Source of the DNA: Natronospira bacteriovora
GTDB taxonomy: Bacteria > Pseudomonadota > Gammaproteobacteria > Natronospirales > Natronospiraceae
Assembly (NCBI RefSeq): GCF_030848495.1
Contig: NZ_JAVDDT010000004.1
Coordinates: 124,001 to 188,000 of the forward strand
Direction of reading: 5' to 3'
DNA length: 64,000 nt
Under the pieces are notes generated by a model. The model had not been told where the DNA came from, did not search any database, and saw nothing but the letters and a program-made list of their open reading frames with translations. Both the position numbers and the translations under genes were made by a program. Shown here in pieces: positions 1 to 64,000 of this stretch (positions are counted from its first letter, which is position 1; each line of letters opens with the position of its first letter).

Positions 1-2534
1 TGGTGGAAACCGGCCTGCGCGCCTCGGTCAACCTGGTGGTGGAAACGGCCACGGCCCGAGATCCCCACCATTTCGCCTGTCTGATCGGCTACGGCGCCAC
101 GGCGGTGCACCCCTGGCTGGCCTATGAAGTCATCGCCGACATGGTGCGTTCCGGCGAGCTGGATCCGGCCCGGCGCCGGGAACCCGGGCGGGCCTTCCGG
201 CGCGGCATCCGCAAGGGCCTGTTCAAGATCCTCTCCAAGATGGGGATTTCCACCATCGCCAGCTATCGTGGCGCCGCCCTGTTCGAGATCGTCGGTCTGG
301 CCGACGAAGTGGTGGACACCTGCTTCACGGGCACCACCAGCCGCATCGGTGGTGCCGGCTTTGCCGATCTGGATGCCGACCAGCGTCATCTCGCCACCCG
401 CGCCTGGGATCGTCGTGCCCTGCGCGAGCAGGGCGGCCTGCTGAAATGGATTCACGACGGCGAATACCACGCCTGGAACCCCGGCGTGGTCCACGCCCTG
501 CAGCGGGCCGTGAAAAGCGGCGAATGGTCGGACTGGGAAGCCTTCCAGCAGCTGGTCAATGAACGCCCGGCCATGGTGCTGCGGGATCTCATGCAGCCCC
601 GCTTCGCCCCGGAGCCGGTGCCGCTGGAGGAAGTCGAGCCCATCGAGAAGATCCTGCCGCGCTTTGACACCGCCGCCATGTCCCTAGGGGCCCTGTCGCC
701 GGAGGCCCATGAAGCCCTGGCCATTGCCATGAATCGTATAGGCGGGCGTTCCAATTCGGGCGAAGGTGGCGAGGACGCCGCGCGTTTTCGCGATGAACGC
801 ATTTCCAAGATCAAGCAGGTGGCCTCGGGCCGTTTCGGTGTCACCGCCGAATACCTGGTCAATGCCGAGGTCCTGCAGATCAAGATGGCCCAGGGCGCCA
901 AACCCGGGGAGGGCGGCCAGCTGCCGGGGCACAAGGTCAATCAGTTGATTGCCCGACTGCGCTATGCCCGGCCGGGGGTGGCCCTGATTTCACCGCCGCC
1001 CCACCACGACATCTATTCCATCGAGGATCTGGCCCAGCTCATCTTCGATCTCAAGCAGGTCAATCCGGAGGCGCTGGTATCGGTCAAGCTGGTGGCCTCC
1101 CCCGGGGTGGGCACCATCGCCGCCGGCGTGGCCAAGGCCTATGCCGATCTGATCACCATTGCCGGCTATGACGGGGGGACCGGCGCCAGCCCCCTGACTT
1201 CGGTCAAATACTGCGGCGGACCCTGGGAAATGGGCATATCGGAAGTCCAGCAGACCCTGCGCGGCAATGACCTTCGCGGCCGCATTCGCCTGCAGGCCGA
1301 TGGTGGCTTCAAGACCGGCCTCGACGTGATCAAGGCCGCCTGCCTCGGAGCCGAAAGCTATGGCTTCGGTACCGCCCCCATGATTGCCATGGGCTGCACC
1401 TACCTGCGGGTCTGCCATCTCAACAACTGCACCACCGGGGTCGCCACCCAGGACCAGCGCCTGCGCGATGCCTTCCGCGGAACGCCGGATCGGGTGGTGA
1501 ACTACTTCTGTTTCATTGCCGAGGAAGTGCGTCGCTGGATGGCGCGCATGGGTGTGCGCAGCCTGGACGAACTCATCGGCCACCCGGAATACCTGGAGAC
1601 CGTCACCCCCGACAGCGACCGCCAGAAGGGCCTGGATCTGTCCGCCATCCTGTCCGACGGTGATCTGCCCGCCACCCGCCCGCGTCGCAGTGAGCAGGAG
1701 CGCAATCCACCCTGGGGTCGGGGCGAAATGGCCGAGCAGATGCTGGCCGATACCCTGCCCTCCATCGAGGCCAGTGCCGGCGGTGAATTCCATTACCGCA
1801 TCGAGAATTATCACCGTTCCATCGGCGCCCGCCTGTCCGGCGAGATTGCACGGCGACACGGTAACCAGGGCATGGCGGAGCATCCCCTCAATATCCATCT
1901 GGAGGGCACCGCAGGGCAGAGCTTCGGTGTGTGGAACACCGGCGGACTGCACATGAACCTCTCCGGTGAGGCCAATGACTACGTGGGCAAGGGCATGACG
2001 GGTGGCCGCCTGACCATCCGCCCGCCCGAAGGCAGCATCATCAAGGCCCGGCACTCGGCCATCATCGGCAACACCTGCCTCTACGGCGCCACCGGGGGCG
2101 AGCTGTTCGCCGCCGGCCAGGCCGGGGAGCGCTTTGCCGTGCGCAACTCCGGTGCCACGGCCGTGATCGAGGGCTGCGGCGATCACGGCTGCGAGTACAT
2201 GACCGGTGGCGTGGTGGTGGTGCTCGGCGAGACCGGACTCAACTTCGGTGCCGGCATGACCGGTGGCTTTGCCTATGTGCTGGATGAACACCGTTACTTC
2301 GTGGACCGTTACAACCACGAACTCATCGACATCCACCGCATCTCACTGGAATACCTGGAACAGCACGTGCACTACCTGCGCGAGATGATCGAGCGTCACG
2401 TGGAATACACCGGCAGCGAATGGGGCCAGGAAATCCTGGACGACTTCCGCGCCTGGATTGGCAAGTTCTGGCTGGTCAAACCCAAGGCGGAGGACATCGA
2501 ATCCCTGCTCGACACATTGAGCAGCGCGGCTTGA
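1..2534 (+). CDS. gltB: Glutamate synthase (NADPH) large subunit, 3' part
   Basis: This is the C-terminal 843 residues of the large GOGAT subunit, which makes two glutamates from 2-oxoglutarate and glutamine. The frame is open at the left edge, so the N-terminal glutaminase domain (about the first 650 residues of a roughly 1500-residue family) lies outside; the GTG at position 3 is not the real start. Visible are the FMN-binding synthase domain and the 3Fe-4S cysteines in [12 protein letters not shown] (about 1392-1430). The last 250 residues form the glycine-rich GXGXG beta-helix ([22 protein letters not shown]). gltD follows on the same strand but is separated by about 300 bp of repeats. 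Identification is firm. Confidence 0.97.
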
Positions 2535-2542
2535 TGAAATTT

Positions 2543-2809
2543 TGAAAAGCGCCGCGAAATGAACGCAAGATGCACGCGAAATGAAAAGCGAATCAGCCAC
2601 AGATGAACACGGATAAACACGGATTTTTTGATTGGTTGGCAACCGTTGTGGGAGAGGCTTTAGCCTCGATTCGTCATGCCCGACAGGGTGGTTGTGAGAA
2701 AACCGACTACCACCCAGTGTTGCGTCGCGCCCAAGCGAATCTGTGTTCATCTGTGTCCATCTGTGGCTAGATTATTTTGCGTCCATTTCGCGTGCATTTC
2801 GCGGCGCAG
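2543..2809. repeat. Inverted-repeat element of short tandem repeats (ACACAGATG/CGCGAAATGA family, copy 1)
   Basis: This fills the gltB-gltD gap. The left arm (2543-2625) carries CGCGAAATGAACGCAAGATG-type units followed by CCACAGATGAACACGGAT. The right arm (2739-2809) is its approximate reverse complement in the same nesting order. The loop carries a REP-like hairpin, GTGGGAGAGGCTTTAGCCTC, near 2650. No gene is seen here. Further copies lie at 4315-4598 and 6551-6815. Confidence 0.85.
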
Positions 2810-2813
2810 TTAA

Positions 2814-4289
<1,476 letters not shown>

Positions 4290-4314
4290 GAGAACCCGAA
4301 AGACTTGTTTTGAA

Positions 4315-4598
4315 TAGCCACAGATGAACACAGATGGACACGGATGTTCGGCCTTGCCAGATTGAGGCCTGAGGGAAGGGACCACGAAATGGGCACGAAA
4401 TGAACACGAAATAGGGCAGGCGCAAAAGGTGCTTGCTAACACTGTGGGTGCGGCTTGCAGCCGTGATCGGACTCGAATAGGCGCCTCGCTCGCTGCCAGC
4501 AAGGCCTCTGATTCGTGGCCAATCACCGAGACCCTTCGGGTCTTTCTTCCTGCTTTCCGCTAGACCATCCGTGTCCATCTGTGTTCATCTGTGGCTAA
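4315..4598. repeat. ACACAGATG-family inverted-repeat element, copy 2
   Basis: The left arm (4315-4346) contains CCACAGATGAACACAGATG. It is followed by three CACGAAATG-type units (4380-4414) and a REP-like hairpin near 4445 (GTGGGTGCGGCTTGCAGCC). The right arm (4567-4598) is the reverse complement of the left. The right arm ends about 20 bp before the RNA ligase start codon. Reading through it gives a false N-terminal extension of that gene. Nothing else is seen between gltD and 4619. Confidence 0.85.
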
Positions 4599-4618
4599 TC
4601 AAAAATACCCGAGAAGCC

Positions 4619-5725
4619 ATGACTCTACTCGACCAAAACCATCTGGACACGGCCCTGGAGCGAGGCAAGGCGGAACGCCTGGCTTTTGGGGGCATGGCCT
4701 ATGCCCGGCTGACCGACGAGATCCGGGGGGTGCCGAAAGGCAGCGTCGTATTGCCCGATGGGGTGGTCGTCCCGGGCTATCCCTCCATTGCGCGCATCCA
4801 GGCCCTGGACCCCGGCCTGGGCAAGCAGTTTGACGGGCCTTTCTGGGCGGAGGAGAAGATGGATGGATTCAATATCCGCATCTTCGCCCACGAGGGTGAG
4901 GTGCATGCATTGTCCCGTGGCGGCTTTGTCTGCCCCTTCGCCACGGATCGCATGCAGGATCTGTTGGATCCGGCCATCTTCGAGGCCCATCCGAATCTGA
5001 TTCTCTGCGCCGAACTGGTCGGACCGGACAATCCCTATCTGGAAGGCCACTCACCCCAGGTCCAGGAAGACGTGGACCTGTTCATCTTCGACATGATGGA
5101 GCAGAACCGCGAGGGCTTTCTCAGCCAGGAAGCGCGCATGCGCTACCTGCGGGAATTCAATCTGCCCCATGCCGAGATCTTCGGCCGCTTCGGCCCCGAC
5201 GACATCAATAAACTGGGCGAGCTGATCCTGAAGCTGGACGAGGAGGGCAAGGAGGGCCTCGTCCTGAAACCGGAAGACCAGAGCCAGCGGGCCAAGTATG
5301 TCACCGGGCGCTCCAACACCTATGATTTCAGCGTGACGGGCGAAGGCCTTCTCGATCTGCCACCCGAATATTTCACGAACCGCCTGATGCGGATGGGCCT
5401 GTTCATGGCCGAGCATGGGCAGCAGCAGGATCACGAACGCCTGAGTGAACTGGGCCACGCCCTGATGCAGGGCCTGTTCCGCGCCATCGAGATCTCAAAG
5501 GACCACAACCGGGTGGGCTCCCCCTTCCGCTGCCGCTTCAATCAGCGCGAAAACGCCTATCGTTTCATCCAGCACATCGAGGATACCGGCGGACAGCGGG
5601 TCAAGGTCTACGACAAGATGCCCCGCCAGGAAGGGGATTACTGGGTGCTGGAATTCGAACGCGTGCACCAGCGCATGACGGGTTTCCTGAATCAGGCCTT
5701 ACAGGGTGGGCGGCAATTCGATTGA
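4619..5725 (+). CDS. ATP-dependent RNA ligase, Rnl3 (Pab1020/MthRnl) type
   Basis: This 368-residue protein belongs to the nucleotidyltransferase superfamily that adenylates a lysine and seals 5'-phosphate/3'-OH RNA ends. The AMP-accepting motif EEKMDGFNIRI (about residue 82; KxDG) and motif IV/V-like segments (LFIFDMME; EGLVLKPE) are present. The archaeal Rnl3 family (TIGR01209) has the same length and the KxDG(F/Y)N motif. I chose ATG 4619 because upstream codons lie inside an intergenic repeat arm. The HARP gene 180 bp downstream on the other strand is the known genomic companion of this family ('RNA ligase partner'). The cellular substrate is unknown. Confidence 0.88.
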   Translation: MTLLDQNHLDTALERGKAERLAFGGMAYARLTDEIRGVPKGSVVLPDGVVVPGYPSIARIQALDPGLGKQFDGPFWAEEKMDGFNIRIFAHEGEVHALSRGGFVCPFATDRMQDLLDPAIFEAHPNLILCAELVGPDNPYLEGHSPQVQEDVDLFIFDMMEQNREGFLSQEARMRYLREFNLPHAEIFGRFGPDDINKLGELILKLDEEGKEGLVLKPEDQSQRAKYVTGRSNTYDFSVTGEGLLDLPPEYFTNRLMRMGLFMAEHGQQQDHERLSELGHALMQGLFRAIEISKDHNRVGSPFRCRFNQRENAYRFIQHIEDTGGQRVKVYDKMPRQEGDYWVLEFERVHQRMTGFLNQALQGGRQFD

Positions 5726-5738
5726 GGCGTTAAAACAA

Positions 5739-5889
5739 GGGAACCACCGAAAACGCCGAACACACCGAAAAAGAGAAAGAAGAAAGTAGCATAGCGTCTG
5801 CGAGGTTTAATGATCTGTGCTGTGATTCAAGGTCGTGCTTTAGGAAAAAACCCTGTTTTTCCGTAAATTCGGCGCCTTCGGTGGTTCCC
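5739..5889. repeat. Inverted repeat with CACCGAA/CGCCGAA units
   Basis: The left arm (5739-5773) reads GGGAACCACCGAAAACGCCG followed by further CCGAA units. The right arm (about 5856-5889) is the approximate reverse complement and ends CCTTCGGTGGTTCCC. The element fills the convergent gap between the RNA ligase and HARP. It might also serve as a bidirectional terminator, but there is no clear T tract. Confidence 0.75.
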
Positions 5890-5908
5890 GTCTTTTTCAT
5901 GCCATCGA

Positions 5909-6487
5909 TCAGCCCGCCCCCAGGTTCTCCATGATGCGGCGCAGGTATTCGGGGGTAACGAGCTTCACGCCGACCCGGTTGGCGAACTTGCGCATGCCCT
6001 GATCGGCGCTGGCCAGTTCCGCGTCCAGTTCCATGGCCAGCAGCACCACGTCCACGTCTTCCCGTGAATCCAGCAGGCCCTTGCGCATGGCGCTGCGGAA
6101 GTTTTCCCGCAATTCGGTGATGATCTCGGGCTTCATGGTCGAGAGCGCACCGGCACGCTTGGTGTGTTCCTCGGCGATGCGCAGACCCCGGTCGATGCGT
6201 TCACGCACTTCATTGATGAACTCATAGAGCACATCCGAGGGAATGGTGAGCTCGAAGCGGCGGGGAGAGCGGACCCAGACTTCCGTTTCGAAGTCCGCGG
6301 CCAGCTCCGGCGGCAGATCCCGCACCCGCATGAACTCCTCATACACCGACAGGGGCATGTAGAACTCCGTCGGCGTATTGCGCGCCAGTTCCAGGAAAAC
6401 CCGGATACATTCCATGGGATCCGCGTGGAACTGAGCCATGGTGGTGGGGTTGGTAAAGATGCTGGTATCCAGCACAAAACGGCGCAT
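5909..6487 (-). CDS. Protein-only RNase P, HARP family (PIN domain; 'RNA ligase partner')
   Basis: This 192-residue single-domain protein matches the HARP/UPF0278 family, whose Aquifex member is an RNA-free RNase P trimming tRNA 5' leaders. It begins MRRFVLDTSIF, with the PIN-domain aspartate D7. A long helical region (about 85-135) follows, then the C-terminal acidic cluster REDVDVV (D144, D146) and SADQGMRKF (D162). Length equals that of the Aquifex enzyme. It converges with the Rnl3 ligase gene, a pairing recorded for this family. HARPs in gammaproteobacteria coexist with ordinary RNA-based RNase P, so its role here may be accessory. Confidence 0.87.
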   Translation of the reverse strand: MRRFVLDTSIFTNPTTMAQFHADPMECIRVFLELARNTPTEFYMPLSVYEEFMRVRDLPPELAADFETEVWVRSPRRFELTIPSDVLYEFINEVRERIDRGLRIAEEHTKRAGALSTMKPEIITELRENFRSAMRKGLLDSREDVDVVLLAMELDAELASADQGMRKFANRVGVKLVTPEYLRRIMENLGAG

Positions 6488-6550
6488 GCTCGCACCTCGT
6501 CAACAATGACCTGCCCCAATCATGGGTGCTGACACCGGGTAGGTCAATTC

Positions 6551-6815
6551 AAATGCGCCGCGAAATGGACGCAAAATGAACGCGAAATTGAAATAGCCAC
6601 AGATGAACACAGATGCACACAGATGAAGTTCGGCTGAGTGCAACGCCTGAGGTATTGCACTGTTTATTGCGGGCCAGAATGGCCTTCAAGCGCAACGACA
6701 AGCACCTCAACGCCAATTAGGCACCAACCCAAGCAATCTGTGTCCATCCGTGTTCATCTGTGGCTTAAATTGCTTTTCATTTCGCGTGCATTTTGCGTCC
6801 ATTTCGCGGTGCTTT
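6551..6815. repeat. ACACAGATG/CGCGAAATGA inverted-repeat element, copy 3
   Basis: The left arm (6551-6626) has GCGCCGCGAAATGGACGC units and then CCACAGATGAACACAGATG. The right arm (6736-6815) is the reverse complement, in mirrored order. The right arm ends 9 bp from the stop codon of the amidohydrolase, so it could sit in that gene's mRNA 3' end. Copies 2 and 3 bracket the RNA ligase/HARP pair. No gene is seen between 6488 and 6823. Confidence 0.85.
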
Positions 6816-6823
6816 TACCTCAT

Positions 6824-8503
6824 TCAGCGGCCGTCGAAGAGAACTTCGCCGCCGACGATGGTCATGACCACGTCGGTGTCGAGGATGTCTTTCTCGTCGA
6901 TGCTCATGAGATCCCGGGCGAAGACGGTGAGGTCGGCGTACTTGCCGGGTTCGATGCTGCCGCGAACGTCTTCCTCGAAGGCGGCCATTGCCGGCCAGAG
7001 GGTGAACATCTTCAGGGCCTCTTCCCGGCTGACGGCCTGTTCCGGGTACCAGTGATCGCCCTGGTAGCCGTCCAGGTCCCGGCGGCTGACGGCCGCGTAG
7101 AACTCGATGCGGGGGTCACCCATCTCCACGGGCGCGTCCGAGCCACCGGCAAGAGGCACACCGCTGTCGATCAGGTCACGCCAGGCATAGGCCGTGCGCA
7201 GGCGTTCAGGGCCGACCCGACGATGGGCGTAATGCAGATCGCCAATGGCGTGGGAGGGCTGCATGGAGGGAATCACGCCCAGCTCGACGAAGCGGGGGAG
7301 ATCGTCCGGGTGCAGCACCTGGGCATGCTCGATGCGCCAGCGCGGCTCCGCCACGCCCCGTTCTTCGGCCGGGACCCTGTCGAAGACTTCTTCATAGAGA
7401 TCGAGGGCAAAACGATTGCCCCGGTCGCCGATGGCATGGGTCCAGACCTGGACACCATTGCGCAGGGCCATTTCCAGCAGCTCGATCACGTCCTCGCGCT
7501 GGAACTGCAGATAGCCGCGGCCTTCGCGGTCCTCGTAGTCCTTGAGCAGGGCAGCGCCGCCGGAGCCCAGGGCACCATCGGCGGCGAGCTTGATGCCGCG
7601 CACACTGTAGCGGCCTTCATACAGGCCACTGAAGCCCCCTTCATTCACCAGCCGTTCGGCACCCGCCCCTGGGCCCCGCAGGGCCTGGTAGACCCGCAGG
7701 CGAATCTGACCCTCGGCGAAGAGATCACGCAGGGTATGCAGTTCCTCGTAATCACCGCTGGCGATGTGTACCTGGGTCCAGCCCATCTCCAGGCTGCGCT
7801 GGGCGCCAAGTACCAGGCGTTCGGCCAGGCTGGCATCCGGTTCCGGTACGTGCTGGGCCACCAGCCACTGGGCCCGGCCGAGCAGCATGCCGCTGGGTTC
7901 GCCCTTGTCATCACGGAGGATGTCGCCGCCATCGGGAACCGGGGTATCGTGGTCCACTCCGGCAATTTCCAGGGCAAGGGAGTTGGCCACGCTGCCATGG
8001 CCGTCCGCCCGCGTCAGCCAGACCGGGTTGTTCGGGGCGATGGCGTCCAGGTCCTCGCGGGTGGGAAAGGCGGGCGGCGTCCAGTGTGTTTCGAGCCACC
8101 CGCGACCCACCACCCAGTCGCCCACATCGCTTTCCGCCACGCGGCCTTCGACCGCATCCAGAAAGGCATCGAGGGAGTCAATGCCGGCCAGGTCCAGACC
8201 CAGTTCACGCTCGCCGATGCCGGCCAGGTGGACATGGGAATCCGCCATGCCGGGAAACACCGTGGCCCCCTCCAGGTCGATTTCGACGGTGTCCTCGCCG
8301 ATGAAGTGGCTCAGGGCTTCACGGCTGCCCACCGCCAGGATGCGATCACCGCGGATCGCGACCGCGGTGGCATGGGGCTTGTTCTCGTCCAGGGTATGGA
8401 TATTGGCATTGTGCAGCAGCTTGTCCGCTGCCGGCTCGGGGCGACCACAGGCCACCAGCAGGACGGCCAGCAGCAGGGAAACAGTCAGCAGAGCACGGTG
8501 CAT
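6824..8503 (-). CDS. Amidohydrolase family lipoprotein (YtcJ-like)
   Basis: This 559-residue protein is a metal-dependent amidohydrolase of the Amidohydro_3/YtcJ type. It has a lipoprotein signal peptide (LLLAVLLVACG, lipidated Cys about 20). Metal-site motifs are HVHLAG (about 90), WTHAIGDRGN (about 355), RIEHAQVL (about 395) and GGSDAPVE (about 460). The substrate cannot be told from sequence; relatives act on N-acyl amino acids or cyclic amides. It is divergent from threonine synthase, and no operon partner is seen. Confidence 0.85.
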   Translation of the reverse strand: MHRALLTVSLLLAVLLVACGRPEPAADKLLHNANIHTLDENKPHATAVAIRGDRILAVGSREALSHFIGEDTVEIDLEGATVFPGMADSHVHLAGIGERELGLDLAGIDSLDAFLDAVEGRVAESDVGDWVVGRGWLETHWTPPAFPTREDLDAIAPNNPVWLTRADGHGSVANSLALEIAGVDHDTPVPDGGDILRDDKGEPSGMLLGRAQWLVAQHVPEPDASLAERLVLGAQRSLEMGWTQVHIASGDYEELHTLRDLFAEGQIRLRVYQALRGPGAGAERLVNEGGFSGLYEGRYSVRGIKLAADGALGSGGAALLKDYEDREGRGYLQFQREDVIELLEMALRNGVQVWTHAIGDRGNRFALDLYEEVFDRVPAEERGVAEPRWRIEHAQVLHPDDLPRFVELGVIPSMQPSHAIGDLHYAHRRVGPERLRTAYAWRDLIDSGVPLAGGSDAPVEMGDPRIEFYAAVSRRDLDGYQGDHWYPEQAVSREEALKMFTLWPAMAAFEEDVRGSIEPGKYADLTVFARDLMSIDEKDILDTDVVMTIVGGEVLFDGR

Positions 8504-8645
8504 CAGGAACCTCCTCGGGCAATACGGATCACCCCAGTGTGCCGAATCCGGTCCCCCGCGTCATCCGCTTCAGAAGCCGACAGGCGGGATGAGCAAGGCG
8601 GGCTTCTGGGGTAAGCTTGCCGCCACCTTGAATCGGGGAGCTCCC

Positions 8646-9818
8646 ATGAGTGACAGCCAGCTCAGTCATTATGAATGTGGCCACTGTGCGGCGACGGCCG
8701 GCATGGATGAACTCATCGCCACCTGCCCGGCCTGCGGCGGGCCTCTGCTTGCCCGTTACGACCTGCAGGGTGCCCGGGCCGATCGCATCCCGGCGCCCGG
8801 GCGTGGCATCTGGCGCTGGTCGGGCCTGCTGCCGGTCCCCGAGGCAGGCCGGATTGAGCTGGGCACCGGGGATACCCCTCTGCTGCCCACCACCATCGGT
8901 GCCTGGCTGGGCACCGGTGCCACCTGGATCAAGGACGAAGCGGCCAATCCCACGGCGAGTTTCAAGGCTCGCGGCATGGCCGTGGCCATTGGCCGCGCTC
9001 GGGCCCTGGGCGCCCGCAGCCTGGTGGTGCCCAGCGCCGGCAACGCCGCCTGTGCGGCGGCGGCCTATGCGGCGGCGGCCGGCCTTCCGCTGACCGTCTT
9101 CATGCCGGCCGATGTGCCGGACAGCTTCCGGATCGAAGCCCGCGCCTACGCCGCGCGGGTCGAGCTGGTGGATGGCCTCATCGATGAGTGCGGACGCCGT
9201 GCCCAGGCCATGGCCGAGCGCGACGGCAGCTTCAATCTCGCCACCTTCCGTGAACCCGGCCGGGTGGAAGGCAAGAAGACCATGGGTTTCGAGATCGCCG
9301 AGCAGATGGGCTGGCGCCTGCCGGAGGTGCTCATCTACCCCACCGGGGGCGGCACCGGCATCGTCGCCCTGTGGAAGGCCTTCGAGGAGCTCGAAGCGCT
9401 CGGACTGATCGGCCCCGAGCGCCCGCGTCTGGTCATGGTTCAGGCCGAGACCTGCGCCCCCCTGGTGCGTGCCTTCGAAGCCGGCAACACCCAGGCCGAA
9501 CCCTGGGAAAACGGCGCCACCGTCGCCGACGGCCTGCGGGTGCCCAAAAGCTTCGGTGATCGCCTGGTGCTGGGAGCCCTGCGCCGCAGCCGTGGCCGCG
9601 CCGTCACCGTCAGCGACGGCCAGATGCTGGAATACGCCCGCATCATGGCGTCGAAAACCGGCATCTTCCCATGCCCCGAAGGCGCCGCCTGCCTCGCCGC
9701 CCAGGTGAAACTCGCCAGGGAAGGCTGGATCGGCCCCGAGGATCGGGTGGTTCTGTTCAATACGGGATCGGCGCTGAAGTATCTCCACCTCTGGCCCAAC
9801 TCCACGCATCCGGATTGA
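8646..9818 (+). CDS. thrC: Threonine synthase
   Basis: This 390-residue PLP enzyme should convert O-phosphohomoserine to threonine. The N-terminus holds a zinc-ribbon-like pair (CGHC...CPAC, about 13-32), common in the plant/bacterial type II-like group. The PLP lysine lies in NPTASFKARGM (about 103), the phosphate loop is YPTGGGTGIVAL, and the C-terminal FNTGSALKYL is typical. The start ATG 8646 follows GGGAGCTCCC; the upstream open frame is antisense to the amidohydrolase and is not coding. A related threonine/diaminopropionate-type lyase is the only plausible alternative. Confidence 0.88.
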   Translation: MSDSQLSHYECGHCAATAGMDELIATCPACGGPLLARYDLQGARADRIPAPGRGIWRWSGLLPVPEAGRIELGTGDTPLLPTTIGAWLGTGATWIKDEAANPTASFKARGMAVAIGRARALGARSLVVPSAGNAACAAAAYAAAAGLPLTVFMPADVPDSFRIEARAYAARVELVDGLIDECGRRAQAMAERDGSFNLATFREPGRVEGKKTMGFEIAEQMGWRLPEVLIYPTGGGTGIVALWKAFEELEALGLIGPERPRLVMVQAETCAPLVRAFEAGNTQAEPWENGATVADGLRVPKSFGDRLVLGALRRSRGRAVTVSDGQMLEYARIMASKTGIFPCPEGAACLAAQVKLAREGWIGPEDRVVLFNTGSALKYLHLWPNSTHPD

Positions 9819-9823
9819 AGGCG

Positions 9824-9925
9824 CAAGGAGCAAGGAGCAAGGAGCTAAGAGCGCCGGGTTTTTCTCGTAATCGTAATCGGCCTTTTGCAAGGTCTTTAAA
9901 AACCCGATTACGACTACGACGATTG
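9824..9925. repeat. GGAGCAA heptamer run plus TCGTAA-hexamer hairpin (copy A)
   Basis: Just after thrC, the heptamer GGAGCAA repeats about three times (9826-9850). It is followed by a hexamer-built inverted repeat: left arm CTCGTAATCGTAATCGG (9864-9880), right arm 9904-9925 starting CCGATTACGACTACGAC. The central loop contains CCTTTT and AAAAACCC. The hairpin may also act as a terminator for thrC. Confidence 0.8.
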
Positions 9926-9962
9926 TTACCACATTCTTGTCTCAGTCCTGGTTGGGGGAATC

Positions 9963-10242
9963 CATGGAAAATAGTGCAGTTCTACTCATGGCTGCCGCAG
10001 TCGCTTCCTACTATTCATGGCGGAATGGACGCCACCAGCTTTACCGGACCGAAGAGCTGCCCCTTCGCTATGCCCTCCATTTCCTGGCCTTCCATATCGG
10101 GCTGGAGATCGCCGCTTTGCTGGTGCCGGTGGTCGACCATGGCGATTACCGAATTCACCTGTACTGGGCCGCCGCCCTCCCGGTGCTCTGCGGCCACCTC
10201 CTGTGGCGTTACCGGCAGAATCGCGATCGTTTGGAGGAGTGA
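9963..10242 (+). CDS. Small membrane protein of unknown function
   Basis: This encodes about 92 residues starting MENSAVLLMAAAV. The ATG 9963 has GGGGGAATCC just upstream; a TTG 26 bp earlier is less likely. Three hydrophobic segments are apparent (about 5-18, 36-55, 66-80). The last carries the motif HLYWAAALPVL followed by a basic tail (WRYRQNRDR). The protein at 16679-16954 has the same layout and a matching HLYWMATLPGL motif, so the two look like paralogues. No function is assigned. Confidence 0.65.
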
Positions 10243-10310
10243 CCACGCGCGCTGGAAAGTACCCCCTTGGTAACGCAGTGAGAGACCAAGGCTCAGTCGT
10301 GCCAGCCATT

Positions 10311-10405
10311 TTCGTTGTCGTTGTCGTTGTCGTAATCGGCCCTTTTCAGGGTCATTAAAAACCCGATTACGACAACGACAACGACAACGACTACGACAAC
10401 GATGG
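10311..10405. repeat. TCGTTG/TCGTAA hexamer inverted repeat (copy B)
   Basis: The left arm (10311-10339) consists of TCGTTG hexamers ending TCGTAATCGG. The right arm (10363-10405) begins CCGATTACGAC and continues with ACGACA units. The right arm is longer than the left, as if repeat number changed on one side only. The loop again contains CCTTTTCAGGG and AAAAACCC. Confidence 0.85.
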
Positions 10406-10435
10406 TTGTTGCCGGATTTGAGCGTTTGGCATTAG

Positions 10436-10472
10436 AAAGCCCCGGGGCCTTGCGGCCACCGGGGCTTCTTTT
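10436..10472. terminator. Bidirectional Rho-independent terminator
   Basis: The stem AGCCCCGG (10438-10445) pairs with CCGGGGCT (10459-10466) around an inner GGCC/GGCC hairpin. It is followed by TTCTTTT on the + strand, and by CTTTCT on the - strand. It lies just beyond the AbgT stop codon and can end transcription from both sides. Confidence 0.8.
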
Positions 10473-10494
10473 GTGCCAATGTGCTATCCGATGG

Positions 10495-12066
10495 TTACAT
10501 CGGGGGATACGTATAACTCGACTGAACCCCCAACGGCAGCCCCGTCGCCAGGCCGATCAGCCAGTAGCCGATCAGGAAGGCCGTCCATATCACCAGGAAG
10601 ACGATGGAGTAGGGCAGCATCAGTGACACCAGGGTACCGATACCCGTTCCCTTCACGTAGCGCTGGCAATAGACCACCACCAGCGGGAAGTAGGGCAGCA
10701 GCGGGGTGATGATGTTGGAGACCGAATCACCCACACGATAGGCGGCCTGGGTCAGATCCGGCGAGAAGCCGATCTGCATCAGCATGGGCACGAAGATCGG
10801 TGCCAGCAGGGCCCACTTGGCCGAGGCCGAACCCATGAAGATGTTCAGGAAGGCCACCAGCACCACGATGCCCGCCAGGGTCACCGGGCCGGGCAGGGCC
10901 AGCATCTGCAGGAAGTTGCCGCCTTCCACTGCCAGCAGCACACCCAGGCCGGAACGGCCGAACTCGGCGATGAACAGGGCGCAGAAGAAGGCCATGACGA
11001 TGTAGTAGGCCATGCCTTCCATGGTCTTGCTCATGGCCTGGATCACTTGCCGGCTGTTCTTGAAGGTGCCGGCCACATAGCCATAGACCACGCCCGGGAT
11101 CAGGAAGAAGAGGAAGATCAGGGGCACGATGGACTGCATCAGCGGGGCATCGAAGGCCGCGATGTCCCCCTGCGGGTTGCGCATGGGCGAGTCCGCCGGA
11201 ATCACCGACAGGGTCAGCAGCACGGCACCCAGGAACATGACGCCAGTGGAGATCCAGAAGGCCGTGCGGTCACGGCTATTGATCTCCTCGATCACCGGCA
11301 TTTCATCCTGGTCGCCGTCGATCCGGGTGTTGGCCAGGCGCGGCTCGATCACCTTGTCGGTCAGGAACCAGCCCACTGCCACGATGACCAGACAGGAGGC
11401 GGAGGTGAAGGCCCAGTTGTTGAGCGGATTCAGCTGCAGTTCCGGATCGATGATCTGGGCGGCCGACTCGGTAAAGCCCATCAGCAGCGGATCAATCGCC
11501 GAGGGCACGAAGTTGGCGGAAAAGCCGCCCGACACCCCGGCAAAGGCCGCCGCGATCCCCGCCAGGGGATGGCGCCCGGCGGCATAGAAGATCACGCCAC
11601 CCAGGGGAATCACCACCACATAGCCGGCGTCCACGGCGGTATGGCTGACAATGGCCACCAGGATCAGCATGGGGGTCAGCAGCATCTTCGGGGTGGTGTT
11701 GAGCAGCAGCTTGATGGCGGTGTTGATGTAGCCGCTGCGCTCGGCCACGCCCACGCCCAGCATGGCCACCAGCACCACGCCCAGCGGGGCGAAGCCGGTG
11801 AAGGTGGTGACCATGTTGGACAGGAAGTGGGCGAATTCCGGGCCGGAGAGCAGGTTGTTTACCCGCACCGCATCGTCCGTACCCGGAATCTTCGTGGTGA
11901 ACTCGAAGAAGGAGAAGATCAGCGACAGGAACCAGACGATGATCAGCAGGGAAGCGAAAAGCATGGCCGGGTCGGGAAGCTTGTTGCCCACCCGCTCGAC
12001 CTTGTTGAGAATCCGGTCCATTAGCCCGCCATTGGCGGAACCGGTAACCTGTTGTGGCTCACTCAT
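10495..12066 (-). CDS. AbgT-family transporter
   Basis: This 523-residue polytopic inner-membrane protein belongs to the AbgT family, whose founders import p-aminobenzoyl-glutamate and some of whose members export sulfonamides. Its N-terminus (MSEPQQVTGSANGGLMDRIL) precedes a first membrane helix at about 37-57. Typical family segments are VLVAMLGVGVAERSGYI (about 95), SHTAVDAGYVVVIPLGG (about 140) and SASAKWALLAPIFVPML (about 425). Length fits the family. It is transcribed alone and divergently from the RND genes. Substrate cannot be decided from sequence. Confidence 0.9.
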   Translation of the reverse strand: MSEPQQVTGSANGGLMDRILNKVERVGNKLPDPAMLFASLLIIVWFLSLIFSFFEFTTKIPGTDDAVRVNNLLSGPEFAHFLSNMVTTFTGFAPLGVVLVAMLGVGVAERSGYINTAIKLLLNTTPKMLLTPMLILVAIVSHTAVDAGYVVVIPLGGVIFYAAGRHPLAGIAAAFAGVSGGFSANFVPSAIDPLLMGFTESAAQIIDPELQLNPLNNWAFTSASCLVIVAVGWFLTDKVIEPRLANTRIDGDQDEMPVIEEINSRDRTAFWISTGVMFLGAVLLTLSVIPADSPMRNPQGDIAAFDAPLMQSIVPLIFLFFLIPGVVYGYVAGTFKNSRQVIQAMSKTMEGMAYYIVMAFFCALFIAEFGRSGLGVLLAVEGGNFLQMLALPGPVTLAGIVVLVAFLNIFMGSASAKWALLAPIFVPMLMQIGFSPDLTQAAYRVGDSVSNIITPLLPYFPLVVVYCQRYVKGTGIGTLVSLMLPYSIVFLVIWTAFLIGYWLIGLATGLPLGVQSSYTYPPM

Positions 12067-12260
12067 GGGACACCTTCGTCAGGAAGTTTTGCGAATACCA
12101 AAGCGGGCAAGCATAGCAGCCCGCGCCGGGATGGGAAATTTCCGGCGGAACCCGGCCGGAACCGGACGGTCTCATTTCGAATGTGCCCGGCCCGGCAGAA
12201 GCGATTCGAAAGCCCCTCGTCCGGGGCCATGGACAGTCACCTCAGAACACGGGAAGGCCA

Positions 12261-13313
12261 ATGATCCGCACCGTCAGTGCCCTGATTCTCGTCGTCGCAC
12301 TCCTTTCAGCCTGCAGCAGTGAAAACAGTGGCAATGCCGGCCAGGGCGAAGGGGCCGAGCGCCAGACGCCCATTGCCGCCGTGGAGATCCATCCCCGTGA
12401 CCTGTCGCGCCAGGTGTCCCTCTCCGCCACGGTGGCGCCTCGCACCCGCATTCGCCTGGCCACCCGCGTGAGCGGGCGGGTGGAGGCAGTGGCCGTGGAG
12501 GAGGGAGATGCCGTGTCGGCCGGCCAATTGCTGGCCCAGCTGGATGTCTCCGAGGAACTGGCCGAACTGGAACGGGCGCGTGCGGGGGTTGAAGAGGCCG
12601 AGCTGGAGTATGAGCGCACCGCCCAGCTGCTGGAGCGGGGTGATGTGACCGAGGTGGAATACCAGCGTGCCCGAACCCAGCTGCGGCGGGCACGCAGTGA
12701 AGTACTGCTCTGGGAAACCCGCCGTGACTTCGGCAGCATCCGGGCCCCGCGGGATGCGGTGGTCGCGGCCCGTCACGTGGAGGTCGGTGAGGCGGTGAGC
12801 GGCCAGGATGCGCTGTTCGAGCTGGTGGATCTGAGTGAATTGGTGATGAACCTGGGTGTCTCGGAGCTCGATGTGGTGCATCTGCAGATCGGCCAGTCCG
12901 TGCCCGTTCGCCTGGATGCCATGCCCGGCAAGACGCTGGACGGGGAGATTCGACGGATCTTTCCCACCGCCGAGACCGGCAGCCGCCTGGTCACCGTGGA
13001 AGTGGCCCTGCCGGCGGACGCGGCCAGGCGTGGCGTTCGCCCCGGTTTCCTCGGGCGGGTGCGCATGGCCATAGACGAGCGACCGGACGTGCTTGCCGTG
13101 CCGGCCTCGGCCGTGGGCGAGGACGGCGACCAGCGTTATGTCTATGTGGTGCGGGATGATCGCCTGCAGCGTCGGGAAGTGCGAACCGGGGTCAGCCGGG
13201 GGAACTGGACCGAAGTGGAGGAAGGACTGCAGGAAGGCGATATCGTCCTGGCCACGAATCCCATTGACATGCGGGATGGCCAGGCCGTGCGGATCGTCGG
13301 CTGGCGGGGTTGA
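12261..13313 (+). CDS. RND efflux periplasmic adaptor (membrane fusion lipoprotein)
   Basis: This 350-residue protein is the periplasmic adaptor of a tripartite efflux pump. The signal peptide ends in a lipobox (LVVALLSACSS, Cys about 15). A lipoyl/barrel-sandwich half (RVSGRVEAVAVEEGD) follows, then a helical hairpin rich in Glu/Arg (about 95-160), a beta-barrel region and a membrane-proximal domain ending EEGLQEGDIVLATNPIDMRD. ATG 12261 was chosen because GGGAAGG is 10 bp upstream and the signal peptide begins there. It forms an operon with the permease 49 bp downstream. No outer-membrane TolC partner is encoded nearby. Confidence 0.9.
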   Translation: MIRTVSALILVVALLSACSSENSGNAGQGEGAERQTPIAAVEIHPRDLSRQVSLSATVAPRTRIRLATRVSGRVEAVAVEEGDAVSAGQLLAQLDVSEELAELERARAGVEEAELEYERTAQLLERGDVTEVEYQRARTQLRRARSEVLLWETRRDFGSIRAPRDAVVAARHVEVGEAVSGQDALFELVDLSELVMNLGVSELDVVHLQIGQSVPVRLDAMPGKTLDGEIRRIFPTAETGSRLVTVEVALPADAARRGVRPGFLGRVRMAIDERPDVLAVPASAVGEDGDQRYVYVVRDDRLQRREVRTGVSRGNWTEVEEGLQEGDIVLATNPIDMRDGQAVRIVGWRG

Positions 13314-13362
13314 GCCGTCACGGGAACACGTATCGCCGCAACGGTGACAGGCAGGTGAAGGA

Positions 13363-16300
13363 ATGAGTTACGAAACACTGGAGCGCAAAAGTGGCGAACG
13401 GCGGAGTCTGGCCAATGCGGCCATTCGCCGGCCGGTGGGAACCCTCGCCATCGCCGCGCTGGTCTTCGTGCTGGGCTCCTTCTTTCTTGATCGCCTGCCC
13501 ATCGATCTGCTGCCCACCATCGACAATCCCCTGATCCGTGTCACGGTCAACTATCCCGGGGTGGCGCCGGAAGTGATGGAGCAGCAGGTGACGCGGGTGC
13601 TGGAACGCAATCTGGCCTCCACCGAGAACCTGACACGCATTCACAGCCGTGCCTCGGAAGGTCGCACCAACGTCAACCTGGAATTCGAGCACGGCACCAA
13701 TCTGGATCTGGCCATTCAGGACGCTTCCCGCTACCTGGAGTTGGCCCGCACCCAGCTGCCCCAGGACATCGATCCGCCACGCCTCTATCGTTTCGATCCG
13801 GCCCAGGATCCGGTCTGGGAGGCCGGATTCAGCTCCACCGTGCGCAGTGAAACGGAAGTCCGTGACTGGGTGGAGCATCAGCTGGCCCCCCAGTTGCTGG
13901 CGATACACGGTGTCTCCGGGGTGGAAGCCGCCGGCGGTCAGGTGCGGGAGATGGAAGTGGTCGCGGACCAGGAGCGCCTGCGTTCCTACGGTCTGACCAT
14001 GCAGCATCTGGTGACCGCCCTCGAGGGCGAGAACGTGGATCTGGCCGGTGGCTGGGTCACCTCCGAGACCTTCGATGTCATGGCCAAGACCGACGGCCTG
14101 TTCACCTCGGCCGATGACATCCGCAACGTCCTCATCCAGCTCCCGGGCAGTGACCGGCGCATCCGCTTGTCCGAGGTGGCCGACGTCAATGACGGCTACC
14201 GCGAACAGCGCCTGTTCGTTCGTCTCAATGGCATCGAGGCGGCTCAGGTTTCGGTCTTCAAGATGCCGGCCGCCAACACCGTCGAAGTGGTGGATCAGGT
14301 CGTCGCCACCATGGACCGACTGCAACGCACGGGTTTCATTCCGGAGGACATCCGCTTCGAGACCACGCGGGATCCGACCTATTTCATTCGCGGCAGCATC
14401 ACTGCCGTGGGCACCGCCGCCCTGCTCGGGGGCGTGCTGGCCATGTTCATGGTGATGCTCTTTTTGGGCAGCCTGCGCAAGAGTTTTGTCATCGGCCTGT
14501 CCATTCCACTGGCCCTGATGGCGACCTTTGCCATGATGGGGGCCAGCGGCATGACTCTGAACATCATGAGCCTGGGTGGCCTGGCTCTGGGGGTGGGGCT
14601 GTTGCTGGACAATGGCATCGTCATGCTGGAGAACATCTATCGGCACCGGGAGAAACTGGGCAAGTCGCCGGACGATGCCGCCCACGATGGTTCCCGGGAA
14701 GTGGTCTCCGCCATCACCGCGGGCACCCTCACCAATCTGGCCGCGGTGCTGCCCTTCCTGCTGATCACCGGCATGGCCGCCATGATCTTCCGGGAACTGA
14801 TACTGACCATTTCCTTCGCCATCCTGGCCACGCTGGCGGCGGCCCTGACATTGATTCCCATGCTGGCGGCCCTGCTGGGCAAGATCCGCCATGAGTCCGG
14901 CTTTCACCGCAGTCGCCTGGTGACCGGCTTCAACCTCTTGATTGAATGGCTGCGGAATGGTTACCGCGACCTTTTGCCCGCCGTCCTTCGCGTGCGCTGG
15001 GCCGTCCTGGGAGCGGCGGCGCTGGCCCTGTTCGGCGCCAGCCATCTGGCCGGTCAGCTGGGCAATACCTTCCTGCCCCAGGTGGATGACGGCAACGTGG
15101 GTATTCGCATGGTGCTGCCGCCGGGTACCCCGCCCCAAGAGAACGATGAAGCCACGCGTCGGGTGGAAGAGGCCGTGCGGGAAATGCCTCATGTCGAGTC
15201 GGTCTTTACCCGAGTGGGCGGCCATCTCAGCGGTGGCGTGATTTCCGAGCGCCCCGGCACGGCGAACCTGTCCATCCAGCTGACCCCGGCCGTGGAGCGG
15301 GACATGAGTGCCGGTCGTTGGGTACGGGAAATGCAGCAGAGGGTGGATGCCCTGGACCTGCCGGGGGCACGCATTCACGTCCGCCCGCCCGCCATTCCGG
15401 GTCTGCGCTTTTCCTTTGCGGGCACGGATCTGTCCATTGGCTTGGTGGGTGAGGATCTGCGGGAACTGCGCACCCTGGCGCGGGATCTGGTGGCGCGGCT
15501 GGATGGCATTGAAGGGCTGGAAGGGGTCGAGGTGGGCCGGGAGGACCAGAGCCCGCTGCTTCGCATCCGAGTGGACCGGGAACGCGCCGCCGACCTGGGC
15601 CTGAACGTCTCGGAGGTGGGGCGGGCCGTGCGACAGGCCGTGGATGGTGCGGTACCCACCCGCTTCGTCACCGGCCAGACCGAATACGACGTGCGCGTAC
15701 GCCTGCCCCGGGAGTCCACCCGTGACCCGGAATCCCTGGGCGGCATGATTCTCTACCGTGACAATGGTCTCCCGGTTCTGCTGCGGGACGTGGCCAGCTT
15801 CGAACTGACCGAGGGCCCCGCCCATATCGAACGGGAAAACCAGAACCGCGTGGTGCGGGTCAATGGCGACATCAATACCGAGATCCGTGATATTGGCAGC
15901 GTCATGGCCGAGGTGGAGGCGCGCCTGGGTGACCTGGAACTCCCGGATCACGTCAGCATCCTCACCCGGGGCCAGTGGGAAACCATCCAGGACACCAACC
16001 GGGAGCTGATGACCGTGATCGTGCTGGCCATCTTCCTGGTCTTCGTGGTGCTTGCGGTGCAGTACGAACGCCTTTCCAATCCCCTGGTCATCCTCGCGGC
16101 GGCACCCCTTGCCCTGATTGGCGTGGTCGGCATCCTCTGGCTCACCGGCAATCCATTGTCCGCACCGGTCATGATCGGGGTGATCCTGCTCATCGGCGTT
16201 GTGGTCAACAATGCCATCCTGCTGGTGGAATACATCGAGATCGGCCGTCGGGATCAGGCCCTGCCCATCGAGGCGGCCATCGTGGAGGCGGGCGCGGTGC

Positions 16301-16524
16301 GCCTGCGGCCCATCCTCATGACCACCTCCACCACCGTATTGGGCATGACGCCCCTGGCCATCGGCCTCGGCGAGGGTGCCGAGATCATGCAGCCGCTGGC
16401 CCTGGCCGTCATTGGCGGCCTCCTCATGGCCATGTTGCTGACCCTGTTCGTGGTGCCCTGCCTGTACCACATCGTCAGCCGTTTCAGTGAACGCAGCAAA
16501 CAGCTATTGGTGGGCGAGCGTTGA
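13363..16524 (+). CDS. RND-type efflux permease
   Basis: This 1053-residue inner-membrane pump of the AcrB/MexB superfamily is driven by the proton gradient. It shows the expected duplication: N-terminal helix (ALVFVLGSFFLDRLP), porter domain, TM2-6 block (about 345-505), second porter domain, and a TM8-12 block ending near 1035. In TM4 the sequence is GVGLLLDNGIVMLENI, with one Asp where the AcrB type has Asp-Asp; the partner Lys of TM10 cannot be placed without alignment. ATG 13363 has AGGTGAAGG upstream. Substrate is unknown. Confidence 0.92.
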   Translation: MSYETLERKSGERRSLANAAIRRPVGTLAIAALVFVLGSFFLDRLPIDLLPTIDNPLIRVTVNYPGVAPEVMEQQVTRVLERNLASTENLTRIHSRASEGRTNVNLEFEHGTNLDLAIQDASRYLELARTQLPQDIDPPRLYRFDPAQDPVWEAGFSSTVRSETEVRDWVEHQLAPQLLAIHGVSGVEAAGGQVREMEVVADQERLRSYGLTMQHLVTALEGENVDLAGGWVTSETFDVMAKTDGLFTSADDIRNVLIQLPGSDRRIRLSEVADVNDGYREQRLFVRLNGIEAAQVSVFKMPAANTVEVVDQVVATMDRLQRTGFIPEDIRFETTRDPTYFIRGSITAVGTAALLGGVLAMFMVMLFLGSLRKSFVIGLSIPLALMATFAMMGASGMTLNIMSLGGLALGVGLLLDNGIVMLENIYRHREKLGKSPDDAAHDGSREVVSAITAGTLTNLAAVLPFLLITGMAAMIFRELILTISFAILATLAAALTLIPMLAALLGKIRHESGFHRSRLVTGFNLLIEWLRNGYRDLLPAVLRVRWAVLGAAALALFGASHLAGQLGNTFLPQVDDGNVGIRMVLPPGTPPQENDEATRRVEEAVREMPHVESVFTRVGGHLSGGVISERPGTANLSIQLTPAVERDMSAGRWVREMQQRVDALDLPGARIHVRPPAIPGLRFSFAGTDLSIGLVGEDLRELRTLARDLVARLDGIEGLEGVEVGREDQSPLLRIRVDRERAADLGLNVSEVGRAVRQAVDGAVPTRFVTGQTEYDVRVRLPRESTRDPESLGGMILYRDNGLPVLLRDVASFELTEGPAHIERENQNRVVRVNGDINTEIRDIGSVMAEVEARLGDLELPDHVSILTRGQWETIQDTNRELMTVIVLAIFLVFVVLAVQYERLSNPLVILAAAPLALIGVVGILWLTGNPLSAPVMIGVILLIGVVVNNAILLVEYIEIGRRDQALPIEAAIVEAGAVRLRPILMTTSTTVLGMTPLAIGLGEGAEIMQPLALAVIGGLLMAMLLTLFVVPCLYHIVSRFSERSKQLLVGER

Positions 16525-16610
16525 ACTCGACCGACCGTTTCAGCGCACACGATCATCCACCGCTTGTCTGCAATGGCGTGTCGTGAGCGCATTTCAAAGC
16601 GTGCTCATAA

Positions 16611-16643
16611 CCTGATTAAATCAGGGGCCTCTGATCTCAGAGG
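16611..16643. promoter_or_regulatory. Two adjacent perfect palindromes upstream of a small membrane gene
   Basis: CCTGATTAAATCAGG (16611-16625) and CCTCTGATCTCAGAGG (16628-16643) lie side by side, 36 bp before the small membrane protein at 16679. They could be regulator-binding sites or hairpins in the leader. No T tract follows, so they do not look like terminators. Confidence 0.4.
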
Positions 16644-16678
16644 TGCGTTAACTCGGGGAAAAGAAAGGGGGGGGAATC

Positions 16679-16954
16679 ATGTCTTCACTGCTGCTGCCCT
16701 TGTTTTGCGTACTCTTGCTGACCATCACCTATCCCTTGGCCCGGCGTGGTGATTTGACCGTTAACCGGCTGCTTCTGCTTTACGCGGAAACCTTCCTCGT
16801 GCTCAGTGTGGTGGCGGATTTTGTCGAGCCGCTTCTGACGGTGGAGATCTTTTCCGGGCTTGGCTATCACCTCTATTGGATGGCGACGCTGCCCGGGCTG
16901 AAATGGCTTGCCCTGACGTATCGTCGCCGGCGTCAGGCCACGGCGCAGGGCTGA
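16679..16954 (+). CDS. Small membrane protein, paralogue of the one at 9963
   Basis: This 91-residue protein starts MSSLLLPLFCVLLLT. The ATG 16679 follows a strong purine run (AAAGGGGGGGAATC). There are three hydrophobic stretches (about 2-18, 30-48, 60-80) and a basic C-terminus (TYRRRRQ). The segment GYHLYWMATLPGLKWLAL resembles IHLYWAAALPVL of the other small protein, in the same position relative to the C-terminus. Function unknown. Confidence 0.65.
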   Translation: MSSLLLPLFCVLLLTITYPLARRGDLTVNRLLLLYAETFLVLSVVADFVEPLLTVEIFSGLGYHLYWMATLPGLKWLALTYRRRRQATAQG

Positions 16955-17033
16955 TGCCGTGAAAAGCGGCAGTGGCAATATGGCCGCCGTTGATTAAACT
17001 GACGGGTCTGTGTTTTTCGCACTGGAGAGAGAC

Positions 17034-18014
17034 ATGCGCGCCACCTGGATTTTCTTCGCGCTGGCGGCCGCCACGCTGATTTTTGTCATGGTTCTGCGTC
17101 CGGGGCCCGGGCCGGCCATGGATGAGCGCCCTGACTCCCTGCCTCGGGGCGAGGCGGGACCGGTGGTGGCGGACGGCCGGGAGGCCCGACGCGAATCGCC
17201 CCGGCGGGTTCTTGATGAAGGCGACGGCCTGCGGACCGAGGCCGGAACCCGCCTGCAGGCCCAGGACGAGAATGAGCGCCCCGCCGGTGGCTATGACACG
17301 GTCGGTGCCGCCTTCCATGCCAGTGACGATTACCTCGCCTTCGTTGATGAGGTCATTGAGGCGGCGGACGGGGGCGATGCCGCCGCCCGCTACTACATTG
17401 GCCGGATCCTTGCCGAATGCCAGCTGGCGGTACGCCAGTTCGATGGCGAGTATCCCGACGAATACACCCTCTCCACCGCCATCCCAGACGACATGAACCC
17501 CCAGGTCAACGACCTCATGCAGCGCCAGGTGGCCCGCTGCCGGGGCTTTTTCGACGAGGACATGAGTCTTTACGGCGCCGCCGACGACTGGATGCGGGCG
17601 GCCGCCGAGGATGGCTACGGGCCGGCCGTCATGCGCCAGGGCATCAGCGACTACCGCATGTACCAGGCGGGACGGAGTGCCGATTTCGATCCCGACCAGC
17701 TGGTGCAGGTTCTGCGTGACCGAAATCCGGACACCCTTGCCTACGCCAGCCAGCTGAGCGCCATCCACGGCGACAGTCGTGCGGACGAGACCGCCTGGCT
17801 CATGCTGGCCTGTGAATATGGCCAGGACTGCTCCGCCAATTCCGACTGGGTCCAGGCCCTGTGTCTGCAGCAAGGCTGTCCGCCCAGCTTCGATGGTGCC
17901 GAGGACGCCCTCTCGGTGCTGCTGACGCCGGGCGAGCTGGAGCAGGCCCGGGACCGGATGGCGGAACTGGAGCGGGCCCTTGATGCCGGGGATTTCGACG
18001 GCCTGTTCCGCTGA
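17034..18014 (+). CDS. Membrane-anchored protein of unknown function
   Basis: This encodes about 326 residues from ATG 17034, chosen because GGAGAGAG lies just upstream and a signal anchor begins there (MRATWIFFALAAATLIFVMVL). After the membrane helix comes a charged, Arg/Glu-rich linker and then an alpha-helical periplasmic region with AEDGYGPAVMRQGISDYRM and AAARYYIGRI. These are weakly reminiscent of Sel1/TPR-like helical repeats. Four or more cysteines in the last 150 residues might form disulfides. I do not recognise the family. A terminator follows directly. Confidence 0.7.
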   Translation: MRATWIFFALAAATLIFVMVLRPGPGPAMDERPDSLPRGEAGPVVADGREARRESPRRVLDEGDGLRTEAGTRLQAQDENERPAGGYDTVGAAFHASDDYLAFVDEVIEAADGGDAAARYYIGRILAECQLAVRQFDGEYPDEYTLSTAIPDDMNPQVNDLMQRQVARCRGFFDEDMSLYGAADDWMRAAAEDGYGPAVMRQGISDYRMYQAGRSADFDPDQLVQVLRDRNPDTLAYASQLSAIHGDSRADETAWLMLACEYGQDCSANSDWVQALCLQQGCPPSFDGAEDALSVLLTPGELEQARDRMAELERALDAGDFDGLFR

Positions 18015-18050
18015 GGGGCTGTCGGCCTGCGGCCGGCGCCCCCCTTTTTT
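18015..18050 (+). terminator. Rho-independent terminator
   Basis: A two-part stem, GGGGC/GCCCC outside and GTCGGCC/GGCCGGC inside (18015-18042), is followed by CCTTTTTT. It starts directly at the stop codon of the preceding gene. Confidence 0.8.
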
Positions 18051-18100
18051 CGCGCCCCGGTGATGCTACTATCGGGCTTTTCCCCTGCAGGAGAATCACC

Positions 18101-20257
18101 GTGAAGTTGCGATATCTGATTGGCGTCGCTGCCCTGCCGCTGATGCTGGCAGCCTGTGGCGACAGCCCCGAACCGACTGAAACCGAGCGCGCCGAGCGCC
18201 AGGTCAGCGACAATCCGCTGCTGAGCGAAAGCGGCCTGCCCTACAACGCGCCTCCCTTTGACCGCATCGAGGCCGAGCATTTCGGCCCGGCACTGGAAAA
18301 GGGGATGGAAGAGCACATGGCCGAGATCGAGGCCATTGCCAACAACCCGGAACCGCCCAGCTTCGAGAACACCATCGTTGCCATGGAGCGTTCCGGTCAG
18401 ACGCTTTCCAGCGTCAGCCGCGTCTTCTTTGCCCTGGCCGGCAGCCACACCAATGAAGACATCCAGGCTACCCAGCGCGAGATGGCACCGAAACTGTCCG
18501 CCCACAGTGACGCCATCAATCTGAACCCCGAGCTGTTCAGCCGGGTGGATGCGCTGTATCAGCAGCGTGATGAGCTGGATCTGGATCCGGAATCCCATCG
18601 CCTGCTGGAGCGTTACCATCGTGATTTCGTTCGTTCCGGTGCCCGCCTGAGCGAAGAGCAGCAGGCCCGCCTGCGCGAGATCAACAGTCGCCTGGCCGAG
18701 CTGGGCACCCAGTTCAGCCAGAACGTGCTGGCGGAAGTGAATGACTCCGCCGTGGTGGTGGACAGCCGTGAAGAACTGGATGGTCTGTCCGACGCCCAGA
18801 TCGAGCGGGCGGCCAACGAGGCGAAGGATCGTGGCCTGGACGGCAAGTACGTCATCACCCTGCTCAACACCAGTGGTCAGCCGCCCCTGTCCTCACTCAC
18901 CAACCGTGAGGTACGTGAGCGGGTTCACACTGCCTCCCTGGATCGCGGCGCGCGGGGCAACGAGTACGACACCCGCGGGATCGTTTCCGAGACCCTGACC
19001 CTGCGGGCGGAACGCGCCAACATGCTGGGTTACGCCAATCACGCCGAGTTCATCCTGGAAGAGCAGACGGCGGGTTCCGTGGATGTGGTCAATGAACTGC
19101 TGGCCGACCTCAACCCCATTGCCATGCGCAATGCCCGGGAAGAAGCCGCGGACATTCAGGCCATCATCAATGCCACGGAAGACGAGCCCTTGGAGCTGGC
19201 CTCCTGGGACTGGGCCTTCTACGCCGAGAAGGTGCGTCAGGAGCGTTATGCCTTCGACAATTCGGAAGTGCGCCCCTATTTCGAGTTCGACAGCGTGATG
19301 GAGAACGGCGTCTTCTATTCCGCCGAGAAACTCTTTGGCATCACTTTCGAAGAACGCCATGACATCCCGGTCTATCATGACTCGGTGCGTGTCTATGAGG
19401 TCTTCGAGGAAGATGGCACCCCCCTGGGCCTGATGTACAGCGACATGTACTCCCGCGGTTCCAAGCGGGGCGGTGCCTGGATGAACTCCTATCAGATCCA
19501 GTCGGATCTGCTGGGCGGTCAGCCGGTGGTGGGCATTCATCTCAACGTCAGCCAGCCGCCGGAAGGTGAGCCCACCCTGCTGACCTGGGATGAAACCACC
19601 ACCCTGTTCCACGAATTCGGCCACGCCATTCATGGCCTGTTCTCGGATGTGCACTATCCGCGTTTCTCCGGCACCAGTGTTCCCCGTGACTTCGTGGAAT
19701 ACCCTTCCCAGGTCTATGAAATGTGGGCCAGCTGGCCGGAAGTGCTCGCCAACTACGCCCTGCATTACGAGACCGGCGAGCGCATCCCGGACGAGCTGCT
19801 GGAGAAGGTGCTGGATGCCCAGCAGTTCAACCAGGGCTTCCGCACGACCGAGTACCTGGCCGCTTCCACCATCGACCAGCGTCTGCACCAGTTGCCCATC
19901 GATGAGATTCCCGCCGCGGAAGACATCATGGACTTCGAGGCCCAGGTGCTGGCGGAATCGGGCATGGACTTCGACCCGGTACCCCCGCGTTACCGCACGC
20001 CCTATTTCTCCCACATCATGGGCGGCTATTCCGCCGGCTATTACTCCTATATCTGGAGTGAAGTGCTGGATGCGGACAGTGTGCTGTGGTTCAAGGAGAA
20101 TGATGGCCTGACCCGCGAGAACGGCCAGCACTTCCGTGACACCCTGTTGTCCCGGGGTGGCACCGCCGATGCCATGGATCTGTACATGGACTTCGCCGGC
20201 CGTCAGCCGGAAATCGAAGCCCTGCTGATCCGTCGTGGTTTGATCGACGACGAATAA
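18101..20257 (+). CDS. M3-family zinc oligopeptidase/dipeptidyl carboxypeptidase, lipoprotein
   Basis: This 718-residue metallopeptidase of the Dcp/oligopeptidase A type has the zinc motif HEFGHAIH (about residue 504) and the downstream glutamate in RDFVEYPSQVYEMWA. The active-site loop Tyr region PYFSHIMGGYSAGYYSYIW lies about 630-650. The N-terminus is a lipoprotein signal (LMLAACGD, Cys about 19), so unlike cytosolic OpdA it should be envelope-bound. It starts at GTG 18101 after CAGGAGAA. It is a single gene with a terminator behind it. Peptide recycling in the periplasm is the likely role. Confidence 0.92.
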   Translation: MKLRYLIGVAALPLMLAACGDSPEPTETERAERQVSDNPLLSESGLPYNAPPFDRIEAEHFGPALEKGMEEHMAEIEAIANNPEPPSFENTIVAMERSGQTLSSVSRVFFALAGSHTNEDIQATQREMAPKLSAHSDAINLNPELFSRVDALYQQRDELDLDPESHRLLERYHRDFVRSGARLSEEQQARLREINSRLAELGTQFSQNVLAEVNDSAVVVDSREELDGLSDAQIERAANEAKDRGLDGKYVITLLNTSGQPPLSSLTNREVRERVHTASLDRGARGNEYDTRGIVSETLTLRAERANMLGYANHAEFILEEQTAGSVDVVNELLADLNPIAMRNAREEAADIQAIINATEDEPLELASWDWAFYAEKVRQERYAFDNSEVRPYFEFDSVMENGVFYSAEKLFGITFEERHDIPVYHDSVRVYEVFEEDGTPLGLMYSDMYSRGSKRGGAWMNSYQIQSDLLGGQPVVGIHLNVSQPPEGEPTLLTWDETTTLFHEFGHAIHGLFSDVHYPRFSGTSVPRDFVEYPSQVYEMWASWPEVLANYALHYETGERIPDELLEKVLDAQQFNQGFRTTEYLAASTIDQRLHQLPIDEIPAAEDIMDFEAQVLAESGMDFDPVPPRYRTPYFSHIMGGYSAGYYSYIWSEVLDADSVLWFKENDGLTRENGQHFRDTLLSRGGTADAMDLYMDFAGRQPEIEALLIRRGLIDDE

Positions 20258-20282
20258 GCCTCAGGCCGCATGTTGTGAAAGA

Positions 20283-20308
20283 AGCCCCTCCTCTGGAGGG
20301 GCTTTTTT
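20283..20308 (+). terminator. Rho-independent terminator after the M3 peptidase
   Basis: AGCCCCTCC, a three-base loop and GGAGGGGCT (20283-20303) are followed by a T tract. Confidence 0.9.
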
Positions 20309-20325
20309 ACGCCGGCAGATTGGAC

Positions 20326-20425
20326 GAGTGAAACGTAAATCGTGAATCGGACGGCCGCGTTCGTCGAAGCCCCCCCCCTGTGGGAGCGGCTTTAGCCGCG
20401 ATACCAATCCCCCACCTGGCACGCC
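20326..20425. repeat. Partial GTGAATC-type element with REP hairpin
   Basis: A partial left end of the large nested element seen at 39651 and 46772. It has GAGTGAAACGTAAATCGTGA, CGGACGGCCGCG, then a REP hairpin GTGGGAGCGGCTTTAGCCGC (20381-20400), and ends in CTGGCACGCCG. No mirrored right arm is present. Confidence 0.65.
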
Positions 20426-20454
20426 GCCCTATCGAAGCCAACACAACAGAACCC

Positions 20455-21345
20455 TCAGGCCAAGGACCCACCATGCAGGCGTTTTAGCTTGGCGAGATTT
20501 CGGGCGCCCAGGCCAATGTCGGCATCCAGCTGCAGGAGACCCGCCATGTCGACGCTGGTCGGCGTCCCGGGGATGGTGTCGAAGGGCAAGGGTGCCTGAT
20601 CTTGAAGGCGGGTCAGTTCGCGGGCCCGGAAGGCCTGTTCCCGCCCTTCGGCCAGCAGACGCTGAATCCGCGCACTGCCGCGAAGGCCAAGTTCCGGAAT
20701 CCCGTCCAGATCGGCAAACAGCGCTTCCAGGTCCTCGTAATGGGCGAACAGGCGCTCCGCGCTCTTGCCACCAATGCCCCTGACGCCGCTGATGTTGTCC
20801 ACTGGATCCCCCACCAGCGCCAGATAATCCGCCATGCGTTCGGGGGGAAAGCCCAGCTTTGAACGCATCTCCTCATACGACCGGGCTGTCTTGCCCGGCC
20901 CCTCCCAATACAGGTCGCCGGGCCGCAGAAGCTGGGCCAGGTCCTTGTCGCGGCTGATCAGGGTCACGGCCTGGCCTTCGACGCGGGCCAGGCGGGCCAC
21001 GCTCGCCATCAGGTCATCCGCCTCGAAGCGATCCGACGACAGGCAGGGCAGGCCCAGCGTTTCGCCCAGCGCCCGGCACCATTGAAACTGGGCCTCAAGC
21101 TCTGGCGGCGGCAGTTCCCGGTTGGCCTTGTACGTCGGCTCGATTTCATTGCGAAAGGAGGTGGTGAGGGATTCGTCGAAGCAGAGGATCAGGGGATGCC
21201 CGTCAACCACATCCAGGGTGTCCGCCAGGGCGGTGGCAAAGCCCCGGAAACCGTTGGCCGGCTCACCACGGGCCGTCCGCAGGCTGTCGGGCAGGGCAAA
21301 CCAGCCACGAAAGACGAAAATGGAGGCGTCGAACAGATGGATCAT
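20455..21345 (-). CDS. Solo 5'-3' exonuclease / flap endonuclease (PolA N-domain-like)
   Basis: This 296-residue protein resembles the N-terminal 5' nuclease of DNA polymerase I and the Xni/ExoIX family. Acidic metal-site motifs are visible: LFDASIFVFRG, CFDES, DRFEADDLMA, ISRDKDLAQL. The helix-hairpin-helix segment LVGDPVDNISGVRGIGGKSA is complete. A full-length PolA with its own 5' nuclease lies at 40600-43305, so this is an additional enzyme. It probably acts on flaps in replication or repair. It ends next to a REP-containing repeat and is followed upstream by the HNH gene on the same strand (30 bp apart). Confidence 0.85.
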   Translation of the reverse strand: MIHLFDASIFVFRGWFALPDSLRTARGEPANGFRGFATALADTLDVVDGHPLILCFDESLTTSFRNEIEPTYKANRELPPPELEAQFQWCRALGETLGLPCLSSDRFEADDLMASVARLARVEGQAVTLISRDKDLAQLLRPGDLYWEGPGKTARSYEEMRSKLGFPPERMADYLALVGDPVDNISGVRGIGGKSAERLFAHYEDLEALFADLDGIPELGLRGSARIQRLLAEGREQAFRARELTRLQDQAPLPFDTIPGTPTSVDMAGLLQLDADIGLGARNLAKLKRLHGGSLA

Positions 21346-21375
21346 CTGTCGATTATGGCACAGCGCGGGGCGCTC

Positions 21376-21984
21376 TCAGCGTCGTTCGAGCAGGGCTCTC
21401 AGGCGATCATGCAGGGGGCTGCTGCGGGGAAAATGGGCCAGCAGAAACTCCATCTGGTCGGCCAGAACCCGGCGTCCCTTGAGATAGACATACTCGGCGT
21501 GAGTGGGTGTGAAGGGCACAGCGATCAACTGCATCCCGGCCTGTTCCGGTGTGCGATCCGCCTTGTGGTTATTGCAGCGCTTGCAGGCGGTGACCACATT
21601 GTTCCAGTGATCCAGGCCGCCCTGGGCCACGGGGGTGACATGATCCCGCGACAGTAACTGGCTTGGGAACCGTTCGCCGCAATACAGGCAGAGCCGCGCA
21701 TCCCGCCGAAACAGGGTGTGATTGTTGAGCGGAGGGATATAGCGGTAACGGGATTTGCTCAGGTGTTTGCGATCGCCCGGTGTGGCGATGATGGAATGCA
21801 CGGTGAGGATGCTCTGTCGGCCGGTCAGTGCCGAAATGCCGCCGTGCAGGTCGTAGAGCGGCGATCCGCATTCGTAGACCACCTGATCCAGGTGATAGAG
21901 CCTGGCTGCCTGCTGGTAATCGATCCATTCCAGCGGCATACCGCCCACATCGGTGCGCAGAACCTGCTGATTCAGATCATTCAT
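21376..21984 (-). CDS. HNH endonuclease domain protein
   Basis: This 202-residue protein carries a zinc-bound HNH core, CLYCGERF...SRDHVTPVAQGG...NVVTACKRCNNHKADRTPE (about 98-150), complete with both CxxC pairs. Similar stand-alone HNH proteins are widespread and conserved in Proteobacteria; their role is not established. It is divergent from pntAA and co-directional with the exonuclease gene downstream. Confidence 0.85.
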   Translation of the reverse strand: MNDLNQQVLRTDVGGMPLEWIDYQQAARLYHLDQVVYECGSPLYDLHGGISALTGRQSILTVHSIIATPGDRKHLSKSRYRYIPPLNNHTLFRRDARLCLYCGERFPSQLLSRDHVTPVAQGGLDHWNNVVTACKRCNNHKADRTPEQAGMQLIAVPFTPTHAEYVYLKGRRVLADQMEFLLAHFPRSSPLHDRLRALLERR

Positions 21985-22207
21985 GGCCTTGTCCGGCCGC
22001 CGCCGGCCTCCTCGAAGCCTTCGCGATTAGTCGAATGTCGACCCTTGCCTATGCTTCTGACCCATCTTTTACATGGATTACGCCCGTGTTGGCAAATCCC
22101 GTCGCCTCTTTTCATGGAAAATTCATGAAGCCGGTGCAAGCGCTGACTTGCTGCTACACTCAAAAACGCATGTCCGAAATTCCAACAAGCAAAGAGACAG
22201 GTACAGC

Positions 22208-23332
22208 ATGAGCACACTCATCACGGTACCGGCCGAATCCCGGGAGGGCGAAAAGCGGGTGGCCATGGTGCCCGGTCTGGCCGAAAAACTCGTCAAGGCC
22301 GGCCTGCGCCTGCGCATTCAGTCGGGTGCCGGCGACCACGCGGGTTTTTCCGACGAGGCCTATCGCGCCATTGAAGGGGTCGAAGTCAGCGACGATCACG
22401 CCGCCATCTGGTCGCAGGCGGATCTGGTTCTTTGCGTCCGCCGCCCCGCCGACGACGATGTCCGCCGGATGAAGAAAGGGGCCGGCCTGCTCGGTTTCAT
22501 GGCGCCATGGCAGCGGGATGACTTCATCAACAGCCTCGCCGGCCAGGGCGTGTCGGCCTTCGCAGTGGAACTGATTCCCAGAATTTCCCGTGCCCAGTCC
22601 ATGGACGCCCTGTCTTCCCAGGCGGCCGTGGCCGGTTACAAGGCCGTGCTCATTGCGGCCGAACACCTGCCCCGCTTCTTCCCCATGCTGACCACCGCCG
22701 CCGGCACTATCCGCCCGGCCAGGGCCCTGATCGTGGGGGCCGGTGTGGCCGGGCTGCAGGCCATCGCCACGGCCCGCCGCCTGGGGGCCCGGGTGGAGGC
22801 CTTCGATGTGCGATCCGCCGTTGCCGAACAGGTGGAATCCCTGGGCGCCAGGTTCGTGGACACGGGGGTGAAGGCCGAGGCCGAGGGCGGTTATGCCCGC
22901 GAGCTGACCGAGGAGGAAAAACAGCAACAGGCTGATGTGCTGGCCAAGCACATCAGTCAGGCCGATATCGTCATTACCACGGCCGCCATTCCCGGCCGTC
23001 CGGCACCGAAGATCGTGACCGAGCCCATGGTGGCCAACATGAAGCCGGGCGCCGTACTGGTGGACCTGGCGGCCGAAACCGGCGGCAACTGCGCCCTGAC
23101 CCGACCGGGGGAGGTTCATCGTGAAGGGCGGGCCACCCTCGTCGGTCCGCTGGACGTGCCCGGCATGCTCGCCGAGCATGCCAGTGAGATGTACGCGCGA
23201 AACCTGTGGAATTTCGTTTCACCCTGTGTTTCGGAAGGCACCCTGAACTGGGACATGGAGGACGAGGTTTACGCCAGGAGCGTGGTCACCCATGAAGGCA
23301 GCATCCGGCACCCGGCGGAGGACAAGTCATGA
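22208..23332 (+). CDS. pntAA: NAD(P) transhydrogenase subunit alpha part 1
   Basis: This 374-residue protein is the NAD(H)-binding domain I of the proton-translocating transhydrogenase. It starts MSTLITVPAESREGEKRVAM, with the Rossmann motif VGAGVAGLQAIATARRLGA (about 170) and the mobile-loop region further on. Upstream codons in frame lack family similarity, so ATG 22208 is preferred. The alpha subunit is split into two genes here, as in alphaproteobacteria and several gammaproteobacteria. It overlaps the next gene by 4 bp (ATGA). Confidence 0.96.
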   Translation: MSTLITVPAESREGEKRVAMVPGLAEKLVKAGLRLRIQSGAGDHAGFSDEAYRAIEGVEVSDDHAAIWSQADLVLCVRRPADDDVRRMKKGAGLLGFMAPWQRDDFINSLAGQGVSAFAVELIPRISRAQSMDALSSQAAVAGYKAVLIAAEHLPRFFPMLTTAAGTIRPARALIVGAGVAGLQAIATARRLGARVEAFDVRSAVAEQVESLGARFVDTGVKAEAEGGYARELTEEEKQQQADVLAKHISQADIVITTAAIPGRPAPKIVTEPMVANMKPGAVLVDLAAETGGNCALTRPGEVHREGRATLVGPLDVPGMLAEHASEMYARNLWNFVSPCVSEGTLNWDMEDEVYARSVVTHEGSIRHPAEDKS

Positions 23333-23628
23333 TTGAATTGACCGGCTTCATTGCCCTGTACATCGTCATGCTGACGGCCTTCGTCGGCATCGAGATCATT
23401 TCCCGTGTCCCGGTCATTCTGCATACGCCGCTGATGTCCGGATCGAACTTCGTTCACGGCATTGTGGTGGTGGGGGCCATGGTGGCCCTGGGTCATGCGG
23501 AGACCACCCTGGGGCAGGTCATCGGTTTCATCGGTGTGGCGCTGGGGGCGGGCAATGCCGTCGGTGGCTATGTGGTCACCGAGCGAATGCTTGAAATGTT
23601 CAAGTCCAGCAAGGGGGACAAGGCGTGA
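23329..23628 (+). CDS. pntAB: NAD(P) transhydrogenase subunit alpha part 2
   Basis: This 99-residue integral membrane protein corresponds to the membrane half of domain II carried by the alpha chain. It has three hydrophobic helices and the typical segment TPLMSGSNFVHGIVVVGAM. It overlaps pntAA and pntB by 4 bp each, indicating translational coupling of a three-gene operon. Confidence 0.95.
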   Translation: MIELTGFIALYIVMLTAFVGIEIISRVPVILHTPLMSGSNFVHGIVVVGAMVALGHAETTLGQVIGFIGVALGAGNAVGGYVVTERMLEMFKSSKGDKA

Positions 23629-25028
23629 GTGAACTGATCAGTCGTGACACCCTCGACCTCCTGATACAGGCCAGTTATTTCACCGCCATTCTGCTGTTCA
23701 TCTTCGGCATCAAGCGCATGTCATCGCCCGTCACGGCGCGGCGCGGCATCCGTCAGGCCGGCCTCGGCATGTTGCTGGCCGTTGTGGCCACTTTCTTCCT
23801 GCCGGACATGAGCAACTTCCTGTTGATCATCACCGCCCTGTTCGTAGGCAGCCTGCTGGCCTGGCTCAGCGCGCGCAAGGTGGCCATGACGGGCATGCCG
23901 CAGATGGTTGCCCTCTACAACGGCATGGGCGGTGGCGCGGCGGCCACCATTGGCGCCGTGGCCCTGTATGGTGGCAGCGATTACGGCACCGTAATCATGA
24001 CCCTGGCGATCCTGGGCGGCCTGATCGGTTCCATTGCCTTCAGCGGCAGCCTGGTGGCCTATGCCAAGCTCGAAGGCCTGGTGTCCAAGACCATGCGCTT
24101 CCCCGGTCAGCAGCTGTTCAATGCCTTGGTCTTCTTCGGTGCCATCGCCACCGGTGCCACCCTGCTGGTGGTGGACGGCTATCCCGTTTGGCTGATCACC
24201 ACCTTCTTCGGCCTGGCCCTGCTGGCCGGGATTACCATCACCATGCCCATCGGCGGTGCGGACATGCCGGTAGTGATTTCCCTCTACAACGCCCTGACCG
24301 GTCTGGCCGTGGCCTTCGAGGGCTTTGTCCTCGACAACGCCGCCATGATCATTGCCGGCACCGTGGTGGGCGCCGCCGGTACCCTGCTCACCCAGCTCAT
24401 GGCGAAGGCCATGAACCGGCCCTTGAGCAACGTGCTGTTCAGCGGTTTCGGTGATACCGGAGGCGAGGGTGGTGATGGCCCGGAAGGCACCATGAAGGAA
24501 TCGGAGGCCAGTGATGCGGCCATCACCATGGCCTACGCGGACAAGGTCATCATCGTGCCCGGTTACGGCCTCGCCGTGGCCCAGGCCCAGCACAAGCTCT
24601 GGGAATTCTGTGAGCGGCTCATGGAGCGGGGTGTGGATGTGAAGTTCGCCATTCATCCCGTGGCCGGTCGCATGCCGGGGCACATGAACGTCCTGCTGGC
24701 CGAGGCCGGCGTGCCCTATGACCTGATCTTCGACCTGGAAGAAATCAACGCCGAGTTCGACGAGGCCGACGTGGCACTGGTGATAGGTGCCAATGATGTG
24801 GTCAATCCCGACGCACGCAGCAAGAAGGACAGCCCCATCTTCGGCATGCCCATTCTGAACGTGGATCATGCCGATAACGTGCTGGTGGTCAAACGTGGTC
24901 GAGGCACGGGTTTCTCCGGTGTCGAGAACCCCCTGTTCTTCGCCGACAACACCCAGATGGTCTTCGGCGATGCCCAGGAAGTGGCCGGCAAGTTCATCCA
25001 GGGCCTGAAGACGTTGGGAGACGCCTGA
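23625..25028 (+). CDS. pntB: NAD(P) transhydrogenase subunit beta
   Basis: This 467-residue protein has about eight or nine membrane helices followed by the NADP(H)-binding domain III (about 290-467). Diagnostic segments are MVALYNGMGGGAA in the membrane part and VPGYGLAVAQAQH, HPVAGRMPGHMNVLLAEA and GANDVVNPDARSKKDSPIFG in domain III. With pntAA and pntAB it couples hydride transfer from NADH to NADP+ to proton entry, a main source of NADPH. Confidence 0.97.
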   Translation: MSELISRDTLDLLIQASYFTAILLFIFGIKRMSSPVTARRGIRQAGLGMLLAVVATFFLPDMSNFLLIITALFVGSLLAWLSARKVAMTGMPQMVALYNGMGGGAAATIGAVALYGGSDYGTVIMTLAILGGLIGSIAFSGSLVAYAKLEGLVSKTMRFPGQQLFNALVFFGAIATGATLLVVDGYPVWLITTFFGLALLAGITITMPIGGADMPVVISLYNALTGLAVAFEGFVLDNAAMIIAGTVVGAAGTLLTQLMAKAMNRPLSNVLFSGFGDTGGEGGDGPEGTMKESEASDAAITMAYADKVIIVPGYGLAVAQAQHKLWEFCERLMERGVDVKFAIHPVAGRMPGHMNVLLAEAGVPYDLIFDLEEINAEFDEADVALVIGANDVVNPDARSKKDSPIFGMPILNVDHADNVLVVKRGRGTGFSGVENPLFFADNTQMVFGDAQEVAGKFIQGLKTLGDA

Positions 25029-25064
25029 TCGCTTCGACAAACTGGCTGGAATGAGGTGTGACTC

Positions 25065-25436
25065 ATGCGTGTGAGTGCCCTGTTATGCCTTGTGTTGTTG
25101 CTGTGCGCCTGCGTTGCTCCACCCATTCAGGATACGGATGAGACGCCACTGGAGAATTACTGGCGCCTGGTGGAGGTCGCGGAGCCGGTGTATCCGACGG
25201 CGGCCCGTGAGGCGGGCATTGAGGGGCATGTGCTTGTGCAGGTGCGCATTGGCCGCCAGGGCGTGGTTCAACAGGCCCGCGTTCTGGAGAGCGAGCCGGG
25301 GGAGATCTTCGTGCCCAGCGTAATGCGGGCCATTCACACCTTTCGATACGAGGCCACCGACAACAATCCGGATCGCCGATCGATGTACACCGAGTACCGT
25401 TTTGATTTCGAGCTGGATGCCAACAGCAATGACTGA
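25065..25436 (+). CDS. Small TonB-C domain lipoprotein
   Basis: This 123-residue protein has a lipoprotein signal (LCLVLLLCACVAP) and then a TonB C-terminal domain (EPVYPTAAREAGIEGHVLVQVRIGR... signature, about 39-115). It lacks the proline-rich spacer and the transmembrane anchor with the ExbB-contacting histidine of true TonB. It therefore probably does not energise receptors. The gene ends 5 bp before the GGDEF/EAL gene, suggesting cotranscription. Confidence 0.8.
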   Translation: MRVSALLCLVLLLCACVAPPIQDTDETPLENYWRLVEVAEPVYPTAAREAGIEGHVLVQVRIGRQGVVQQARVLESEPGEIFVPSVMRAIHTFRYEATDNNPDRRSMYTEYRFDFELDANSND

Positions 25437-25441
25437 AAGCC

Positions 25442-27817
25442 ATGGCTAGGGGGAATGCCAGTTTCATGCGAGGCCTGGAGCGGCGCTTCGAAGTCGGTGC
25501 TCTGCTGGCTACCCTGTTTCTGATCTTCGGCCTCATCACGGCCTTCGTCATCTTTCTTGTCCAGGTGCAGGGGGCCGCCACCGCCTACATGGCGGGCCAG
25601 AGCCAATGGTCTCGGGCGCAGCTTGGCAGTGTGTTCTCCCTCTATCGTTACCTGAGCCATGGAAACCCGGATGATCTCTCCGGTGCACGGGAGCTGCTGG
25701 ATATCCCCCTCGGTGACATGCGGGCCAGGCGGGCGATGGATGCAGAAGAACTCGACCGCCAGGCCGCCGCGGATGGCCTGCTGAGGGGCGAGAATTATCC
25801 GGACGACATTCCCGGGATGATCTGGCTCTACCGGAATTTCTCGAATTTCCCCTATTTGCGTGATGCCGCTGACGTCTGGCGTGAATCCGATGAATACATC
25901 CTGGCGCTAGTGGATCTTGCCGACCGCATCGAACAGGCCTGGCATGAGGGGCCTCCCCCTGCCCGTGAGTACGCCATGCTCCTGGCTGAACTGGAGCTGA
26001 TCAATGCACGGAACTATGAGCTGACGACACGTTTCCTGCAGGCCTTCACGGATGCCGGCCGGGCACTGCGACAGACTCTCACCCTGGGCAGCGTCTTCGT
26101 GATTACCCTGTTCGCCCTGATGGCGGCTCTGGTCGGTTGGCGCCTGATACTCCTGATCGACCAATCCCGCCGGCGTTTCCAGTCCATTTTCGAGCACGCG
26201 GCCGTAGGCATGGCGGAAGTCGACCAGCGTGGCCATCTGATCAATGCCAATACCGCCATGGCCGACATTCTGGGTTATTCCCGCCAGGAGTTGAGGGGCA
26301 AATCCTATCAGTCACTGACCCTGGAAGAAGATGTGGACATCGGTCTTGAGCAAGGTCGGGCCCTGCTTCGCGGGGAAGAAGAAGCCGTCACGGTCGAACA
26401 GCGCTTCCGGCACAAGGACGGAGGCATCGTCTGGGGGCGGCTCACGGTGTCGACGATCAACGGCAAGCGAGGCCTGCCGGAATCCATGATCGCGATCCTG
26501 GAGGATGTTTCCGAGTCCCGGCGACTGTCGGTGGAGTTGCAGTACCAGGCCGCCCATGATGCCCTCACCGACCTGATCAATCGCCGCGGTTTTGACCGGG
26601 AACTGGCCAAGGCCCTTCGGACCGTGCGGGAAAGTCATGTGGTGCATTCGGTCTGTTTCATCGACATGGATCAGTTCAAGGTCGTGAACGATACCTGTGG
26701 TCACGCGGCCGGTGACCACATGCTGATTCAGGTAGCGGATCTGCTAAAGGAAAACCTGCGAGAAGGGGATGTGCTGGCGCGTCTGGGCGGTGATGAATTT
26801 GGGCTGCTCTTGCGAAACTGTGATTTGAACGCAGCCACCCACGTGGCCGAGAAACTCTGTCATGCCATGGAAGCGCTGGTCTTCGAGTGGGAGGGACAGA
26901 CCTTCAGCGCCTCCTGCAGCATCGGCGTCGTGCCCGTGGAGAGGGACATGGCAGACATCAATGTCATTCTCCGCTCAGCGGATCTGGCCTGCTACATCGC
27001 CAAGGAAAAAGGCCGAAACCGTGTGCATGTCAGCAATGCCCAGGACGAGCAGCTGCGGCATCGCCGCGGGCAGATGGAGTGGGTAAACCGGATTCGCCAG
27101 GCACTCGATGACAACCGCTTTTTTCTGGAAGCTCAGTACATACAGGCGCTACAGACAGACGAGCCCGTGCGTTACGAAGTGCTCCTGCGTATGCGGGACG
27201 AACATGGCGAAAGTGTCCCCCCCGGCGCTTTCATCCCGGCCGCCGAGCGATTCGATATCGCCTACCGCCTGGATCGCTGGGTACTGGAACAGGTCTGTCG
27301 AACCCTGGCCGATCATCCGCAGCACCGGGCGTCACTGGGCGCCTGTCATGTAAATCTCTCGGGACAGTCATTCGACCGGCCGGATTTCCAGCAGCTGGTG
27401 CTGGATACGCTGGATTACTATGGCGTACCCGCCTCCTCACTCTGTTTCGAGATCACCGAAACCGCGGCCATTCGCCGCATTGCCGATGCCACCGAGTTCA
27501 TGGCGGCCCTGTCCCGCAAGGGCTGTCAGTTTGCCCTGGACGATTTCGGCGCCGGTCTGTCTTCCTTCGCCTACCTGCGTCGCCTGCCGGTGGAGTACCT
27601 GAAGGTGGATGGAATCTTCGTACGCAACATTCTTTCTGACCGAACCGACATGGCCATGGTCAAGGCCATTACGGATGTGGGACAGACCATGGGCAAGCGC
27701 ATCATCGCCGAGTTCGTGGAAAGCGATGACGTGGCCACTCACCTCAAGCGCATGGGGCTCGACTTCGGGCAGGGCTTTGGCATTCACAAGCCGGAGCGCT
27801 GGGAAAATCTGTTCTAG
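25442..27817 (+). CDS. Membrane sensor with PAS, GGDEF and EAL domains
   Basis: This 791-residue cyclic-di-GMP enzyme has TM1 (about 17-40), a roughly 170-residue periplasmic sensor, TM2 (about 212-236), a PAS domain (about 245-365), a GGDEF domain (about 373-535) with an intact RLGGDEFG motif, and an EAL domain (about 556-785). The EAL signature reads YEVLLRM, i.e. EVL. Other phosphodiesterase residues look kept (NLSGQSF, EITETA, DDFGAG, KVDG, EFVES). It may be bifunctional. It follows the TonB-C lipoprotein by 5 bp, which could supply periplasmic input. Ligand unknown. Confidence 0.93.
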   Translation: MARGNASFMRGLERRFEVGALLATLFLIFGLITAFVIFLVQVQGAATAYMAGQSQWSRAQLGSVFSLYRYLSHGNPDDLSGARELLDIPLGDMRARRAMDAEELDRQAAADGLLRGENYPDDIPGMIWLYRNFSNFPYLRDAADVWRESDEYILALVDLADRIEQAWHEGPPPAREYAMLLAELELINARNYELTTRFLQAFTDAGRALRQTLTLGSVFVITLFALMAALVGWRLILLIDQSRRRFQSIFEHAAVGMAEVDQRGHLINANTAMADILGYSRQELRGKSYQSLTLEEDVDIGLEQGRALLRGEEEAVTVEQRFRHKDGGIVWGRLTVSTINGKRGLPESMIAILEDVSESRRLSVELQYQAAHDALTDLINRRGFDRELAKALRTVRESHVVHSVCFIDMDQFKVVNDTCGHAAGDHMLIQVADLLKENLREGDVLARLGGDEFGLLLRNCDLNAATHVAEKLCHAMEALVFEWEGQTFSASCSIGVVPVERDMADINVILRSADLACYIAKEKGRNRVHVSNAQDEQLRHRRGQMEWVNRIRQALDDNRFFLEAQYIQALQTDEPVRYEVLLRMRDEHGESVPPGAFIPAAERFDIAYRLDRWVLEQVCRTLADHPQHRASLGACHVNLSGQSFDRPDFQQLVLDTLDYYGVPASSLCFEITETAAIRRIADATEFMAALSRKGCQFALDDFGAGLSSFAYLRRLPVEYLKVDGIFVRNILSDRTDMAMVKAITDVGQTMGKRIIAEFVESDDVATHLKRMGLDFGQGFGIHKPERWENLF

Positions 27818-27844
27818 TGGGTTTGCACCCACTTTTTGGGGGGA

Positions 27845-28528
27845 TCAATCCGACGCTTCGAGTACCAGGGCAAGTCCGTCCGGCGCCGCCAGCTCCACCG
27901 CATCACCACGATGGGTGAGGTTGTGTCCGTCATATTCCAGCTTGGCCGCCCGCGCCTCCAGATCCGGAGTTTCGAACACCAGCGCAACCGCCGGGCCCTG
28001 CCGGCTGAACTGCAGATTGAAGCCCTCCGCGCAGACCTCGCTCACCCCATCCGCGTCCGGCGAGGCGATCATGCCGAGCGCTTCCCAGAAGGCCGCATCC
28101 GCTTCCGGATCCCGGCTTCGACGCCGCAGGGCGCGGAAATGACCGAGCAGGGAGAAGCTTTCCCCCTCCAGGGGCGGTGGTGAAAAGGTGCGCGCTTCCA
28201 GCAGACAGACCGTCTGCCCGCTGGGATCGGTGAAGCCGGCTTCATTGAACTGATTGGGGCCAAGCTTGCAGAAGTCCAGGCGGATACTCCGCTTTCGCAG
28301 CCTCTCGACCTGTCCGGGCAACTCCGGCGTGACGAAGGTGAGCGAGGGAGACGGAAAGCGGTAGTCATGCAGGCCAAGGCAGAGGCGGCCGTCACTCATC
28401 ACGCCATAGCGATGTGGCCAGGTGTCGCCCACCGGAATGCTCTCCATGCCCAGGCCCTGCCAGAAGTGCAGGGAATCGAGCACGGCTTCACAGTCGATGC
28501 TCAACTCCAGCAGGCGCCCGAGCTGCAT
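27845..28528 (-). CDS. VOC (glyoxalase/dioxygenase-fold) protein
   Basis: This encodes 227 residues from ATG 28528, which overlaps the hemH stop codon as TGATG and implies translational coupling. Two VOC-type beta-alpha-beta-beta-beta modules are visible (about 1-110: LLELSIDCEAVLDSLHFWQGLGM; about 115-225: DAAFWEALGMIASP). Metal-binding residues are not obvious enough to assign an enzyme activity. An upstream in-frame extension overlaps hemH and is rejected. Confidence 0.75.
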   Translation of the reverse strand: MQLGRLLELSIDCEAVLDSLHFWQGLGMESIPVGDTWPHRYGVMSDGRLCLGLHDYRFPSPSLTFVTPELPGQVERLRKRSIRLDFCKLGPNQFNEAGFTDPSGQTVCLLEARTFSPPPLEGESFSLLGHFRALRRRSRDPEADAAFWEALGMIASPDADGVSEVCAEGFNLQFSRQGPAVALVFETPDLEARAAKLEYDGHNLTHRGDAVELAAPDGLALVLEASD

Positions 28529-29637
28529 CAGCGTTCCGCCCCCAGGCGGCGCGCGCGCGCGAGGGTCTCTTCGGCTTCCTGTCCGGCTTGCTCCACGCTG
28601 CGCTTGTTCACCTCCGGCCATCCGGCCGTGTGCCGAAGCACCAGTTCCTGCAGCATGTGGATGTGGTCTTCGCTGTCGTTGAGTGCTGGCACATACCGCA
28701 GTTGGCCACCGCCTGCCTCCCGAAACAGTTCCGCGTTCTCGAAGCCGATCTCGTCGATGGTCTCCAGGCAGTCGGCCGGAAAACCGGGACAGACCACATC
28801 AATGTCACCCACGCCTTTGCGTCCCCATTCCTCGAGCGTTTCATCGGTATAGGGTTTGAGCCATTCGGCCTTGCCGAAGCGGGACTGGAAGGTGACGAAC
28901 CATTCCCCGTCCTTCAGGCCGAGACGATGGGCCACCAGACGCGCGGTCTTGTGGCAGTAGCAGTGGTAGGGGTCACCGGCCAGGAAGGTGAACCGGGGAA
29001 TGCCGTGGAAGCTGAAAAGCAGCCTTTCGCCCCGGCCATTGCGATACCAGTGTTCACGGATGCTGTTGGCCACGGCCTGAACATAGCCGGCATCGTCATG
29101 GTAGCTGTTGACCATGCGAAACTCGGGCATCCAGCGCCATTGGGAGAGGATGGAAGTGATCTTCGCGAAGGTGGAGCCGGTGGTGGAGGAAGCGTACTGC
29201 GGGTAGAGCGGCAACACCAGCAGGCGACGCACCCCCCGTTCCTTCAGCGACTCCAGTGCCCCCTCGATGGAGGGATTGCCGTAACGCATGCCGAGCTCCA
29301 CCTCCACCGGCCCGCGAAAACGGCTGCGGAGCTTCTTTTCCAGTGCGGTCTGAATGTCCCGGCTGTGATAGAGCAGTGGTGAACCCCGATCCGTCCACAC
29401 CCGGGCATAGGCCTCGGCAGACTTCGCCGGCCGTGTGCGCAGCACCAGGCCATTGAGAATCAGCCACCACAGGGGACGCGGGATTTCCACCACCCGCGGA
29501 TCCCAGAGAAACTCGCCCAGATAGCGACGCAGGGCCGTCGCGGTCGGCTCATCCGGCGTCCCCAGATTGGTCAGCAGGATCCCGAGACGCGCGGTCTCGT
29601 CGTGTTGAAAATCCGGACGGCCTGAGAATCGTTTCAT
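28528..29637 (-). CDS. hemH: Ferrochelatase
   Basis: This 369-residue enzyme inserts ferrous iron into protoporphyrin IX, the last step of heme synthesis. Family segments include GILLTNLGTPDEPT, GSPLLYHSRDIQ, MRYGNPSIEGAL, LPLYPQYASSTTGS, the active-site histidine in LLFSFHGIPRF, and CPGFPADCLETIDEI. The protein should be peripheral to the inner membrane. It is the first gene of a pair with the VOC protein and is divergent from trmO. Cytochrome genes elsewhere in the window depend on its product. Confidence 0.96.
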   Translation of the reverse strand: MKRFSGRPDFQHDETARLGILLTNLGTPDEPTATALRRYLGEFLWDPRVVEIPRPLWWLILNGLVLRTRPAKSAEAYARVWTDRGSPLLYHSRDIQTALEKKLRSRFRGPVEVELGMRYGNPSIEGALESLKERGVRRLLVLPLYPQYASSTTGSTFAKITSILSQWRWMPEFRMVNSYHDDAGYVQAVANSIREHWYRNGRGERLLFSFHGIPRFTFLAGDPYHCYCHKTARLVAHRLGLKDGEWFVTFQSRFGKAEWLKPYTDETLEEWGRKGVGDIDVVCPGFPADCLETIDEIGFENAELFREAGGGQLRYVPALNDSEDHIHMLQELVLRHTAGWPEVNKRSVEQAGQEAEETLARARRLGAER

Positions 29638-29738
29638 TGCTGCCTGCGTGCCTCGATGAGCCGATGGTGTGATGGCGTTCCGTTCATGCTGAATCGGGGC
29701 CGCATATTGTATCAGGCCGGGGCTGGCATAATGGTGCC

Positions 29739-30437
29739 ATGGAGCCCATCGCCGATCTCTACAGTGTCTTCCCCGAAAAGTTCGGGATTCCGCGCCAGTC
29801 CGGCCAGGCGCCGGATGCCCGGGCCGAGGTGGTGCTGCGTCCGCCCTTCGCCCGCGCCGAAGCGGTGCGCGGGCTCGAACAGTGCAGTCACATCTGGCTG
29901 CTCTTTCTCTGCCACCAGGCCGAGGGCTGGCGACCCACGGTTCGTCCCCCGCGTCTCGGCGGCAACAGCCGCCTGGGCGTGTTCGCCAGCCGCTCCCCCT
30001 TCCGGCCCAATCCCATCGGCCTGTCCGTGGTGCGCCTGGACGGGCTGAGCTGCGAGCAGGGGGTGCGCCTTCAGGTGAGTGGCGTGGACATGGTGGACGG
30101 CACGCCGGTTCTCGATATCAAGCCCTATCTGCCCTGGGCGGATGCCGTGCCGGAGGCCAGCGGCGGAATAGCGGCACGGCCGCCGGAACGTCTCCCGATT
30201 CGTTTCACCGAGGCCGCCTCCAGGGCCCTGGCCCAGCGCCCGGACGGGGGGCGGACCCGGCGACTCATCGAGCAGATTCTGGCCCTTGATCCGCGCCCGG
30301 CCTACCACGACGACCCGACGCGGGTGTACGTGAATGCTCTGGCGGACTGCAGCGTGCGCTGGTGCGTGGATGAGGGCGAGGTAAAGGTGATCGAGCTGCG
30401 CTTTCACAACCCCGACCGCCCGGCCCGGGCCGACTAG
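29739..30437 (+). CDS. trmO: tRNA-Thr(GGU) N6-methyl-t6A37 methyltransferase TrmO
   Basis: This 232-residue SAM-dependent enzyme (TsaA/YaeB/VirR family) methylates t6A37 of tRNA-Thr. The family core is present: FGIPRQSG (about 15), CSHIWLLFLCH (about 48), and LGVFASRSPFRPNPIGLS (about 83). The C-terminal region VYVNALADCSVRWCVD matches the tRNA-binding tail. Its end overlaps plsC tail-to-tail by 4 bp. Confidence 0.93.
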   Translation: MEPIADLYSVFPEKFGIPRQSGQAPDARAEVVLRPPFARAEAVRGLEQCSHIWLLFLCHQAEGWRPTVRPPRLGGNSRLGVFASRSPFRPNPIGLSVVRLDGLSCEQGVRLQVSGVDMVDGTPVLDIKPYLPWADAVPEASGGIAARPPERLPIRFTEAASRALAQRPDGGRTRRLIEQILALDPRPAYHDDPTRVYVNALADCSVRWCVDEGEVKVIELRFHNPDRPARAD

Positions 30438-31216
30438 CGTTTCCAGCGGCCATGCCGCTGGGCGGCGTCAACGGCGTCTTCCGCCCGGGCGTATTCATAA
30501 TCCCGGTTCGGGCTGATTCGGCGCAGCTCCCGCTCCATCCACAGCTGGACTTCGGCATTGAGCGCCTGCGGGCTACGCTCCCCGGGCCAGATGGCGTCGC
30601 CCACCACCACCTGGATGGTGCCCGGGCGCTTGCCGAACTGGACCCGTGCCCAGAAGTCACCGGCGTTGTGCACCATGGGCACGATGGGGACGCCGGCCTC
30701 CCGCGCCAGCAGGGCGCCGCCCATGCCGTAACGCCGGGTCTTGCCGGGCTTCATTCGGTGACCTTCGGGAAAGATCATCACGTAATTGCCTTCGGCGAAT
30801 TTCTCCTGGCCCTGGCTGACCAGTTGCTCCACGGCACGGCGCCCCCCCCGCCGGTCGATGGCGATGGGGCGCATGAAAAACATGCCCCAGCCGAACACCG
30901 GGATGCGCAGGATCTCGCGCTTCAGAACCCAGGATTGCTGCACCCGGAAGACAGCCATCTGTGCCAGGGTTTCCCAGGTGGATTCGTGCTTCATGTAGAT
31001 CACGCAGGGCTGCTCGGGCAATTGCCCGCGCCATTCCACGCTGTAGTCCAGGCGGCAGACGTGTTTCAGTACCCAGAGATTGGTGCGCGCCCAGCTGGAA
31101 GCGATCCCCAGCCGCGCCCGGTAGCCGAAGGGCAGTACCAGAAACAGCGCCGCCACCCAGAGTGGGACGCTCAGCATCATGAAGGTGTTGAACAGCGCGC
31201 TTCTCAGGTAAATCAT
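30434..31216 (-). CDS. plsC: 1-acyl-sn-glycerol-3-phosphate acyltransferase
   Basis: This 260-residue membrane-bound acyltransferase makes phosphatidic acid from lysophosphatidate. The N-terminus has one or two hydrophobic helices (about 9-30). The catalytic motif appears as KHESTWETLAQ; the HX4D aspartate is replaced by glutamate. The glycerol-phosphate motif FPEGHRMKPGKTRRY (about 150) is intact. KHxSxWE forms are known in PlsC-like proteins, so activity is likely. It overlaps gmhB by 4 bp. Confidence 0.9.
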   Translation of the reverse strand: MIYLRSALFNTFMMLSVPLWVAALFLVLPFGYRARLGIASSWARTNLWVLKHVCRLDYSVEWRGQLPEQPCVIYMKHESTWETLAQMAVFRVQQSWVLKREILRIPVFGWGMFFMRPIAIDRRGGRRAVEQLVSQGQEKFAEGNYVMIFPEGHRMKPGKTRRYGMGGALLAREAGVPIVPMVHNAGDFWARVQFGKRPGTIQVVVGDAIWPGERSPQALNAEVQLWMERELRRISPNRDYEYARAEDAVDAAQRHGRWKR

Positions 31217-31785
31217 GTGGCGTCGGCTTCCTCTTCTCCATGTTCAGCCAGCAGGGTATTGGCAGCTGCCGCCAGGTCATCGAACACTTCCACGCCATCA
31301 AGGGCATTGCGGGCCCGCAAGCGTTCCAGCGTCTCCCGGCCCCGGCCGGTCAGCACCAGCATGGGGCGAGCGCCGGCGTTGCGGGCCACTTCCACATCCT
31401 TCTCGCTGTCACCGATCATCGGCACATGACTGAGCGCGGTCTGGAAGCGCTTGCTGATGTCCTTGAGCATGCCGGGGGCCGGCTTGCGACAGCCGCAGGC
31501 GTCGTCGGGGTGGTGGGGGCAGAAGAAAAAGGCGTCGATCTCCCCGCCATGGGTCTGCAGCAGCCCCTGGATCTTGTGATGAATCCCAAGCAGGTCGCTG
31601 GGCGTGAACAGCCCCCGGCCGAGCCCCGACTGATTGCTGGCCACCACCACGCGCCAGCCACCCCGGTTCAGCCGGGCAATGGCTTCCAGGGCACCCGGCA
31701 ACGCATGCCATTCCTCCGGCGACTTGATGTAGTCGTCGGATTCCTCGTTGATGGTGCCGTCACGGTCGAGTATGACCAGTCGCAT
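31213..31785 (-). CDS. gmhB: D-glycero-beta-D-manno-heptose 1,7-bisphosphate 7-phosphatase
   Basis: This 190-residue HAD-superfamily phosphatase acts in LPS heptose synthesis. Visible are LDRDGTINE (nucleophile D8 and D10), VVASNQSGLGRG, the zinc-binding cluster CPHHPDDACGCRKP (about 99-112), and IGDSEKDVEVARNAGA with the metal aspartates. It precedes plsC with a 4-bp overlap, giving an envelope-lipid pair. An inverted repeat separates it from glyS. Confidence 0.93.
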   Translation of the reverse strand: MRLVILDRDGTINEESDDYIKSPEEWHALPGALEAIARLNRGGWRVVVASNQSGLGRGLFTPSDLLGIHHKIQGLLQTHGGEIDAFFFCPHHPDDACGCRKPAPGMLKDISKRFQTALSHVPMIGDSEKDVEVARNAGARPMLVLTGRGRETLERLRARNALDGVEVFDDLAAAANTLLAEHGEEEADAT

Positions 31786-31790
31786 TGATG

Positions 31791-31875
31791 CAGTTCCCAG
31801 TTACCAGTTACCAGTTCCCAGTGAACAGTCGGCCATCCGATTGGCAGGGCTGGTTGTTCACTGGGAACTGTTCAC
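31791..31875. repeat. AGTTACC-heptamer inverted repeat
   Basis: The left arm (31791-31828) is a run of heptamers AGTTCCC/AGTTACC ending CAGTGAACAG. The right arm (31855-31875) is TGTTCACTGGGAACTGTTCA, its partial reverse complement. It fills the gap between glyS and gmhB. Confidence 0.8.
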
Positions 31876-31890
31876 TTTCATCTGTCTTTA

Positions 31891-34000
31891 TCAGCCCGTC
31901 TGAAGCCGGGAAATATCCGCCACCGTGGTGAAGGCCGCTCGCAGCTCCGCCAGCAGGCCCAGACGGGCGCGCTTGAGGTCGGCGTCCTCCGCCATGACCA
32001 GCACTTCGTCGAAGAAGCGATCCACGGGCTCACGCAGCTCGGCCAGGATTTCCAGCCGCCGGCTGTAGTCACTTTCGCTGGCTGCCGCCCGCCCGGCCTT
32101 GTCGAGCGCTTCGGCCAGGGCTTTTTCGGCGGGCTCGCTGAGCTTGGCCGCGTCTGCGGTGCTGACCGTTTCACCGTCCTCTTCCGCCTTGCGCAGCAGA
32201 TTGCCGATACGCTTGTTGGCGGCGGACAGGGATTCACTGGCCTCAAGCCCGAGGAAGGCCTGCACGGCCTTGAGGCGACGATGAAAGTCCGCCGGCTGTG
32301 CCGGACGGATTGCCGCCACCGCTTCGAACACTTCCGGGCGCACGCCCTGTTCCCGATACCAGGCCCGCAGACGCTCCATCAGGAACTCGAAGATCTCGGC
32401 GTGGCCGTCCGCGTCCAGGCTCAGCCCCTCCGGGAGGTTCCGGCCGGCGGCAGTGATCAGCTCATCCAGATCCAGCGGCAATGCCTTCTCGACAATCATG
32501 CGCATCAGGCCAAGCGCGGCACGGCGCAGGGCGAAGGGATCCTTGTTGCCGGACGGCTTCTGGCCGGCGGCGAAGCTTCCCACCAGGGTGTCCAGGCGAT
32601 CAGCTATGGCCAGGGCCAGGCCTTCCGGGCTGCGTGGCAGTTCATCCCCTGCCTGGGCCGGGCGGTACTGATCGCCGATGGCCACGGCCACCTTCTCGTC
32701 CTCGCCATCCACCCGGGCGTAGTGGCCACCCATGATGCCCTGCAGTTCGGGGAATTCGCCCACCATCTCGGTGAGCAGATCACAGCGGGCCAGGGTGGCG
32801 GCACGCTGGCTGGCCTTCACATCCGCATCAATGATTCGGGCCACCTCGGCAGCCAGCGTTTCCACCCGCCGGCGCTTGTCGCCCAGGCTGCCCAGCTTCT
32901 TCTGGAACAGCACCTGGTCGAGTTCATCCAGGCGGCTGGCGAGGGTCTTCTGCCGGTCGGTATTCCAGAAGAACATGGCATCGTCCAGGCGCGGGCTGAT
33001 CACCCGCTCATTGCCGGTCTGGACGGTTTCCGGATCCTTGCTCTCGATGTTGGCCACGGTGATGAAACCGGGCTTGAGCCGACCACCGCTGTCGCGCAGG
33101 GCAAAGTAGCGCTGGTGACCTTCCAGGGTGGCGACGATCACTTCGTCGGGCAGGGCCAGGAAGCGTTCCTCGTAGCGCCCCGACAGGGGTACCGGCCACT
33201 CCACCAGGGCCGCCACTTCGGCAATCAGCGCCTCGTTGAGTTCGGCCTGGCCGTCCAGCTGCGCGGCCAGGTCGCTGACACTCTGACGGATATGGCTGCG
33301 CAGGTGGCCGTCGGCATCGTCCAGGAAGACCTTGTAGCCGGCCAGGGTTTCCTCGTAGGCCGAGGCGGAGGGAATGTCCACCGCCTGGGGCCGGTGAAAG
33401 CGATGGCCACGGCTGTGGCGACCGGTTTCCAGGCCCAGGATCTGGCCCGGCAGATATTTGTCGTCCAGCAGGCAGACCACCCAGTGAACCGGGCGGGCGA
33501 ATTCCACGTCGCCGTCACCCCAGCGCATGCGGCGCTTGGCCGGCAGGCGGCGCAGCACTTCGTCGGCCAGGGCCGGCACGATGTGTTCCGCCGGTTCGCC
33601 CCGGATCACCCGCTGGTAGGCCAGGCGGCTGCCCTTGTCGGTTTCCTTGTGCGCCAGCTCCTCCACCGTGACGCCGCAGGAACGGGCGAAGCCCTCGGCG
33701 GCCTTGGTCGGCTTGCCCTCGGCGTCGAAGGCCTTGTCCACGGCCGGGCCGAGTTTCTCCTCGTCCCGGTCCGCCTGCCGTTCGCGCACGCCGGCCAGAC
33801 GGGCGGCCATGCGCCGGGGCGAGACAAACCATTCCACCGCGCCCGGATCCGCATCGACCGCCAGCAGGCCGTTGTCGGCCAGGGCGTCGGCCAGGCCACG
33901 GGCAAAACTGCGGGCCAGGTCGGCGGCCTCCGAGGGTGGCAGCTCTTCACTGCCCACTTCGATCAGGAGGGTATGGGTCTTGGCATCGGCCGCATTCTGC

Positions 34001-34008
<8 letters not shown>
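31891..34008 (-). CDS. glyS: Glycyl-tRNA synthetase beta subunit
   Basis: This 705-residue tRNA-binding subunit of the bacterial alpha2beta2 GlyRS starts after [25 protein letters not shown]. Family landmarks are [25 protein letters not shown] (about 150), [19 protein letters not shown] (about 280), and the C-terminal anticodon-binding-like helical domain with [18 protein letters not shown]. It overlaps glyQ by 8 bp in the usual glyQS operon. Confidence 0.97.
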
Positions 34009-34930
<922 letters not shown>

Positions 34931-35042
34931 CGGAATCGCCCTGATTGATTCGGATTGGTGCAAAACGCGACATTATAGCGCGCAAGGGGGCCGGCGCGCA
35001 GAATCAACACTGTTGCCCCGGCCGTTGGCCGGCCGGATTCAA

Positions 35043-35158
35043 CCGCGCAATGGTGAGCATTCGCCGTTTGATTCTCTAGTGGGATCGTTGGAATCCGAGC
35101 TGCACCTCATTGACGGGCAGGACATCGAATTCCGGCCATTGCGCGGATGAATCCGCGC
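35043..35158. repeat. Inverted repeat plus REP-like hairpin upstream of glnA
   Basis: CCGCGCAATGG (35043-35053) is perfectly mirrored by CCATTGCGCGG (35136-35146). The right arm runs into a REP-like hairpin, GCGCGGAT-GA-ATCCGCGC (35141-35158). The region lies between glyQ and the glnA enhancer. No gene is seen. Confidence 0.6.
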
Positions 35159-35186
35159 CCCCTCTGCCCGATATTGGTGCATCTAA

Positions 35187-35203
35187 TGCAACAATGTGGT
35201 GCA
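35187..35203. promoter_or_regulatory. NtrC enhancer site for glnA
   Basis: TGCAACAATGTGGTGCA matches the NtrC dyad TGCACCA-N3-TGGTGCA at all but one base. A further TTGGTGCAT half-site lies just upstream (35174-35182). It lies about 70 bp upstream of the sigma-54 promoter, a normal enhancer distance. Confidence 0.85.
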
Positions 35204-35255
35204 TCCTGCGCGCTTACGCCACGCCGCAGCCCCCGAAAACAGCGGCGCCCCACCT

Positions 35256-35271
35256 TGGCATGACATCTGCT
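35256..35271 (+). promoter_or_regulatory. Sigma-54 (-24/-12) promoter of glnA
   Basis: TTGGCATGACATCTGC has the GG (35257-35258) and GC (35269-35270) dinucleotides separated by 10 bp, as sigma-54 requires. Transcription would start near 35282, about 40 bp before glnA. With the NtrC site it gives nitrogen-starvation control. Confidence 0.85.
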
Positions 35272-35322
35272 TATTCCCTGCCATACTGAATCTCATTCCG
35301 AACCAACCGAGGAGTGTTTGTC

Positions 35323-36738
35323 ATGGCGCAGACCGCAGCCGATGTGATCAAGCTGATCGAAGAGAAGGGCATCAAGTTCGTTGATTTCCGCTTCTCCGAC
35401 ACCAAGGGCAAGGAAATGCATGTCACCCTGCCGGCGCGGGAAATCGACGAGGATGTCTTCGAGGAAGGCAAGATGTTCGACGGCTCCTCCATCCAGGGCT
35501 GGAAGGGCATCAACGAGTCCGACATGATTCTGCGCCCCGATCCGGAAACCGCCGTGGTGGATGTGTTCCGTCAGGAGCCGACCCTGAACCTGGTCTGCGA
35601 CGTGATCGAGCCCACCACCCTGCAGGGCTACGAGCGTGACCCCCGCTCCCTGGCCCGTCGTGCCGAGGCCTATCTGCAGTCCACCGGCGTGGCCGATGTG
35701 GCCTTCTTCGGCCCCGAGAACGAGTTCTTCATTTTCGATGATGTGCGCTGGGGTGCCGACATGAGCGGTGCCTTCTACGAGATCGATTCCAAGGAAGCCG
35801 ACTGGAACTCCGAGCGAATCTATTCCGACGGCAACTTCGGTCATCGTCCCAGCGTGAAGGGGGGTTACTTCCCGGTCTCGCCAGTGGATTCCCTGGCCGA
35901 CATCCGTGCCGCCATGTGCCTGGCCATGGAGGAAATGAACCTCAAGGTGGAAGTGCACCACCACGAGGTGGCCACCGCCGGCCAGTGCGAGATCGGCACC
36001 GAGTTCAACAGCCTGGTGCGCAAGGCCGACGAGACCCAGCTGTTCAAGTACACCGTCATGAACGTGGCCCACGGCTATGGCAAGACCGCCACCTTCATGC
36101 CCAAGCCCATCGTCGGTGACAATGGCTCCGGCATGCACGTGCACATGTCCCTGATGAAGGACGGCAAGAACCTGTTTGCCGGTGACGAGTACGGCGGCCT
36201 GTCCGAAACCGCCCTGTATTACATTGGCGGCATCATCAAGCACGCCCGTGCCCTGAACGCCTTCACCAACGCCTCCACCAACAGCTACAAGCGCCTGGTG
36301 CCAGGCTTCGAGGCCCCGGTGAAGCTGGCTTACTCCGCCCGCAACCGCTCTGCCTCCATTCGCATTCCCTACGTGCCCAATCCCAAGGCGCGCCGGGTGG
36401 AAGTGCGTTTCCCGGATTCCACCGGCAACCCCTACTTCGCCTTCGCCGCCCTGATGATGGCCGGCCTCGACGGCATCCTGAACAAGATTCACCCCGGTGA
36501 AGCCCTGGACAAGGACCTCTACGACCTGCCCCCGGAAGAGTCCAAGGGCATCCCGGAAGTGGCCTACTCCCTGGAAGAGGCTCTCAAGGCCCTCGACGCC
36601 GACCGCGACTTCCTCAAGCAGGGCGGCGTGTTCACCGACGACGTGATCGACGCCTACATCGCCGTGAAGATGGAAGATGTCACCCGTCTGCGCATGACCG
36701 CGCATCCGGTGGAGTTTGATATGTATTACAGCCTCTAA
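35323..36738 (+). CDS. glnA: Glutamine synthetase, type I (adenylylatable)
   Basis: This 471-residue enzyme makes glutamine from glutamate, ammonia and ATP. It starts [20 protein letters not shown] at ATG 35323 after CGAGGAGTG; three codons upstream are not needed. Landmarks are [61 protein letters not shown] and the adenylylation site NLYDLPPEE-like DLYDLPPEE (Tyr about 400), which marks the GSI-beta form regulated by GlnE. It is followed by ntrBC after a repeat-filled gap. Confidence 0.98.
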
Positions 36739-36758
36739 GCTCTCTCCAGGCACGGCCC

Positions 36759-36849
36759 TCGTAGTCGTTGTCGTAGTCGTAATCGTAATCGGCCTTTATC
36801 CGGTTGGAGGAGTGCCGATTACGACTACGATTACGATTACGACTACGAG
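36759..36849. repeat. TCGTAG/TCGTAA hexamer inverted repeat (copy C)
   Basis: The left arm (36759-36792) and right arm (36815-36849) are nearly perfect reverse complements made of TCGTAG, TCGTTG and TCGTAA hexamers. The loop starts CCTTTATCCGG. It lies just after glnA. Confidence 0.88.
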
Positions 36850-36952
36850 CGGCACGGCCTGGTTTTTCCCTTCTTTTTCGCTTTCAGATACCCGCCTGCG
36901 ATTGAATCCGATCGAAAACCCGAAGACCCCGATGTGGGCCTTTTCGGGCTTC

Positions 36953-37100
36953 GTGCTCGTAGTTGGCTGGTTGAAAAGCCGATTACGACACAAATGCGTA
37001 GGGAACGTATTTGAACTCGCGCTCTGCGCGAGGCCCCGACCAACGGGAGGGGTAAGTCTCATGGATGAGACGCATAACGACAACGACTACGAGGGCCGGG
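36953..37100. repeat. Degenerate hexamer repeat copy (copy F) before ntrB
   Basis: CTCGTAGTTGG (36956-36966) and CCGATTACGAC (36979-36989) resemble a shrunken copy. A second outer arm, ACGACAACGACTACGAGG, lies at 37076-37093. The rest of the 36850-37127 gap shows no gene; a short GAGACTTACC/CATGGATGAGAC region near 37055-37070 has no assigned role. Confidence 0.5.
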
Positions 37101-37127
37101 GCGGTGATCGTTTGGGGGGGGCGGGAG

Positions 37128-37144
37128 TGCACTATAATGGTGCA
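37128..37144. promoter_or_regulatory. NtrC site overlapping a -10 box at the ntrB start
   Basis: TGCACTATAATGGTGCA fits the NtrC dyad at all but one base and contains a perfect TATAAT (37133-37138). The likely transcription start, 6-8 bp further on, coincides with ATG 37146. NtrC bound here would block this promoter, as at glnLp of E. coli. No good -35 is seen. Confidence 0.8.
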
Positions 37145-37145
37145 C

Positions 37146-38222
37146 ATGACCAAATCCGGTGCCATTCCCTCCGCTGATGCCCGTGCCCTGTTGGAGTCGG
37201 CGGCCACGGCCGTGCTGTGGTTCGACGAAGGCGGGCGACTGGCCTGGCTGAACCCGGCCGCGGAAGATCTGCTTGGCATCAGTCTCCTGGCCGGCGCACC
37301 GCCTGTGGCCGCAACCCTGTTCCGGGACGCGGCCGAGCTGGTGGCGGCCGTCGAGCGGGTAATGGGCGAGCGCGAGCGATTGAGTTTGCGCGACTATCGC
37401 CTGGCCCTGCCCGGTGGCCGCGGAGAACGGGTGGTGGATGCCACGCTCACGCCCCTGGGCGGGGGCAGCCTGATGCTGGAGCTGGTTTCCCGTGACCGGC
37501 CGCGGCGCATCATTGATGAAAGCCTGCAACAGGGCCGCCGCGATGCTGCCCGCCAGCTGGTGCGCAGCCTGGCGCACGAGATCCGCAATCCCCTCGGTGG
37601 CATGCGCGGTGCCGCCCAGTTGCTGGCGCGGCGTTTGCCGGATCCTGCCCTCAAGCCCCACACCGACATCATCCTGGCCGAGGCCGACCGCATTGGCGCC
37701 CTGGTGGATCGCCTGCTGGGGCCGGATACCCTGCGTCGGCAGGCGGTGAACATTCATGAACCCCTGGAGCGGGTCCGCCAGCTGTTGCTGGCCGAGGCCC
37801 CGGCGGCGGTGCGCATCGAGCGCGATTACGATCCCAGCCTCCCGGACTGCCAGGCAGACCCGGATCAGCTGGTGCAGGTGTTTCTCAACATCGCCCGCAA
37901 TGCCCTTCAGGCACTGGCTGGCCAGGGCCGCATCCGTCTTGCCACCCGCGCCGTTCGACAGGTGACCTTCGCCGGGCGCCGCCATCGCACGGCCCTGTGC
38001 GTGGAAATCGAGGACGATGGGCCGGGCATTCCTGCCGCCCTCCAGGACAGCCTGTTCTATCCCCTGGTGTCCGGCCGCCCCGGTGGCGAGGGTCTGGGCT
38101 TGTCCATTGCCAATGAACTGGTGGCGCGTCATCAGGGCCTGATCGAGTGCGATTCCCGGCCGGGGCGGACGCGGTTCTCCATCCATCTCCCCATCGACGG
38201 CAGCGTGGAGTCGGGCTCATGA
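37146..38222 (+). CDS. glnL: Nitrogen regulation sensor kinase/phosphatase NtrB
   Basis: This 358-residue cytosolic two-component kinase (NtrB/GlnL) responds to PII and phosphorylates NtrC. It has an N-terminal PAS domain (about 12-115), a HisKA domain with the phospho-histidine in SLAHEIRNPLGGMRG (about 140), and an ATPase domain with N box NIARNALQAL, G1 IEDDGPGIP and G2 GGEGLGLSIA. The start could be ATG 37146 or the in-frame ATG 37137; I prefer 37146 because 37137 lies inside the NtrC/-10 site. It overlaps ntrC by 4 bp. Confidence 0.95.
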   Translation: MTKSGAIPSADARALLESAATAVLWFDEGGRLAWLNPAAEDLLGISLLAGAPPVAATLFRDAAELVAAVERVMGERERLSLRDYRLALPGGRGERVVDATLTPLGGGSLMLELVSRDRPRRIIDESLQQGRRDAARQLVRSLAHEIRNPLGGMRGAAQLLARRLPDPALKPHTDIILAEADRIGALVDRLLGPDTLRRQAVNIHEPLERVRQLLLAEAPAAVRIERDYDPSLPDCQADPDQLVQVFLNIARNALQALAGQGRIRLATRAVRQVTFAGRRHRTALCVEIEDDGPGIPAALQDSLFYPLVSGRPGGEGLGLSIANELVARHQGLIECDSRPGRTRFSIHLPIDGSVESGS

Positions 38223-39595
38223 CACAGGCAATCTGGCTGATCGAGGATGACCGCTCCCTGCGCTGGGTCATGGAACAGGCGCTGGCCGAGGCCGGCCACG
38301 AGGTGCGAGCCTTCGCCGATCTGGCCGGGGTGCGCCAGGCCCTGCACGAGGAGCAGCCCGCCATGCTGGTCTCCGATGTTCGCCTCCCGGACGGCGACGG
38401 GCTGACGCTGCTGGAGGAGGTGGCCGGGAGCCATCCGCGGTTGCCGGTGCTGATCATCACGGCCCAGACCGATCTCGACATGGCCGTGCGCGCTTATGAG
38501 CGGGGCGCATTCGAATACCTGCCCAAGCCCTTTGATATCGACGAGTTCATTGCCCTGATCCAGCGTGGCCTGTCCGCGCCGCAGACGGTGTCAGACAGGG
38601 ATGGGGACGCGAGCAGCGGTGCGGCCGGGCCACGACTGGTGGGTGAATCCCCGGCCATGCAGGCGGTGTTTCGCACCATCGGGCGCCTGTCGCGCAGCGA
38701 GATGAGCGTGCTGATCACCGGCGAGTCCGGCACGGGCAAGGAGCTGGTGGCCCGTGCCCTGCACGACAACAGTCCGCGCGCGGGCGGCCCCTTCGTGGCC
38801 GTGAACAGCGCCGCCATTCCCCCGGAACTGCTGGAGTCGGAGCTCTTCGGTCATGAGCGCGGCGCTTTCACCGGTGCCGTGGCCCGGCGCAGCGGCCGTT
38901 TCGAGCAGGCACACGGCGGCACCCTGTTTCTGGACGAGATCGGCGACATGCCGGTGGCTCTCCAGACCCGGCTCCTGCGCGTGCTGTCGGAGCGCGAGTA
39001 CTACCGGGTTGGCGGCCATGAACCGGTGCAGGCCGACGTACGCATCCTTGCCGCCACCCACCAGGATCTGGCCCGCCAGGTCTCCGAAGGCCACTTCCGC
39101 GAAGACCTTTACCATCGTCTCAATGTGATCCGAATCCAGATTCCGCCCCTGCGCGAGCGAACGGAAGATATTCCCCGCCTGGCCGAACACCTGCTGGCCC
39201 GGGCCGCCGAGGAAACGGGCCTCGCGCCCAGGCGATTCACGGCCGGGGCCCTGAAAGCCCTGCGCCAGCGCCGCTGGTCGGGCAATGTGCGTGAGCTGAT
39301 GAACCTGTGCCGCCGCGTCACCGTCATGTCATCCGGAAGCCGGGTGGACGCCCGCGCCCTGCCCGAAGAGGAAGCCCCCTTCAGTCAGGACGGGGACTGG
39401 CTCGCCCGGCTGCGGGAATGGGCCGATGCGGCGGCCGGGCGCGGGGAAGGCGACATTGCTGTCCACGCCGTGGCCGCGCTGGAGCGCACCCTCATGGACT
39501 GGGCCCTGGACCAGAGCCAGGGCCACCGCCAGGACGCCGCCCGCCTCCTCGGCTGGGGCCGCAACACCCTCACCCGTAAATTGCGGGATCGGTGA
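38219..39595 (+). CDS. glnG: Nitrogen regulation response regulator NtrC
   Basis: This 458-residue sigma-54 activator has a receiver domain (1-120, phospho-Asp in LVSDVRLPDGDG), an AAA+ domain (about 140-380) with Walker A GESGTGKE, the sigma-54 contact loop GAFTGA and Walker B GGTLFLDEIGDM, and a Fis-type DNA-binding helix at the end (QDAARLLGWGRNTLTRKLRD). The start ATG overlaps the ntrB stop (ATGA). Two binding sites for it are visible in this window (35187 and 37128). Confidence 0.96.
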   Translation: MTQAIWLIEDDRSLRWVMEQALAEAGHEVRAFADLAGVRQALHEEQPAMLVSDVRLPDGDGLTLLEEVAGSHPRLPVLIITAQTDLDMAVRAYERGAFEYLPKPFDIDEFIALIQRGLSAPQTVSDRDGDASSGAAGPRLVGESPAMQAVFRTIGRLSRSEMSVLITGESGTGKELVARALHDNSPRAGGPFVAVNSAAIPPELLESELFGHERGAFTGAVARRSGRFEQAHGGTLFLDEIGDMPVALQTRLLRVLSEREYYRVGGHEPVQADVRILAATHQDLARQVSEGHFREDLYHRLNVIRIQIPPLRERTEDIPRLAEHLLARAAEETGLAPRRFTAGALKALRQRRWSGNVRELMNLCRRVTVMSSGSRVDARALPEEEAPFSQDGDWLARLREWADAAAGRGEGDIAVHAVAALERTLMDWALDQSQGHRQDAARLLGWGRNTLTRKLRDR

Positions 39596-39650
39596 GGGGT
39601 GGGGCGGCTTTTATCCGCGACTCGGATTTCTCGCCTGGCACGTCGTTTTG

Positions 39651-40018
39651 TGATGACGAGTGAATCGTGAATGGTGAATCGTGAATTGGAAGGCGGCGTC
39701 GATCGGAGCCGGGGGTGTGGGAGAGGCTTCAGCCTCGATCCGGGGTGGTCGGAGCCGTTAGCGGGTGGGTTGTGGCACCGCGAGTTTTTCGGCTCCGAAG
39801 GTGAGGTGTGAGGGGTGAGGTGAAAACCCGAAGCCTTCGGCTTCCGCGCTAGGCGCGAATCAGGCCGGCCAAAGGCCGGCCGTTGGGCGCCGCAGGCGCC
39901 CCGCCTTTCACCTCACTCCTCTCTCCTCGCACCTCACTTTCGAGGCCGCAAAGCGGTGAGCGCCCAGCCACTTTCTACCGCCGCCTTCCGATTCACGATT
40001 CACTCGTCATCACAAAGC
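39651..40018. repeat. Large nested palindromic element, copy 1
   Basis: Outer arms are GTGATGACGAGTGAATCGTG (39651-39670) and its mirror at about 39992-40018. Inside come, in order: GAAGGCGGCG; a REP hairpin (GTGGGAGAGGCTTCAGCCTC); GGCTCCGAAGGTGAGGTG heptamers; short hairpins AGCCTTCGGCTT, GGCCGGCCAAAGGCCGGCC and GGCGCCGCAGGCGCC; then mirrored CACCTCA heptamers and CGCCGCCTTCC. Copy 2 at 46772 has the same order. No coding capacity is apparent. Confidence 0.88.
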
Positions 40019-40122
40019 GGCGTGCCAGTTTGGAGATTGCCATCGCGGATAAATCCGCTCCCACGCGGGTTTCGGTCAGCGCTCGGAAGCGCACCCATCT
40101 GAATCAACCTGTCGAAAACGAT

Positions 40123-40362
40123 GTTCCGCTGGTCAGGTGGGGGCCCGAGTGGCTGGGTGTCTGAGCGGCCTGCTCGCGCAGCCCTGGACTGAGGGGCGTA
40201 GCAGCGCTACGGCCCGAGGGAAGGGCAAGCGAGCAGGCCGCTCAGGCAGCCAGACGCCGGGCAGCGTGACGATTTTAGCTGGCATCAAAGGTAGTAAAAG
40301 TCGAGGGCTTCGAGTGTCGATCTGCTTGACGGAAACGAGCGGTCCCGCCTGACCAGCGGAAC
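40123..40362. repeat. 240-bp three-tier perfect palindrome
   Basis: The outer arms GTTCCGCTGGTCAGG (40123-40137) and 40348-40362 are perfect over 15 bp. The middle arms CTGAGCGGCCTGCTCGC (40161-40177) and 40229-40245 are perfect over 17 bp. A central hairpin CGTAGC-AGC-GCTACG lies at 40197-40211. A single transcript would fold into one long rod. No matching copy is seen elsewhere in the window, and no gene is recognised. Confidence 0.75.
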
Positions 40363-40367
40363 CCCCT

Positions 40368-40516
40368 AAAAAATTGCCCCGGTCTGGGGGGACCGGGGCA
40401 AAAGGCGGCCCGGCGTCAAAAGGGGGAAAAACGCCGGGCCAGGCAATGTCCGGCTTGGGGTGACCGGACATTTCCCACTCAGGGAGGGGAGTGGGTGAGC
40501 GCCTTGCGACGCTCAC
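40368..40516 (-). ncRNA. Predicted small RNA downstream of polA, five hairpins with C-rich loops
   Basis: Read on the minus strand, about 150 nt contain five consecutive perfect hairpins: 40496-40515, 40474-40495, 40445-40472, 40407-40440 and 40376-40399. The last is a Rho-independent terminator (GCCCCGGTC stem, then AATTTTTT). In this orientation the loops read CCCTCCCT, TCACCCCAAG, TTTTCCCCCTTTTG and CCCCCA. C-rich loops of this type bind Shine-Dalgarno G tracts in known sRNAs such as Xanthomonas sX13. The place directly after polA is that of Spot 42 in enterics and ErsA in Pseudomonas. No ORF is present. Orthology is an inference. Confidence 0.72.
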
Positions 40517-40521
40517 TGGGT

Positions 40522-40550
40522 ATGATGGGGCCAAAAACAGAAAGTTCCAA
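40522..40550 (-). promoter_or_regulatory. Sigma-70 promoter for the predicted sRNA
   Basis: On the minus strand, TTGGAA (40545-40550) and CATCAT (40522-40527) are separated by exactly 17 bp, each matching 4 of 6 consensus bases. The start would fall near 40516, at the foot of the first hairpin. Confidence 0.6.
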
Positions 40551-40599
40551 GTCGTACCAATAAATTTTTTCAAAAAAATTCCAGGGTGGCCGACGAGGC

Positions 40600-43305
40600 T
40601 CAGTGGGCCTCCTCCCAGTCGATGCCGGCCTCGGCATCCACCTTCAGGGGCACGTCCAGGCGGGCGGCGCCCGCCATGCGCTCGGCCACCTGTGTGCGGA
40701 AGTCGCTCACCTGTTTCTCGGGCACCTCGAAGACCAGTTCGTCGTGCACCTGCATGATCATCCAGACATCCGGCCAGTCCCGGGCCAGCCAGTCGGCCAC
40801 ATCCAGCATGGCGCGCTTGATGATGTCGGCCGCCGTCCCCTGCATGGGGGCATTGATGGCGGTGCGCTCGGCGTACTGGCGGCGCTGACCGTTGCGCGAG
40901 TTGATCTCCGGCAGATAGAGACGGCGCCCGAAGACGGTTTCCACATAGCCCTGTTCCCGCGCCTGCTCCCGGGTCCGGTCCATGTAGTCCTTCACTCCGG
41001 GGTAGCGCTCGAAGTAGCGGTCCACGTACTCCTGCGCACTCTGGCGGTCGATACCCAGCTGACGGGCCAGGCCCCAGGCCGACATGCCGTAGATGAGACC
41101 GAAGTTGATGGCCTTGGCCGCCCGGCGTTGATCCGGATCCACGGAACCGGGTTCTCCGCCAAAGACTTCGGTGGCGGTGGCCGAATGAATGTCCAGATCC
41201 CGCTCGAAGGCCTCGCGCAGGCCCTTGTCGCCGGACAGATGGGCCATGATGCGCAGCTCGATCTGGCTGTAGTCCGCCGCCACGATGCGGTAGCCCGACG
41301 GAGCCACGAAGGCCTTGCGGATGCGCCGGCCCTCCGGACGCCGGATGGGGATGTTCTGCAGGTTCGGGTCGGAGGACGACAGGCGCCCGGTGGCCGCCAC
41401 CGCCTGATGATAGGAGGTATGCACCCGGCCGGAACTGGGATCGATCATCTCCGGCAGCTTGTCGGTGTAGGTCGAGCGCAGCTTGGACAGCCCACGGTGC
41501 TCCAGGATCAGATGCGGCAACTCGTGACTGACCGCCAGCTCCTCCAGCACGTCCTCGGCGGTGGACGGCTGGCCCTTGGGTGTCTTGCGCACCACCGGCA
41601 GACCCAGGTCCTCGAACAGGATCTTCTGCAGCTGCTTGGGCGAACCCAGGTTGAAGCTCTGTCCGGCCACGTCATGGGCCTTGCGTTCGATGGCGTCCAT
41701 GCTGTCCTTGAGCTCCGCGCTCTGTTCGCGCAGCTTGTCGGCGTCCACCATCACGCCGCGCTCCTCCATGCCCTGCAGCACCGGAATCAGGGGCACTTCC
41801 AGCTCCCGGTAGACCGCCGCCAGCTTGGGGATCGCTTCCAGTCGCGGCCAAAGCGCCTGCTGCAGGCGCAGGGTAATGTCCGCGTCCTCGGCGGCATAGG
41901 GGCCGGCGGTCTGCAGCTCGATCTGGTTGAAGGTCTTCTGTTTCGCACCCTTGCCGGCCACCGACTCATAGCTGATGGGGGTGATGCCCAGGTACTTCTG
42001 CGACACCGAGTCCATGTCGTGCCGGGTGGCGGTGCTGTCGAGGACGTAGGACGCCAGCATGGAGTCGTGTTGCACGCCCCGCAGGCGGATGCCCACCGCG
42101 GCCAGTACATGCATGTCGTACTTGATGTGGTGGCCCACCTTGGCCTTTTCCGGGTCTTCCAGCAGTGGCCTGATCTGTTCGAGCACCCTGTCGCGATCCA
42201 GCTGGCCGGGGGCGTCCTCGTAATCATGCGCCAGGGGCAGATAGGCGGCGTGGCCGGTTTCCACGGCAAAGCTCAGACCCACCAGTTCGGCCTGGCGGTA
42301 GTGGATGCTGGTGGTTTCGGTGTCGATGGCGATCAGATCGGCCTGCTTGAGCCGGCTCAGCCAGGCATCGAACTGTTTCTGTTCCAGGATGATCTCGTAG
42401 TTCGGCGCGTCCGCATCTGAGTCCTCAACAGTGGTCGCCGGGGATGCGGCGGCCGATTCATCCAGCTCACGCAGCCAGCTGTTGAACTCATGGCTGCGGT
42501 ACAGCTCCCGCAGGGTCGCCACATCCGGCTCGCCGATACGCAGGCTGGATTCGTCGAAATTCAACGTGAGATCGACCCGAATGGTGGCCAGTTCGCGCGA
42601 CAGTCTGAGTTGCTCGATGTGCTCGCGCAGGCTCTCGCCCACCTTGCCCTTGATTTCATCGGCGCGCTCGATGATCTGATCCAGATCGCCGAATTCCTGC
42701 AGCCATTTCACCGCCGTCTTGGGCCCGCACTTGGGCACACCGGGGATGTTGTCTGACTTGTCGCCCACCAGGGCCAGGTAATCGATGATGCGCTCCGGTG
42801 GAATGCCGAACTTCTCCTCCACGCCGGCCGGGTCCATGTGCTTGTCGGTCATGGTGTTGACCAGGGTCACCTGCTCGGTGACCAGCTGGGCCATGTCCTT
42901 GTCGCCGGTGGAGATAAGCACCTGTTCCCCGCGCTCGGCCGCCTCGCGGGCCAGGGTCCCGATGACATCGTCCGCCTCCACGCCGGATTCGCGAATCAGC
43001 GGCAGGCCGAGGGCCTTGACCATGGTCAGCAGGGGATCGATCTGCGCCCTGAGGTCATCCGGCATGGGCGGGCGATGGGCCTTGTAGTCCTCGAACAACT
43101 CATCCCGGAAGGTCTTGCCCGGGGCGTCAAAGACCACCGCCACATGGGCGTCCGCGTAGTCCTTGCGCAGACGGCGCAGCATGTTGCCCACCCCGTAGAC
43201 GGCCCCGGTGGGTCGCCCGTCGGAGGTGGTCAGCGGCGGCAGGGCATGGAAGGCGCGATAGAGGTAGGACGAGCCGTCCACCAGAACGAGATCCGGCTGC
43301 TTCAT
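40600..43305 (-). CDS. polA: DNA polymerase I
   Basis: This 901-residue protein is full length with three domains. The 5' nuclease (1-about 300) shows LVDGSSYLYRAFHALP, GVEADDVIG, STGDKDMAQLV and GPKTAVKWL. The 3'-5' exonuclease (about 310-500) keeps acidic residues in AIDTETTS, HHIKYDMHVL and YAAEDADITL, so proofreading should be active. The polymerase domain (about 510-901) has SSDPNLQNIPIR, ADYSQIELR, RRAAKAINFGLIYGMS and MQVHDELVFE. Its start overlaps lptM by 4 bp. The predicted sRNA lies downstream on the same strand. Confidence 0.98.
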   Translation of the reverse strand: MKQPDLVLVDGSSYLYRAFHALPPLTTSDGRPTGAVYGVGNMLRRLRKDYADAHVAVVFDAPGKTFRDELFEDYKAHRPPMPDDLRAQIDPLLTMVKALGLPLIRESGVEADDVIGTLAREAAERGEQVLISTGDKDMAQLVTEQVTLVNTMTDKHMDPAGVEEKFGIPPERIIDYLALVGDKSDNIPGVPKCGPKTAVKWLQEFGDLDQIIERADEIKGKVGESLREHIEQLRLSRELATIRVDLTLNFDESSLRIGEPDVATLRELYRSHEFNSWLRELDESAAASPATTVEDSDADAPNYEIILEQKQFDAWLSRLKQADLIAIDTETTSIHYRQAELVGLSFAVETGHAAYLPLAHDYEDAPGQLDRDRVLEQIRPLLEDPEKAKVGHHIKYDMHVLAAVGIRLRGVQHDSMLASYVLDSTATRHDMDSVSQKYLGITPISYESVAGKGAKQKTFNQIELQTAGPYAAEDADITLRLQQALWPRLEAIPKLAAVYRELEVPLIPVLQGMEERGVMVDADKLREQSAELKDSMDAIERKAHDVAGQSFNLGSPKQLQKILFEDLGLPVVRKTPKGQPSTAEDVLEELAVSHELPHLILEHRGLSKLRSTYTDKLPEMIDPSSGRVHTSYHQAVAATGRLSSSDPNLQNIPIRRPEGRRIRKAFVAPSGYRIVAADYSQIELRIMAHLSGDKGLREAFERDLDIHSATATEVFGGEPGSVDPDQRRAAKAINFGLIYGMSAWGLARQLGIDRQSAQEYVDRYFERYPGVKDYMDRTREQAREQGYVETVFGRRLYLPEINSRNGQRRQYAERTAINAPMQGTAADIIKRAMLDVADWLARDWPDVWMIMQVHDELVFEVPEKQVSDFRTQVAERMAGAARLDVPLKVDAEAGIDWEEAH

Positions 43306-43454
43306 CCTTCGCGCTCCTCATCATTGTTTTCCTGCTCCCCGCTGTCCGTTTCGGCCGGGCCTTCCTGTCGCTCGGGAATATAGAGATCACCCCGCTGCCC
43401 ACAGGCGGCCAGGAGCAGGAGAAGGGTCAAAATGAGGGCGGTGGTGATGCGCAT
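43302..43454 (-). CDS. lptM: LptM-type small lipoprotein
   Basis: This 50-residue gene begins MRITTALILTLLLLLAACG, a lipoprotein signal with Cys about 18. It is followed by the family hallmark GQRGDLYIPE (compare CGQKGPLYLP in YifL/LptM) and an acidic tail. LptM assists maturation of the LPS translocon LptDE. The stop codon overlaps the polA start as ATGA. Pairing with polA is unusual, since in enterics it sits beside lysA/dapF. The signature is short but distinctive. Confidence 0.8.
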   Translation of the reverse strand: MRITTALILTLLLLLAACGQRGDLYIPERQEGPAETDSGEQENNDEEREG

Positions 43455-43530
43455 GGAGACGGGCTCTGAATGGCTTCGAATGGGGCGGAATTATAGCGTT
43501 TTGGGGGCAGGCTTGCCGCGCCCGGCCCCT

Positions 43531-43617
43531 TCGTAGTCGTAATCGTACTCGGGATTTTCCTTGGGCGGCCGAACGGCGAATGCCGATTACGACGACGATT
43601 ACGATTACGACTACGAG
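43531..43617. repeat. TCGTAG/TCGTAA hexamer inverted repeat (copy D)
   Basis: The left arm is 43531-43552 (TCGTAGTCGTAATCGTACTC) and the longer right arm is 43583-43617, starting CCGATTACGACGACGATTAC. It lies between divergent lptM-polA and the membrane protein at 43649. Besides the promoter regions nothing else is seen in 43455-43648. Confidence 0.85.
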
Positions 43618-43648
43618 GGAAGTCATCCCACCTGCTATCTTTAGCATC

Positions 43649-44341
43649 ATGGATACCCTCATTCCCGTCACCCCCTCCGGCCCGGTGCTGATTCTGTTCG
43701 GCGTCTGGCTGCTGCTTGGGCTGGCCGCGATCCTTCTGCTCTGGTCCGGGCTCAAGGGCCTGTGGCACCGCAAGCTCGCGGGCGGCAGCTTCAAGGTCTG
43801 CTGTTCCCTGGTGGTGGGTGGCGGTGCCGCCACGCTGGGCGCACTGGGTCTGGCGCTTCAGACCTACGATCGCCTCACCCATGAGCAGGCGGCAGTGACC
43901 ATCGCTTTCGAGCAATTGGACAGGCAGCACTACACCGCGCATCTCACCTGGCCTGATGGCGAGGCGGCCAGTCTCCAGCTGATGGGTGACGAGTGGCAGT
44001 TGGATGCGCGCATTCTGCGCTGGCGTGGGCCGGCCATTGTTGCGGGCATGGACAGCCTGTTCCGCATTGAGCGCGTCAGCGGCCGTTTCAGCTCCATCGA
44101 GCGGGAGCGGGAAGGGCCCCGCTCGGTCTATGGGCTGTATCCGGAAGAGCAGACGCTGGATCCCTGGGTGCTGGCCCGGCGCTACCCCGACCGTATTCCC
44201 TGGGTGGATGCCCTCTATGGCAGTGCCACCTACCTGCCCATGGTTCACGGTGCGGAATACGAGGTGGTGGTGACGCAGACCGGGCTGGCCGCCCGGCCCC
44301 TGAACGACACCGCCAGGCGGGCGGTCAGGGACTGGCAGTAG
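43649..44341 (+). CDS. Membrane protein of unknown function, two TM helices
   Basis: This encodes 230 residues from ATG 43649 (MDTLIPVTPSGPVLILFGVW); upstream codons are repeat sequence. TM helices are at about 14-33 and 48-68. A periplasmic domain of about 150 residues follows, with HYTAHLTWPDGEAASLQLMGDEWQLDARIL and YLPMVHGAEYEVVVTQTGLAARPLN. The arrangement resembles conserved proteins annotated only as hypothetical or wrongly as multidrug transporters. The gene ends 3 bp from engB, tail to tail. Function unassigned. Confidence 0.72.
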   Translation: MDTLIPVTPSGPVLILFGVWLLLGLAAILLLWSGLKGLWHRKLAGGSFKVCCSLVVGGGAATLGALGLALQTYDRLTHEQAAVTIAFEQLDRQHYTAHLTWPDGEAASLQLMGDEWQLDARILRWRGPAIVAGMDSLFRIERVSGRFSSIEREREGPRSVYGLYPEEQTLDPWVLARRYPDRIPWVDALYGSATYLPMVHGAEYEVVVTQTGLAARPLNDTARRAVRDWQ

Positions 44342-44344
44342 CCT

Positions 44345-44962
44345 TCAATCCGCGCTCGCCGCGCCAAGGCCCAGCCAGCCCGCCACCACCGCCCGCGCTT
44401 CTTCCGTTCCCTGGCCGCTCTCGGCCGAGAACAGCTGCACGCTGGCGCTCTCGCCGATGGCATTGCGAACGATCTGACGTTGTTTCGCCTGTTGACCGCG
44501 CTTGAGCTTGTCGGCCTTGGTCAGCAGGATGTGCACCGGGCAGTCGATGGCATTGGCGAACTCCAGCATCTGCTCATCGAAGGGCTTCATGGGGTGGCGC
44601 ACATCCATGATGTGGATGAGTCCCACCAGATTGCCCCGCTTCTGCAGATAGCTCTCGATCAGCCTGGCCCATTTCTCCTTCACCGCCGGCGGGACCTTGG
44701 CGTAGCCGTAGCCGGGCAGATCCACCAGCCGTTGGCCGCCGGTGAGCTGGAAGAAATTGATCAACTGGGTGCGGCCGGGTGTCTTGCTGATGCGCGCCAG
44801 ATTCTTCTGCTCGGTAAGGCGATTCAGGGCACTGGACTTGCCGGCATTGGAGCGGCCCGCAAAGGCCACTTCCGGCAGCTCATCCGCCGGAAACTGTGCC
44901 GGCCGCGCGGCGCTGATGAGAAACTCGGCCGATTTCAGCGGGTTGGAACGGCTCTGGTTCAT
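44345..44962 (-). CDS. engB: Ribosome biogenesis GTPase EngB (YihA/YsxC)
   Basis: This 205-residue small GTPase is required for 50S subunit assembly. G1 is [14 protein letters not shown] (about 36), G3 is [12 protein letters not shown]4 is LLTKADKL and G5 is about FSAESGQG. Length fits the family. In enterics engB follows polA and spf; here it is also close to polA, with one gene between. It is divergent from cytochrome c4. Confidence 0.96.
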
Positions 44963-45093
44963 GGTTGCATTCTGCTTTCGATCCGGCGCCCGGGGGAGTC
45001 CGGGCGGAAAGTTTTGTGTACAATACCCGACTTTGCGATCCCCAGTTTGGCTGGCCCGGCGAAGACCGGGCGAAATCAGGAGCCTTTAGAACG

Positions 45094-45711
45094 ATGAGGA
45101 CACTGTACCTTCTCGCCGGTGCTTGCGCTTTCATGCTGGCTGCCCCCGTGGCGGCTGATCCCCTTCTCGACGGTGACGCCGAGGCCGGCGAAAGCAAGAG
45201 CACGGCCTGTGCCGCCTGCCACGGCCCCGATGGCAACAGCACCAACCCCGAGTGGCCCAATCTGGCCGGTCAGCACGCCCGCTACACCTTCCAGCAGCTG
45301 AAGGCCTACAAGGACGGCACCCGCAGCGATCCCGTCATGATGGGCCAGGTGCAGGCCCTGGACGAGCAGGACATGAAGGATCTCGCCGTCTTCTATGCCA
45401 TGCAGACACCGGGTGTCGGCAGCGCTGACCCCGAGCTGGCGGAAGCCGGCAAGAAGTTGTACCGCGGCGGCAACCTGTCCAGCGGCGTCACGGCCTGCAT
45501 CGCCTGCCACGGTCCGCGCGGGGAAGGTATCCCGACGGCGAACTACCCGATGGTCAGCGGTCAGCACGCCCAGTACACCATTGCCCAGCTCAGGAAGTAT
45601 CGCGACGGTGAGCGCACCACCGACCGCGCCAGCATGATGCGTGACATTGCCGCACGCATGACGGACGAGGAAATTCGTGCCGTGGCCGAGTACATCCAGG
45701 GCCTGCACTGA
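45094..45711 (+). CDS. Diheme cytochrome c4
   Basis: This 205-residue periplasmic electron carrier has a signal peptide (MRTLYLLAGACAFMLAAPVAA) and two similar halves, each with one heme site: CAACHG (about 35) and CIACHG (about 134). Axial-ligand methionines are likely in MMGQVQAL and MMRDIAARM, which sit at matching positions. ATG 45094 follows CAGGAG; the long upstream in-frame extension lacks any signal. Cytochrome c4 donates to terminal oxidases. A strong terminator follows. Confidence 0.95.
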   Translation: MRTLYLLAGACAFMLAAPVAADPLLDGDAEAGESKSTACAACHGPDGNSTNPEWPNLAGQHARYTFQQLKAYKDGTRSDPVMMGQVQALDEQDMKDLAVFYAMQTPGVGSADPELAEAGKKLYRGGNLSSGVTACIACHGPRGEGIPTANYPMVSGQHAQYTIAQLRKYRDGERTTDRASMMRDIAARMTDEEIRAVAEYIQGLH

Positions 45712-45736
45712 GTCCGCCGCTGATTCGGCTTCAAGG

Positions 45737-45769
45737 GCCCGTCTGCTTCGCGCAGACGGGCTTTTTTTT
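45737..45769 (+). terminator. Rho-independent terminator after cytochrome c4
   Basis: A 10-bp stem GCCCGTCTGC/GCAGACGGGC with a TTCGC loop is followed by eight T residues. Confidence 0.95.
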
Positions 45770-45942
45770 GCGCGTCGGCCCCGTCCGGGCCATGCCTGTT
45801 CGCGTTCGCCTGGCACCCTGACACTGGACGTCCGGGGGGCAGCGCAGCGTAATATATGGAACCATTCAGTGTCGGCACCGTTCCATTTGTCTGCCGGACC
45901 GTCAATTCGCAACCAAACCGATCCTTGCCTGTGGAGTCATTC

Positions 45943-46560
45943 ATGTTCAAGCAACGCCTGATCGTTCTTCTGGCCCTTCTCTGCCTCAGCGGCACTGCCA
46001 TCAGTCAGTCCTTCCAGGCTGGCAACGAATATCGCACCGTGGATCGCGGGCAGCGTTTGTCGGATCAGCCCCATGAGGTGGTGGAGTTCTTCTGGTACGG
46101 CTGCGGCGCCTGCTATGCCTTCCTGCCCACCGTGGAGAGCTGGAAGAATGATCTGGCCGACGATGTCGCCTTCGTGCGCGTCCCCGCCGTGCTCAACCCC
46201 CGCTGGCGCGTGCATGGCAAGGCCTACTATGTGGCCGAAGCCCTGGACATGGTGGATGAGGTGCACAACGCCATCTTCGATGCCATTCACGTGGATGGAA
46301 AACGTCTCGACAGCCAGCGTGCCCTGCGTGAACTGTTCGTGGAAAAAGGGGCCGATGCGGAGGAATTCGACCGCGCCTTCGACTCCTTCCAGGTGGACGC
46401 CAAGCTGCGCCGTGCAGAAAACCTCGCCCGCCGCTTCGCCATCCGTGCCACGCCCTCGGTGGTGATCAATGGCCAGTACGTGACCGACCCCAGCAGTGCC
46501 GGTGGCCCCCGGGGCATCGTCGAGGTGGGGAACTGGCTGATCGAGCAGGACCGGGACTGA
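45943..46560 (+). CDS. dsbA: Thiol:disulfide interchange protein DsbA-like
   Basis: This 205-residue periplasmic oxidoreductase has a signal peptide (FKQRLIVLLALLCLSGTAIS) and a thioredoxin fold with a helical insert. The active site is FFWYGCGACYAF, i.e. CGAC instead of the CPHC of E. coli DsbA. The cis-proline loop ATPSVVINGQY is present (about 177). ATG 45943 with GTGGAG upstream starts the signal peptide. It follows cytochrome c4, a neighbour pairing (c4-dsbA-engB) common in gammaproteobacteria. The second residue pair may shift the redox potential. Confidence 0.9.
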   Translation: MFKQRLIVLLALLCLSGTAISQSFQAGNEYRTVDRGQRLSDQPHEVVEFFWYGCGACYAFLPTVESWKNDLADDVAFVRVPAVLNPRWRVHGKAYYVAEALDMVDEVHNAIFDAIHVDGKRLDSQRALRELFVEKGADAEEFDRAFDSFQVDAKLRRAENLARRFAIRATPSVVINGQYVTDPSSAGGPRGIVEVGNWLIEQDRD

Positions 46561-46562
46561 GC

Positions 46563-46712
46563 TCAGGCCCGGGTGTCGAGCAGCGGGCCGTGTTCGGCCG
46601 GCAAGGGGGTCTCGCCGGCCGAATCTTCTGAACGCATCACTTCCGTGCGGGCCTGCAGCGGCAGCTTGAGCTCGATGTCACTGCCGGCACCCTGAATGCT
46701 GCTTGCGTCCAT
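46563..46712 (-). CDS. Possible 49-residue protein
   Basis: An open frame from ATG 46712 encodes MDASSIQGAGSDIELKLPLQ and continues with a Glu/Pro-rich tail to a stop at 46563. It is soluble and acidic, and resembles no family I can name with certainty; short YjfB-like motility proteins start in a similar way. No clear ribosome site is seen. Codon use is like that of neighbours, which is the main support. The rest of 46561-46771 shows nothing. Confidence 0.35.
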   Translation of the reverse strand: MDASSIQGAGSDIELKLPLQARTEVMRSEDSAGETPLPAEHGPLLDTRA

Positions 46713-46771
46713 TGGGTTTTACCGTGGGCGGGTTGGGGCCTTGGCTTAAATTCTAGTCAATGGCGGGTATG

Positions 46772-47140
46772 AGGAGTGAATCGTGAATCGGAAGGCGGCG
46801 TTAGAGGGTGGTGTGGTTGTGGGAGCGGCATTCCTGCCGCGATCAGGGTTGGTCGGAGCCACTAGCGGGTGGGTTGTGGCACAGCCGGTTTCCCGGCTCC
46901 GAAGGTGAGGCGTAAGGCGTAAGGCGTGAGGTGAAAACCCGAAGCCTTCGGCTTCCGCGCTGCGCGCGTTTAGGCCGGCCGACGGCCGGCCGTTGGGCGC
47001 CGTAGGCGCCCCGCCTTTCACCTCACCCCTCACGCCTCACACCTCACCTTCGGAGCCGTAACACAAGGAACACCCGGCCGCTTTCTAACGCCGCACTCCG
47101 ATTCACGATTCACGATTCACGATTCACGATTCACTCGGAA
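46772..47140. repeat. Large nested palindromic element, copy 2
   Basis: The same modular order as at 39651 is seen. GAGTGAATCGTGAATCGG starts the left arm, followed by GAAGGCGGCG, a REP hairpin GTGGGAGCGGCATTCCTGCC, GCGTAAG heptamers, hairpins AGCCTTCGGCTT and GGCCGGCCGACGGCCGGCC, mirrored CACCTCA heptamers, and a right arm ending in five GATTCAC heptamers (about 47100-47135). Single-base differences in paired stems are largely compensated. Confidence 0.88.
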
Positions 47141-47147
47141 ATCCGAC

Positions 47148-47204
47148 TTCGGAAACGACGAAGCCCCCGCGGGTGGGGGGGGCTTCGAGGCGCGCCCGGC
47201 AGGA
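47148..47204. repeat. Partial duplicate of the tRNA-Arg 3' end and terminator
   Basis: TCGGAAACGACGAAGCCCCC...GGCGCGCCCGGCAGGATT here repeats, with small changes, 47341-47407, which covers the terminator and 3' end of the intact tRNA-Arg. Between the copies, TCGCAGGTTCGAATCCCGAC at 47321-47340 is a further T-arm-like piece. This looks like a decayed tRNA copy or an attachment-site scar. Confidence 0.6.
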
Positions 47205-47388
47205 TTGTCGGGCACATCCGTGGGCCCGATCCCCTCCGCTGTCGCTCCGGGGACAGGGCCTGATCGGCCCTGCGATGGATCGTTCCCGACGATCCATTCG
47301 AACCTATCTTTTTCGATTGTCGCAGGTTCGAATCCCGACCTCGGAAACGACAAAGCCCCCGCAGGTGCGAGGGCTTCGATAAGTAATC

Positions 47389-47465
47389 TGGCGCGCCCGG
47401 CAGGATTCGAACCTGCGACCTTTGGCTTCGGAGGCCAACGCTCTATCCAGCTGAGCTACGGGCGC
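47389..47465 (-). tRNA. tRNA-Arg (anticodon CCG)
   Basis: On the minus strand the 77-nt gene folds fully: acceptor GCGCCCG/CGGGCGC, D arm GCTC...GAGC, anticodon stem TTGGC/GCCAA around loop CTCCGAA (anticodon CCG), T arm GCAGG-TTCGAAT-CCTGC, and an encoded CCA after discriminator G. A stem GAAGCCCTCGC/GCGGGGGCTTT just downstream (47345-47380) is the probable terminator. Confidence 0.97.
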
Positions 47466-47694
47466 TATGTCCGGCTCGGGGCCGGGGAACGGCGTAGTGT
47501 AGCTTTCCGGGGGCGTGGAGTCCATGCCCGGCCCGGAAATCCCTCGCCCTCAGCGGCTGGTCGGCGGGGCTGTGGACTGTATTTCCGGTGGGCCTTCGGT
47601 TTATACTTGCGTTTTTCCGCGGCGGCCGAATGGCCCCCCGAAAGCCTCAATTACCAGCCCGCGTGGGCTGTCGACTCTGCAGGGGTTTGTGACC

Positions 47695-48228
47695 GTGTCC
47701 GAGCAAGAAGACCGTACATTTTTTGACACCTTCATGCTGGTGCTGGCGTTCCTGATCGTGTTCACGATCGTCATCTTTGCCATCTCCAACAGCGTGGCCA
47801 ATCGCACCATCGCCGATCGCCATCACCAGACCGCCGATGCCGCCGAGCGCCTGGCCGAGAGGATTCGTCCGGAAGGCCGCCTCTGCCTGCAGGGTCAGGA
47901 AGAGGAATGTGAGGTGCGCGTGGCTGCAGTGACCCGCCCCGCCGCTGCCGAGGAAGAAGTGGCCGAGGCCGGGGAAGTGGATGGCCAGCAGGTTTACAAT
48001 CAGGCCTGCACCGCCTGTCACGGGCCGGGTATTGCCGGCGCGCCGCGCACCGGTGATGATGCGGCCTGGGCCGCGCGCATGGACAAGGGTTACGAGACCC
48101 TGCTGGATCATTCCATCAACGGTTTCCAGGGTGATGCCGGCTTCATGCCGGCGCGGGGCGGCAACCCCAACCTGAGCGACGAGCAGGTCGCCGCCGCCCT
48201 CGATTACATGCTGGAACAGCTCGACTGA
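47695..48228 (+). CDS. Membrane-anchored c-type cytochrome (c5-like)
   Basis: This encodes 177 residues from GTG 47695 (SEQEDRTFFDTF follows), chosen because AGGGG lies 9 bp upstream. One N-terminal TM helix (about 12-32: LVLAFLIVFTIVIFAI) anchors it. A charged linker follows with a CLQGQEEEC pair, then a single heme-c domain with CTACHG (about 103) and a methionine ligand in AGFMPARGG. The C-terminal domain resembles cytochrome c5/c555. It probably passes electrons at the periplasmic face. A terminator follows. Confidence 0.88.
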   Translation: MSEQEDRTFFDTFMLVLAFLIVFTIVIFAISNSVANRTIADRHHQTADAAERLAERIRPEGRLCLQGQEEECEVRVAAVTRPAAAEEEVAEAGEVDGQQVYNQACTACHGPGIAGAPRTGDDAAWAARMDKGYETLLDHSINGFQGDAGFMPARGGNPNLSDEQVAAALDYMLEQLD

Positions 48229-48255
48229 TCTGAGCGTAAGAGATGTTGTGCAGAA

Positions 48256-48283
48256 GCCCCGGCCCGGTGCCGGGGTTTTTTTT
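48256..48283 (+). terminator. Rho-independent terminator after the c5-like cytochrome
   Basis: CCCCGGC-CCGGT-GCCGGGG (48257-48275) is followed by eight T residues. Confidence 0.92.
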
Positions 48284-48337
48284 GGCTGATCGCCAGGGGT
48301 GGGGGTCGGCGGTGACACGGGGTCGCTATCGGCAACG

Positions 48338-48424
48338 TGGGAGCGGATTTATCCGCGATAACAATCCATCGTTTGGCACGCCGAGTTCCCGAGCCCGCTG
48401 TAGGCGCGGATTCATCCGCGTAAT
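48338..48424. repeat. Pair of REP-like hairpins
   Basis: Two related hairpins, GTGGGAGCGGATTTATCCGC (from about 48339) and GTAGGCGCGGATTCATCCGC (from about 48400), are separated by a TTGGCACGCCG segment also found at 20415 and 40020. They lie just before the end of rep. Confidence 0.75.
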
Positions 48425-48430
48425 GATTGC

Positions 48431-50464
48431 TCAGGTCTCGGGCGCCAGCAGGCTGCGCAGGCCGGCCACGTGGGTCTTGCCGGTTTCCTTGCGCTGTTCG
48501 GGGTCCTCGGCAGTCTTGCCGAGCCAGTGCAGGTCGTCTTCGGGCAGTTCTTCCAGGAAGCGACTCGGGGTGCAGTCCAGGTCTTCGCCGTAGCGGCGGC
48601 GTTTCTTGGCGTAGGTCAGGCTGAGAGTGATCTGGGCGCGGGTGATGCCGACGTAGAAGAGCCGCCGCTCCTCCTCCAGGCCTTCCCCTTCCAGGTTGTT
48701 GCGGTGGGGCAGCAGTTCTTCTTCCATGCCCACCAGGTAGACATGGTTGAACTCCAGGCCCTTGGCCGCGTGCAGGGTCATGAGCGCGACGGTGTCGCCG
48801 GGATCGTCGCCGCTGCGGTCGAGCATGTCCATCAGGCTCATGTGATTGAGGATGCCCGTCAGGCTGATGTCGCCATCGGCGCGCTTGGCGATATTGCCCA
48901 TCCAGCCGAACAGTTCCTCGATATTGTCCCGCCGCCGCTCGAAGGCCTTGGGGTCGCGGGCGGTCTCTTCCAGCCAGTCCAGATAGCCCACTTCCTCCAC
49001 CAGCTGCCGGGCCACCGCCACCGGCTCGTCACTGTGCTCGGCTTCCTCGCCCAGCTTGCCCATCCACACGGCGAACTCTTCCAGGCGGCTGGCCGTGCGC
49101 GCCGGCAGCACATGGTGCAGGCCGAACTCCAGGCAGGCAGAGAACAGGCTGACATTGCGTTCGCGGGCGTAGCCCCCGAGTTTCTCCAGCGTGGTGGCAC
49201 CCACTTCGCGCCGGGGCACATTGATGATGCGCAGAAAGGCGCTGTCGTCATCCGGGTTGGCCAGCAGGCGCAGGTAGGCGATCAGGTCCTTCACCTCGGC
49301 GCGGTCGAAGAAGCTCTGCCCGCCCGAGATGTGATAGGGAATGCGATGCTCGCGCAGCATCTTCTCGAAAGGCTTGGCCTGGAAGTTGCCGCGATAGAGG
49401 ATGGCGTAATCACCCCAGCTGCCGCCGTTCTCCATCTTGTGCTGCAGAATGCGCGCCACCACCTGTTCGGCCTCGCCGAAACCGTCCTTGCAGGGGATGA
49501 TGCGAACGTTGTCACCCTCGCCGCGCTGGCTCCACAGGCGCTTGTCGAACAGGTGGGGGTTGTTGGCGATCAGGGTGTTGGCCACCCGCAGGATGCGGCT
49601 GGTGGAGCGGAAGTTCTGCTCCAGCTTGACCACCTTCAGATTCGGGAAGTCGTTCTTGAGATTGGCCAGGTTTTCCGGTTGGGCGCCGCGCCAGGCGTAG
49701 ATGCTCTGGTCGTCATCGCCCACCACCGTGAAGGCTGCCCGCACGCCGGTGAGCTGGCGCAGCAGCTCGTACTGGGCGCCATTGGTGTCCTGGTATTCGT
49801 CCACCAGCAGGTAGCGGAAGCGGTTCTGCCAGCGTTCCCTGGCCTCCGGTTCGTCCTCGAACAGCATGACCGGCTTGGCGATCAGGTCATCGAAATCCAC
49901 CGCGTTGTAGGCCAGCAGATGACGCTCGTACTGGCCGTAGATGCGCGCGGCCATCACTTCCTGATTGTTCTCGGCCAGGCCCACGGCCTGTTCGGCCCCC
50001 ACCCGGGCCGATTTCCAGCCGGAGATGCGCCATTGCACCACGTCGATCACGTCCTGGGCGTCGCGGTTGTCGCCCTTGAGCAGTTCCCGGATCAGATTGC
50101 GGCTGTCCTCGGCGTCGAAGATGCTGAAATTGCGCTTCAGGCCCAGCAGCTTGTAGTCCTCGCGCAGGATGCGCAGGCCCAGGGTGTGGAAGGTGGAAAC
50201 GATCAGGCGCTTGGCCCGCTCGGCGGGAATCAGGCGGCCGACCCGCTCCTTCATCTCGCGTGCGGCCTTGTTGGTGAAGGTCACCGCGGCCACCCGCTCC
50301 GGCGGGATCTGGCATTCGTCCAGCAACCAGGCGATCTTGTGGGTGATCACCCGGGTCTTGCCGCTGCCGGCGCCGGCCAGCACCAGCACCGGCCCGTCGA
50401 TGGCCGTGACGGCGGCACGCTGTTCCGGGTTGAGATGCCTGAGCTGCTGGTCAATGGCGGACAT
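48431..50464 (-). CDS. rep: ATP-dependent DNA helicase Rep (UvrD/Rep family)
   Basis: This 677-residue superfamily 1A 3'-5' helicase starts MSAIDQQLRHLNPEQRAAV at ATG 50464. Q motif LNPEQRAAV, Walker A AGAGSGKT, motif II LLVDEYQDTN, motif III VVGDDDQSIYAWRGA, motif V MTLHAAKGLEFNHV and motif VI RRLFYVGITRA are complete. Length equals that of Rep (673 in E. coli) rather than UvrD. It clears replisome barriers and helps restart. A 30-codon upstream extension is not supported. Confidence 0.93.
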   Translation of the reverse strand: MSAIDQQLRHLNPEQRAAVTAIDGPVLVLAGAGSGKTRVITHKIAWLLDECQIPPERVAAVTFTNKAAREMKERVGRLIPAERAKRLIVSTFHTLGLRILREDYKLLGLKRNFSIFDAEDSRNLIRELLKGDNRDAQDVIDVVQWRISGWKSARVGAEQAVGLAENNQEVMAARIYGQYERHLLAYNAVDFDDLIAKPVMLFEDEPEARERWQNRFRYLLVDEYQDTNGAQYELLRQLTGVRAAFTVVGDDDQSIYAWRGAQPENLANLKNDFPNLKVVKLEQNFRSTSRILRVANTLIANNPHLFDKRLWSQRGEGDNVRIIPCKDGFGEAEQVVARILQHKMENGGSWGDYAILYRGNFQAKPFEKMLREHRIPYHISGGQSFFDRAEVKDLIAYLRLLANPDDDSAFLRIINVPRREVGATTLEKLGGYARERNVSLFSACLEFGLHHVLPARTASRLEEFAVWMGKLGEEAEHSDEPVAVARQLVEEVGYLDWLEETARDPKAFERRRDNIEELFGWMGNIAKRADGDISLTGILNHMSLMDMLDRSGDDPGDTVALMTLHAAKGLEFNHVYLVGMEEELLPHRNNLEGEGLEEERRLFYVGITRAQITLSLTYAKKRRRYGEDLDCTPSRFLEELPEDDLHWLGKTAEDPEQRKETGKTHVAGLRSLLAPET

Positions 50465-50564
50465 GGATCCGCATTCTACGCACCTGCCAGTGCCGGCGGG
50501 AGGCTTGAAATTTCCGCGACCCTCTGATTCCCCACCCAAACCCTCAGACCCCAAAAGCCCCCGT

Positions 50565-50606
50565 GCTCGTTGTCGTAATCGTAGTCGTAGTCGTAGTCGT
50601 AATCGA
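50565..50606. repeat. Single arm of TCGTAG hexamers (copy E)
   Basis: About six hexamers (TCGTTG, TCGTAA, TCGTAG x3, TCGTAA) lie between rep and the BCCT gene with no mirrored arm. It may be a half element left by deletion. Confidence 0.75.
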
Positions 50607-50664
50607 CATTTGATGAGCTCCAGACCTCAAACGCCCAGAACCCCGCCAAACCACCCTTCCCCGT

Positions 50665-52311
50665 TTACTCCCGGGGCTTCTCCTCCTGCTCCCGCCGATC
50701 TTCCATGAAGGGCTCGGTGCCCTTGTCCTCGCCACTGGGTGCCTCGCCCATGATGTTCATGTCCGGTGCCCGTCCACCGGCCAGATCCTTGAGGCTGTAG
50801 CCGAGGTAGTCCGCGTGCAGAGCCCGGCTCAGGGAAACGGCCATGAACACCAGCAGGGCACAAAAGGGCAGGCCCAGGGTGATGATTACGTTCTGCAGGG
50901 CATCCAGACCACCCCCCAGCAACAGGGTGGCGGCCACACCGCCTAGCAGGATGGTCCAGAACACCCGCTGATGGGTCTGGCTGGGCTGGTCATCCCGGCG
51001 CGAGAGCAGATCCACCACCAGGGCGGCTGAGTCCGCCGAGGTGGTCAGGAAGATGATGATGATCACCACGCTGGCCAGCGAGCTCAGGGTGGCCAGGGGG
51101 TACTGTTCCAGGAAGGAGAACAGGGCCACGGGCACATCCTCCTGAACCTGACTGGCCAGGGCCACGCCCCGCTCAAACTCCAGGTTGAGGGCGGCCAGGC
51201 CGAAGGTGGAGAACCACAGCACCGTGAACAGGGTGGGCGCGCCCAGAGCGCCGAGCACGAACTGTCGGATGGTGCGGCCGCGGGAAATGCGGGCGATGAA
51301 GATGCCCACATAGGGGGCCCAGGAAATGGTCCAGGCCCAGTAGAACACCGTGGCGCCGCGCTGCCAGTCCGTTTCCTGGAAGGTTTCCGTCCAGAAGGCC
51401 AGCCAGGGCAGATCGCTGAGGTAGTTGCCCACGTTCTCCACCAGCCCCTTGGTGATGAACAGGGTGGGGCCCACCACCCAGATGAAGACCAGCAGCAGCA
51501 CCGCAATGGCAATGTTGAACTGGGACAGGCGGCGGATGCCGCGGTCCAGGCCCAGGGCCACGGAAATCACCGCCAGGCCGGTGACCACGGCAATGATGAG
51601 GGTTTCCGAAAGATGGGTGGTGGGCAGGCCCACCAGGTAGTTAAGGCCGCTGTTGAGCTGCAGGGTGCCCAGGCTCACCGACACTGCCACGCCGAACAGG
51701 GTGCCGAGCAGGGCGATGATGTCGATGGTCCAGCCGATGGGGCCGTGTACCCGTTCGCCAAAGACGGGATAGAAGATGCTGCTGATGCGCATGGGCAGGC
51801 CGTGGCGGTAGCTGAAATAGCCAATGGCCAGGGCCGGCAGGGTAAAGATGGTCCAGGTGTGCAGGCCGAAGTGGTACAGGGAAATGCTCATGGCCAGACG
51901 GGCCGCTTCCTGGCTGCCCGGCTCGATCTCCGCCAGAGGCGGGTTGGCCAGGCGGGTCATGGGTTCGGCAACGCCCCAGAACATGAGGATGGTGCCAATG
52001 CCGGCCGCGAACAGCATGGTGAACCAGGCCAGGGTGCTGTACTCGGGGCGGGCATCGTCGCCACCCAGGCGAATGGTGCCGTAGCGGCTCATGGCCACCC
52101 AGATAAGAAAGGCCAGCAGCCCGGTCACGCTGAGAATGTAGAACCAGCCGAGGTAGGTGGAGATCCAGCCGGTGACATCGGCAAAGAAGGCGGCCACGGG
52201 CTCATTGAAGGGGGCGGCAATGGCCACGAAGACAATCGCCAGCGCCGCCGAAGTGTAGAACACCGCCGGAATCATCTTCAGTTTCAGTCGCTGCTCCAGA
52301 CGTTTCAGCAT
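50665..52311 (-). CDS. BCCT-family osmolyte transporter
   Basis: This encodes 548 residues from ATG 52311 (MLKRLEQRLKLKMIPAVF), chosen because the upstream frame is not coding. Twelve membrane helices fit the betaine/carnitine/choline family. The signature FAAGIGTILMFWGVAEP lies about 90-106, and the substrate-box helix reads VFYWAWTISWAPYVGIFIARISRGRT (Trp-rich TM8). The C-terminal tail is short and acidic. It should import glycine betaine or choline with a Na+ or H+ gradient, supporting a salt-exposed lifestyle. Confidence 0.93.
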   Translation of the reverse strand: MLKRLEQRLKLKMIPAVFYTSAALAIVFVAIAAPFNEPVAAFFADVTGWISTYLGWFYILSVTGLLAFLIWVAMSRYGTIRLGGDDARPEYSTLAWFTMLFAAGIGTILMFWGVAEPMTRLANPPLAEIEPGSQEAARLAMSISLYHFGLHTWTIFTLPALAIGYFSYRHGLPMRISSIFYPVFGERVHGPIGWTIDIIALLGTLFGVAVSVSLGTLQLNSGLNYLVGLPTTHLSETLIIAVVTGLAVISVALGLDRGIRRLSQFNIAIAVLLLVFIWVVGPTLFITKGLVENVGNYLSDLPWLAFWTETFQETDWQRGATVFYWAWTISWAPYVGIFIARISRGRTIRQFVLGALGAPTLFTVLWFSTFGLAALNLEFERGVALASQVQEDVPVALFSFLEQYPLATLSSLASVVIIIIFLTTSADSAALVVDLLSRRDDQPSQTHQRVFWTILLGGVAATLLLGGGLDALQNVIITLGLPFCALLVFMAVSLSRALHADYLGYSLKDLAGGRAPDMNIMGEAPSGEDKGTEPFMEDRREQEEKPRE

Positions 52312-52344
52312 CGCTCCAAGGGCCCCTCTTGATCGAGTGTGTTT

Positions 52345-52364
52345 TCTGGCGACGGTGCGCCAGA
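52345..52364. promoter_or_regulatory. Inverted repeat in the BCCT/monooxygenase divergent region
   Basis: TCTGGCG-ACGGTG-CGCCAGA is a perfect 7-bp dyad 34 bp upstream of the BCCT start codon. It could be an operator for osmotic control; this is only positional evidence. Confidence 0.4.
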
Positions 52365-52458
52365 CAGATCTATCAGCATAGGGCCTTGCGCCGGGCTTTG
52401 CATCCGCCGCCGGGATGGTAAGCTGGCCGAAAGCCCACTGGCGTGAGGAGAGCACGGC

Positions 52459-52794
52459 ATGATTCTTCGTGAATGGCGCGGCGTGACGCCGACCTCGAAA
52501 CGCGATGAGTACCTGGCCTACATGGAAAAAACCGGTATCAAGGCCCATACCGGTCTCAAGGGCAACCATGGCGTCATGGTCATGACCCGCGATCTGCCCA
52601 ATAACCGCAGTGAGGTCGTCATCCTGACCCTGTGGGAAAGCCGCGAAGCCATCGAGGCCTTTACCGGCGGCCGGGCCGACAAGGCCCGCTATTACACCAA
52701 GGAACAGGACTTCCTGGTGGAAATGCCCACCGACGTGATTCATTACGACATTCGCCAGACTGACGGCCTGCCGGGTGGAAGCAGCCGGCCCTAG
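52459..52794 (+). CDS. ABM-superfamily (antibiotic biosynthesis monooxygenase-like) protein
   Basis: This 111-residue protein has the dimeric alpha-beta barrel pattern of the ABM fold (MILREWRGVTP...YLAYMEKTGI...VVILTLWESREAIEAFTGG). Small ABM proteins range from quinol monooxygenases to heme-degrading enzymes and many are uncharacterised. It starts at ATG 52459 after GTGAGGAGAG. It is divergent from the BCCT gene. Substrate is not predicted. Confidence 0.7.
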   Translation: MILREWRGVTPTSKRDEYLAYMEKTGIKAHTGLKGNHGVMVMTRDLPNNRSEVVILTLWESREAIEAFTGGRADKARYYTKEQDFLVEMPTDVIHYDIRQTDGLPGGSSRP

Positions 52795-52860
52795 CAGTAT
52801 CGGATGGGGTCTGCGGGTGATCGACCCGGGGACGCAATTCGGCAAACAGGGAGTGTTTCG

Positions 52861-53844
52861 GTGAAGATTCGATGGCCCATCCTCATGGTGTTGCTACTCA
52901 CGACCAGCCTCGTTCAGGCGGAAGACCGATGCAATGAGCTAATCGAGAGTGAAGCCCGGCGACTGAACCATACCGTGGCCCTGATCCATGAAGGCAGCCG
53001 GGCGCGTGCGGCGCACGGTATCGAACTGGAAAAGCCGCGGGACGAATTTCAAGCGGTGACCGACAACTTTCGTCAGCGCATGGCACCCTGTCATGAGGCA
53101 GAAACGCACCGCTCGCTGAGCCCCGAGGCATTGAAGGCGCTCTATGAGGCCGCGTTTACGACGAGCTTCTACACCGCCGACCCGGTGGCCGCCGATGTCA
53201 TGCTCAGCCTGTCCTCCGAGCAGGCACGCCGCGACAACACTCGCGATGAGCCGTCAACTCCGGACGCCTCTCATTTCCAGCAAAGCTGGTGGGCGGCACT
53301 GGACGCAAGGCGTTTCGATGAGGCGGCCGAGTTTTACGCTCAGCATCACGAACAGATCGATAATCCCCTCGCTGATGATCATCCACAGAGGGTTTCAGAG
53401 ACGGAAGCGCATCCGATCCGTTTGCTGCAGACGGATCATGAGGAGGCTGGTATACGCCTTCTGAAAGACGGCGTGGACCTCACGGGCCGCTGGGTTGTCG
53501 CATCGGTCAGTACCGCTTGCCATTTTTCCGCCCGCGCCCTGGATTACATTGATGCCCTGGATGCGTCAGACTATCCAGGGGAGCGGCTGCTGCTGGTGAG
53601 CGGCCAACGAGGCACGGGTCGGCCCCTCACCGGCATCGCTGACTGGAATCGCGAGGCCACACAGGCGGTGATCGCCATTGCCTGGCAGAACGCCGAGTGG
53701 CCGGAGACGGTTGCCTTCAGTGCCACACCGGTCTTCTTCTTCCTCGAAGAAGGCGAGTTGCAGGATCGCCGTCGCGGTTGGCCCAGTGATGAACACGGCG
53801 CGGAACTGCTGAAGGATATCCGTGCATTTCTCGGCCGTGATTGA
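52861..53844 (+). CDS. Secreted protein of unknown function, thioredoxin-like C-terminus possible
   Basis: This encodes 327 residues from GTG 52861 after CAGGGAG. A signal peptide (KIRWPILMVLLLTTSLVQA) gives a periplasmic protein. The middle is helical and charged. The last 110 residues run VASVSTACHFSARALDYID...RLLLVSGQRG...ATPVFFFLEEGELQDRRRGW. A TPxxF segment followed by a short hairpin is like a thioredoxin cis-Pro region, but there is no CxxC. Family not recognised. Confidence 0.65.
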   Translation: MKIRWPILMVLLLTTSLVQAEDRCNELIESEARRLNHTVALIHEGSRARAAHGIELEKPRDEFQAVTDNFRQRMAPCHEAETHRSLSPEALKALYEAAFTTSFYTADPVAADVMLSLSSEQARRDNTRDEPSTPDASHFQQSWWAALDARRFDEAAEFYAQHHEQIDNPLADDHPQRVSETEAHPIRLLQTDHEEAGIRLLKDGVDLTGRWVVASVSTACHFSARALDYIDALDASDYPGERLLLVSGQRGTGRPLTGIADWNREATQAVIAIAWQNAEWPETVAFSATPVFFFLEEGELQDRRRGWPSDEHGAELLKDIRAFLGRD

Positions 53845-53872
53845 GGCTACGCGACGCGCCTCGCTTCAGCCA

Positions 53873-55166
53873 CTAGGCCGCCGTCGCGCTCTCGCCCCGT
53901 TCTAGGCTGCGGTACTGGATGGCTTCACCGATGTGGCCGGCGGCAATGGCTTCGCTGCCGTCCAGGTCGGCCAGGGTGCGGGCCAGGCGCAGGATGCGGT
54001 GATAGGCACGGGCTGACAGGCCCAGGCGATCCATGGCCTGTTCCAGCAGGGCACTGCCGTCCGGATCCGGCAGGCAGTGGGCCTCGATCTGGCGGCTGCC
54101 CAGGGCGGCATTGGGGCGGCCCTGGCGTGCCATCTGAATGCTGCGGGCCGCCATCACCCGCTCGCGCACCGAGCCGCTGCATTCGCCCCGGGGAGCGTTC
54201 GGCCGCAGCAGATCCTTGTCCGGCCGGGGCACCGTGACCTGCAGATCAATCCGGTCCAGCAGGGGCCCGGAAATCTTGTTGCGGTAGCGGCTGACCTGTT
54301 CCTCGGTGCAGCGGCAGGCCTTCTTCGGATCGCCCAGATAGCCACAGGGGCAGGGGTTCATGGCCGCCACCAGCTGAAAACGGGCCGGAAAGGTGGCTCG
54401 CCGCGCGGCCCGCGAGATATGGATCTCCCCGGTCTCGATGGGCTCGCGCAGCACTTCCAGTACCTTGCGGTCGTACTCGGGCAGTTCATCCAGAAAGAGC
54501 ACGCCGTGGTGGGCCAGTGAGATCTCGCCGGGCCGCGGCTGTGAGCCGCCACCCACCAGGGCCACCCCCGAACAGGTGTGATGCGGGCTGCGGAAACGGC
54601 GAACCTTCCAGCGCGCCGGATCCAGGCCTTCCCCGCTCACCGAGGCCACCGCCGCCGCTTCCAGGGCTTCCTCCTCGCTCATGGGCGGCAGGATGCCCGG
54701 CAGGCGCGAGGCCAGCATGCTCTTGCCCGTGCCGGGCGGGCCGATGAAGAGCAGGGAATGCCCCCCGGCCGCGGCCACTTCCAGGGCCCGGCGTGCCTGG
54801 TGCTGTCCGCGCACATCGGCCAGATCCGCCATGTCGCTGCCGGGCCGGATGGACTCGCTCCTGGCCCGGGGCAGGGGCTGGTCCCCGATCAGCGCCTCGG
54901 TGACGGCCAGCAGGGAGGTGGCCGCGCGGGTATCGGTGCCCGAAGCCAGCGCCGCCTCGGCGCCGTTGTCGTCCGGCACGATCAGTTGCTGCCCGGCACG
55001 CCCGGCCGCACAGGCCGCCGGCAGAATGCCCTGCACCGGCCGCAGTTCGCCGGACAGGGACAGTTCGCCGAGAAAGCAGCGACCCTCGATGGCCTCCTCG
55101 GGGATCTCGCCGGCCGCGGCCAGAATCCCCAGGGCGATGGCCAGGTCAAAGCGTGCCCCTTCCTTG
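53873..55166 (-). pseudogene. comM: ComM/YifB Mg-chelatase-like AAA+ gene, split by transposon (3' portion)
   Basis: This is the C-terminal 430 or so codons of comM, the AAA+ helicase that drives branch migration in natural transformation. The frame is continuous from 55166, where codons KEGARFDLA lie, to a stop at 53873. It includes the Walker A loop IGPPGTGKSMLASRLPG, FLDELPEYDRKVLEVLREP and the PCPCGYLGD zinc-like segment. The expected N-terminal 75 or so residues (ending ...LP before KEG) are missing, because the Tn7-like left end starts at 55167. They should lie beyond the other end of the element. Transformation is probably impaired unless another copy exists. Confidence 0.92.
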
Positions 55167-55212
55167 TGTCAAAAACATCGCTTTTTTGGAATACACAACG
55201 ATAAATTGGAAT
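55167..55212 (+). repeat. Transposon left end with repeated TTGGAAT motifs
   Basis: TTGGAAT occurs at 55186-55192 and 55206-55212, exactly 20 bp apart, each preceded by an AAC(A/G)-like tract. This fits transposase (TnsB) binding sites at an element end. From here to tnsA (55370) no gene is seen. A TAGAAT box at 55358-55363 just before the tnsA ATG might be a -10. Confidence 0.65.
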
Positions 55213-55369
55213 GACCCACTTCAGGCTCCTTATCCGCCCCTCAATATCGTTCCACGGGGACGACGACCCGGACAGAGGGGGGTTCGACGGTGTGAGGTCC
55301 AACAAGCCCCACCCATAATTTTGGGAATTCCCGCCTACCAGGACCGTTTTTGCGCGCTAGAATAGGTCC

Positions 55370-56119
55370 ATGACGAAGGATCGACTCGCCAAACAGGCCG
55401 TGACACGGGCCCTCTGGGAGAGGGTCGGCAGCCCCGTGCGCTCAATCGGCCCCTCGAAGGTCAGCGTCACTGGGCGGGTGGTTACGGAGAAAAATGATCT
55501 ACCGCAGCCGGTCGAGTCCTCCCTTGAGCAGGATTTCCTGACCCTCCTTGAGGCAAATTCGGATGTTGTTCGCTACAGCGTCCAGCCGCTGACCATGCGC
55601 TGGACGGACCGCACTGGACGGCGCCGGGCCTATACCCCGGATGTCCTGGTGGAATACTGCTCCCGGCCCCCGCGTCTTTTCGAGGTTAAGCCAAGGGTGG
55701 TACTGCGCCGCGACTGGGACGAGCTCCGACCGCGCTTTCGCCAGGCGATGGCCGTCGCCCGGGCTAGCGGCTGGTATTTCAAGATCGTGACCGACAAGGA
55801 GATCCGGACCCCTTACCTCCCCAATGCTCGCTTTCTTCTGCGTTTCCGCCGGCAGCGGATAGATCCGGATCAGACCCAAGGGCTCCGCAGACAGCGCCTC
55901 GTGCGGCTCGGTTTGGCCGAGCTGGGTGAATCGACCCCGAGGGGCGTGCTTGAGACGCTCAGCGGCGACATCCAGGAACAAGCGAGGCTTCTTCCCTGGC
56001 TCTGGAATGCCGTGCTTGAAGGCTTTGTGGAGGCCGACCTGGATCGGCCGCTGACGATGGCCACCCGCATTCGCAGCCTGGAGACCGAGTTCACCCGCCG
56101 GAAACTGGAGGTGTTGTGA
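55370..56119 (+). CDS. tnsA: TnsA-family transposition endonuclease
   Basis: This 249-residue protein should cut the 5' ends of the element, allowing cut-and-paste movement. The restriction-enzyme-like core shows an acidic residue in VESSLEQDF (about 48-53), the aspartate in YTPDVLVEY (D91) and FEVKP (E105, K107). The C-terminal half (about 150-249) is the TnsC/TnsB-contacting helical region. The stop overlaps the tnsB start (GTGA). Confidence 0.9.
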   Translation: MTKDRLAKQAVTRALWERVGSPVRSIGPSKVSVTGRVVTEKNDLPQPVESSLEQDFLTLLEANSDVVRYSVQPLTMRWTDRTGRRRAYTPDVLVEYCSRPPRLFEVKPRVVLRRDWDELRPRFRQAMAVARASGWYFKIVTDKEIRTPYLPNARFLLRFRRQRIDPDQTQGLRRQRLVRLGLAELGESTPRGVLETLSGDIQEQARLLPWLWNAVLEGFVEADLDRPLTMATRIRSLETEFTRRKLEVL

Positions 56120-57975
56120 GTAATCGCGTTGTCCATGTCGCCAAGGGCGCCGTCGTGAACTCCGGTGGTCGCCGCTACTGCATTCGGGGATTCGTCGACA
56201 CGACCCGTGTACGGGTGCTGGATCTGGACTCACAGACCGAAAGCGAGCTTCGAATTGCCGATTTGACGGAATCCACCTGTTTCTCCCCGGGTGCGCCAGA
56301 TCTGGACGAGATGCCCGAGAAGCAGTGGCAAGAGGCCCTGAGGCGCTACGAAGTCATCCGCCCCTTGCTCGATAAGCCGGACCGGACCGCCGCCGATGTC
56401 GCAGAGGTGGCGGATCGGGAGGCTGTTTCGAGCACCACGCTATACGGGTGGATGCAGAAGTTCGCCGAGCACGGCGTGGTCACGGCTCTGTTGCGTCAAC
56501 GACGCAAAGACAGAGGAAGCACCAAACTGGCTGAGAGCGTCGAGGAGGTCATCAAGGGTGTCATCGAAGACTTCCATATGACCAGCCAGCAACGAACGGT
56601 GGAACAGAGCTACCGGGAATTGAAAAGGCGCTGTCGCACCCTGGACCTGCCGATCCCGCACAAAAATACCTACTACGATCGGGTGAAAGCCATACCACTG
56701 GAAGAAGCCTATCGGCAACGCAAAGGCCGGAATGCCGCGCTCAAGTATCGTGCTCGGCGTGGGAAATTTCCGGATGCCGAGTACCCATACTCTGTGCTCC
56801 AAATTGACCACACACAGGTGGATCTCACTGTGGTCGACGAGGAGCTGCGCCGGGCTATCGGGCGGCCCTGGATCACAGTGGCTGTCGATATTTTCAGCCG
56901 CTTGATGGCCGGCTATTACATTTCGCTCGATCCGCCAGGCAGTCTCGGCACGGGTATGTGTCTGGCGAACGCCATCCTGCCGAAAGAGCCATTGCTGGAA
57001 GAGTTCGGGATCGACGCGCAATGGCCATGCCACGGCTTGCCCCGAGTCATCCATGCCGACAATGCCAAGGAATTTCGTGGGAACACCCTTGGCGAGGCTT
57101 GCCGTACCTACGGCATCGACCTCCAGTTCCGAAAGGTCAAAAAGCCGAACTATGGCGGGCATATCGAACGATTGCTCGGCACCTTCATGAAGGAAATTCA
57201 GGCGTTGCCTGGCTCGACCTTCTCCAATCCGAAGGCCAAGGGCGACTACGACACTGACCGCCAATCAGCTCTGACCTTGCGCGAGCTTGAAGAATGGCTC
57301 CTGCACCTAGCTGTGGGCATGTATCACAACAAGGTGCACAGCCAGCTGGAGACCACGCCGCTCAAGAAATACGAGCAAGGGATCCTTGGAACGGACGAGC
57401 AACCGGGCATCGGCTACATCCCGATGGTTCAGGACCCTTTGCGTCTGCGCCTCGACTTCATGCCGATGGAGCGTAAGCCCATTCGATCGAATGGCATCGT
57501 CTGGGACTACATCCACTACCAGGCCGATGTGCTCCACCGCTGGATTGAGGCGCGAGAGCCGAACGATCTGAAGCGGAAGCGCCGGTTCGTGTTCCGCCGG
57601 GACCCCCGGGACATTTCGCGGGTCTATTTCTACGACCCGGATGCCGAGCAGTATTTCGAGATCCCTTATGCCGACACCCGACATCCCCCGATAACCTTGT
57701 GGGAACTGAAGAAAATTCGAGCGACGCTTCGGGAACAGCAGAAGGAGGATATCGACGAAGAGGCTATATTCGACGCTTATCACAACATGAGGAACATAGA
57801 AGAGACGGCGAAGCGCAAGACGCGATCGGCACGGCTGAGCCGAAGCCGGCGGATCCATGGCCAGCAGGCCGCGAAAAAGGCGCGAGAAGCGCCCACTAAG
57901 CCCGAGAAGCCGAAACTGGAAGCGGTGCGCGCTCTCGACGACATCAAGCCCTTCGACGAAGTAGAGGACCTCTAG
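56116..57975 (+). CDS. tnsB: TnsB-family DDE transposase
   Basis: This 619-residue protein breaks and joins the 3' ends. The N-terminus holds winged-helix/HTH regions (about 75-150, with AVSSTTLYGWMQKFAEHG). The RNase H-like core has D231 in QIDHTQVDL, D315 in HADNAKEFRG and E351 in GGHIERLLG, a DD(35)E spacing. The basic C-terminal tail (SARLSRSRRIHGQQAAKKA) ends with a short acidic piece suited to binding TnsC. The start is GTG 56116, coupled to tnsA. Confidence 0.94.
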   Translation: MSNRVVHVAKGAVVNSGGRRYCIRGFVDTTRVRVLDLDSQTESELRIADLTESTCFSPGAPDLDEMPEKQWQEALRRYEVIRPLLDKPDRTAADVAEVADREAVSSTTLYGWMQKFAEHGVVTALLRQRRKDRGSTKLAESVEEVIKGVIEDFHMTSQQRTVEQSYRELKRRCRTLDLPIPHKNTYYDRVKAIPLEEAYRQRKGRNAALKYRARRGKFPDAEYPYSVLQIDHTQVDLTVVDEELRRAIGRPWITVAVDIFSRLMAGYYISLDPPGSLGTGMCLANAILPKEPLLEEFGIDAQWPCHGLPRVIHADNAKEFRGNTLGEACRTYGIDLQFRKVKKPNYGGHIERLLGTFMKEIQALPGSTFSNPKAKGDYDTDRQSALTLRELEEWLLHLAVGMYHNKVHSQLETTPLKKYEQGILGTDEQPGIGYIPMVQDPLRLRLDFMPMERKPIRSNGIVWDYIHYQADVLHRWIEAREPNDLKRKRRFVFRRDPRDISRVYFYDPDAEQYFEIPYADTRHPPITLWELKKIRATLREQQKEDIDEEAIFDAYHNMRNIEETAKRKTRSARLSRSRRIHGQQAAKKAREAPTKPEKPKLEAVRALDDIKPFDEVEDL

Positions 57976-58851
57976 GTGGCTCTGGAGCAGGAGAAGCAAG
58001 TCGAGCAGCTCGCGCTGCGCAAGCGCGAGCTCTTCCGGCCGTTCTGGATCGGTTACCCCAAGGCAAAGGAGATCCTGGGCATTCTTGAAGATCTGCTCCA
58101 CCATCCGCAATCGCACCGCATGCCGAACGCAGCGGTGATCGGCGAGACGAACAACGGCAAGACCATGTTGCTTAACCGGTTCTATGACCGGAACACGCCT
58201 GAGCCCGATCCCACGGCGGAGCAAACTCAGATTCCGATCCTCAAGCTCCAGACGCCGCCCGCACCCGATGAAAGTCGGCTGTACAACTCCATGCTGGAGA
58301 AACTCTACGCGCCAGGCGCTCAGCGTGAGCCGGCGGATTCGAAGCTCTACCGGCTGAAATCACTCCTGTTTAGCCTGGAAACTCGGATGATCATCCTCGA
58401 CGAGTTCCAGCACGCGGTCGCCGGGACTGGCAATCGCCAGCGCCGGTTCTTGAATGCCGTCAAATACCTCGGAAACGAGCTTGAGGTTCCCATCGTGGTA
58501 GCTGGTACGCCGGAGACGCGAAACGCGCTCCAGGCCGACCGGCAGATCGCCAACCGCTTTCAGCCGCTGGACTTGCCCCGCTGGGAGCCGGATGAGCGTT
58601 TTCTGCAGCTGCTCGCGACGATCGAGCCGAAGCTCGGGCTCCGCAAGCCCTCGAAGTTGATCCAACCAGCCCTAGCGGACCGGGTTCACCAGGAGACCGA
58701 CGGGATCATAGGAGAGGTCGTCACATTGCTGCAGCGCCTTGCCGCGCAGGCCATGGAATCCGGTGCCGAGCGGATCGTGCCGGACGATCTCTCGAAGGAT
58801 TCGCTGAAAAAGATCTATTGGCAGCGTCCCGGCCGGCGCGGGCGGCTGTAG
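57976..58851 (+). CDS. tnsC: TnsC/TniB AAA+ transposition regulator
   Basis: This 291-residue ATPase links target selection to the transposase. Walker A is GETNNGKT (about 56-63), Walker B is MIILDEFQHAV (about 138-148), sensor 1 VVAGTPET and an arginine-finger region (ANRFQPL) follow. It starts at GTG 57976 directly after the tnsB stop. Its size is nearer TniB than TnsC of classical Tn7 (about 555 residues). Confidence 0.92.
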   Translation: MALEQEKQVEQLALRKRELFRPFWIGYPKAKEILGILEDLLHHPQSHRMPNAAVIGETNNGKTMLLNRFYDRNTPEPDPTAEQTQIPILKLQTPPAPDESRLYNSMLEKLYAPGAQREPADSKLYRLKSLLFSLETRMIILDEFQHAVAGTGNRQRRFLNAVKYLGNELEVPIVVAGTPETRNALQADRQIANRFQPLDLPRWEPDERFLQLLATIEPKLGLRKPSKLIQPALADRVHQETDGIIGEVVTLLQRLAAQAMESGAERIVPDDLSKDSLKKIYWQRPGRRGRL

Positions 58852-58856
58852 GGGCC

Positions 58857-60008
58857 ATGGACATCGGGCAACGGCTGCTTTTCTTTCGGCCGCGCCCCCA
58901 ACCGAATGAGCTGCTCACCTCTTGGCTTGTACGCCTAGCTTGGGCGAACAGGCAGAAGCTCGAACCCTTCACGAGAGAGCATTTCGGCCGAGATGCGCTC
59001 AAGTGGATGATCGACCTGGACCGCACACCGCCAGTGCGGATGCTTGCGGGACTCAATCGGCTGACCGGGGTGCCTCGCCGGCGGATCTGGGATACGACCC
59101 TGCCGGCATACGAGGGTGTGTTGTTCGAGCGAGCTGCTCGCTCTGGCCAGTTGGCCTGGGTGTTACCCATCGGCAAAACAAGTCGGCTCGCCAAACGGCC
59201 TTTTACCAGCTACTGCCCGATTTGCCTCGCGACGGACGAGGTGCCGTATTTCCGCCGGGAGTGGCGTCTCGCATGGGCTGTGGCGTGCCCCATCCACGGT
59301 TGTCTGATGGTGGATCGTTGCGCTGCGTGCGGGGCGAATGCGGCTTTCCACCAGTGTGACTACGGTCATACCCTCACGCCGCCATTCGACCGATTGCGTG
59401 CTTGCTGGCGTTGTGGCCGACCTCTGGGAAACGGTTTCACCCGATCTTGGGCGCCAGCGGACATGTTGTGGCTCGTTCGTGCCCTTGATCAGGCGCTCAC
59501 GCCCGGTATATCTGCAGTTTCGAATGGAATTCCGTTTCCGATTGGCCATCCGCTTTGCCTATTTGTCGGGCTTCACATCCTTCTGGCTGCGATTTCGTCC
59601 AATGCACGCACCATGCTGCTGCTGGAAGGCATGAGATCGCAGGTCGGATGCCCAAATGTGACGATGCCCGATAAGCACGGTCGGCCATTCGAGGAATGGG
59701 GCATCCAGGACCGGGCAAACCTGATTCTCTTAGCGGGATGGTTGCTGCGTGACTGGCCTGCACGCTTCATCGCATCGTGCCAGGCTGCAGATGTTATGGG
59801 ATCGAGCTTCCGTCGTTATCATTGGAAATCGGAATTGCCGTTTTGGTTTGAAATCGCCCTGAAGGAAGGGGTAGACCGACCCTGGTATCGTGTTACAGCG
59901 GCTGAAGTCGACGCGGCGCGGGCATATCTTCTCCGCCGCTGGCTGAACCCATCTGACCTCGCCCTGCGCACTCTGGTCGGCCATACGGTATCGAAACCAC
60001 GGAAATAG
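58857..60008 (+). CDS. tniQ: TniQ/TnsD-family target selector
   Basis: This 383-residue protein starts MDIGQRLLFFRPRPQPNELL, followed by SWLVRLAWANRQ, the usual TniQ N-terminus. Zinc-binding cysteines and histidines (CPICLA...ACPIHGCLM...CAACG...CWRCG) span about 117-185. The C-terminal 180 residues should read the target. Because the insertion is in comM, this is the candidate comM-specific selector. ATG 58857 follows tnsC by 5 bp. Confidence 0.9.
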   Translation: MDIGQRLLFFRPRPQPNELLTSWLVRLAWANRQKLEPFTREHFGRDALKWMIDLDRTPPVRMLAGLNRLTGVPRRRIWDTTLPAYEGVLFERAARSGQLAWVLPIGKTSRLAKRPFTSYCPICLATDEVPYFRREWRLAWAVACPIHGCLMVDRCAACGANAAFHQCDYGHTLTPPFDRLRACWRCGRPLGNGFTRSWAPADMLWLVRALDQALTPGISAVSNGIPFPIGHPLCLFVGLHILLAAISSNARTMLLLEGMRSQVGCPNVTMPDKHGRPFEEWGIQDRANLILLAGWLLRDWPARFIASCQAADVMGSSFRRYHWKSELPFWFEIALKEGVDRPWYRVTAAEVDAARAYLLRRWLNPSDLALRTLVGHTVSKPRK

Positions 60009-60203
60009 AGCTCGTCTGCTAGTAGGACCTAGCCATCCTTTTCCTATCACCACGACACCTCAATTGCCCCCGCACCCGAGGCTCCTCTAGTTCCGTTGTC
60101 CAATTGCGCCCAGATCCTGTAAAGACCAGACAGGTTTTGGCCTTGCGGAAAACCAACCTCTCCGTCAGCCATTCCAGACTGCCGAGCCTCACTACTGGCC
60201 CGG

Positions 60204-60225
60204 TATAGCCGAAAAAGTGGCTATA
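60204..60225. promoter_or_regulatory. Operator-like dyad upstream of the MerR-like gene
   Basis: TATAGCC (60204-60210) and GGCTATA (60219-60225) form a perfect 7-bp dyad with 8 bp between. It sits 54 bp before the MerR-like start and near a weak TATCCT -10 (60243-60248). The remainder of the tniQ-to-regulator gap (60009-60279) shows no gene. Confidence 0.5.
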
Positions 60226-60279
60226 TACGACCAGTTTATGTGCTATCCTTAACACGAGCCCATAGTGAAGCCCTCGCAA

Positions 60280-60780
60280 ATGAGCGATCCAGCTTTGTTG
60301 CGCCCACAAGAAGCACAGGCGTTTAGCGGTGTTACACGCGCCCAACTCAGGTATTGGCGCCGGTTTCTGATGCCTTTGCAGAAGAAATCTGGGAATAACC
60401 CCTCGTTTACCTTGGGGGATGTCCTGGCTCTGCGCGTTGTTCGGCGCGCCATTTCAGAATGTGGGTGCGAAGTCCGGTATTTGGCCACCGCTGGCCAGGC
60501 CCTTTTTGCGAAACTAAACGGTCCCAATTGGCCGAGATTAGCGCATTTCCGGCTTTATATTTTCCCAGCAAGTGGGGATGTCTTGTTGGAAAGAGCTAAC
60601 GAATCGACCTGTCATGATTTTGATAAGCCTGCGATTGTTATCGACCTTCGAGAAGATGTGGTTCGTCTTATAGATATTAGGTTGGGTACACAGAGTGACG
60701 AACTGGACTCTTTGCCCGGTGGAATAGAAGAAAAACAAAAATTCGAGAAAGACGGAAAACAGCCCAAAGCTGGCTATTAA
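60280..60780 (+). CDS. MerR-like HTH regulator in transposon cargo
   Basis: This encodes 166 residues from ATG 60280 (MSDPALLRPQEAQ); a GTG 15 bp upstream is the alternative. Residues about 6-70 give a MerR-type winged helix (PQEAQAFSGVTRAQLRYWRR...NPSFTLGDVLALRVVRRAI). The rest is unlike metal-sensing MerR tails and includes FRLYIFPASGDVLLERAN and a charged end. Codons are more A/T-rich than in the core genome. It precedes the methyltransferase by 22 bp and likely controls or accompanies it. Confidence 0.7.
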   Translation: MSDPALLRPQEAQAFSGVTRAQLRYWRRFLMPLQKKSGNNPSFTLGDVLALRVVRRAISECGCEVRYLATAGQALFAKLNGPNWPRLAHFRLYIFPASGDVLLERANESTCHDFDKPAIVIDLREDVVRLIDIRLGTQSDELDSLPGGIEEKQKFEKDGKQPKAGY

Positions 60781-60802
60781 ATTCTCGAAGGATAATAAGA
60801 CT

Positions 60803-63800
60803 ATGTCTCTACTCGATATAAAGTCTGAACTTCAGAGCTATGGCGCGCCGGAGTCCGCCGTACGCCTTCTCAGTGAACCGTCATACGATTCGTTGCAGTA
60901 TCGAGATCTGTTCTCAGGACACTCTGGAACAGAAGATCTGCCGTTACGGCCTAGCGCCGTAATTGAGGCAGGCGGGAGCCCCCTGGTTTTTGTTGTTAGA
61001 GAGCCCCTCGCCGTCGGAATTGGAAATCATGGGAAGATCGCGTTGGAGCGGCTCAAGAGTGTCCTCGCTTTTCGCGGTGACAATGCGTACATGGCAGTGC
61101 TTAAACCAGGGCAGTTGGATCTATATTCCGTAGATCGACTTAGAACCCTTTCGTTACGCGAAAGCATACAGGCGGGAACGCCGAAAGCCGAAAGCTATAT
61201 TCTCGATCTGGCGCAAGGTGGTCTAGAGGACAAGGGCGACCATAAGCGACGATCAGCGGATCGCCACTCAATTCACGAGTTGATGTTCAATGTGCTGACG
61301 CACGCTACCAAGGAGCTCTTGAGCTCAGAGGGTTTGCGAGATAACAGGGACCAAGTGATATCCCTTGTAGGACGCGCATTGTTTACGCGATTCCTAATCG
61401 ATCGAGATATATTAAATGAAAAAACGTTTCCATGGCTGTTTCGACAGAATCAAGGGGATGCGACGAGGTGCTTCTCAAACGCGCGGAATGCCGCCAAAAC
61501 TTGTGCGTGGCTAGATAGGACATTCAACGGCAACCTGCTGCCACTTTGTGAAGGTAAATATAATAAGTTCTTTGGTGCATTTGAAAACGATGGCTCACAT
61601 CCTATATTCCATGAGCTAACAAAGATCGCTGCACGCGCCGAGGCTAGTGGTCAGCAGCTTTTGGATTGGGGCGATATCAATTTTGCGCATGTTCCTGTGG
61701 GCCTGCTTAGCCAAGTGTACGAAGATTACAGTCACCGGTTCTATGGAGACAAAGCTAAAGCGGATAGCGTTCATTACACGCCAAGCTCCGTTGCCAAATA
61801 TGTAATAGATGAAGCATTTGAAGCGTTGACGACGAGTTCTCCGGCGGATGCAAAAGTTCTTGACCCGGCAGCAGGTGCTGGCGTGTTTTTGACACTAGCC
61901 TTTCAGCGATTGATCGCCGAGAATTGGCGAGAAGCTGGCTGCCGACCGACAACTGCAGAGATAAGGCGCATACTTCATGAACAAATCTTCGGGTTTGACA
62001 AAAATGGATCTGCGTTACGACTTTCCGCTCTATCGCTGTATTTAACTGCAATAGAGTTGGATCCAGAACCAGGTCCGCCGGAAGATCTGATCTTCCCGAA
62101 TCTTTTAGGCGAAAATTTACTGACTATAGGCGGTGATGCAGATGACGGCTCTCCCGAAGGGTTGCTCGGAAGTTTGGCGATGCCGATCGATAAAATGCGG
62201 AGTCAATTCGACATCGTCGCGGCAAATCCCCCTTGGACGAGCTGGAAAGGAAAACCAGGAAAGGCTGCAAATCAAAGAGTCGACAAGATAATCAACGGAA
62301 TCATCGAGCGGAGAAGGAGCGTATCTTCGGAAGATGAAATCAAATCGCTATATTCCAATCCGGACTTGGTGCCAGACCTTCCATTTGTATGGCGCTCGAT
62401 GGAGTGGGCGAAACCCGGCGGCGTACTTTCATTTGTTCTGCACGGTCGATTCCTTTTTAAACAACAGCCAAAACCTGCGGCCGCAAGAGAGGCTATATTC
62501 AATGCAGTATCTGTGAAAGGAATACTTAACGGGTCGGAAATTGTTCACTCTGTCTGGGACGGGATGGGTACACCATTTTGCGTACTTCTCGCCACGAATG
62601 ATCGGCCGAAGCAAGATGAACAATTCTATTATGTCGACCCCGTTCCGAATTCTAGCCCGACAGGCCGAACCCATATTGTCGTGGACTATGAAAATGCAAG
62701 GCCTATTCACAGTAAAACGATAATAAATGAACCAACAATCGCCAAGGTGCTATTCACAGGTACGGATTTCGATGCCTCGGTTATCCATAAATTAGAGTCA
62801 AGGTTGGTTCTTCCGCAAAACTATGCAGGGGCGAACTGGAGCTCAGTTAATAACTCACCCATGGTATGGTCCAGGTTAGGTGATTATTGGACTGAACGCC
62901 TTGGATTGCGACTGAGCCAAGGATATCGCAAGGGGAGTGATAAAGGGCCAGTGCCTCCTGAGCTGCTCCGGTATGCACGGATGTTGGAGAAATCCGATAG
63001 CCCTAAGTACAGAATTAGGCATAGCGACCTTCGCAAGTTTAGCTATGAAGAGCTGGAACGAGCGCGAAAGCCAGCCGGCTATAAACTTCCTTTAGCGATC
63101 CTAGCGGAAGCACCTGGGGATATAGAGGGGGTAGTGAAAGCGCACTGGGCCGGCGGCTCTGGCATGATTGCCTTTAATGAGTCGTACTTTGGCTTTAGTG
63201 GTTATGGCCATGACGATGGAGACGCGTTGACGAAGTATATATTCGTCCTGTCCAATAGCTCGCTCTTCGCTTATTATAATCTAATGACTAGCTCGAGAAT
63301 TGGTGTAGAGCGAAAGGCATTACTCCTCAGGGAGTTCTCGCAGTTTCCGGTTCCTGAGTTGTCCAGTCTTGATCTAAGAGCGCGTGCGAGAATAATCGCG
63401 TTAGCTGACTCCATTTTGAAATATAACCGAATAGATCAACGATCGCTGGATTCATTCGTTTATGAGTTATATGGCATCGACGCATTTGAGGCTCAAGTGG
63501 TTAATGAAGCGCTCGAACTACGCTCGCCATATGCTCGCGCAAAGGAGCGAGCTCAGAAGCCTCCGACATCAAAAGAGCTTAATCAGTTTGCGAAGAACCT
63601 GGAGGAAGGTCTGAACGAATTCGGTGATGATATGGGGGAGAAGTTCAGCGTAAGATTGGTCGAATCTGGTAGTGAGACGTGGAAATTTATTGGTGTCAAG
63701 AGATCCAATGGCGGCCGCACGCGGGAAGAGCCCATTGCAATGCAGTTGCTGAAGGTTATTGCAGAAAACGAAGGCGCAACGCGGGCATTATTACACCAAG

Positions 63801-63928
63801 CAGGTGACCAGATCGTTGTGGCGATGCGGAATCAGTACCAATATTGGACGCCGACTCGGGCTACCATGAACATCCTGGATCTTCTATCGCATTTTTCTAC
63901 GGGTGGAAGGGAAGCCAGTAATGGGTGA
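60803..63928 (+). CDS. Large N6-adenine DNA methyltransferase (Eco57I-like) of a defence system
   Basis: This 1041-residue protein has an N-terminal region (1-about 300) of unclear fold, a SAM-dependent core with motif I VLDPAAGAGVFLTLAF (about 351) and catalytic motif IV AANPPWTSW (about 472), and a long C-terminal target-recognition and helical part. The NPPW form marks amino-methylation of adenine. No convincing PD-(D/E)xK nuclease motif is seen at the N-terminus, so I do not call it a type IIG enzyme. Similar size and place fit DISARM drmMI or BREX PglX-like enzymes, but the partners lie outside. A/T-rich codons point to recent transfer. The next start codon overlaps its stop. Confidence 0.85.
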   Translation: MSLLDIKSELQSYGAPESAVRLLSEPSYDSLQYRDLFSGHSGTEDLPLRPSAVIEAGGSPLVFVVREPLAVGIGNHGKIALERLKSVLAFRGDNAYMAVLKPGQLDLYSVDRLRTLSLRESIQAGTPKAESYILDLAQGGLEDKGDHKRRSADRHSIHELMFNVLTHATKELLSSEGLRDNRDQVISLVGRALFTRFLIDRDILNEKTFPWLFRQNQGDATRCFSNARNAAKTCAWLDRTFNGNLLPLCEGKYNKFFGAFENDGSHPIFHELTKIAARAEASGQQLLDWGDINFAHVPVGLLSQVYEDYSHRFYGDKAKADSVHYTPSSVAKYVIDEAFEALTTSSPADAKVLDPAAGAGVFLTLAFQRLIAENWREAGCRPTTAEIRRILHEQIFGFDKNGSALRLSALSLYLTAIELDPEPGPPEDLIFPNLLGENLLTIGGDADDGSPEGLLGSLAMPIDKMRSQFDIVAANPPWTSWKGKPGKAANQRVDKIINGIIERRRSVSSEDEIKSLYSNPDLVPDLPFVWRSMEWAKPGGVLSFVLHGRFLFKQQPKPAAAREAIFNAVSVKGILNGSEIVHSVWDGMGTPFCVLLATNDRPKQDEQFYYVDPVPNSSPTGRTHIVVDYENARPIHSKTIINEPTIAKVLFTGTDFDASVIHKLESRLVLPQNYAGANWSSVNNSPMVWSRLGDYWTERLGLRLSQGYRKGSDKGPVPPELLRYARMLEKSDSPKYRIRHSDLRKFSYEELERARKPAGYKLPLAILAEAPGDIEGVVKAHWAGGSGMIAFNESYFGFSGYGHDDGDALTKYIFVLSNSSLFAYYNLMTSSRIGVERKALLLREFSQFPVPELSSLDLRARARIIALADSILKYNRIDQRSLDSFVYELYGIDAFEAQVVNEALELRSPYARAKERAQKPPTSKELNQFAKNLEEGLNEFGDDMGEKFSVRLVESGSETWKFIGVKRSNGGRTREEPIAMQLLKVIAENEGATRALLHQAGDQIVVAMRNQYQYWTPTRATMNILDLLSHFSTGGREASNG

Positions 63929-64000
63929 GAGAGCGTCTATGGCCGCCCTGGGGCGGTCGCAGGGCAACGAGTTGCCACTTGAGGATATCGCGAATCCTTT
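63921..64000 (+). CDS. 5' end of a following cargo gene (cut by window)
   Basis: ATG 63921 overlaps the methyltransferase stop by 8 bp and the frame stays open to the edge (MGERASMAALGRSQGNELPL then EDIANP). A second ATG lies at 63939. Tight overlap indicates one operon. Too little is present to identify it; a helicase would be expected if the system is DISARM-like. Confidence 0.55.
   Translation, partial: MGERASMAALGRSQGNELPLEDIANP

What the first reader, a model, noticed from the sequence alone, without database searches (positions are those of the whole stretch)
60280..64000. Incomplete defence-like operon as Tn7-like cargo: MerR-like regulator, giant adenine methyltransferase, overlapping next gene
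Seen: a MerR-type HTH protein 22 bp before a 1041-residue methylase with motifs VLDPAAGAGVF and NPPW, whose stop is overlapped by a new start. Codon use differs sharply from the host. Established: Tn7-like elements often carry defence cargo, and class 1 DISARM and BREX include large adenine methylases. Inference: this is the first part of such a system or an undescribed relative; the lack of an obvious nuclease motif in the methylase implies that effectors lie downstream.
Basis: partly seen in the sequence, partly recalled or inferred. Interest (0 to 1): 0.82.

Follow-up and report, generated by a model that had tools for sequence, protein, structure and literature searches.

The report
Tn7-borne methylase–nuclease restriction module
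A mobile element in this bacterium carries a compact, self-contained DNA-restriction system (a regulator, a large adenine methylase and, just past the end of the window, a small separate DNA-cutting enzyme of a family that the protein libraries searched here do not contain); it is a new version of a well-known kind of anti-phage defence, not a BREX or DISARM system.

Summary
A Tn7-like element (23,228 bp; near-identical 34-bp ends, CCTTG target duplication, comM split in two) carries a MerR-like regulator, a 1041-aa N6-adenine methylase and, overlapping its stop codon, a third gene that ends 650 bp beyond the window. That gene is not part of BREX or DISARM. It encodes a 242-248-aa protein with a PD-(D/E)XK motif whose predicted fold resembles restriction endonucleases. 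No model in Pfam, NCBIfam, PADLOC or PHROGs matches it. In 83 of 83 related loci with DNA downstream, across at least five bacterial phyla, the methylase is followed by this nuclease, and the two co-diverge (Mantel r = 0.95). No further gene is shared, so the system is complete. The methylase N-terminus looks like a type IIG nuclease domain without catalytic residues; the methylase and recognition domains resemble CamA, BrxX and DrdV. Best reading: an uncatalogued type II-like restriction-modification family. DNA cutting, target site and whether the nuclease needs the methylase are untested. The element also carries a second defence candidate (WYL regulator plus helicase PDC-S28). New variant of a known kind; moderate interest.

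The parts
55167..55200 (+). Left terminal inverted repeat of the Tn7-like element; the target duplication CCTTG lies at 55162-55166. The matching right end is at window-equivalent 78361-78394 (C4:202361-202394)
55370..56119 (+). tnsA-like endonuclease (249 aa)
   Evidence: PF08722 E=2.5e-14
56116..57975 (+). tnsB/tniA-like transposase (619 aa)
   Evidence: Mu-transpos_C E=5e-8, rve E=2.5e-6
57976..58851 (+). tnsC/tniB-like ATPase (291 aa)
   Evidence: TniB E=1e-62
58818..60008 (+). tniQ-like target-site protein (396 aa); no tnsF gene follows it
   Evidence: TniQ E=7e-27
60265..60780 (+). MerR-like HTH protein (171 aa), presumed controller of the module
   Evidence: MerR_1 E=6e-4; relatives stand before the same methylase family in other genomes
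60803..63928 (+). N6-adenine DNA methyltransferase, 1041 aa: residues about 1-125 nuclease-like fold without catalytic residues; 155-650 helical region plus MTase; about 650-892 target-recognition region; 905-1041 extra C-terminal domain
63921..64000 (+). Start of the PD-(D/E)XK nuclease gene (ATG 63921 or GTG 63903); it continues outside the window to C4:188650 (window-equivalent 64650), 242-248 aa, D115/E138/K140 in GTG numbering

Best explanation
The three genes form a complete, compact restriction-modification module carried as cargo by a Tn7-like transposon inserted in comM. The large protein reads a DNA sequence with its C-terminal recognition region and methylates an adenine in it, marking host DNA as self. 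The small protein translated from the overlapping gene is the endonuclease; it cuts DNA that lacks the mark, which stops phages and plasmids. The HTH protein times expression so that marking precedes cutting. The methylase descends from, or shares ancestry with, type IIG-like fused enzymes: its N-terminal nuclease-like domain has lost the catalytic residues and may now serve as a docking or pairing surface for the separate nuclease. Shown: gene order, constant pairing, co-divergence, conserved motifs of both enzymes, predicted folds, transposon boundaries. Inferred: DNA cutting, protection by methylation, phage defence, the regulator's role, and physical contact between nuclease and methylase.
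For: (1) The downstream ORF is found in 83 of 83 related loci that have DNA downstream of the methylase, most often with a 4-nt overlap (offset -3 in 44 of 82), and in 5 of 5 more distant members found in an independent genome sample. Every nuclease hit in those 398 genomes lies beside such a methylase. (2) The pairwise identities of methylase and nuclease rise and fall together: Mantel r=0.953 over 69 pairs, largest of 1000 permutations 0.163. (3) Nuclease: E52, D103, E125, K127 invariant in 70 sequences, E-x-K in 81 of 83; AlphaFold pLDDT 93.6; the best structural neighbours are almost all restriction or defence nucleases (OkrAI Z 7.8, BamHI 7.2, McrC 6.0, BglII 5.6). (4) Methylase: catalytic NPPW invariant in 69 of 69; fold pLDDT 86.6, nearest CamA Z 26.5, BrxX 25.4, M.BseCI 24.0, DrdV 23.4, MmeI 22.0. 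(5) N-domain: alpha-beta-beta-alpha-beta-beta order at the place of the DrdV and BpuSI nuclease domains (7lvv_A aligned from model residue 1, 3s1s from 54), but no conserved E-x-K. (6) No third gene is shared by the neighbourhoods (4 of 111 neighbour ORFs at most); neighbours include known defence genes (DarTG, AbiEii, type IIG, type ISP, PD-T7-1). (7) An HTH gene (MerR-like, XRE-like or LexA-like) precedes the methylase in 53 of 86 loci.
Against: No activity has been measured and the target sequence is unknown. The nuclease has no significant sequence or Foldseek match to a solved nuclease, and its VIA-align Z values (below 8) could on their own reflect a common arrangement; the call rests on motif plus fold plus context. 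Loss of the N-terminal active site is judged from sequence and secondary structure; the domain was not folded and searched alone. The methylase belongs to a group (CamA, BrxX, type IIG) whose members often mark one strand only, which would make an independently acting nuclease dangerous to its host; how the system avoids self-cutting is not explained. About a third of loci show no recognisable upstream regulator.
Confidence: 0.82

Rival explanations
1. An orthodox type II pair: methylase and nuclease each recognise the same site independently, as BamHI or BglII do with their methylases, and the N-terminal pseudo-nuclease is a vestige without function. (A sub-model of the best explanation; it differs in how the nuclease finds its site.)
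For: The nuclease is the size of BamHI and its closest structural neighbours are stand-alone type IIP enzymes; its C-terminal third is its most variable part, as a recognition region might be; a single-TRD MTase can read a palindrome (M.BseCI among the nearest folds).
Against: The N-terminal domain and the extra C-terminal domain (905-1041) are retained in the whole family, which suggests a use. No test here separates the two: partial correlation between nuclease and TRD divergence, given the MTase core, is weak (0.19-0.25).
Confidence: 0.4
2. Nuclease recruited by the methylase: the methylase finds the site, the small nuclease docks (perhaps on the pseudo-nuclease or the C-terminal domain) and cuts if the site is unmethylated, as a type IIG or IIB enzyme split over two chains. 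(The other sub-model of the best explanation.)
For: Nearest full-length relatives by fold include type IIG/IIL enzymes whose nuclease is fused at the N-terminus (DrdV, BpuSI, MmeI); the inert N-domain is kept family-wide; genes translationally overlapped and strictly co-inherited.
Confidence: 0.4
3. Incomplete BREX or DISARM locus whose other genes are missing or lie elsewhere.
For: Large adenine methylase, structural likeness to BrxX (Z 25.4).
Against: No PglZ, BrxC, DrmA or DrmB in the element; PglX equivalog cut-offs missed by about tenfold or more; the same pair stands alone in 83 loci with unrelated neighbours.
Confidence: 0.03
4. The nuclease recognises modified rather than unmodified DNA, or is a suicide effector triggered when the methylase is blocked (for example by a phage Ocr-like protein), so the pair is an abortive-infection device rather than classical restriction.
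For: Structural neighbours also include McrC, NucC and Can2; some regulators are LexA-like, hinting at stress-linked control.
Against: Strict pairing with a methylase and shared divergence are the ordinary marks of restriction-modification; no sensor gene is present.
Confidence: 0.1

Closest known systems
Type IIG/IIL restriction enzymes (DrdV, MmeI, BpuSI)
   Same: N-terminal nuclease-like fold, helical linker, gamma-type N6-adenine MTase with NPPW, C-terminal recognition region
   Different: Here the N-domain lacks the E-x-K catalytic motif and a separate nuclease is encoded downstream; extra C-terminal domain 905-1041; best PADLOC type IIG model matches only residues 184-479
BREX PglX/BrxX
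   Same: MTase and recognition fold over residues 156-906 (Z 25.4)
   Different: No other BREX gene; scores far under the equivalog cut-offs; BREX has no dedicated PD-(D/E)XK partner gene overlapping pglX (general knowledge; auxiliary PD-(D/E)XK nucleases do occur near BREX loci, PMC12839542)
CamA and M.BseCI adenine methylases
   Same: Closest solved structures for residues 293-897 (Z 24-26.5)
   Different: They are about 580 aa and lack the N-terminal and C-terminal additions; CamA is an orphan methylase (general knowledge)
Orthodox type II R-M with C-protein control
   Same: HTH gene, methylase and nuclease in one short cluster on mobile DNA
   Different: The nuclease matches no catalogued family; regulators are of at least three unrelated types
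R-M modules as Tn7-like cargo (PMC8649781)
   Same: R-M is the most frequent defence cargo of Tn7-like elements (947 transposons in their Table 1)
   Different: That census used known COGs; this nuclease family is not among the models tested here

Membership tests
[quoted passage not shown]
Tn7-like transposon | 5'-TGT..ACA-3' ends and 5-bp target duplication | tested here: met
Tn6022 group of Tn7-like elements | TnsF target selector next to TniQ | tested here: not met
   tniQ is followed after 256 nt by the MerR gene; none of the larger ORFs scanned in the element has a recombinase match. Definition from PMC10293859
Tn6022 group of Tn7-like elements | Insertion in comM near the Walker B region, and TnsE on the opposite strand at the far end | tested here: inconclusive
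   comM is split, but at codon about 75, far from Walker B at about 297; a 602-aa gene stands at the far end on the opposite strand, but no family match names it TnsE
BREX | PglX equivalog | tested here: not met
   at most 36 bits against cut-offs of 400-900
BREX | PglZ and BrxC/PglY genes | tested here: not met
   main cargo ORFs of the element scanned with Pfam, PADLOC and NCBIfam
DISARM | DrmA helicase, DrmB (DUF1998), DrmC (PLD) | tested here: not met
   the element's only helicase matches PDC-S28, not DrmA
Type IIG restriction enzyme | Nuclease active site and methylase in one chain | tested here: not met
   nuclease-like fold order present, catalytic motif absent in 69 homologues
Type II restriction-modification (separate chains) | Methylase gene paired with its own restriction endonuclease gene | tested here: met
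   pairing in 83 of 83 loci, co-divergence r=0.953; that the partner is an active endonuclease is inferred from motif and fold
Type II restriction-modification (separate chains) | Site-specific cutting of unmethylated DNA, blocked by the cognate methylase | not testable with these tools
   needs biochemistry
PD-(D/E)XK nucleases | Conserved D..E-x-K on the core fold | tested here: met
   invariant D103, E125, K127 and E52 in 70 sequences; predicted fold nearest OkrAI, BamHI, McrC, BglII (Z below 8, so modest by itself)
N6-adenine DNA methyltransferase | Motif I (DPAAGAG) and motif IV (NPPW) | tested here: met

The most novel reading that the evidence does not exclude
A split type IIG architecture: a methylase that keeps an inert nuclease domain as a docking platform for a separate small nuclease of an unrecorded family, so that one recognition domain serves both marking and cutting, under control of interchangeable MerR-, XRE- or LexA-type regulators (the last linking restriction to DNA damage).
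Probability: 0.4. Interest if true: 0.65.

Novelty: new variant of a known kind. Interest (0 to 1): 0.45.

Why it matters
The family spans at least five bacterial phyla and turned up in about 1.5% of a sample of 398 genomes of the same phylum. Standard tools would miss it or mislabel it: the methylase draws weak type IIG or BREX matches and the nuclease is left 'hypothetical'. Recognising the pair adds an effector family to defence annotation, and it gives a natural case to test whether a dead nuclease domain can be re-used as the adaptor between a methylase and a separate cutter.

Tried and rejected
BREX/DISARM membership: rejected on the gene content of the whole element and of 83 relatives. 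Single-chain type IIG: rejected because the N-terminal catalytic residues are missing. Sequence match of the nuclease to a known family: none in Pfam, NCBIfam, PADLOC or PHROGs, none in the PDB by phmmer or profile; Foldseek E-values were not significant, only the second alignment by VIA-align gave restriction enzymes. Test of whether nuclease divergence follows the methylase's recognition region beyond the core: weak, inconclusive; no clean TRD swap was found among close pairs. Sequence relation between the methylase N-domain and the nuclease: none by hhalign. Phage records hold no relative of the methylase; one predicted viral contig does (L092). Literature searches found no description of this pair, but the library holds open-licence papers only and REBASE was not available, so a listing there cannot be excluded. 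The 602-aa gene at the far end could not be proved to be TnsE. The tree places this methylase beside Collimonas on two long branches, flagged as unsafe.
Full report
WHAT IS THERE. The window is bases 124001-188000 of contig C4 (307,151 bp) of a 3.0-Mb genome in 15 contigs. Read on in the genome, that new frame is a complete gene of 242 codons (248 from an alternative GTG at 63903), ending at C4:188650. The three genes have GC 0.49-0.50 and GC3 0.45-0.49, against GC 0.64 for the chromosome.

THE ELEMENT. tnsA, tnsB, tnsC and tniQ lie just upstream. The element ends could be set exactly: 34-bp terminal inverted repeats TGTYAAAAACATCGCTTTTTTGGAATACACAACG, flanked by CCTTG on both sides, at C4:179167 and C4:202394, so the element is 23,228 bp. 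The repeat occurs nowhere else in the genome. comM is split at codon about 75; joining the flanks restores its frame. Further cargo: an NrtR-like Nudix regulator, an SPFH protein and an NAD-kinase-like protein in a row; a secreted-type endonuclease/exonuclease/phosphatase protein with a helix-hairpin-helix tail; a WYL regulator; an 830-aa helicase that matches PADLOC's candidate PDC-S28 at E=1.6e-245; and a 602-aa protein at the far end on the opposite strand, which is where Tn6022-group elements carry TnsE (PMC10293859).

THE DOWNSTREAM GENE. No model in Pfam, NCBIfam, PADLOC or PHROGs matches the 248-aa protein, nor do its 70 relatives give a consistent Pfam or PADLOC match. The alignments show the PD-(D/E)XK signature: invariant E52, D103, E125 and K127 in 70 sequences, E-x-K in 81 of 83. 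VIA-align ranks OkrAI (Z 7.8), BamHI (7.2), McrC (6.0) and BglII (5.6) on top, nearly all the leading rows being restriction or defence nucleases. These Z values are modest and Foldseek alone gave nothing significant, so the assignment rests on motif, fold and context together.

THE PAIR IS CONSERVED AND COMPLETE. A scan of 84,980 species genomes with a four-member methylase profile returned 78 loci in Pseudomonadota, Verrucomicrobiota, Thermodesulfobacteriota, Acidobacteriota and Planctomycetota, with single MAG contigs titled Chloroflexi and Myxococcota; plasmids gave more and IMG/VR one. Of 86 loci with a methylase, three end at or near the end of the held DNA; all the other 83 have the nuclease directly downstream, in 44 of 82 by a 4-nt overlap. 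In an independent draw of 398 genomes of the phylum, each of the two profiles found five genomes including this one; all the resulting loci, down to methylase matches of E about 1e-63, carry both genes side by side, three of them again preceded by a small MerR-like HTH gene. Methylase and nuclease identities correlate at r=0.953 over 69 pairs (largest permuted value 0.163). Neighbour genes are otherwise unrelated from locus to locus, with known defence genes among them. So the unit is two enzymes plus an optional regulator, and the window holds all of it but the nuclease body.

REGULATORS. The gene before the methylase is MerR-like in roughly 24 loci, XRE-like in 25 and LexA-like in a few (LexA DNA-binding and S24 peptidase domains in 4 of 111 neighbour ORFs); 53 of 86 loci have a recognisable one. 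Control by an upstream HTH protein is usual for restriction-modification; that several unrelated types fill the place suggests a replaceable switch. This is inference.

THE METHYLASE. Its predicted structure (pLDDT 86.6) is nearest to CamA (Z 26.5), BrxX (25.4), M.BseCI (24.0), DrdV (23.4) and MmeI (22.0). The catalytic NPPW is invariant in 69 sequences. Residues 1-125 have the strand and helix order of a PD-(D/E)XK domain (strands 52-56 and 59-66, helix 74-90, strands 96-101 and 104-109) and align where DrdV and BpuSI have their nuclease, but where E-x-K is expected the family has V-D/N-A/G without lysine. I read this as an inert nuclease domain; it was not folded alone, so this is likely rather than shown. 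Residues 905-1041 form a further alpha/beta domain outside the CamA-like part, with a conserved R-Y-W near the end; its role is unexplained.

MECHANISM. Most likely the methylase marks an adenine in a specific site and the separate nuclease cuts DNA that lacks the mark. Whether the nuclease reads DNA itself or is brought to it by the methylase is open: nuclease size and BamHI likeness favour the first, the retained inert domain and the type IIG ancestry of the methylase the second. A test by partial correlation of divergence was inconclusive.

KNOWN OR NEW. Restriction-modification is the commonest defence cargo of Tn7-like elements (PMC8649781), so the setting is ordinary. The pair itself is not BREX, DISARM or type IIG by the tests above, and I found no description of it, with the limits that only open-licence papers were searchable and REBASE was not at hand. 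I file it as a new variant of type II-like restriction-modification.

Noticed in passing
L005:9715-12207 (-), C4:196714-199206; WYL gene L002:16318-17232 (-): Second defence candidate in the same element: an 830-aa DEAD/DinG-like helicase with a C-terminal stretch that looks nuclease-like (DLLFVIEAKSGN), matching PADLOC's untested PDC-S28 over its full length (E=1.6e-245), with a WYL-domain regulator nearby.
   Followed up: partly
L002:11263-13806 (+), C4:189262-191805: Three-gene row of NrtR-like Nudix regulator, SPFH/Band 7 protein and NAD-kinase-like protein. On Rhizobium plasmids an SPFH relative also stands beside a gene annotated 'sugar kinase'. A possible NAD-linked conflict system; no PADLOC model matches the SPFH or kinase-like protein.
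   Followed up: partly
window 55162-55167 and C4:202394-202399: The element sits in comM at codon about 75, before Walker A (216), whereas the comM-targeting Tn6022 uses TnsF near the Walker B region; this element has no tnsF gene. It may reach comM by another route, perhaps its 396-aa TniQ.
   Followed up: partly
L005:13507-15315 (-), C4:200506-202314: 602-aa protein of no known family at the far end on the opposite strand, in the position of the remote TnsE of Tn6022-group elements. On a Pseudomonas aeruginosa plasmid (MT732184) a relative lies about 47 kb from a related tniQ.
   Followed up: partly
L002:17625-18587 (+): ORF of 320 aa with weak matches to prokaryotic E2 (ubiquitin-conjugating-like) proteins (E=3e-4) and a cysteine-rich tail; the start of the gene is uncertain.
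   Followed up: no
L021, L024, L033 upstream of the methylase: In Desulfobacteraceae and a Verrucomicrobiaceae genome the regulator of the same R-M pair is LexA-like with an S24 peptidase domain, which would link restriction to DNA damage.
   Followed up: partly
L092 (IMGVR_UViG_3300036444_000018), 4983-8758: The methylase-nuclease pair also lies on a contig classed as viral, nearly identical (93%) to one in an Erythrobacteraceae MAG.
   Followed up: no
L010:11989-14978; L075, L081, L090: Some relatives have the methylase split into two ORFs between the catalytic part and the recognition part (Burkholderia glumae plasmid, several MAGs): either frameshifts or a natural M/S-like split.
   Followed up: no
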